Below are positions 1 to 33,920 of a stretch of 33,920 nt of DNA, one piece after another (the stretch's first letter is position 1; every line of letters starts with the position of its first letter). The position numbers and the translations under genes were made by a program. Source of the DNA: an uncultured Candidatus Altimarinota bacterium (GTDB lineage Bacteria > Patescibacteriota > Gracilibacteria > BD1-5 > UBA6164); assembly GCA_937864295.1 (NCBI GenBank), contig CALMJA010000105.1:1-33920 (forward strand), written 5' to 3'. Below the pieces are notes generated by a model that was not told the DNA's origin, made no database searches, and worked only from the letters and a program-made list of their open reading frames with translations.

Positions 1-778
1 ATCAAGAATCAAAATCTTCATATTTTTCTTTTTCTTCTTTTGTTAAATCAGTATATCTATTTTCACTTTTATAATGTGAAGAATTTTTATATGCATCTCT
101 AAAATCTTTTATTTTTTTATTCTCTTTAATTATATTTTTAATTTCAGTTTTAGTTTTATTTGATTTTGATAAAAAATGATTTCAATTTTTATGTGAAAAT
201 ATATTATGTATATCTCACATAGTTGCTAATAAATAAATTTCTTCTTCTTCTAAAAATTTACTTCACTCTCAAACTGTTAAAATTGATCTACTATCATATC
301 ATCATTGAAAAATTGTATTTATTTTTCAGTTTAGATTTCATTTAATATTATATATAATTTCAACTTCAAAACTTGTTTTAGGAAATAAATCAGAATGAAT
401 GTCTTCTTTGTTTGAAATTCAATTATTTTTAACTACTTTTGCAACAAAAACATTATCACTATATCATAAGACATTTTCATCAATATCAAAATCTAAAACA
501 TAATCATAACTAGAATATGAAACTAGTCATTTTTTACTTATTTCTTCACTAAGTAAATTTTCTAATTTATTTAAAACATATAGTGTTTTAGCAGAATTTC
601 TATAGTTTACTTTAAGTTTTTTTAAACTTATATCTACATATTCTAAACTATATTTATCCATTTTTTCTACTTCTTGTTTGAAACTATTTATAAGTTTATC
701 TTGTTTATTAAAGCTTGCATATATATTGTTATTTGTAAATAATAACAATATTATTAATGCCAATATTATTTTTTTCAT
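1..778 (-). CDS. Secreted protein, paralog A (3' end outside window)
   Basis: I do not recognise a named family. An N-terminal signal peptide (MKKIILALIILLLF, then a likely cut near IYA-S) predicts export. Reading TGA as Gly, the frame stays open from the ATG at 778 to the window edge. By comparison with its paralog at 998-1771, the stop should lie about 10-15 bases outside. The first 83 residues are nearly identical to the paralog (three substitutions) and the last visible ~18 are identical, but the middle has diverged. The middle (about residues 100-185) has alternating beta-like segments with a VFVAKVV strand, a FEVEIIYNIKGNL strand-turn and an EEIYLLATMG strand. This pattern is seen in secreted OB-fold/TIMP-like domains, but the resemblance is weak. 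There are no cysteines in the visible part. A promoter-like sequence lies at 831-858. Unlike its paralog, it has no metalloprotease gene directly upstream. Confidence 0.85.
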
Positions 779-830
779 AGTTTTTAAGTTATTATAATAT
801 AAATAAAAAAGATATTAAAAAACCATTTAT

Positions 831-858
831 ATTTTATAAAATATTTTATTTAATTCAA
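831..858 (-). promoter_or_regulatory. Predicted promoter for secreted paralog A
   Basis: On the minus strand a TTGAAT box (853-858) is followed by a 16-base spacer and TAAAAT (831-836), about 50 bases before the gene's ATG. The same arrangement (TTGATT, 16 bases, TAAAAT) is kept in the duplicated module at 2353-2380 upstream of the metalloprotease gene. That conservation supports it; no transcript data are available. Confidence 0.5.
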
Positions 859-964
859 GTTATTTTATAGCTATTTTAAGCCACTATTTTAATATAATCT
901 TATATTATATTCATACCTCATTAAATTTGCATTAAATTAAATCTATATTAAAATTTTGATACTT

Positions 965-998
965 AAAAAGAAGAAAATCTATAGATTTTCTTCTTTTT
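965..998 (-). terminator. Palindromic terminator after secreted paralog B
   Basis: A perfect 34-base palindrome with 17-base arms centred on CTATAG and bounded by A and T runs. It begins at the stop codon of the gene at 998-1771. It is symmetric and can act on both strands. Confidence 0.8.
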
Positions 999-1771
999 TA
1001 TTCTATTACAAATCAAGAATCAAAATCTTCATATTTTTCTTTTTCTTCTTTTGTTAAATCAGTATAATTATTCTTTGTATTATACAAAGAAGATTCTTTG
1101 TATATTTTTCTAAAATCATTCACTTTTTTATCCTCTCTAATAGTAGTTTTTATATCTTTTTTTAGTTTTTTTTCAGAATCTAATAAATAAATTCAATTTT
1201 CATGAGAAGAAATTTTATGTATATCTCACATAGTAACAAATAAATAAATATTTCATTCTTCTGGTAATTTTTGTCAATTTGAAATTATCAAAATTCAATT
1301 TTCATATCCTCCTTCAAAAACAGTACTAATACTTCATTTTAAAGTTCATTTTATATTATATAAAACTTCAACTTCATAATTTGTTTCTGGATCTCAATAA
1401 TTATTATATGTTCAAATATTTTTTACAATTTTTCACACAAAAACATTTTCAGCAAATCATAAAACATTTTTATAATCAGAAAAATCTGAAATAAAATCAT
1501 AATCAGTATATGATACAATTCACTTTTTACTTATTTCTGCAGTAAGTAAATTTTCTAATTTATTTAAAATATATAGTGTTTTAGCAGAATTTCTATAGTT
1601 TACTTTAAGTTTTTTTAAACTTATATCTACATATTCTAAACTATATTTATCCATTTTTTCTACTTCTTGTTTGAAACTATTTATAAGTTTATCTTGTTTA
1701 TTAAAGCTTGCATATATATTGTTATTTGTAAATAATAACAACATTATTAATGCCAATATTATTTTTTTCAT
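998..1771 (-). CDS. Secreted protein, paralog B (257 aa)
   Basis: This is the full-length paralog of the gene at 1-778. It has a signal peptide (MKKIILALIMLLLF...NIYA), a charged helical segment to about residue 83, then a beta-rich middle with the pattern VFVGKIV / YEVEVLYNIKGTLKG / GGYENG / EEGNIYLFVTMGD, and a lysine/glutamate-rich tail ending in FVIE. The 'export of x / lKG / gG / yLl' strand order recalls OB-fold domains such as the TIMP N-terminal domain, but the family's essential N-terminal cysteine is missing and there are no cysteines at all. The assignment is therefore only a hypothesis. It lies 30 bases downstream of a secreted metalloprotease gene on the same strand and is probably co-transcribed with it, which suggests a functional pair such as protease with inhibitor, chaperone or substrate. 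Most glycines are TGA. Confidence 0.9.
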
Positions 1772-1801
1772 AGTTTTTAAGTTATAATATATAATATAAT
1801 T

Positions 1802-2308
1802 TTACCAAATAGAATCATAATCATATTTATCTTGTGTTCACAACGAAGTTTGAGCAGAAATTCAAGAATACATTACATTTCAAGTTATATTATGATGTTC
1901 TAATCATAATGTATGTCAAAATTCATGAGTAATTGTTTTTTGTTTTTTTGAATCTGAATAAGTTCAAGCAGGAGAATATCAATCAAAAATCCACTTATTA
2001 AACTTTATAAGTGAAGGCATTCAATATTTTTTAGTATATTTTCATCACCATATAACAGTTGTATCATAAACATCAGATACAGTAATATCTAATTGTTGAG
2101 TTCAATAATACTGATATAAATTTATATCTCAATAATTATTCCAAGTATTAGTTGCATTAATTATTAAATTATCATATTTTGAAGTTCAATTATATTTAAC
2201 TTCTCAATTTGTAACAGAGTTATATCAAAGAGTATAATGAACCGCACTAACATTTCAATAGAAAATAAAAAATGAAATAATTAATAATAAAACTATTTTT
2301 AGTTTCAT
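1802..2308 (-). CDS. Secreted matrixin-like zinc metalloprotease (168 aa)
   Basis: A small exported metalloprotease of the metzincin type. A signal peptide (MKLKIVLLLIISFFIFYG, cut near VSA) is followed directly by the catalytic domain; no pro-peptide or cysteine switch is visible. The zinc site is HEFGHTLGLEH at residues 128-138 (ligands H128, H132, H138; catalytic E129). It is followed by NVMYSG, whose Met146 fits the metzincin Met-turn. The short length matches bacterial matrixin-type (M10-like) enzymes. The substrate is unknown; an extracellular or neighbour-cell protein is plausible. It is the first gene of a likely two-gene operon with the secreted protein at 998-1771 and has its own promoter-like sequence at 2353-2380. 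Several glycines in and around the active site are TGA, so the gene is unreadable under the standard code. Confidence 0.92.
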
Positions 2309-2352
2309 AATAATAATTTATAAAATAAAAAAGATTTTGCAAAACCATTTAT

Positions 2353-2380
2353 ATTTTATAAAACTTTTTATTTAAATCAA
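2353..2380 (-). promoter_or_regulatory. Predicted promoter for the metalloprotease operon
   Basis: TTGATT (2375-2380, minus strand), a 16-base spacer and TAAAAT (2353-2358), about 45 bases before the ATG at 2308. The boxes and spacing are conserved in the duplicate module at 831-858. Confidence 0.5.
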
Positions 2381-2488
2381 GTTATTTTATAGCTATTTTA
2401 AGCCATTGTATGAGTATAATCTTATATTATACTCATACCACATTAAATTTGCATTAAATTAAATATATATTAAAATTTTGATACTTAA

Positions 2489-2522
2489 AAAAAGAAGAAA
2501 ATCTATAGATTTTCTTCTTTTT
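2489..2522 (-). terminator. Palindromic terminator at the end of dnaB
   Basis: A perfect palindrome with 17-base arms, the same core as 965-998. It overlaps the dnaB stop codon (2521-2523). A T run follows on the minus strand. Confidence 0.8.
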
Positions 2523-3867
2523 AATATTCTTCAACATTACCTCATCAAGAATAATTTCTTTCAACCTCAACAAATTTTTGATTATTCTTTTCAAACATAA
2601 GTTCTATATTTCCTATCGGTCAATTTCTATTTTTTCTTACAAGTACATCTGTAATTCATTTTTTTTCTGTAAATTCATCGTAATACTCTTCTCTATAAAG
2701 CATCATTATGATATCAGCATCTTGTTCTATAGACCCTGATTCTCTTAAATCTGACATTATAGGTCTTTTATCTGGTCTTTGTTCTACAGTTCTAGATAAT
2801 TGAGAAAGAGCTATAATTGGTACATTTAATTCCCTTGCTAAAGATTTTATTCATCTCGAAATTTCAGATATTTCTTGTACTCTATTCATAGAATTTCAAT
2901 TACTCATCAATTGTAAGTAATCGATTACAATTAAATCAAGTCATGATTCTATTTTTAATCTTCTACATTTTGATTTAAGTTCTACTAAATTTCAACCAGC
3001 ACTATCATCTATATATATATTTGCTTGGCTTAATTTTTCCATAGCTTCTCATATTTTAGCAAATTCATGATCTTCTAATTCTCATTTTGCCAATTTCCAA
3101 GAATCTATTTGCATAGCACTAGCAATCATTCTATCTGTTAATTGTTCTTTACTCATTTCCAGAGAAAATATAGCTACATTTTTTCAATTATATCATACGT
3201 TTTGAGCTAAATTTAAGGCAAAAGCTGTTTTTCACATAGATGGTCTAGCAGCCAAAATTACCATATCTCATCATTTTAAACCATTAAATTTATGATCTAA
3301 ATCTTTAAAACCAAGATGTAATCTATGATCTTTTATCAAATCTGGATTTTCATGTATTTCTGCAAATTCTTCAAATCTTTGTTCAAGAATTTGATTAATA
3401 TGAACAAGTTTATTTTGTATAAAAACTTGAGTTACATTAAAAACTGATTTTTCTGTTTTTTCAAGTAAATCATTTATAGATTTATCTTCATCATAACCAT
3501 AAGATATTATTTCATTTCAAGCTTTTATTAGATTTCTTAATACTGCTTTATTTTTAACTATTTGCGCATATTCAAATACATTTGCAGTTGTTGGAACTAT
3601 TTCTGTTAATTCTGCTAAATAACTTATTCAACCTATTTTATCAAGAAGTTTTTTATCATCTAATTTTTCTTTTACAGTTATCAAATCTATAGGTTTATTA
3701 TGCTTATATAAATCAAACATAACACCAAAAATACTAGAATTTGCTTCTACATAAAAATCACTTTCTTTTAATAAATCTCAAATTGTAATAAAACAATCTT
3801 TGTCTATCAAAATACTTCATAGAACTGATTGTTCAGCTTCTATAGAATGTGGAGGCACTTTCAACAT
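2521..3867 (-). CDS. dnaB: Replicative DNA helicase DnaB
   Basis: The hexameric helicase that unwinds the fork and recruits primase. The 448-aa length is normal for the family. The N-terminal domain starts [20 protein letters not shown], a standard DnaB opening with the LG glycine as TGA. The RecA-like C-terminal half has the Walker A loop (GGD then ARPSMGKTA, both of its glycine positions TGA), a Walker B region (LIVIDYLQL), the conserved SRGIK and ALSQLSR segments, and an [14 protein letters not shown] stretch. This gene is one of the clearest proofs that TGA is glycine here. No Shine-Dalgarno sequence is visible before the ATG. It ends inside a palindromic terminator and appears to be a single-gene unit. 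Confidence 0.97.
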
Positions 3868-3908
3868 TTTAATATATTTAGGAGATATAATTTATGATGA
3901 TAAGATAC

Positions 3909-3944
3909 AAAAAAAAACATAAAAGTAAATTTATGTTTTTTTTT
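3909..3944 (-). terminator. Terminator after the TPR gene
   Basis: An AT-rich hairpin: an A run plus CATAAA pairs with TTTATG plus a T run around a 6-base loop. It lies 36 bases past the stop of the gene at 3980-4804 on the minus strand. Confidence 0.7.
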
Positions 3945-3979
3945 GATGTGTGAAAATTGTTAATTATTTTTGTTAAAAA

Positions 3980-4804
3980 CTATATGAAATCATTTAATTC
4001 TCTAACTTTATCCCTTGATACAGTATTGTAAGGTTGTAATTCTAGTATTCTTTTATGTACATCAATAGCTTCTTTAAACTCTCTAAGTTGCTCAAAACAA
4101 ACTGCTTTCATATTAAATTTATCTATATCTCTTGGTTTAAATTTAAGATATTGATTTATATATTTTAAAGCATTTTTATAATCTTTTAAATCATAACTTA
4201 TTTCAGAAAGCATATTTATAACTTCTTCATCAGCTGGATTTTTTTTATGTACTTTTACATAATTATCCATTGCTAAATCAAGTTTTCATTGCATTGCATA
4301 GATATATGCTATTTTTTTATATAAATCATTATCATCTTTTATAACTTCTAATAAATCTCTATAGATAATTTCAGCATTTTGATAATTTTTTTCTTTTATA
4401 TAAATAGATGCTAATTCTAAATTTAAATCTTTATTAAATTTATCTATTGATAATCATTCTATAATTAATCATTTAGCAGTATCAAAATATCACTTTGAAG
4501 AATTGTTTTTTACTCTTTTTAATAACTCTGTTAATTGATTTATCTCTTCATCTGTTAATTGTTTTGTATTTTTTTCCTTTTTATAATTTTTTTCTTTTGT
4601 ATTTAAATCAACTTTATTTAAAGCCGTTTTTTTAGTAGCAATCTCTTCTTTTATTATTACATTTTTCACTTTAAAATATGCCTTGTAAACTTTTCAAGAC
4701 ATATAATAAATTAGATAAATGAAACTAAGAAGAAATACAACAATTTCCAATTTCAAAAAAAACAAATTTTCCATAAATTTTAGATATTTAATATATGAAT
4801 TCAT
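3980..4804 (-). CDS. Membrane-anchored TPR-repeat protein (274 aa)
   Basis: A likely scaffold or interaction protein. Near the N-terminus one transmembrane helix (about residues 15-36, FLLSFIYLIYYM) anchors it. A lysine-rich linker follows, then tetratricopeptide-type helical pairs covering roughly residues 100-274, with typical spacing in units such as LELASIYIKEKNYQNAEIIY and the final NALKYINQYLKFKPRD segment. The partner is unknown. I chose the ATG at 4804. A TTG at 4852 in the same frame would add 16 residues and overlap the end of dprA, and cannot be excluded. It follows dprA by 26 bases and is probably co-transcribed with it, which makes a role in DNA uptake or type IV pili conceivable but unproven. 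Confidence 0.85.
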
Positions 4805-4830
4805 TTTAGGAATTTTTTTGAATTTATCAA

Positions 4831-5898
4831 CTAAATTATTTCATATTTTCAATAATTATTTTTTCTTATTATATTTCATAATTCTAAAATAGTAATTTTT
4901 AGCAATATAGAGCTAATATCCAAATTTATTTTTAAAGCAATTTCATCTATATTTAATGATTCTATTAAAAGTATATTATATATATTTTTCTCGAGTTCAT
5001 CAGAAAATTTTAAATCTTTTTTTGAACTTAAATTATTAAGTATATTGTATTCACAAAGTACATCATTTGGAGATAAAACCATTTTTGCTTCAGATGCGAA
5101 TATTAGATTATTACATCATGTAGAATTTTGCCTAAATATATCTCATGGTGGAGTGAAAATATCTTTTCATAAATCAAGTCATAATTTAACTGTAATTAAT
5201 GATCCTGATTTTTCTCTAGCTTCAACTACAAAAATTCATCTTGATAATCAAGCAACTATTTCATTTCTAATTGGAAAATTATAAGGATTTCAAATTTCTC
5301 AAAATGGAAAAATAGATAAAACACCTCATCCTAACCTAATTATTTCATCATATAATTTTTTATTATTAACAGGATAATTTATATCTATTCAAGTTCAAAT
5401 TACAGAAATAGTTTTTATATCATTTTTTAATGCAATTTCATGAGAATAAGAATCACAACCATATGCTCATCAAGATATTATAGAAAAATATCTTCAAACT
5501 TCTGGAACAAATAATTCTATCAAATTTTTTCAATAAGAAGTTATATTTCTAGAACCAATAAAAGCAATTCAAGGAAGAGTTATATTTCATCTCAAATAAA
5601 ATAAAAATGGTATATTAAAAATATTTTTTAAATAATCTGGAAAATCTTCATCAAAAAAAGTGATTATTTTTACATCTAAATCAATAATCATTTTTTCTAA
5701 ATTACCTAGTTTAATATCATTTTTATATTTGAGAATATTTTCAATTTTTTGTTCTTTAAAGCCAAATTGCTTTAAAATTGAAGTATTAATATTTTCATAA
5801 AATTCTTTATAATTTTGTTTTTTCTCAAAAATCAAAAAAAGTTTTTTATGGTCAATTCAAATTTTGTGGAGAGCTACTAAGTAAACTTTTTCATTCAT
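4831..5898 (-). CDS. dprA: DNA-processing protein DprA (355 aa)
   Basis: DprA binds incoming single-stranded DNA during natural transformation and loads RecA. The Rossmann-like core is clear: FIGSRN, SGGAYGCDSYSHEIA, GTGIDINYPVNN, FPIRNEIVAGLS, VVEAREKSGSLIT and PPGDIF, in the usual order. A helical N-terminal region precedes it, and a winged-helix-like C-terminal part (IDEIALKINLDISSILLKITILEL) follows. The start at 5898 (MNEKVYLVALHKIGI) gives the usual family opening. A shorter TTG start near 5835 would lose it. The gene contains many TGA glycines. The ATG directly follows the U run of a hairpin, so any leader is very short. It suggests that this small-genome organism takes up DNA, which fits the foreign-looking genes elsewhere in the window. 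Confidence 0.95.
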
Positions 5899-5903
5899 AA
5901 AAA

Positions 5904-5948
5904 AAGAGTTATAGAAGCTAATATAAAAATATATTACTCATAACTCTT
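5904..5948 (-). terminator. Nested hairpin terminator abutting the dprA start
   Basis: Outer arms AAGAGTTAT (5904-5912) and ATAACTCTT (5940-5948) enclose an inner perfect 7-base stem (5919-5925 with 5930-5936). On the minus strand the hairpin is followed by a run of seven T bases that runs straight into the dprA ATG. It lies 17 bases past the stop of the membrane gene at 5966-6988. Confidence 0.65.
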
Positions 5949-5965
5949 ATAAATAAAAAACTTTT

Positions 5966-6988
5966 TTATAACTCTGTATTTTTTAATTCTTCTTGTACTG
6001 AAACTTTTTCTTCTTTTATTTCTAAAATTTCAGTTTTATTAGTTGATTCAAAAGATAATCTTTTATAAAAAACATAAATAAAAATAAAAATAAAAACTTT
6101 ACCAATAGTATTAATAATAACATCAAAAAAACCTGAAACAAGATAATTAAAAAATGAAAAAGTAGATAAAAAATCAGATAATAAATCTTTACTATTTAAA
6201 CTATTTGATAAATTTGATAGATTACTTGAATTTGAAAAGAAAATAGCAAAAAAATTTGAAGCTATTCATGACAGTAATCAAACTATCATTCAAATAACCA
6301 TAACATTTCAAAATATTCTCCACCATTTTTTTGATGTAATTTTTACTGAAAAATCAAAATTATCTCTAGAATAATCATCACTATCTACAGCACTATAAAC
6401 TGAAAAAGTTGTTTTCAATCATCTATAAATAGCAAAAATTATAAATAAAAATAAAGCTATTCACATCAAAGTTCATCAGATAGTTTTAAATATAGGGTCC
6501 CATTTTAAAAAATAACTTAAATTAAAAAGACCACCTCAAACTATAAAAATAAATGATGGTATAAGTGCAACATATGCAAAAATATACCAATAAGTTTTCA
6601 TAATAGGTATAAATCTATTTATTGAAAACATAAAATTTTCTTTAAAATCAATTTTTTCTGCTCATTTATAAAAATCTCATATAGTTTTTATAGCATAAAT
6701 CAAAAATGGCATATATAATAAAAGGTATATTAACCCAAAAAGCATACCTATAGTTGCTAATAAAACTACTTTTGGATTAGCAAAAAATAAGAAAAAATTA
6801 CTATATTGCATAGTATCAAAAATAGAAGAAAGAATTCAAGAAAATAACAAATAAATAATTACTAAACCAAAAAAAACAAATGAAAATAAATAATAACCAA
6901 AAAATGGTATAACTAAATAAACAAATGCTTTTCTAAATATTTCAAAGCTTTGTTCAATTCTATCAAGTACTTTTTCCTGTGTATTCAT
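5966..6988 (-). CDS. Multipass membrane protein (340 aa), function unknown
   Basis: I do not recognise a specific function. An N-terminal amphipathic stretch (MNTQEKVLDRIEQSFEIF) is followed by five to six hydrophobic segments spread over the protein. There is a soluble interval around residues 190-225 (VDSDDYSRDNFDFSVKITSKKW) and a short acidic/lysine-rich tail. The layout resembles the membrane domain families found next to glycerophosphodiester phosphodiesterases and DUF975-like proteins, but no diagnostic motif is visible. It is divergent from the membrane gene at 7069 and precedes dprA on the same strand with a hairpin between them, so it is probably a separate transcript. Confidence 0.8.
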
Positions 6989-7068
6989 AATAAAATTTGA
7001 TTAAATAATATAATTTAATAATATATAAATGTTTATAATAAACAAAATTATTTTTTTATTTTTATATT

Positions 7069-7662
7069 ATGGATGAAACTACAACGGTAAATGTTGATTC
7101 ATTAGATTTAAGTGGTTTAGAAAATATGGATTTTTCTGCAATGGATGCTTCATATACTGGTACTGGACTTATGATGACTCCAGGTATGGAAGAAATGTTT
7201 GGAACTGCATCTGTTATAATAAATATTTTATCAGTAATAATGTATTTTTGAACTGCTTATTGATTATACTTAATAAATAAAAAATTAGGTGAAAAATATG
7301 CATGGTTATCTTTTGTGCCTATTGCTCAATTTTACAACTATTTTAGTGCATCTCAAAAATCATTTCTTCATTACTTTGTATTACCAATTATTTGATTAAT
7401 TGTGTGATTCATATTATGATTTTTTACATTTTGAATTAGTATAATTGCTGCTTATATTTATTTTATTGTAATGTGGATAAAATTACTTCATGCAATTTCA
7501 CTTAGAACTTGAAATGGAGCTTGGACTACTGTTTGATTTTTATTTGTAAGTTTCATTATGTTCCCTATTGTTTGAACTAAAATGTCTGATCAATCTGGAG
7601 ATATTTCAGAAGAAAAAGTAACTGAAACTAAAAAAGAAGAAAATACTTGAATTGAATTATAA
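7069..7662 (+). CDS. Small integral membrane protein (197 aa)
   Basis: The soluble N-terminus (about 45 residues) is rich in Asp, Ser, Thr and Met. Four predicted membrane helices follow: around 47-66, 80-92 (LSFVPIAQFYNYF), a long glycine-rich pair around 100-140, and one near 150-170. A charged tail with many Glu and Lys ends the protein. The LSFVPIAQ segment with a preceding KYAW motif resembles the DUF5684-type small membrane protein pattern, but I cannot assign a function. With TGA as stop the gene would appear to end at residue 60. It is divergent from the membrane gene at 5966-6988 and shares its terminator with the convergent chorismate mutase gene. Confidence 0.85.
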
Positions 7663-7663
7663 T

Positions 7664-7695
7664 AAAAAAGAACTCTAAAAAGAGTTCTTTTTTTT
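7664..7695. terminator. Shared bidirectional terminator
   Basis: The stem GAACTCT / AGAGTTC, with an A run and a T run on either side, has a 4-base loop. It ends the gene at 7069-7662 and, on the other strand, contains the stop codon of the gene at 7694-7963. Confidence 0.8.
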
Positions 7696-7963
7696 ATTCT
7701 TCCAATTTTAAACTTTCACTATGAATTCTATTCCAAATATCTATTATAAATTCATCTCTAAGTCAAAATTCTCTTGATACTTCTAAGTTTTCATTTAATA
7801 ATTTTTGCCATCTATTATTATCAAGAGGTACTATTTGTTCTTGTTTTTTTACAAGTCATATTTGTTTAACTATTTCAAATCTTCTAAAAAAAAGATAAAT
7901 TAGTTCTTTATCCAAAGTATCTATTTGATCTCTATAAATTTTTAATAATTCACTATTTTCCAT
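7694..7963 (-). CDS. Chorismate mutase, AroQ type (89 aa)
   Basis: Predicted to convert chorismate to prephenate, the branch step toward Phe and Tyr. The length and all-helical pattern match stand-alone AroQ domains. Aligned with the E. coli P-protein mutase domain, even the residue numbers coincide: R11 (IYRDQID), R28 (FFRRFEIV), K39, D48, R51 and S84 are present. The position of E. coli E52 is W52 here. That of Q88 is E88, a substitution also used by the yeast-type enzyme. Activity is therefore plausible, though W52 is odd. No other aromatic amino acid gene is in the window, and these reduced genomes usually lack the shikimate pathway. It may use host chorismate, or act as a regulatory or repurposed domain. 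It is a single-gene unit. Confidence 0.85.
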
Positions 7964-7995
7964 AATATAATTTAAAAAAATATTTTATATATAAT

Positions 7996-8029
7996 AAAAA
8001 AAAGACTAGAAATATCTAATCTTTTTTTT
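7996..8029 (-). terminator. Terminator after the SLH-domain gene
   Basis: The stem AGACTAGA / TCTAATCT has one mismatch and is flanked by A and T runs. It starts just past the stop codon at 8033 on the minus strand. Confidence 0.7.
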
Positions 8030-8032
8030 ATT

Positions 8033-8659
8033 TTATAAAGTTATATCTGAATAAATTCATTTTTCTATTTTTTCTTTTATTTTAATTTCTTCATCTTTTT
8101 TAATTGTAGTATCTGCAATCATAAATACCCAACCTCTAGTTGCATACGTATTATAATCTGTAAATTTAGCTTTAATAACTCATTTAGCAAATGCATAATC
8201 AACTATTTGTTCTTGCCAAGATTTAGTATTTTTTGGATCATAACTATAATCAAAACCTATTGATCTTATAAGCATTCAAAGTGTTTCTGCTTTTGTAATA
8301 TTATGTTCTGGTCTAAATTCAGTATTTTTAGTAATAAGTCAGTTATCAACTAGTACCTCTATACTTAAACAAGCCCAAGTATTAGGTTTAGTAGAAGAAA
8401 CATCAGTAAATAAACCTTCACATCATTTCTTTTTTGGTAATCAAGCAACTCATCTAGATACTGCTGCAATTTCTTGTCTTAAAACAAAATCTCATAAATT
8501 ATAATTTTTAGTATCATCTTTATGATTATTTATAATTCATCTTTCAGCTAAACTATTTGCAGCTTCAATTTCTGTAGAAGAATATTTAATAGCTGTATAT
8601 TCTGAGAAAGCAGATGAAAACATAAAAATTGATAAAATAAGTATTGCTATTTTTTTCAT
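8033..8659 (-). CDS. Exported SLH-domain protein (208 aa)
   Basis: Signal peptide MKKIAILILSIFMFSSAFS, then S-layer-homology type units. Residues about 30-70 (EIEAANSLAERGIINNH... FVLRQEIAAVSRGVAG) show the classic 'A...L...GII... R.E...' pattern. A second unit (ACLSIEVLVDNGLITKNTEFRPEHNITKAETLGMLIRSIG) and a third (IVDYAFAKGVIKAKFTDYNTYATRGWVFMIA) follow. SLH domains bind pyruvylated wall polymers, so the protein is probably held on the cell surface. With three units and little else, it may serve as an anchor or a surface-layer component. It is flanked by terminators on both sides and is a single-gene unit. Confidence 0.88.
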
Positions 8660-8721
8660 AAAAAATATTTAAATATTAAATTATATAAAGATTATAATTG
8701 TATTCTAATATACACAAAATT

Positions 8722-8757
8722 AAAAGACTAGATTATATTTACATAATCTAGTCTTTA
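8722..8757 (-). terminator. Terminator after htpX
   Basis: A strong 14-base stem (AAAGACTAGATTAT with its complement) and a 6-base loop, followed by T residues on the minus strand, 5 bases past the htpX stop. Confidence 0.8.
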
Positions 8758-8761
8758 TTTA

Positions 8762-9676
8762 TTATATACTTAAATTTTCAAGAGCTTTAATTCTATCATC
8801 TAAATCTGGATGAGTAGAAAACAATGACATAATTCATCCTCTTCATTTCGTTGAAATCTTCATAGTTGCTAATTTTGAATTATCAAGTGAAGACATAGAT
8901 TGCATTTTTTTAAGTGATTCCAATGCAGCAATCATTTTCTTTTTACCTACATAAGTTGCACTTCCAGCATCAGCTCTAAATTCTCTATGTCTACTAAACC
9001 ACATTGCAATTAATGAAGCTAATATTCAAAAAACTAATTCAAAAAGCATAGATAATCAAATATACGCCCAAGAATATCAATTACTTTCTTCTCATTTATT
9101 TAAATATGAGTCTACAATTCAAGCCAGAACTCTTGATATAAAAATAACAAAAGTATTTAAAACTCATTGTAAAAGTGTCATAGTAACCATATCTCAATTT
9201 AAAACATGTGCCATTTCATGAGCAACAACTCACTCTATTTCATCATTACTCATCAAATTTAAAAGTCCTGATGATACTGCAACTAAAGAACTATTTTTTG
9301 ATGCTCAAGTTGCAAAAGCATTAGCTTCATTTGAAGCATAAAATCAGATTTCTGGTAATTTTATATTATTTCTTTCAGAAATATCTCTAACCAAATCAAA
9401 TACAACTTTTTGTTTTGAATCTAAATTATCATAATCATTTAAAGTTACTAATTGTATAGAATAAGCTCTTTTAGCCATCCATTTAGACATAAGTAAACTT
9501 ATAAATGCTCAACCGAAACCAAAAATCACTGCAAAAATAAGTAATCATACATAACCTCCTCAAACATATCCAGTTACATCTATTCCAAAAAATCTTTCAA
9601 CTAAAAATATAGCAAAACTAAGTACTATAATAATAGCTAAATTTGTAATCAAAAATAAAAATATTCTCTTAAACAT
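8762..9676 (-). CDS. htpX: Membrane zinc protease HtpX (304 aa)
   Basis: An integral membrane metalloprotease of family M48 that degrades misfolded membrane proteins. Two N-terminal transmembrane helices (about residues 5-25 and 35-60) precede the conserved [20 protein letters not shown] region. The zinc site HEMAH follows, and the distal ligand region is [14 protein letters not shown]. Two more hydrophobic segments sit between them. The C-terminal [14 protein letters not shown] is also typical of HtpX. The length is standard. It is close to the end of the PolA-like gene (44 bases) and on the same strand, so it may be co-transcribed with it. Glycines in the conserved GxEFxAV region are mostly TGA. 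Confidence 0.96.
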
Positions 9677-9720
9677 CTTTTATTATTTTAAATTTTAAAT
9701 TATCTGTGTGATATCGTATT

Positions 9721-11040
9721 TTATATAGCTAAGCTTATTTGTCAAAAAATATCTTCTACTTTGCTAGTATTTTTATTGGACAAAAATGATTCTATTATTT
9801 CTAAATCATATTTTATATTATGTCATACAATAAGTATATCTAATTCTAAAATACTTTTTAAAAATGATTTTAATTTAATATCACTAACTCTATCTCATTT
9901 ATGAAATCTATTTATATAATAAATTCTTTTATCATCTAAATAAATAGAAACTCAAACAAGTTCTGCTTTTATAATATCAAGTCAAGTAGTTTCAGTATCA
10001 AGTACTATTTTTGATTCCTTTTTAATTGATTCTAAAAGCTTATCTAAGTTTTCGTCATTATTTATAATATGTACTTTTAATCCTAAATCTCTCCATAATT
10101 GAAGTTTATTAATTCAATTTTCTCAAATAAGTGAATTAAATTCATATTTTTCAAAAAACTCTATTATATCTTGATTTAATATAGAATCTGGTTTAAATAA
10201 ATAATTTTCTATTTCAAAATTATCTAATTCTACATTTAACTCAATAGTTGCTAATTTTTTACTAAGAAATGCATCCTCTCTTGATGAAACTAATTTTTCA
10301 AAAGTTTTTCATTTAAAGCAAGTTTGTAATTTTTTTATTGATACTTCATCTAAATCAGGAAGTATTTCTTCTAAAGTTTTTCAAGATACTACTTCTGAAA
10401 CTACATCATATATACGTTCTACAGTTCAAATATAATTTATCAAATCTACAGCTTTTGCAGGTCAAAATCAATCAATACCTGGTATATTATCAGCTTTATC
10501 TCATACAATAGATAGATAATCTATTATAAGTTTTGGTTCTACTAAAAATTTTTCTTTTGTTTCAATAGGTCAAAATTTTTTCTTTTTCATAGTATCATAA
10601 ATTTTTATATTATTTGATACTAAACTATATAAATCCTTATCTCAAGTTAAAATATCTACTTCAAAATCTGGATTTCAATCAAATTTTTCAGCCAGAGTTC
10701 ATATTACATCATCTGCTTCATAACCAGGAATTTCAACCATATCAATTCACATTTTTTTAATCATCTCTTCTATAAGAGAAATTTGACTTCTCAAATTATC
10801 AGGCATACGATCTCTTGTAGCCTTATATTCACTATATAATTTATGACGAAAATTTTCTCAATGAGCATCTTTTATAAAAACTATATAATCTGGATTTTCT
10901 TTTACTAAACTACTAGCAAAAAACTTAGCCATACCAAAAAGAGCATTTACAATAGTTCAATCTTTTGTAGCAAATTCTGGAAGAGCAAAAAACATACGAT
11001 AAATAAAACTATTTCAGTCTATGAGATATATTTTTTTCAT
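9721..11040 (-). CDS. PolA-like 5' nuclease with partial 3'-5' exonuclease domain (439 aa)
   Basis: The N-terminal ~290 residues are a complete 5'-3' exonuclease of the DNA polymerase I / FEN type: LIDGNSFIYRMFFALP, GYEADDVIGTLA, LTGDKDLYSLV, and the helix-hairpin-helix GDKADNIPGIDGFGPAKA. This activity removes RNA primers and flaps. A 3'-5' exonuclease-like domain then begins with Exo I (LDTETTGLD near residue 346) and Exo II (GHNIKYDLEII near 406). The protein ends with TAA about 23 residues later, before Exo III and the whole polymerase domain (family length about 900). Only 44 bases separate the stop from htpX, so the missing part is not adjacent in another frame. Either the polymerase is encoded elsewhere (split PolA) or the cell keeps only the nuclease. 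The proofreading domain should be inactive without Exo III. Confidence 0.92.
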
Positions 11041-11109
11041 GAAAAAATTATGAATTTATAAATATTTATAGTAGAATAATAAAAATATAAACTAATTTGT
11101 AAAGAAATT

Positions 11110-11433
11110 ATGAAAAGTGGTACAAGTCAAAATTTAAAAATAGATGAATATGGAAATTCATATACATTTAACTTTAAAAAATTTAAAGAATGGAAAAAAG
11201 AATTTTTAAAAAGATTTCAAGAAAAAACTTGAAAACAATTCAATGAAACTTTTCCAAATAAAGAAGAAAAAGAAGCATTATTGAAAGCATTATTATGATT
11301 CAAATGAGAAACTGATATTTTTAGTTCAGGTAGAAAAAAAGATATAAGAGAATATGAATTTAATCCTGAAATAATAAAATTAATAGAAGAATCTAAAAAA
11401 ATTTCTATGGAATTACTTTCTATATTAAAATAG
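11110..11433 (+). CDS. Small charged protein, unknown (107 aa)
   Basis: Not recognised. It starts at ATG 11110 and is read through three TGA glycines to TAG. The protein is lysine- and glutamate-rich and predicted mostly helical (KFKEWKKEFLKRFQEKTGKQFNE, then IIKLIEESKKISMELLSILK). It has no signal peptide, cysteine or clear motif. Half of its glycines are TGA, so it is native-like, unlike the next gene. There is no evident terminator after it; the promoter of the 72-aa gene begins 11 bases beyond its stop. It is divergent from the PolA-like gene. Confidence 0.7.
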
Positions 11434-11444
11434 TAAAAAAACTT

Positions 11445-11473
11445 TTGACAAATAAAGTGCAATTTTATATAAT
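11445..11473 (+). promoter_or_regulatory. Consensus sigma-70-type promoter for the 72-aa gene
   Basis: TTGACA (11445-11450), exactly 17 bases, TATAAT (11468-11473): a perfect consensus match. It is followed by a ~50-base leader and a strong ribosome binding site (AAAGGAG at about 11515-11521) 9 bases before the ATG. Native genes here mostly lack such a site. Confidence 0.85.
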
Positions 11474-11530
11474 GAAAGTCTAAGTTATGGGATTGTCTCT
11501 TAATTTAGAAAGAAAAAGGAGAAGATTTCA

Positions 11531-11749
11531 ATGTGTGGACAAAAAGAAGTTAGCCTACCTCACCTGTGCCGTTACAAATGGCCTGAAGTGAAAAGCAAGT
11601 GCGCAAGCATTGGTGTAAACCTGAAGCAGGAAATTCCCTGCCCGAAGCAAAGGAACATTTTTTACCGGACCGTTGCACTGACAAAATCGGTGCAAGACCT
11701 GAAGCAGTTTTTCGAAACTGGGCAACATAAAGTTGCATTTGCAAGTTAA
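11531..11749 (+). CDS. Foreign-looking 72-aa cysteine-containing protein
   Basis: Not recognised. It stands out by composition: 98 of 219 bases are G or C (45%), against roughly a quarter in the neighbours. It uses CTG, CCG, CGG, CGT and GCG-type context codons that neighbours avoid. All three glycines are GGN and none is TGA, so it reads identically under the standard code. The protein (MCGQKEVSLPHLCRYKW...) has four cysteines (C2, C13, C24, C37) and H11, spaced as a possible small metal site. It is basic, with no signal peptide. It has its own consensus promoter, Shine-Dalgarno sequence and GC-rich terminator, so it is a self-contained expression unit. Probable recent transfer from a standard-code donor. 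A structured RNA is the main alternative given the GC content, but the start, ribosome site and uninterrupted frame favour protein. Confidence 0.75.
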   Translation: MCGQKEVSLPHLCRYKWPEVKSKCASIGVNLKQEIPCPKQRNIFYRTVALTKSVQDLKQFFETGQHKVAFAS

Positions 11750-11770
11750 CAACTTGCCATACGTGAAAGC

Positions 11771-11797
11771 AAAAAGACGGGAGATTCCCGTCTTTTT
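11771..11797 (+). terminator. GC-rich terminator of the 72-aa gene
   Basis: The stem AAGACGGGA / TCCCGTCTT with a 3-base loop and T run is far more GC-rich than most local terminators. It completes the cassette that starts at 11445. Confidence 0.9.
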
Positions 11798-11862
11798 AAG
11801 TTTGTTTGATTTTATATTTAAAATTTATATAATCAAAAAAATAGTAATTAATTTAAAGAAAA

Positions 11863-12540
11863 GTGATACAAAATTTTAAACTAATAAATAAAAAAAATCT
11901 CACGAGCAATATTTATGAATTAGATTTCGAATCTGATAATAATTTTGCTTTTAAACCAGGGCAATTTATAACTTTTTTAATACCTATTTGAGGAAGAGCA
12001 TATTCTATACTTGAAGAAAATTGAAAAATTATAAGATTAATAATTAAAAAACGGGAATTAGACGAAGGTGGTAGATGATGAAGTAAATATCTATGTGAAC
12101 TTGAAATATGAACTAGTATTAGATGAGTAGGTCCAGCATGACACTTTACACTTAAAGAAAATGAAAAAAATAAATTATTTTTATGAACAGGTACTTGATT
12201 TGTTCCACTTTTCAATCAAATAACTTATTGATTAAAAAATAATTTAAATTGCAATTTTAAGCTTATATTTTGAGCTAGAACAAATGATGATTTATTTTAT
12301 ATAAATGAGTTAAATAATCTAAAAAAAGAATATTCTAATTTTGACTTTGAAGTATATCTTAGTAGAGAAGAAATTATCTGATACAAAAAATGATATATAA
12401 CTGATTTTTTAAACTATGAAACAAAAAATAGTTTTAGTGAGGTTTATATATGTGGTACTCCTGGTATGATTGATTCATCAATTGATATATTAATTGAAAA
12501 ATGATTTGAAAAAGAAAATATTTTTACAGAAAAATATTAA
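11863..12540 (+). CDS. FNR-type flavin / NAD(P) oxidoreductase (225 aa)
   Basis: A ferredoxin-reductase-like electron transfer protein with an FAD-binding barrel and an NAD(P) domain. Motifs in order: FKPGQFITF, GRAYSIL (the RxYS flavin-binding motif, about residue 45), GGRGGSKYLCEL, GVGPAGHF, GTGTGFVPL (pyridine nucleotide binding), CGTPGM, and a C-terminal EKY ending in an aromatic residue as in the family. No iron-sulfur cysteine cluster is visible, so it is not a typical PyrK. The partner may be a ferredoxin, flavodoxin or thioredoxin-like protein encoded elsewhere. The GTG at 11863 is the only sensible start, since a stop lies just upstream in frame. Nearly all motif glycines are TGA. 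Confidence 0.9.
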
Positions 12541-12571
12541 AAAAATGACTCGCAAAGCGAGTCATTTTTTT
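12541..12571. terminator. Shared bidirectional terminator
   Basis: The stem AATGACTCGC / GCGAGTCATT around AAA, with flanking A and T runs. It ends the oxidoreductase gene and, on the other strand, overlaps the stop of the gene at 12570-13184. Confidence 0.88.
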
Positions 12572-13184
12572 AATAAATTAAATCAAGTACATTTAATGCA
12601 TTTATATAATATTCATCTAAAAATTCCTCGTCATCTCAAATAACTATTTTTATAGCAGAAAAAATAGAGTCATTATTTAATTTAGTATTTTTTCCAATTA
12701 AATCATAAGAATTTATATCAATTATATCAGCATAAAAATCTTCTTTTAATTCTTCTAAATCATCTACTTTTTTATTTCAAACCGATAGACAAATACCATT
12801 TAATATAAGTCCAAATTTAACTAAATCATAATTTTCTCATACAACACTATCTACAAAAAATGCTTTATTTTCATCGTTTAAACCTGTAAAAGTATTAGGA
12901 ATTACTATATCACCAGACTTTAATTCAAAATTCAAAAAAATCTTAGATTCATCTATATTTATAATTTGACTATAAATATAATTTTCCTCTAAATGAGAAA
13001 AAATTAAATCTATATTTTTTTCAATTTTTATAAAAACTAATTTTTCCTTTTCTTCTCAATTTAAAATAATTGTTTCATATAAAACTATATCATTTTCATT
13101 GTTTATTTTTTCTAAACTATATTTAGCAATTGCTATTTCTAGTATTCTTTGGTTTGATGACAATATTATTTTTGTAGGTATCAT
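12570..13184 (-). CDS. Unknown protein, possible divergent nucleoside phosphorylase-like fold (204 aa)
   Basis: I do not recognise it firmly. It starts MIPTKIILSSNQRILEIAIAKYSL and is acidic, with no signal peptide or membrane helix. Two stretches weakly recall the phosphorylase / MTA-nucleosidase superfamily: LKSGDIVIPNTF (compare 'iGDvvip') near residue 90, and FYADIIDINSYDLIGK near 150 (compare 'advvDMEay'). The glycine-rich N-terminal GiGk-type motif and the final Arg/Asp region are not evident, so if related it may be catalytically dead. It is convergent with the oxidoreductase gene and divergent from mraY. Confidence 0.7.
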
Positions 13185-13206
13185 TTATTTATTCTTATTT
13201 TTTAAA

Positions 13207-13240
13207 ACAAAAATAAGTTTATAAATATATTTATTTTTGT
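13207..13240. repeat. Inverted repeat between divergent genes
   Basis: Perfect 10-base arms ACAAAAATAA and TTATTTTTGT separated by 14 bases, in the 121-base gap between the gene at 12570-13184 and mraY. It may be an operator or part of the two divergent leaders. It is AT-rich, so chance is possible. Confidence 0.35.
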
Positions 13241-13305
13241 AAAGTAAACTTGTAAAATATAAACTTTAAAATATTATTTAGCGATAATAATTAATAAAAA
13301 TAGAA

Positions 13306-14352
13306 ATGATGAGCTCACCATATATAGTACAAATTTTTTCTTTTGGTATAGCAACTTTTATTATTTGAATGATAGTAATACCATATTTTATAAATTTTTT
13401 AATAGAATTTAAACTTGGTAAACAAATAAGAGAAGAAGCAACACTATGAAAAGCTGTAGAATTTTTAAAATTACATAAAAACAAAACTTGAACACCAACT
13501 ATGTGATGAGCAATAATTCTTGCAATAACATTTCTAATGGTAATATTAAGCATTTTCTTACAAGAATTTTGACTAATAAACAACAATTTATTAAATCAAA
13601 AAGAAACATATTTATCAATCTTTACACTTGCAACAGTTTGATTTTTGTGAATGATAGATGATTATATGAATATAAAATGAATTGGTAGAACAAAATGATT
13701 ATCAGCAAGATTCAAAATGTTTTGGTTAATTATATTTGCTCTTTTATGATCACTATGGTTTTATTTCAAACTTGATTGGTGAAATATATGATTAAATTTA
13801 TGAATAATTCATTGAATAAAATTATGAATTTGGTTTATCCCTCTGTTTATATTTGTAATAATTTCATGTGCAAATAGTGTAAATATAACAGATTGACTTG
13901 ATTGACTTGCAGGGTGACTTTTACTTTTTGCTTATAGTGTTTATGCATATATTACCTATGATCAATGAATGTTTTTACTTTCAACTCTTTGTATAACTAT
14001 AGTTTGAGCACTTATTGCATTTTTATGGTTCAATGTTAAACCTGCAAAATTTTATATGTGAGATGTTTGAAGTTTGGCACTATGAGCAAATTTATGAATT
14101 ATGGCAATGCTTACTAATACAATTTTTATTTTATTTATAGTATGAGCTATATTTATATTTGAAACATTATCAGTTATAATTCAACTAACTAGTAAAAAAT
14201 TAAGAAATGGTAAAAAAATATTTAAAATAGCTCCATTTCATCATCATTTAGAAGCTATTTGATGGTCTGAAGAAAATGTAGTCTTTAGACTTTGGTTAAT
14301 ATGATTTATATTTTGAGTATTTGGAATAATGTTCTATATGCTTCAAAAATAA
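13306..14352 (+). CDS. mraY: Phospho-N-acetylmuramoyl-pentapeptide transferase MraY (348 aa)
   Basis: A membrane enzyme that transfers phospho-MurNAc-pentapeptide from UDP to undecaprenyl phosphate, forming lipid I of peptidoglycan. About ten transmembrane helices alternate with the signature loops: [22 protein letters not shown] (catalytic DD pair), NSVNITDGLDGLAGG, KFYMGDVGSLALG, and [10 protein letters not shown]. Length is standard. Two adjacent ATGs (13306 and 13309) are possible starts. It is not beside other mur or fts genes, unlike the usual dcw cluster. It shows that this cell makes its own peptidoglycan. Almost every glycine in the loops is TGA. Confidence 0.97.
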
Positions 14353-14379
14353 CAAAATAAATATTATGTTATATATTTA

Positions 14380-14442
14380 AAATTTACTACATAACCTGCT
14401 TAGTTTGTACAACTAAGTTATTTAGTAAATTTTTATATTTTT
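14380..14442 (+). terminator. Terminator after mraY
   Basis: A compound hairpin: outer arms AAATTTACTA / TAGTAAATTT, inner perfect CTTAGTT / AACTAAG, and a T-rich tail. It lies 28 bases past the mraY stop. Confidence 0.75.
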
Positions 14443-14453
14443 AAGACAATAAA

Positions 14454-15608
14454 ATGGATAAAACAAAAATTATAATACTTCTGATTTGATTCCTAGATAT
14501 ACTTTGAATTGGTATTTTTATACCGACATTACCTGAATTAGCTAAATATTATGAAGTAAGTGCTCATAGTATATCTTATGCTATTGTTTTATATGCATTT
14601 TTCTCATTTTTAGCATCTCCTATCTTAGGACAATTGTCTGATAAATATGGTAGAAGAATCGTTTTAATTTTATGTGTTGTTTGAACTTTTATTGCAAACT
14701 TACTTATGAGCTTAAGTGAAATTTTTATAGTTTTTCTTGTAGCTAGAATTATAAATTGATTTACATGAGGAAATATAAGTGTTTTACAATCAATGTTATC
14801 AGATATATCTAAAACAAAACAAGAAAGAATGCAAAATATGGGTATGATTTGAGCACTTTTTTGAATGTGATTTATAATTTGACCAATACTTGGTTCCCTA
14901 CTTTTACCATTTTCAATAAAAGCACCTTTTTGGTTTATGACTATATTAGCTTTAATTGAAACATTTATAGTATTATTTTTTCTAGAAGAAACAAATAAAA
15001 ACAAAGTAGATAAAAAAATAAATATAAATCCAACAACAACAATTATAAGATTTTTAAAAGAACCTAAAGTTAATTTATTTTTAATTTCATTTTTTGTATT
15101 AATTCTTAGTTTTTCTATGTATCAATGAATGTTTACAGTATTTTTAAATGTTAAATTTTGAATACCTTGAAATATTATAGGATATATAATGGCTTGAGTA
15201 TGAATAATGATTGCATTTAATCAGGCATTTTTACTTAAAAAAGTATGGTTAAAATATTTTTCTCTAAAAAATCTTTTTATAATTGTTAATATAGCTATTT
15301 TTATATTATTTATAATATTATCATTTTTAAACTACTTCCCTGTATTTTTAGTCGTGTTTTATACAATGGTATTATTTGCCTGAGTTGTAAATCCAATTTA
15401 TGCTTGAGAAATAGTTGAATCTACAAAAGAACATGATAGATGAGAAATAATGTGAGTTTTGGGTTCTCTTCAATCAATAAGTATGTTTATATGACCTAGT
15501 ATTTCTTGAATATTAATTGATAAAAACATATCTATTTTTATTTGATGAGCATTTATTGTATTTATAAATATAATTTTCTTGAAAAAAATATATAGATTAT
15601 TAAAATAA
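14454..15608 (+). CDS. Major facilitator superfamily exporter (384 aa)
   Basis: A twelve-helix-type MFS transporter resembling the TetA/Bcr drug-proton antiporter branch. It begins MDKTKIIILLIGFLDILGIGIFIPTLPEL, the usual first-helix pattern. Motif A, GQLSDKYGRR, is complete between helices 2 and 3 and is the family hallmark. A GxLxxxxxxxxP-like stretch (IIGPILGSLLLP) near residue 145 matches the antiporter motif C. A central loop with many lysines divides the two halves. The substrate cannot be deduced; drug or metabolite efflux is likely. It follows the mraY terminator and precedes the SRPBCC gene by 27 bases without a hairpin, so those two may share a transcript. Confidence 0.92.
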
Positions 15609-15635
15609 AAATAATACTATCTAAAAAAATAAAAT

Positions 15636-16076
15636 ATGAATAAAATAACTATTTCTGCATTAATAAAATCTGATATAGAAAAAGTATGGGATGTTTGGAA
15701 TAATGAAAAACATATTGTAAATTGGTGTTTTGCATGAGATGATTGGTCTTGTCCTAAATCTTTAAATAATTTAAAAACTTGAGGTAAATTCATTACTACT
15801 ATGGCTGCTAGAGATGGATCTATGAGTTTTGATTTAGAATGAGAATATATATCTGTGATAGATAAAAAAAGTATAGAATATGTTCTTATAGATATGCAAT
15901 ATTGAGAATATTATATAGAAAAATGAAGAAAGGTTTATTTATCATTTGAAAAGGATTGAGAGTATACAAAAATAACTGAAACTTTTGATGCAGAAGATAT
16001 TCATAGCTTAGAATTACAAAGAGCATGATGGCAAGCTATACTAGATAGATTTAAAAATTATTGTGAAAGTTTATAA
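15636..16076 (+). CDS. SRPBCC / AHSA1-like ligand-binding protein (146 aa)
   Basis: A small helix-grip fold protein of the START-like superfamily, AHSA1 branch. The opening ITISALIKSDIEKVWDVWNNEKHIVNW is the canonical first strand plus two helices. 'GGKFITTMAARDGSMSFDLEGEYISVIDKKSIEYVL' gives the central strands, and a long C-terminal helix (LQRAGWQAILDRFKNYCESL) closes the cavity. These proteins bind hydrophobic ligands or act as stress-related factors, and the ligand is unknown. It lies 27 bases after the MFS exporter on the same strand and 18 bases before the RNHCP gene. Several glycines are TGA. Confidence 0.9.
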
Positions 16077-16094
16077 TTATAATTAGATAAATCT

Positions 16095-16406
16095 ATGTGA
16101 TTTAAAATGATAAATGAAAGTTTTATTTGTGAAAACTGCTTGAAAACTATAGAAAAACATCCCGAAGGTAGTGCTCGTAATCACTGTCCTTTTTGTTTAC
16201 ATAGTAAACATATGGATAAAGAATTCCCTTGAGATAGAGCTTCTACTTGTTTATGAATAATGAAACCAATTGATATCGATCATAAAAAGAATAAATGATG
16301 GATGATAAAACATAAATGTAGTAAATGTAGTAAAGAAATATTAAATAAACTTGCTCCTGATGATAACTTTTTAGATTTTATAGAAAAAAGAAATAAATTG
16401 GTTTAA
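16095..16406 (+). CDS. RNHCP-domain zinc-ribbon protein (103 aa)
   Basis: A member of the RNHCP family, named for the motif present here as ARNHCPFC. Cysteine pairs C12/C15 (FICENC) and C31/C34 (CPFC) suggest one zinc site, and HKCSKCSKE near residue 80 may be a second. GDRASTCLGIMKPI and KGWMIKHKCSKC follow the family order. The function is unknown in all organisms, though the fold suggests nucleic acid binding. Two in-frame starts exist (16095 and 16107); the first reads MGFKMINES with TGA as Gly. It is the last gene of a likely run beginning with the MFS gene. Confidence 0.88.
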
Positions 16407-16426
16407 AACTGACTCTAAAGTTAAAC

Positions 16427-16453
16427 TTGACTTTTTTAAATTTTAATTAAAAT
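16427..16453 (+). promoter_or_regulatory. Possible promoter for the 138-aa gene
   Basis: TTGACT at 16427-16432, then TAAAAT at 16448-16453 after a short 15-base spacer; an alternative weaker -10 lies 3 bases further. A ribosome-site-like AAGGGA precedes the ATG by 6 bases. Confidence 0.4.
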
Positions 16454-16486
16454 AGTTTAGCAATTTTGCAATAAAAAGGGACACGT

Positions 16487-16903
16487 ATGTTAGAAAGTGA
16501 TAGTTATTTGAGTCGAGATGAACAAGAACGCCTCAAGGAAATCTTGAGAGCATTTGAGCTTGAAACCAGCTATATGGACGCAATCGTGTTCGTAAAATAT
16601 GGTGAAGACTACCGGATAATCTTTGATTATTCTTTGGTTTCCAATTCAAGCGAGTATTTGGCTTACTGGTTTTACCATCTGGACTTCAGAAATGTTGCCA
16701 GTATTAAAATCGGTGAAATGAAAGGCTTTATTGATGTCTTTAAAGACAAATATGATGTGGTGATGAAAATCAACCAAAATGTATTTGTATTTGTTTCAAA
16801 AGACAAAGAAGAGAAAGAAAACAATATAACAACAACAGAAGAGTTGAGACTAAAAATGCTCAAGGATGATCTGGAAGAAGCAATTCTGAGCGCATACGCT
16901 TAA
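16487..16903 (+). CDS. Foreign-looking acidic protein, unknown (138 aa)
   Basis: Not recognised. The protein is acidic and has no signal peptide. A helix (LSRDEQERLKEILRAFELE) is followed by alternating strands and helices (DAIVFVKYGEDYRIIFDYSLV, VASIKIGEMKGFIDVFKDKYDVVMKINQNVFVFV), then a charged C-terminal helix (ELRLKMLKDDLEEAILSAYA), which suggests a compact alpha/beta domain. By count, 146 of 417 bases are G or C (35%), well above neighbours. It uses CTG, CGC, CTC, ATC and GTC codons freely. All three glycines are GGN, with no TGA, so it translates identically in a standard-code cell. It has its own ribosome site and strong terminator. It looks like a transferred single-gene cassette, comparable to the 72-aa gene. 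Confidence 0.85.
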   Translation: MLESDSYLSRDEQERLKEILRAFELETSYMDAIVFVKYGEDYRIIFDYSLVSNSSEYLAYWFYHLDFRNVASIKIGEMKGFIDVFKDKYDVVMKINQNVFVFVSKDKEEKENNITTTEELRLKMLKDDLEEAILSAYA

Positions 16904-16939
16904 AATAAAGAGTAGCCAAAGGCTACTCTTTATTTTTTT
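16904..16939 (+). terminator. Strong terminator of the 138-aa gene
   Basis: A 14-base perfect stem (AATAAAGAGTAGCC and its complement) with an AAA loop and a long T run, immediately after the stop codon. Confidence 0.92.
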
Positions 16940-16999
16940 AAAATTTTTAAAAAACACATAAATTAATATAATTAATATATTATAAAAAAATAAAATATA

Positions 17000-17989
17000 A
17001 TGAATTTTGAAATAAATAAATTTCTTGAAAAATATTATAATGAAAATGAACCAATAATACTAGCTTGTTCTACGTGACCAGATAGTATGTTTTTATTGTA
17101 TGAAATACTTAAAACAAAGTATGCTAAAAATTTAGTTGCATGCTATTTTAACCATAAATTAAGAAAAGAAGCTGATGATGAAGAAGTTTTTTTAGAAAAA
17201 CTATGAGAAAAAATGTGATTTAAAGTAGAAATTGGAAATGCAAATATAAAAGAAATAAGAGATAACTTTTACCCTAGTTTATGATTAGAAGAAGTTGCAA
17301 GAGAAAAAAGATATGCTTTTTTAAATGCGATTTTAAATATATATAACAATGATAAAATAATTACATGACACCATTTAGATGATAAAATAGAAACTTTTTT
17401 CTTTAATTTAGTAAGATGAACTAAATTAACAGGACTTATAAATATGACAGAAAAATCTTCTGGGATACTTAGACCACTTATAAATATAGAAAAAAAAGAA
17501 ATTTTAAATTATTTAAATGAAAATAAACTAGAATACAAAATAGATGAATCCAACTTTGATACTGATATATCTAGAAATAAATTAAGGCATGATATAATTC
17601 CTCAATTTGAAAAAATAAATTCAAATTATAAATCAAATATATCAAATTTAATAAGTTATTTTGAAGAAATAAAAGAATTTTTAGATAAACAAGTTGCTGA
17701 TTTTTTATATGAACAGTGAATTTTAATTTTTAATAGTTGAAAATATAAAATAAATACTTTGGAAATAAACGGATATTTTTATATAAATGATTTTATTAAG
17801 TTATCTTCCCTACTTCAAAAAGAAATTATAAAACATATTTTCTATGTAAGTAATAATAAGTCTACTATATGACTTAGTGAAGCGAATATAGCTGAAGTAA
17901 TTAGGTTCATAAATGGTAAAAATAATAAAACAGTAAAAGAAATAAAAGAAATGAAATTAAAAAAAGAAAATACAATCATTATTTTTTAA
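17000..17989 (+). CDS. tilS: tRNA(Ile)-lysidine synthetase TilS (329 aa)
   Basis: TilS modifies C34 of the CAU-anticodon tRNA(Ile) to lysidine so that AUA is read as Ile. This is essential here, where ATA is a very common codon. The PP-loop reads STGPDSM (residues about 25-31), in place of the usual SGGxDS. The further signature segments are intact: ACYFNHKLR, LGLEEVAREKRYAFL, TGHHLDDKIETFFFNLVRGT, LRPLI, and DESNFDTDISRNKLRHDIIP. The C-terminal part (after about 215) is shorter and more divergent than in E. coli. Several catalytic glycines are TGA. It is convergent with the 3D-domain gene and shares its terminator. Confidence 0.95.
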
Positions 17990-17990
17990 A

Positions 17991-18026
17991 TATAAAAAAG
18001 AACCAATAAATTGGTTCTTTTTTATA
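17991..18026. terminator. Shared bidirectional terminator
   Basis: The 16-base arms (TATAAAAAAGAACCAA and complement) around TAAA serve tilS and the convergent gene at 18022-19590, whose stop codon is inside the right arm. Confidence 0.88.
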
Positions 18027-19590
18027 TTTTTAGATTTGGTAAATAACTAAGTAATTTAGATAAATCTAAATCTTTATTTAAAGCTAATTCTTGTTTTAAA
18101 TAAACACTAGTTAATTGAGTTTTCATAAGATTTAATGTTCTTTCTCCTATAATTCAAGCATAAATACTATTTTCGTTTTCAATTAAATTATTTGATAATT
18201 GAAATTTAATTACTGCTTCTTTAGTCTTTTCTCAAAAAATAGCTGTATCATTATCATTAAAATATCCTAATTCTTTAAGTGAAACTTGTAAATTTCTAAC
18301 ATTTGGAGAAATATCTCAAAATTTAACTCAGTAAATATTTTTTGTTTTTGTTTCTACTTTTTGTAAAGCAATTTTTTCTATTTCTCTATATTTATCTTCT
18401 AATTCTTTTCTTCTTTTTTCTTCTTCTTGTTTAACTTTTTCTGCTTCTTCTAATTGCTTTTTATAATTTAAATACTTATTTTTTAAAGATTCCCTAGTTT
18501 TTGGACCATAAAATCAAGCTCAAGCATCTCATACATTTTTAACAATTCATTCATTTAATTGAAAATTATAAATACTATCTGTTATATCATTATAATTTCA
18601 AGTTAATTCACCATTATAAAGTGATAATTCTTTTAAAATTGATTGTAATTTTTTTGTATTTTCTAATCATGATAAAGGTAAATTAAAAATCTCTAGCTCA
18701 TCATTTTCTTTTCTTACTTCTGTATTAATAACTACTGGAGTTTGTTTTATTTCTTGCTTAACTTCAATTGGTTTTACTTCAGCTTTTACCTCTTGTTTAA
18801 CTTCAATTTTTTGTGTTTTTATATCATCAAATTCTCAATTTAAATACGCTTTTTTAAATTTATCTCTAGTTATATTTCCCCAATATCCAGCTCAAGCATC
18901 ATTTTTTGAAGATAATATTTCATTATCAATTTGAAAATTATAAACAATACTAATAATTTCATCATTATAAACTCAATTTATTTCTCAAGTATATAATCAT
19001 AAATCTTTGAAAAATTGTTGTAATTTTTTTACTCTATCTAAATTAGAATCAACTCAAAGTGAATAAGTAAAAACATCTTCTTTGGGTTTTAATCATGATG
19101 CAGCCCAATTTGGTGATAATAATTTAGTATAATCAAGAGTTACAGTAGAATTAGAATCAATTATATTTCATTTAACTGTTCTTTTTCCCCAATATAAAGC
19201 TCTTTGTAATCATTCATCTCCGTAACCAACCCAAACATCTAATCTATCATGACTATAACCTCTGTTTCAAGCTGTAACAATAGCTCATCATCTATCTGAT
19301 ATTTCTCAAACTCAAAGTCATTCTAAGTAAACTTTTGTTCAAAAAGCATAAGTTTTTGGTCAAGCAAGCATACCAGAAAAAACTCATTTTCCAGATGCTC
19401 ATCTAACTCAAGCTCAATTTAATCTAATTTCAGATTCATAATTACCTGTTAAATAATGTTTTTGATTAGGTAATGGTGAATAATATGCAGTAACCACAAA
19501 ATACCCAGTATCAGACATAGCTTCTACATTTTGAGGTATAAATCAAACTATAATAAGTAATAAAGTAATTAAAGATAATATTTTTTTCAT
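18022..19590 (-). CDS. Secreted 3D-domain protein with peptidoglycan-binding-like repeats (522 aa)
   Basis: Signal peptide MKKILSLITLLLIIVGFIPQNVEA. A 3D-type domain (lytic transglycosylase-like barrel, as in RpfB/YabE) covers about residues 30-145: VTAYYSPLP, FSGMLAGPKTYAFGTKVYLE, ISDRGGAIV and HDRLDVWVGYGDEG supply the conserved aspartates. Three peptidoglycan-binding-like modules follow (about 185-250, 310-375, 430-500), with motifs such as VKKLQQFFKDLGLYTGEINGVYND, LQSILKELSLYNGELTGNYND and VRNLQVSLKELGYFN. Between them are a Lys/Glu/Val/Pro-rich linker (about 255-295) and a coiled-coil-like EEEKRRKELEDKYREIEK stretch. It is probably a wall-remodelling or wall-binding protein acting on the cell's own or a neighbour's peptidoglycan. 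The paralog at 19683-20954 has the modules in another order. Confidence 0.92.
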
Positions 19591-19654
19591 TCAAAAATTG
19601 TTAATAACACTAAAATAATATAAATAAATTTTATCATACTAAATTAATGAAAAC

Positions 19655-19686
19655 AAAAAATAAGCCTTGACCAGGCTTATTTTTAT
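19655..19686 (-). terminator. Terminator after the second 3D-domain gene
   Basis: The stem AAAAATAAGCCT / AGGCTTATTTTT with a 5-base loop overlaps the stop codon of the gene at 19683-20954. Confidence 0.85.
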
Positions 19687-20954
19687 AGTATATCTCTAAA
19701 GTAAATTAGTTCACTTTTCTTTTTTTGGTTATTTATTGATTTTACAGTTTTTTCAATTGTAACTATAAGAGATTTTTTAAATTTACTTATTTTTAAATCA
19801 TCTCATTTATATTTTTTTTCTAACAACAGCTCTAATTTAGCTTTTAGAGCATCTATTTTTGCTTTTTCAAGAAGTGAAAGTTGGTTATATGCTCATGCTT
19901 CTATATATTTTGCAATAAATATTCAATCTCAAGAAAGTCAGAAATTTTTTCTAAATACTGCATATGTTTTTTCTCAAAAATATCATGCTTCTTCATCATA
20001 TTCACTATCAATAACTCAAGAATCTAATTGATATTTAATAAGTATATTTTTAACTTTTAAATAATCTCAATCTACAACTCAAGTATATAATCATGTTTCT
20101 TTTAATAATTCTTGTAATTTTTTTACACTATTATCTTCTGGTTCTTTAGCATCAACTACTAATCATCTATATTTAGTAATTGGAGATTCATCAAATTCAA
20201 TAGTTATTTGTTGATTATTATCAACAACATATCATTTTATTTTTCTTGTTCACCATTTTAATGCTCTTTGTAATCATTCATCTCAATATCACATCCAAAC
20301 ATCTATTCTATCATATTCATGTCATCTTTCTCATGCATTTACTATAGCTCATCATCTATCTTCAACACTTCAAATTCACATTCATTCTAAATATATTTTA
20401 GTACCAAATGCATAATTTCTAGGTGCAGCCATAAGTCATGAAAAAACTTCTTTTCAACTTGCTGTATGCTTTCATTCTCAATTTAATCTAACATCTCATT
20501 CATAAGATCAAGTAGTATATTTTTGTTGTCATGGAACTGGTGAATAATATGCAGTTACATAAAAATACCTTTCATCTAGAGATGGTTTTTCAATTTTTAA
20601 ATAAGTTTCTTTTAATTGTAAAAATTTTTCTCAATACTCTTTTTCAAGTGCTTCAATTGTTTTATTTCAAAAATATCAAGCTCAGTGATCACCATCTTCA
20701 ACAATAATTCATGCTCTTTTTTGATAATCTAATAGATTTCATTCTATAGATTTATAATTTCAATCAATAACTCAATTATATAATCATAATCCTGAAAAAA
20801 CTTCTTGTAATTTTCTTACTTTTACTTCACTTGATTCTTCAAAAATTTGATTTTCGTAAGCAGAAAAAGAGCTATATGCTAGCTCTGCGTTGAAAAACAT
20901 AAATAGTGAAAAATATGATAAAAGTATTAAGATAAATCTCTGTAGATACTTCAT
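19683..20954 (-). CDS. Secreted 3D-domain protein, paralog with permuted modules (423 aa)
   Basis: An N-terminal hydrophobic segment (FILILLSYFSLFMFF) predicts export. A peptidoglycan-binding-like module comes first (about residues 40-110: VRKLQEVFSGLGLYNGVIDGNYKS, HGAGYFGNKTIEALEKEYG). The 3D domain follows (about 130-245: VTAYYSPVPGQ, FSGLMAAPRNYAFGTKIYLE, VEDRGGAIV, YDRIDVWMGYGDEGLQRAL). A second binding-like module (VKKLQELLKETGLYTGVVDGDY) and a lysine-rich helical tail close the protein. It shares strong similarity with the gene just downstream, so the pair arose by duplication, but the module order is different. It may cut or bind peptidoglycan outside the membrane. Most glycines are TGA. 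Confidence 0.92.
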
Positions 20955-21180
20955 TAAAATTTTTTATAAATTAAAATTTCTAGAAATAGAATAACAGCCT
21001 AGTATAACAAAAAATCCCCCTATATAGCCACTATTATTTAAAGAAATATTTTTTCATAAATTTTTACAAAATGTAATATTTCTGAAAAAACCAGCATTAA
21101 TTATACTCAAATTATATTTTAAACAACTTTTTGAGATAAAATCAACTAGACAAATATATAAAAAATATTTATAATAATAA
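20955..21180. other. Gene-free gap with a small GC-richer patch
   Basis: This 226-base interval lies between the second 3D-domain gene and the end of grpE, and should carry the promoter of the former and the terminator region of the latter. No ORF, clear hairpin terminator or RNA gene is visible. The only feature is a short less AT-rich patch around 20995-21035 (AGCCTAG, then TCCCCCTA and TAGCCAC), unexplained. Confidence 0.5.
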
Positions 21181-21732
21181 TTATCCTCCTGCTCAAACTA
21201 TAACTTTTGCATGTCTCAAAACTCTATCTTCAAGCATAAATCATTTTTCAAATTCATCAAAGATAATTCACTCAGGTTTTCCTGGAACAGCTGTCATTAC
21301 ATCATGTTTATTTGGATCAACTTTTTCTCAAATAGAATCAAAAGTTTTTACTCATAATCTATCTAAATCTCATAAAAATTTTGATTGCATAGAAACAACT
21401 CCTTCAAAAAGTGCATTTTGTTTTAATTCTTCAGGTGTATTTTTAATAATTCTATCTAAATCATCAATTCTAGGTAATATTTTTTTTAAAATATCATTTT
21501 TTAAAAAGAAAATCATATCAAGTTTATCTCTTTCAACTCTCTTTTTATAATTATCGAAATCAGCGCTTACTTTGGCAAGCATATCTCTACATTTATATTC
21601 TTCTGGATTTTGTGCTTCTTCTAATTTTTCCTCATCTATTTGTCATTCTTCATTTTCTATTTCATTTATTTCTTGTTCCATTTCAACAATCATATCTTTT
21701 TCTTCTTGTACTTCTTTTTCTTTGTCAGTCAT
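21181..21732 (-). CDS. grpE: Nucleotide exchange factor GrpE (183 aa)
   Basis: GrpE releases ADP from DnaK in the heat-shock chaperone cycle. The N-terminal third is an acidic coiled-coil region (EKEVQEEKDMIVEMEQEINEIENEEG). The family core follows: KVSADFDNYKKRVERDK, FFLKNDILKKILPRIDDLDRII, GVVSMQSKFLGDLDRLGVKTFDSIGEKVDPNKHDVM. The beta domain ends LEDRVLRHAKVIVGAGG, a textbook terminus. dnaK and dnaJ are not beside it. I see no CIRCE-type inverted repeat upstream of the start at 21732. It is divergent from xthA. Confidence 0.96.
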
Positions 21733-21855
21733 TTTATATTTATTAAAAAATAAAAGTTCTAGGTCATTATACAAAAAAAAATATTTTTTCAAGGATTTTT
21801 TCTTTACTTTTAGTTATTATTACTAAAATATAATTAATAGTATTAATTTAAAAGT

Positions 21856-22662
21856 ATGAAAATAATTAGCTGGAATGTAAATTGAATAAGAGCTGTTGCT
21901 CAAAAATGATTTAAAGAATTTATAATAAGCGAAAAACCTGATATTTTTTGTCTTCAAGAAACAAAAGCATTTGAAGCACAATTTTTAAAAGAAGTTGGAA
22001 ATATAGATTGATATAATTATGTATGGCACACTTGAACAAAAGCTTGATATGCTTGAACTGCTATTTTTTACAAAAATGATATTGAAATAATTGATACAAA
22101 AAATGATTTCTGAGAAATAGATCATTTTCATGATGATTGAAGAGTTACTGAACTTGAATTTTTTTATAAAAAATGATGAGAAAAAAAACAAGTTGTTTTA
22201 TTAAATTGATATTTTCCAAATTGATGAACTAGAGCAGATTGAACTGAAATGGTAAGTTATAAATTGGAATTTTATAAACACTTAAAAAAATATACTAGAA
22301 AATTAAAAAATGAATGAAAACAAGTAATAGTTACTTGAGATTATAATATTTGTCACACAGAAATTGATATTGCAAGACCTAAAGAAAATGAAAATAGTAT
22401 CTGATTTTTACCAATTGAAAGAGATACAATATGAGATTTTATAAATGACTGAAATCTGGATGTTTGGAGACATTTTAACCCTAATAAAACTGATGTGTAT
22501 AGCTGGTGGAGTTATAGAGCTGGAGCTAGACCTAGAAATGTTTGATGGAGAATAGATTATTTCGTAGTAAATAAAGAACTTATAAATGATGTAGAAAGTA
22601 TAGATTATTTAACTGAAGTTATGTGAAGTGATCATTGTCCTGTTATGCTTAAATTAAAATAA
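21856..22662 (+). CDS. xthA: Exodeoxyribonuclease III / AP endonuclease XthA (268 aa)
   Basis: Cuts DNA at abasic sites and trims 3' ends in base excision repair. All metal and catalytic motifs are present: [78 protein letters not shown], and GSDHCPVML. Length is typical. By my count 21 of its 23 glycines are TGA, including those in the invariant motifs, which makes it a decisive witness for the code. It is the first gene of a compact cluster; the next ATG is one base after its stop. Confidence 0.98.
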
Positions 22663-22663
22663 T

Positions 22664-23326
22664 ATGAATAAATTTGATATAAATTTCTTCTCTAAATATA
22701 TACCCGAATGACAAGAATTAATAACTATAATTCATACTCATCCTGTAAATATTATAAATTCACTTATAGTTAAATTAGCACTATTTGCTGTTTTACCATC
22801 TGTTTTTTATTATTATTCAATAAGTATTCAAAAAATAGTACCATTTTATTTTCTAGAAATATTTTTAATTATAGTTTTTATAAAAACTATTTATGATATT
22901 TTTAATTGGTACAATGATGTTTGGATTATAACGAATTGTTCGGTTATATGGCTAGAATGGTCATTTTTAAAAGCAAATAGTGATAGTATAGAATATGATA
23001 GTATAGAATGAGTTTGAGTAGAACAAAATTGAATAATTGATAAAATATTATCTAAATGAGATTTAGTAATTCACAAAATGTGAGATGATTCATTTGTACT
23101 AAATAATGCTATAAATCCATATAAAGCTGTTGATATAATAGAATGAATAATAAATCAAGAAGAAGAAGATGTAGAAACTGATAAATTTGATATGATTATG
23201 GATGCACTCTCTGGAGTTGTTTGAAATTATCTTGAAAAATGAAAACAAACATCTAAAAGACAACATGAATTAGAAGAAAAAATTAAAGAAATAGAATCTA
23301 AAATATGAACTATTGATTTGAGATAA
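22664..23326 (+). CDS. Membrane PH-domain protein (220 aa)
   Basis: A bacterial PH-like (YdbS/YdbT, DUF304-type) protein. Two transmembrane helices lie at about residues 33-50 and 60-78. The PH-type beta domain follows: WYNDVWIITNCSVIWLEWSFLKA, IEYDSIEGVGVEQNGIIDKILSKGDLVIH and INPYKAVDIIEGI, the standard order of strands and closing helix. A charged coiled-coil-like C-terminus (SKRQHELEEKIKEIESKIG) ends it. It sits between xthA and uvrC with one-base gaps on each side, so it is surely co-transcribed with two DNA repair genes. A direct role in repair is not implied by the fold. Confidence 0.85.
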
Positions 23327-23327
23327 C

Positions 23328-25178
23328 ATGGAAAAATTAAAAAATATACTAAAAAATCTACCTAAATCTCCTGGTATTTACCAGTTTTTTAATGATGAAT
23401 GAAAAATAATTTATATTTGAAAAAGTGTAAATCTTTTTTCTCGTGTTAACTCATATTTTAACTGAAAAAGTAAACTAAATTTTGCAAAACAAAAGATGGT
23501 TGAAGCCATATTTGATATAAAAACTATTCTTACAAACAATGAAACAGAAAGTCTTATTTTAGAAACAACTCTCATAAAAAAACATGAGCCAAAATACAAT
23601 ATACTTATGAAGGATGGTAAAAATCATACTTACATAAAAATAACTTCTGATTTCATACCTAGCATAATAAAAACTAGACAAAAGTGAGCTTCTTGAATGT
23701 ACTTTTGACCATATACAAGTACAAATTATGTAAATAATATACTTAAATTATCTAAAAAAATATTTGGATATAGGAGTTGTGATTTGCATTTTAAAAAAGA
23801 AAAAACTTGAGAAATAACTATAAGTAATATTTGAAATACAAAAATTCCTTGTATGGATTTCTATATAAAAAGATGTTCTTGACCTTGTTTAAAAGAAAAT
23901 AGTAAAATAGTAGAATACAAAGAGAAAATAGAGCAAATTTCTCATTTTTTAAAATGAAATACTTCTAGAATAAAATTAGAATTAGAAGCTGAAATGAAGC
24001 AAAAAGCAAGTGAATTAAAATTTGAAGAAGCAGGAAAATTAAAACAAGATTTAGAAAGTTTAAAAACACTTGAAGAAAATCAAATAGTTAGAGATTGAGT
24101 AAATTGAGACTTTAATATAGTAAATTATATTGAAAAATTTGAAAAATTTTATATTTGAATGATTGAAATTAGAAATAGTAAAATTACTTGATTTTATAAC
24201 TTTGAAATCAAAAATAACTTAGAAGAAGAAAAAGAAGTACTACTAAAAACATTTATAGAAAATAACTTTGCAAAAAATATAGAAGAAAAAAGTATTTATA
24301 TAATTCCATTTGGTATTGATTTTGAAATTGATGAAATAAAAACTGAAATACCAAAAATATGAAATAAAAAAGAACTTCTTGATCTTTGTTATAAAAATAT
24401 ATATGAATATGCTTATAAATCTCATCTAGACTCACTTTCTACAAAATGATTTAGTAAACAAACAATGGTAAATCTATTACAAATTTTGTGATATGGACAA
24501 ATAAATAAAAGCATAATTTTTGAATGTAATGACATAAGTCATATCTCTTGAAATCATACTGTTGCTAGTAGAAGTATAATTGAAAATGGTAAGAGTAATA
24601 CTGCAAAATACAAAAAATACAAAATAAAAACTCTAGAAGAACAAAAAATAAATGATTTTGATTCTATGAGAGAAGTAATAACTAGAAGATTAAAAGAAAT
24701 ACAAAAAACAAAAATACTACCAGATTTAATAATAATTGATGGTTGAAAATGACAATTATCAAGTGTAGTAGAAATATTTAATAAATTTAAACTTGAAACT
24801 GATAGTGAAACTATTTCCCTACTTGAAAAATTACAAATTGTTTCAATAGCAAAAAGAGAAGAAGAACTTTTTATAATAAATAAAGAAAATGAATTTGAAA
24901 GAATATTACTAGAAAAAGAAGCAAATGAATTGAAATTGGTACAAAAAATAAGAGATGAAGCCCATAGATTTGCTATTACTTTTAATAGAGATAGTAGAAT
25001 CAAAGCAATGAAAAAAAATATACTTGAAAGTTTACCTTGATTTGGTCCAAAAACTAGAAGTAAATTACTAAAAAAATATTGAAATGTTGAAGCCTTAAAA
25101 TGAATAGATATAGAAGAATTAAAAGAAATATTAAATAAATCTCAAATTGAAACTCTAGAAAATCATTCCATAATCTAA
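23328..25178 (+). CDS. uvrC: Excinuclease ABC subunit C, UvrC (616 aa)
   Basis: The nuclease of nucleotide excision repair that makes both incisions. Full length. The N-terminal GIY-YIG nuclease reads [21 protein letters not shown] four-cysteine-like region ([13 protein letters not shown]) follows. A UVR motif ([17 protein letters not shown], about residue 225-240) binds UvrB. The RNase H-like C-terminal nuclease contains [18 protein letters not shown] and DLIIIDGGKGQLSSV. The tandem helix-hairpin-helix ends with [23 protein letters not shown]. uvrA and uvrB are not in the window. It is the last gene of the xthA cluster; its ATG is one base past the preceding stop. Confidence 0.97.
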
Positions 25179-25240
25179 TAAACTTTACAAAAAACATATT
25201 TTTTATAAAATAAAGTTAACTTAATTAATAAATTTTTAAA

Positions 25241-25762
25241 ATGAAAGATTTTTTACAAAAATATCATAACAAAAAAACTATTTCTAATATAGGTATTGTT
25301 TTAACAAGCCTAGTTTTAGCTTTTTGAATTAATTTTTTATTAATAGATTGAACAGAAATCTGAAATAATTTAAAAACTTCTGTTTTAGATATAGAAACTA
25401 TAGAGACAAAATCAGATTTATACATAGAAAATTGAGTAAATACTTTGATTATTAAAAACTCAAAAGATATGCAACAATTAAAAAATATATCTTTATGATT
25501 AACTTATAATCCAAGTGAAGTAGAAATAATAAGCATAAAATCAAAATTATGAGAAGTGATTTCTCTTTGAGAAAAAAATACTTGATTTGATACTGTTTTA
25601 ATAAATATTGAGCCAAAAAACATAATTAAAACTGATGATTTATTTGAAATTGAAACTAAAAAATTAGTGGAAAAATCTACTCAAATAAATATGATAAATG
25701 CAAATTTTAAAGACTCTAGCGAAAGCAAATACAATTTATCAACTTCATGAATTACATTTTAA
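25241..25762 (+). CDS. Membrane-anchored cohesin-like beta-sandwich protein (173 aa)
   Basis: An N-terminal membrane anchor (about residues 17-38, IGIVLTSLVLAFGINFLLI) leaves the rest outside. The region LKNISLGLTYNPSEVEIISIKSK... (about residues 83-110) and later strands resemble cohesin/Ig-like modules, where 'xxlsYDPsxv' is a known pattern. The protein is too short for a complete assignment, and it ends with KYNLSTSGITF. No catalytic residues are recognised. It may be a surface adhesion or pilus-associated component. It stands 62 bases after uvrC and is followed by a hairpin that precedes tatD. Confidence 0.75.
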
Positions 25763-25786
25763 TCTCTCTATATTGAGAGATTTTTT
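25761..25786 (+). terminator. Terminator between the cohesin-like gene and tatD
   Basis: The stem AATCTCTC / GAGAGATT with a 6-base loop and T run overlaps the stop of the preceding gene and ends 15 bases before the tatD ATG. Confidence 0.8.
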
Positions 25787-25800
25787 AATAAAATCAAAAA

Positions 25801-26634
25801 ATGACTAAAATAATCGATACTCATTGTCATCCTTATCTTAATAAGATAAAAAATAAAGATGATTTAATAAACAATTTTTTTTCTCAAGATTGAGAAGCTA
25901 TGATTGTGATTTGAACAAATCCAAAATCAAATAAAGAGGTTTTAGAATTAACTAAAAAACACTCTAAAATTTATGCAACTATTGGTATTCATCCTTGTGA
26001 TATATGAGATTTAGAAATAGAAGAAACTATAATAAATTTAGAAAAAACTTATATAGAAAATAAAGATAAAATAGTGTGAATTTGAGAATGCTGACTTGAT
26101 TATTATTGGTTAATAAAAGATTTAGAAAATACTAATTTAAATGAAGAAGAAAAACAAAAAATAATAAAAAAAACAAAGGAAAAACAAAAATTATTTTTTA
26201 TAAGACAAATAGAATTAGCAAAAAAATTAAATCTACCAATTATAATTCACAATAGAGATACAAAAGAAGATGTATTTCAAATTTTAGAAGATACTTGATT
26301 TAAAAACTTTATATTTCATTGTTATAGTGAAAATCTAGAATATGCAGAAAAATTGATAAAATTATCTCCAAAATGCAAAATAAGTTTTTCTGGAATAGTC
26401 ACTTTTAATAGTGCAAAGGAAGTGCAAGATACAGCTAGAAATATCCCTATAGAAAATATAATTGCTGAAACAGATAGTCCATATCTAACACCAACTCCTT
26501 TTAGATGAAAAGAAGAAAATGAACCAATTTTCACAAAATATGTAATCGAAAAAATAGCAGAACTTAGATGAGAAAAGATTGAATTTATAACAGAACAAAT
26601 ATTTAAAAACTCTAAATGAATTTTTAATATATAA
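25801..26634 (+). CDS. tatD: TatD-family metal-dependent DNase (277 aa)
   Basis: A TIM-barrel hydrolase with 3'-5' exonuclease activity in the family, implicated in DNA repair and degradation. Metal-binding motifs are in order: DTHCHPYL (HxH), GIHPCDIG, VGIGECGLDYYW (catalytic Glu), PIIIHNRDTKED, FHCYS, and AETDSPYLTP (Asp). The length is slightly above typical because of an acidic lysine-rich insertion around residues 108-130 (NTNLNEEEKQKIIKKTKEKQ). Glycines in the conserved motifs are TGA. It is flanked by terminators on both sides. Confidence 0.95.
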
Positions 26635-26665
26635 AAAAGAAACTAAATTATTTAGTTTCTTTTTC
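26635..26665. terminator. Shared bidirectional terminator
   Basis: The stem AAAAAGAAACTAAA and its complement around TTA, directly after tatD. It contains the stop codon of the convergent gene at 26648-27241. Confidence 0.85.
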
Positions 26666-27241
26666 TTTATAATATTCATCTATAGAATGAAAACATTCTT
26701 TAAATCATTCTGGATCACCATAATCAGCAAAATACCTTTGCCAATCATGACTCACTTTCATCTTTTTTGCACTTTTTATTGGACACCAATATTTTTCTGT
26801 TCTACCACCAACTTCAACTGCATAAGAAAAAAGTCAATTAACATAAGAACAATATAAACAATTTATTTTTTGTATCCAGTTTAAATAATCTAACTCTTTT
26901 CTATCAAAAGATATATAATCTGATCTTTTTACAAGTGGAATTTTATAAAGTCTTATTGCTGTATTTTGATAAACAAATAAAAATAAATCCAAAAATAATG
27001 CTGGAAATATCATAGAGTAAATAAATGGAATAGATAATACTTCCCTAACTCTAGCTGAAAAAATACTTTCAAATACAGATATTTTTTGTTTTTTGTTAGC
27101 TTCTCTTGCTTCTCTAGTAAATACGATTTTTCATTTTACAAAAGTAAAACTATATTTATCCATCAAATTTAAATACTCTTGTTTCAGCTCTTGTTTTTTT
27201 ATCTCTATTTCTTCTAATATTTTATTTATTCTAGATTTCAT
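26648..27241 (-). CDS. Membrane-associated cysteine protein, unknown (197 aa)
   Basis: I do not recognise a named family. The N-terminus is a charged helix (MKSRINKILEEIEIKKQELKQEYL). A hydrophobic segment (about residues 75-98, IPFIYSMIFPALFLDLFLFVY) may sit in or on the membrane. The C-terminal third has a conserved-looking cysteine cluster: INCLYCSYVNGLFSYAVE, GRTEKYWCPIKSAKKM and FKECFHS, suggestive of a metal or heme site. This is followed by the tryptophan/tyrosine-rich HDWQRYFADYGDPEG. Function is unknown; a redox or cofactor role is possible. It is convergent with tatD. Confidence 0.75.
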
Positions 27242-27374
27242 TTTTTTATTTTAGTTAATAAAATGGCTTAAATAAGTATATTTTTTTTTGAAAAAATTCA
27301 AGATTTATTTAATTTTATATTGACTTTAAACATTATATATTTATTATTAAATTACTTATTATATAAAAATATAT

Positions 27375-27803
27375 ATGTCTAAAAATCATAAATTAGATTA
27401 TTCAACAAGAGATACTCTTGAAAATATTAAATTAAAACCAAATTATACTTTTATTTTAAACAAAGATATAGATGCAGTTTGAACTAAAAAATGAGATTTT
27501 GAAAAATGAGATACTTTTGAAATAATCGAAGTAGAATTAAAAGAAGAACATGATAAGTCTACACATAATGTAAAATTTAAAGTAACTAACCATAAATGAA
27601 AAACTAGAGAATATGATATGAGTGGTTGAGTATTCTTAAAAAACTTTATAGAACAAATTGAACAATCTGATATAGCTTACAAAAAAATAGAAAAAGTTCA
27701 ATTAGATGTAAAAACTACAGTTGATGAAGTAGTTAAACCAACTAATAAAAAATGATTAGTTGAAAGAATAAAAGATAAAATTAAATGAAAAAAGAAAAAA
27801 TAG
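27375..27803 (+). CDS. Small basic protein, unknown (142 aa)
   Basis: Not recognised. The N-terminal half looks beta-rich and SH3-like (YTFILNKDIDAVGTKKGDFEKGDTFEIIEVELKEEHD...VKFKVTNHKGKTREYDMSGWVFLKNF). The C-terminal third is a helical, lysine-rich tail ending in a run of basic residues (KDKIKGKKKK), which could contact nucleic acid or membrane phosphates. No signal peptide is present. Five or more glycines are TGA. It is convergent with the aminopeptidase gene, with a terminator overlapping its stop. Confidence 0.75.
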
Positions 27804-27827
27804 GATTTAAAAAATCCTATTTTTTTA
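27796..27827. terminator. Shared bidirectional terminator
   Basis: The stem AAAATAGGATTT / AAATCCTATTTT around AA, with flanking A and T runs. It contains the stop codons of both convergent genes (27801-27803 plus, 27825-27827 minus). Confidence 0.85.
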
Positions 27828-28859
27828 TATCACAAACTTATCTTTTACAAAAACAAGTTTATCATCTATAAATATTTCTTTTATATCTGGAAATATATCT
27901 ATATGATATCTTTGAACTACACTTTTATGCATTTTAGCTCTATAAATTTGGTGTTTTTTTCACAAACTTAAATGAAATCAAGCAATTCTTTCATAAGCAT
28001 TTACATCTGCAATTGGTTTTTCTCTACTTATACCTGAATTTAATCAAAATCAAAGTTCTCTAAACATAACTTCATTATTTTCACTAAGGGCAATAAAATC
28101 AAGTATTTTTCTAAAATTTTGTGGACATTTTGGATCATCACAAGTTATTATACTTTCATTTATTTTAATTTTAAATGGTTCACTAAATTCTACTTGTAGT
28201 TTTTCATCTGGAAATGCATATACAGTTAACTCTCAATTTACTTTTGAAAAATCACGAGCCTCTGTAAAATTTTCTCAAATAGGAAAATTTCATCATCTAT
28301 TTTTTCATTCGTAATTTCATGTATTTAATTTCATATCTTCAAATCATCATTCAACTTTTAAAGTTGAACCATCATTACATATAAAAGTCATAGTTTTTGC
28401 AGAATCTGAAAGTACTTTTAATTTTGCTCACAATTCTTCATAAAGAGGAGTATTGTACTCTATTGCATCTGCATAATTTTCAACTTGATCATCATAAATA
28501 TAAGCAAGATGTCTATGTTCTAAACATCAAACTCACGCATTATTCAAATTTAATCTTATTCTAAAATCATCCAACATAAAATTTGTAGATTGAACCAATA
28601 TTACAGTTGAATTTTCTTGCAAAGATAATAATTTTGTTTTCAAATCTTCTTTGTTAGCTTGAGAAAAATCTATTACTTCTGATAATGGATGATTTTTTAA
28701 GTTTTGTATATATCATTTTGATAGTTCTCTTGAAATTGGTGATTCCAAATCATAAACTAAAACAATTGGAAAATCTTTATATCTATCATCATATATTTTT
28801 AGATTTTTTTCTAGTATATTCTTTGTAGCTTCAATGTATTTATGCTCTATAGTATTCAT
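27825..28859 (-). CDS. M29-like (aminopeptidase T type) metalloaminopeptidase (344 aa)
   Basis: Resembles the thermophilic aminopeptidase (leucyl aminopeptidase, M29) family, which uses a two-metal site to remove N-terminal residues. Supporting motifs are NFPIGENFTEARD (about residue 200, metal-binding Glu), RELGFGLNSG, YERIAGFHLSLGKKH (His ligand) and YHIDIFPDIK (His-Asp ligand), in the right order. The N-terminal half, with IVLVYDLESPISRELS and LNNAGVGCLEHRHLAYIYDD, fits the family's alpha/beta domain. A short insert (CDDPKCPQNFRKI) has two cysteines. The length is a little below typical (about 400), so substrate range may differ. Intracellular, with no signal peptide. It follows the SSB-like gene on the same strand. 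Confidence 0.75.
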
Positions 28860-28884
28860 AATTTTTATTATTTTTTAAAATGAA

Positions 28885-28913
28885 AAAAATAAAGTTTTTG
28901 AAACTTTATTTTT
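28885..28913 (-). terminator. Terminator after the SSB-like gene
   Basis: The stem AAAAATAAAGTTT / AAACTTTATTTTT around a 3-base loop overlaps the stop codon at 28912-28914 and separates this gene from the aminopeptidase gene. Confidence 0.8.
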
Positions 28914-29193
28914 AAAACGGTATATCTTCAACTGAAATATCCTCTCAAGTAGATTTATTTTGAGATGGTTTAGAAGTATTTTGGCTATTTTCTGGATTCC
29001 ATTCATTTAATGTAAAATAATGAGTTTCTCCATATTGACCTGGTTCTTTTCTTTTGCTCATTACTACATTTACATAACCTTTTTCATTTGCATATTGTTG
29101 TAATTTTTCAACATTAAAGCTTATATTAAAAAATTCTCCAAATTGACCGTTTACTGCCTTGCAAGTTGCTCAATCTATATATGTTTTTGCCAT
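28912..29193 (-). CDS. Mini single-stranded-DNA-binding-like protein (93 aa)
   Basis: A short OB-fold-like protein whose C-terminal tail ends in DIPF after an acidic stretch (GEDISVEDIPF). This is the hallmark peptide by which bacterial SSB recruits repair and replication partners. The first ~65 residues (MAKTYIDGATCKAVNGQFGEFFNISFNVEKLQQYANEKGYVNVVMSKRKEP...HYFTLNEW) give five strands in plausible OB order. The 93-aa length is well below classical SSB (about 150-180). It may be a minimal or accessory SSB; a full-length one may exist elsewhere. It is divergent from rsuA. Confidence 0.7.
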
Positions 29194-29325
29194 AAAATAA
29201 TATTTAAAATTTAATATGCAATATTTTAACAAAAAAAGCTCTAATACCAAATAATTTTTACTTTTTCATTTTAAAAAAAATAAATATAATAATATAAACA
29301 ATATATTTAGCTAAAAAATTAGGTT

Positions 29326-30027
29326 ATGAGGATAGATAAATATCTCTCAAATTTATGATTAACCAGTAGAAAAGATGCACATAAATTATTTAAGGAAAAT
29401 AAAATCTACTTAAATGATAATATATGCAAAAAATCTGATGAAAAAATCAAATTTTGAGACAAAATAAAAATAGAAGCAAATGAAATAATATATAAAGAAA
29501 ATATATATATTATTTTACATAAACCTATAAATTATGTATCAAGTAATGTTGATGAATCTCGTTATAAGTCTTATAAACACTTACTTATTAATTGTCCTTA
29601 TAAAGATATAATTGAAGTCGTATGAAGATTAGATGTTGATACTACTTGATTACTACTTCTCACTAATAATTGAAAACTTATTCATAAACTTATTCATCCT
29701 AAAAAAGATGTTTTTAAAACTTATTATATAGAATCGCTTCATGATATTTCAAAACAAGATTTAGAAAAACTTGAAAATTGAGTAGAAATAGATGATTTTA
29801 TAACTAAAAAAGCTATTACAAATAAAATTTGAGAAAAAAAACTAGAATTATCAATAAGTGAATGAAAATTTCATCAGGTAAAAAAAATGCTTTTAGCTAT
29901 AAATAATGAAGTTATAAAACTTCATAGAATAAGTATTTGAGAGATAAAACTTGGTGACTTAACTGAGTGAAATTGGAGGTATCTAAATGATGATGAAATA
30001 AGTTATTTAGAAAATAAAATAAACTAA
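29326..30027 (+). CDS. rsuA: RsuA-family 16S rRNA pseudouridine synthase (233 aa)
   Basis: Converts a uridine in rRNA (U516 in E. coli 16S for RsuA) to pseudouridine. An S4 RNA-binding domain (MRIDKYLSNLGLTSRKDAHKLF) leads. The catalytic motif is GRLDVDTTGLLLLTNNGKL, where the Asp after RL is catalytic. HPKKDVFKTYYIE and the GKFHQVKKML closing motif complete the fold. Length is typical of RsuA rather than RluB/E, but the exact target position cannot be read from sequence. Several conserved glycines are TGA. It precedes a membrane gene by 24 bases and may be co-transcribed. Confidence 0.93.
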
Positions 30028-30051
30028 AATTTATAATTTAATTTTAAAATT

Positions 30052-31887
30052 ATGTTTGCTATATTTAAGATAGAAAATCTTATAAACAATATAAAAAAAA
30101 TTTGTGATAGATTTCCTATAAGTTTTGTGCTTATTTTGGTAAATTTTGCATTATTTTTTGCTTTAGTTAACTTTGATTTAGAAAAATCAATAGAAAGCTA
30201 CACAATAAGAGGTGTTTTTTCACTTATAATAACTTTTTTCTTCTCTTTATGAGTTTATATAACAAGTGAGAAATATGGGCTCTTAAAATCTAAAAAAACA
30301 CTATTTCAGTTAATACCAATTTGATTTTGAATTATGTTTTTTGCATTTTTTAAAAATGATTTCGAAAGTTTTGAAAATGTAGTATTTTTTATGCTAAGTT
30401 TGGTATGAATTGTTTCTTATATATTTTTTGCACCTTATCTAAAAAAATGTTTTTTATTAAAAAATAAAAACAAAGATTATTATGCTTATTTTTATAAAAT
30501 AAGTCTTGTATTCTTTATGAGTTTTATAGTTTGATGATTACTTTTTTTACTTTGAGCTATAGGTATTTGAGCTACATTTACATTATTTGATTTAGATTGG
30601 AGCTATAATGATGATTTATATGGTAACTGGGCAATTATTGCACTAGCACTTATCACTCCTTTATTTGCACTTACAAAAATCCCTGAAAAAGCTGAAATTG
30701 AAGAAAATACTTTTAAAGAAAATTTATTTTTCAATTTTATATTAAAATACATAGCTATTCCATTTATATTGGTTTATTTTGTTATTTTATATGCTTATAG
30801 TGTAAAAGTACTTTTCAACTTCTCTGATTGGCCAAAAGGTGAAGTAAGTTGGCTAGTAATTGGATTTTCTACATTTTGATATCTTATATATATATTTAGT
30901 TATATATTTGAAGAAACAAATGTAATTATAAAAAAATTTAGAACTCTATTCCCTTTTGTAGTTATTCCTCAAATTTTTATGCTATTTTATGCTATTTATT
31001 TAAGAATTGCTCAATATGATTTAACAACAAATAGATATTTTGTAGTTGTTTTTGGTTTATGGCTTTTAGTTGTATCATTATTTTTGATATTTTCAAAGAA
31101 AAAATTTATATGATCAGTTCCTTTTTTACTTACTGTATTTACAATAATAATTTCTATTTGACCATGGTCAGTTTATAGCTTACCTGAAGCAAGACAAATG
31201 GATAGATTAGAAGATAATTTAGTAAAAGCATGAATCTTGGATATAAAAGAAATTCCTCAAACAATAAAAACTATTAAACCACTTGAAAAATTTGAAGATA
31301 TAGATAAAGATTTATCAAGAGAAATATATAATTGAATAAGTTATTTATGTTATAATAGTAATTGTGAATGAATAAAAGAATTATTTAAATGAAATTATGA
31401 AGATAAAAAAGATATAACTAATTGGGAGGTTGTAGAAAAAGTTACTTCAAACATAAAAGTTAGAACTTACTATGATAATTGAGATTATACTTCTAGTCAT
31501 ATTTATTTATACAATGAAAAATGATGAGTTTTTCCTATTGATATAAATTGATATTCAAAAATCATAAATATTTTAGCTTATACTACAGATACAAATCCAT
31601 TTTATGCAAAAGTTGATGCTGATAAAAAAACTCTAGAAATAATAGAAAATAACATTGTTATTGAAAATATAAATATAGAAAATGTAATAAATAAATTGTA
31701 TGATAGCTATAAAGCTAGTACAACTAATTTAACAAAAGATGAAATGACATTTGAAATAAAATGAGAAAAATATAATTTATTATTAATTTTAGAAAGTATA
31801 AGCATAAAAAATCCTGACTATACTTGAGCTGAAGAATTTAATAATAACTATGCAAATTGATATTTATTATTAAAAAAAATTAAATAA
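30052..31887 (+). CDS. DUF4153-like multipass membrane protein (611 aa)
   Basis: The first ~385 residues contain about ten transmembrane helices. They are followed by the segment IGPWSVYSLPEARQMDRLED, which matches the family's conserved region at the membrane exit ('PW..fsvp...Q..RL'). A soluble, largely beta C-terminal region of about 200 residues follows (KDITNWEVVEKVTSNIKVRTYYDNGDY...), likely extracytoplasmic. The function of the family is unknown. The reading frame passes many TGA glycines; under the standard code only the first 66 residues would remain. It follows rsuA closely. Confidence 0.85.
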
Positions 31888-31905
31888 TTGCTTATTTATA
31901 AGCAA
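31888..31905 (+). repeat. Small perfect inverted repeat
   Basis: TTGCTTAT and ATAAGCAA separated by two bases, directly after the stop of the DUF4153-like gene. No T run follows, so it is more likely an mRNA 3' structure or part of a terminator region than a terminator on its own. Confidence 0.5.
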
Positions 31906-31913
31906 CTTAATGA

Positions 31914-31941
31914 TTGACTTAATATAAAAAATTAGTATGAT
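31914..31941 (+). promoter_or_regulatory. Promoter-like sequence inside a terminator arm
   Basis: TTGACT (31914-31919), a 16-base spacer and TATGAT (31936-31941), 30 bases upstream of the ATG at 31972. The -10 lies in the left arm of the inverted repeat at 31926-31967, so a transcript starting a few bases later would contain only the right arm and could not form the hairpin. Confidence 0.55.
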
Positions 31942-31967
31942 AAATAAAATTTATCATACTAATTTTT
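31926..31967 (+). terminator. Terminator hairpin before the 507-aa gene
   Basis: An about 19-base perfect stem (AAAAATTAGTATGATAAAT and its complement) with a minimal loop. It ends in a T run five bases before the next ATG. It probably stops read-through from the DUF4153-like gene. Confidence 0.8.
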
Positions 31968-31971
31968 GTTT

Positions 31972-33495
31972 ATGACAGTTAAACCAAGTGTTTTTGATGG
32001 TGTAAATGTAACTAGTGAATCTCAAAAAACTGAATTATCAGCAGTTGAAAATCTATCTCAAAAAGAATATTGTGAAAATATAGAAGATTTAAAAAATTCT
32101 GAATTTGTTCCAAAATTAATTTCAATAATAGAGAAAAAAGTTTCATCTATTTTAGAACAATTAAAAATTAATAATAGTATAAATTCAATTTATAAAAAAT
32201 TTATAAATAATTTACCAATTACAAAAGTTGAACTAAAATCAATAGTAGATTTTTTCAAAAATAAAGAAATATATGAAGAAATAGAGAAATTTGTTTTAAA
32301 ATTATTATTTTTATATTGAGAAAAAAATAAAGATTTTGTAGAAAATTATTTAAAAAATCCTGAATGAAATATAACTTCAACTAAATTTATAGAGCATATT
32401 TTATGAGAATTAGAAACATATAAATATGTTATTGATATAGAAGATGAAAGCAGTATAAAGCTAGTATCAAAGACAAAAGAATGAGATTATTATACATATA
32501 AATCAAACTGAAAAACTTGAATTTTTATAGTTTCAGATTGAGAAATATTTATGCTTAAAAAATTATTTGAAGATGTAAATTTATTAAATAATTGATTAAT
32601 TTTTTGTAGAGTAAACAATAAAGATTCTGGTATAACTGAACTTGGTGCTAATTGATTTTCATGATTATTATATGATTTTGATTGAAGTGACTTTAAATTA
32701 ATGGAAAAATTACCTTGAACAATTGATGCTAGAAATACTGAAAAAGAAAATCTTTTTATAACAAGTAGTAATTTGATATGATTTTGACTAACTGAAATTG
32801 CTAAATGGGAAATGGAACCAGGTAAATTATGAGTTGAAGTAACAGAATTATTATGACCTGCATATAACAATATAAGATTTCAATGAAAATTTATAAAAGC
32901 AAGTAGAAAATATTCTGAAAGTGAAGATATTTATGATATATATATAAATAATGATGATTGAATAGAATTAGCATATACAACAAAATCAGATTTATCAATG
33001 TGATTAAGAGATTTATGAGATAATTATTATTTAATTGAAACTACATATTGAAAAAGTATATTAAAATTAGATAATCATAATGTATTTAATGCTGTTGATA
33101 ATAGATTATTAGATATGCAACATACAAATATAGTATCACTTATGAAATGAGATCCTGTTATGATTAATCATAACAATGAAACTTGAATTTATGTATTTGA
33201 AAAAACTACTTGAAAATTAACAAAACTTATAGATGCAACAAATATAAATTTAAACTCTCCAGAAATGGATTGAGATATGATGACTATATCTACTGAATAT
33301 TGAAAAGAAATATTTTTTTATAAAAATTGAAAATTATATGAATTTAGTAAATGATATAGTTTACATACTTGATATATCTATTGATACTTAAAAAAATGAT
33401 TTTTTGGTGAAAAATTTTTCATAAAACCTTCATTTGATTATATGGCAAATTATCTAACAGAAGTTAGAACTCCACTTAGACTGAAAACAAAATAA
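31972..33495 (+). CDS. Large protein of unknown function (507 aa)
   Basis: I do not recognise a family. The first ~150 residues are helical and acidic (ENLSQKEYCENIEDLKNSEFVPKLISIIEKK...). The remainder is beta-rich with recurring short units of the type GDYYTYKSNGKTGIFIVSDGEIF, GIELAYTTKSDL, and GIYVFEKTTGKLTKLID, which are reminiscent of a beta-propeller or a similar repeat fold, but no blade consensus is clear. There is no signal peptide and no clear catalytic residue; the two cysteines (CENI near the start and IFCRV) are far apart. Start ATG 31972; a TTG six bases upstream is less likely. It is a single-gene unit with its own promoter-like sequence. It is full of TGA glycines, so it is native to the code. 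Confidence 0.85.
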
Positions 33496-33518
33496 AAAAT
33501 CCCTTTAGGGATTTTTTA
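33494..33518. terminator. Shared bidirectional terminator
   Basis: The stem AAAAAATCCC / GGGATTTTTT around TTTA overlaps the stop codon of the 507-aa gene and, on the other strand, the stop of the Kazal-domain gene. Confidence 0.88.
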
Positions 33519-33920
33519 TTTTGAATTTTGTTTTTCTATTTCCATTTTTAAAAGTGTAATAGAAAGATAAGCATTATTAATTGAAGTTGGTAATGAAGTA
33601 TCTTGAGGATATTTCATAAGTAATTTATTTATTTCATTTTCCAAAGCACTAACAATTTTAGTATTTATTTTTTGTTTTTTTGAAACTGATAATTTCTCTA
33701 TTTTTTTATTATAATTTTTTAAAATAGTATTTACTTTTGTTTGGTATTTTGTATCTAATGTAGCTTTTATATGATTATAAAAACTTTCATCATTAGAAAT
33801 TCATTCATATCCTCATTCAGAACCTTCTGAAACTCATGATTCTAAATTACATTCTCCAGCATATGCTACTTTTACTTTTCATGCACTACAAGAATTACCA
33901 TAAGTTACTCAATCAACTCA
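33516..33920 (-). CDS. Kazal-type protease-inhibitor-domain protein (5' end outside window)
   Basis: Only the C-terminal 134 residues are in the window. They begin within a Kazal-like domain: GVDGVTYGNSCSAGKVKVAYAGEC, matching the 'C..DGvTY.N.C.a....v.y.GeC' signature of serine protease inhibitors, with two cysteines visible and others presumably upstream. An acidic glycine/serine linker (SGVSEGSEGGYEG) and a long lysine-rich helical tail follow (about 90 residues). The protein is very likely exported, but its signal peptide is not in view. A role in protecting the surface from host or neighbour proteases is possible. Glycines are largely TGA, so it is native to the code. Confidence 0.75.

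Follow-up and report, generated by a model that had tools for sequence, protein, structure and literature searches.

Standard-code gene cassettes in recoded Gracilibacteria, probably written for translation in a host cell

Gracilibacteria of one genus carry a small set of single-gene cassettes in the standard genetic code, despite native genes that appear to read UGA as glycine and CGG as tryptophan. Standard-code genes kept for so long in a genome that reads two codons differently make most sense if they are read in another bacterium, probably the host. To our knowledge, chromosomal genes that evolve under a code other than that of the cell carrying them are unreported. The window analyzed here (33,920 nucleotides; G000:C105) is one contig in full, from a genome of 1.28 Mb whose genus has Candidatus Gracilibacteria assemblies as its named relatives. 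An earlier note had described in it a self-contained standard-code unit (here cassette A) that differs from native genes by its promoter, Shine-Dalgarno (SD) sequence, 72-aa open reading frame (ORF) with a GC content of 0.45, three GGN glycines and no TGA, and terminator; all of these features are real, and a second cassette (B; 16427-16939, 138 aa) lies in the same window.

Code and translation signals of native genes

Native genes were sampled from 762 kb of one genus genome (G023), yielding 632 ORFs (100 aa or longer). Glycine was written 10708 times as TGA and 3709 times as GGN (UGA, 74%), and an SD preceded one of the 632 ORFs; likewise, no native gene in the window has a strong SD. Recognized by sequence motif, the S12, L14, RpoB, and RpoC genes use TGA and lack an SD, and the highly expressed L1, EF-Ts, L10, and HU genes (assigned by sequence) are TGA-free and likewise have no SD. 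Alignment of native proteins between genomes, for which the genus codon data come nearly all from G023, placed CGG opposite tryptophan at 73 of 95 positions, all TGG, with AGA meeting arginine (867 of 1052) and TGG meeting tryptophan (215 of 254). The corresponding counts in G035, a family relative assembled as one contig (1,343,103 bp), were 16 of 24 for CGG meeting tryptophan and 79 of 121 for CGA meeting arginine. Among the 224,313 codons of the G023 native genes, CGA was counted 11 times; the native genes of the window have none.

An Rfam-based tRNA scan of the window's own genome found the arginine anticodons tct, gcg, and cct, with no tcg or acg. A CCG-anticodon tRNA is present in five of six genus genomes (the window genome's own copy is cut by a contig end), and its complete copies carry A1-U72 and G73, which PMC8629427 names as Trp-like tRNA features; the same paper assigns CGA and CGG to tryptophan in Absconditabacteria and CGG to tryptophan in some Gracilibacteria. 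The release factor RF2 model gave no match in the genus at its cut-off of 370, and the one match per genome at 238-251 bits is taken to be RF1. Judged from these sequence data, native genes of the genus read CGG as tryptophan and UGA as glycine, and RF2 is missing. The genus 16S rRNA ends in UAUCUCCUUA; the 3′ ends in G025 and G022 (L066, L067) have GGACTATCTCCTTA in place of GGATCACCTCCTTA, an altered anti-SD that fits the near absence of SD sequences before native genes.

Parts, sites, and inheritance of the two cassettes

Cassette A and the native gene beside it comprise the following features.

9721-11040, minus strand: native code-25 gene divergent from cassette A, anchoring the site in the genus
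11445-11473, plus strand: sigma-70-type promoter TTGACA-17-TATAAT; promoters like it occupy this site in G022, G023, G024, and G025
11479-11509, plus strand: 5′ leader hairpin, fold -10.5 kcal/mol
11515-11521, plus strand: SD AAAGGAG; duplex energies of -11.2 (canonical 16S 3′ end) and -10.0 kcal/mol (genus end)
11531-11749, plus strand: cassette A ORF, 72 aa, standard code; same-site homologues in G022, G023, and G025
11666-11668, plus strand: codon 46, CGG; AGA or AGG arginine in homologues, tryptophan in native genus genes
11771-11797, plus strand: intrinsic terminator, inverted repeat plus T-run

The ORF runs from ATG to TAA and stands out in composition (GC 0.45 vs 0.22 for the whole window). 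Its promoter is the sole perfect match in the window; a one-mismatch scan gave 2 matches vs 1.7 expected, so that the promoter by itself is weak evidence, and it is conserved across related genomes. The leader hairpin has a z of -1.5 alone and is stronger in the G023 and G024 leaders. Within the window, only cassettes A and B have a strong SD. The predicted protein model is helical and low-confidence (pLDDT 68), and neither Pfam nor PHROGs gave a match above cut-off (no PHROG better than E 0.015). The four cysteines and one histidine that had been suggested to form a small metal site are present, but the cysteine positions are not kept in homologues, leaving that suggestion unsupported. Protein searches of relatives, phages, and viral contigs, together with DNA and synteny, placed homologues only within the genus.

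Comparison across the genus, as the earlier note had proposed, showed that, in at least five of six genomes, the A site next to the native gene (presumably polA-like, by eye) holds a cassette of this kind. When the family was searched at the DNA level, matches to the promoter, and in some genomes also to the terminator, came from the same genus, and the loci read in related genomes have the same architecture divergent from the gene at 9721-11040. What fills the site varies: G022 has an intact A, G023 a tandem pair of cassettes, G024 an A2-type ORF, and G025 an A ORF whose frame is broken, while the G026 contig starts in the cassette A terminator. The start, SD, and frame of A are kept in G022 and G023 along with conserved residues, and residue 46 is arginine in all four aligned sequences, with CGG aligned to AGA or AGG. 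Codon 46 also contradicts the idea that the unit would be translated identically in a standard-code cell and in its carrier, since CGG is arginine in the standard code and tryptophan in native genes of the genus. The window's A ORF is saturated in Ks against the G022 copy, far beyond the native neighbors (0.42-0.63); on these rates its inheritance is not simply vertical, and the ORF could well be a replacement at an old, conserved site. As separate observations, the tandem cassettes of G023 (L034, 8701-9390) differ in ORF type, each having its own promoter, hairpin, SD, and terminator, and the beginning of the G026 contig inside cassette A (L037, 1-41) could reflect allele variation at the site in the population.

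Cassette B lies between two native genes on the same strand.

16095-16406, plus strand: native gene upstream of B, 103 aa, with TGA glycines
16427-16432, plus strand: TTGACT, a -35-like element
16460-16469, plus strand: short leader inverted repeat, weak fold
16473-16481, plus strand: SD AAAAAGGGA
16487-16903, plus strand: cassette B ORF, 138 aa, standard code; same place in five of six genus genomes
16514-16516, plus strand: CGA arginine codon; lysine in the closest homologues
16613-16615, plus strand: CGG, aligned with AGG (G026) and AGA (G022)
16904-16939, plus strand: terminator-like inverted repeat plus T-run
17000-17989, plus strand: native gene downstream of B, 329 aa, with TGA glycines

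The same pair of native genes encloses B in the window genome, G022, G023, and G024, and in G026 it follows the same upstream gene; among genome contigs, relatives of B were found in this genus only. Its Ks values (0.30 window-G026, 0.77 window-G022, and 0.57 G026-G022) match those of three nearby native genes (0.37-0.69, 0.42-0.63, and 0.48-0.75 for the pairs available), from which we conclude that B was inherited vertically alongside its neighbors and evolved in place while retaining the standard code. A Ka/Ks of 0.14-0.23 among the closer pairs (window, G026, and G022) indicates purifying selection on B, and its GC3 (0.17-0.38) is set off from that of the three nearby native genes (0.09-0.19). 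Neither divergence below that of the neighbors nor an empty site, either of which would have marked a recent transfer, was seen for B at its five filled sites. Because site and format are common to the genus and the divergence of B is like that of its flanks, the standard-code format appears old and maintained, and recent acquisition, as the earlier note had it, is not supported as a general explanation.

Further units of the cassette format occur elsewhere in the window's own genome and in the 762 kb of G023, giving a set of 19 genus units with 1600 codons. These depart from native genes: their glycines are 61 GGN and 0 TGA (0/61 vs 74%; P about 1e-36 at the native rate), an SD precedes all 19 (A and B have one in every copy read), their stops are ten TAA, eight TGA, and one TAG, and they hold 9 CGA vs 0.08 expected and 3 CGG vs 0.34 expected. 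The extra cassettes were selected by SD and an open standard-code frame, so the fairest figures come from B, which was traced by homology: its copies have 18 glycines and zero TGA (P about 2e-11). At alignment column 44 of B, CGG (window) exchanges with AGG (G026) and AGA (G022), and at columns 95 and 122 AGA exchanges with CGA; the window, G024, and G026 copies end at TAA and those of G022 and G023 at TGA, the TGA of G022 sitting exactly at the position of the window copy's TAA. Under the native code, these exchanges would be Arg-to-Trp changes plus a read-through, while under the standard code they are synonyms. By this comparison, UGA acts as a stop in the cassettes and CGG and CGA stand for arginine, the latter at few sites (A codon 46; B columns 44, 95, and 122).

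Two candidate markers were set aside. SD strength was rejected as proof of a foreign ribosome, as the genus 16S end pairs equally well (mean duplex -9.5 vs -9.6 kcal/mol), and so was missing TGA alone, as some highly expressed native genes are TGA-free too. Separately, two short SD-led ORFs in the same genome (L053/L054; G000:C45, near 15979 and 17283, minus strand; MYYNLATSCWWEEVI...) contain GGAGGAGGTGATC, which complements the canonical 16S 3′ end GATCACCTCC, not the genus 16S end; the 13-mer is in no other genome of the order.

Where the cassettes are likely to be translated

Selection on the standard-code product implies that a standard-code ribosome translates the cassettes, and the site of translation would most simply be a host or prey cell. 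We therefore favor, as the probable explanation, that these genes are carried by an epibiont and written for, and translated in, a standard-code host. Cassettes A and B are part of a limited group of single-gene transcription units on Gracilibacteria chromosomes, held in the standard code and SD format in spite of the cell's own altered code; if delivered into the host as DNA or mRNA, each would yield a small protein that alters host physiology in the epibiont's favor, comparable to the T-DNA genes of Agrobacterium or the host-takeover genes of phages. The broader proposition, namely, that recoded epibionts keep a second gene set in their hosts' standard code, delivered as DNA or mRNA and translated by host ribosomes, with the code difference separating home from exported genes, we put at about an even chance.

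The host is the natural candidate because clade members with known lifestyles live on other bacteria (PMC8080830, PMC13059738). One of these, Vampirococcus, showed no bridges to its host, and for it uptake of host DNA through type IV pili plus ComEC has been proposed (PMC8080830). As to function, the predicted model of protein B is an alpha-beta fold of fair confidence (pLDDT 81), closest to the Roadblock/LC7 protein MglB (VIA Z 12.0, 119 residues, 3.0 A), with GAF and LuxR-type ligand domains also at 10-12; Foldseek against MglB chains gave E values from 3e-4 upward, with GAF and related folds close, and no Pfam profile, including Roadblock/LC7, and no PHROG matched above cut-off. A role for the B protein as a regulator of host physiology is possible. 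Some findings weigh against translation in a host. Native genes also have TTGACA-type promoters and terminators, so cassette transcription could occur at home; neither SD strength nor absence of TGA is diagnostic, for the reasons given above; and the window's A ORF is not simply vertical, while the A frame of G025 is broken.

The best-surviving alternative, which we consider unlikely, is that standard-code bacteria or their phages maintain a reservoir of cassettes from which the same sites are filled repeatedly, the copies being standard because they are recent. It would account for the apparent swap of the window's A ORF at a conserved site and for the foreign GC and codon usage of the cassettes, and phages compatible with code 11 have been predicted to infect Gracilibacteria (PMC10746230). 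However, five genomes share the position of B, which has a Ks equal to that of its flanks and relatives among genome contigs in this genus only, no homologue of A was found in INPHARED phage records or IMG/VR viral contigs, and in-frame TGA is reported at high density in every Gracilibacteria prophage (PMC10746230).

Less likely still is translation at home, in which case UGA avoidance and SD sequences would serve high expression, and the cell would tolerate read-through of UGA or tryptophan at CGG. TGA-free highly expressed native genes and an SD that fits the cell's own 16S no worse than the canonical 16S are in keeping with this, but those TGA-free genes have no SD, S12, L14, RpoB, and RpoC use TGA, and reading CGG as tryptophan would change R46 of A, conserved in four aligned sequences, and R43 of B. 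Home translation also leaves unexplained the UGA stops at the position of a sister copy's UAA and the excess of CGA. Finally, a structured non-coding RNA with an incidental ORF is very improbable: the fold of 11478-11800 is strong on the plus strand (z -4.1), but the terminator and leader hairpin add to it, Rfam gave no match at the gathering threshold in the window and chance-level matches alone in 11420-11860, and the kept start, SD, frame, and residues of A and the low Ka/Ks of its companion B speak for coding.

Known systems and the wider family

Agrobacterium T-DNA carries bacterial genes in another cell's expression format, and these are expressed in that cell. Translation of the cassettes in a host would resemble this in that a bacterium carries genes in another cell's expression format, whereas in this case one bacterium would act on another and the two would differ even in genetic code. 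Phage morons and auxiliary metabolic genes are likewise one-gene units with their own promoter and terminator and a foreign composition; unlike them, the cassettes are on a cellular chromosome, with B inherited vertically among native flanks. The code-11-compatible phages of Gracilibacteria and Absconditabacteria (PMC10746230) are similar as standard-code genes that meet code-25 cells, but each cassette is a lone gene set between native genes at a fixed place in the chromosome, the clade's prophages are code-25 (PMC10746230), and A had no phage homologue among the records searched. The reading of native CGG as tryptophan agrees with the CGA/CGG reassignment reported with Codetta (PMC8629427), while the cassettes form an exception inside such a genome, of which we found no mention in the available text of that paper.

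If the host reading is true, one bacterium programs another via nucleic acid rather than secreted protein, and the altered code would mark home vs export genes. Host-acting genes of uncultured code-25 epibionts could then be listed from their sequence by SD, standard code, CGA/CGG as arginine, and UGA as stop; their codon usage could also hint at which host is involved. Independent of any claim about the host, code-25 annotation of the cassettes gives wrong ends and wrong residues.

In the wider family, G035 has 57 standard-code ORFs (at least 60 aa) with SD-like leaders among 147 outside native genes, vs SD-like sequences before 18 of 814 native genes; scrambled-motif controls gave 9-20 ORFs, which makes this list noisier than that of the genus. 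Its PurL, which is over the NCBIfam cut-off, has 112 GGN and zero TGA and a CGG at an arginine common to Escherichia coli and Phocaeicola PurL, while the PurL homologues of G008 and G018 are native-coded (54 and 52 TGA), so this standard-coded PurL is, on these comparisons, exceptional across the order. Other standard-code ORFs of G035 encode an acyltransferase, a PurM-like protein of divergent sequence, and several proteins whose starts resemble a lipobox. Between PurL and PurM, a PurN-like gene is native-coded, a poor fit to a clean host-only pathway, and some G035 genes may thus be plain transfers. The stretches examined of G020 (191 kb) and G053 (139 kb) have few such standard-code genes or none.

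Two further observations concern G035. The standard-coded PurL and PurM-like genes (L135, 3107-6892, and G035:C1:312065-313219) have SD-like leaders in a code-25 genome. Six standard-coded ORFs with SD-like leaders (G035:C1 37641, 357418, 655470, 703368, 707468, and 766196) have lipoprotein-like starts (lipobox by eye), as if meant for a cell with a lipoprotein pathway.
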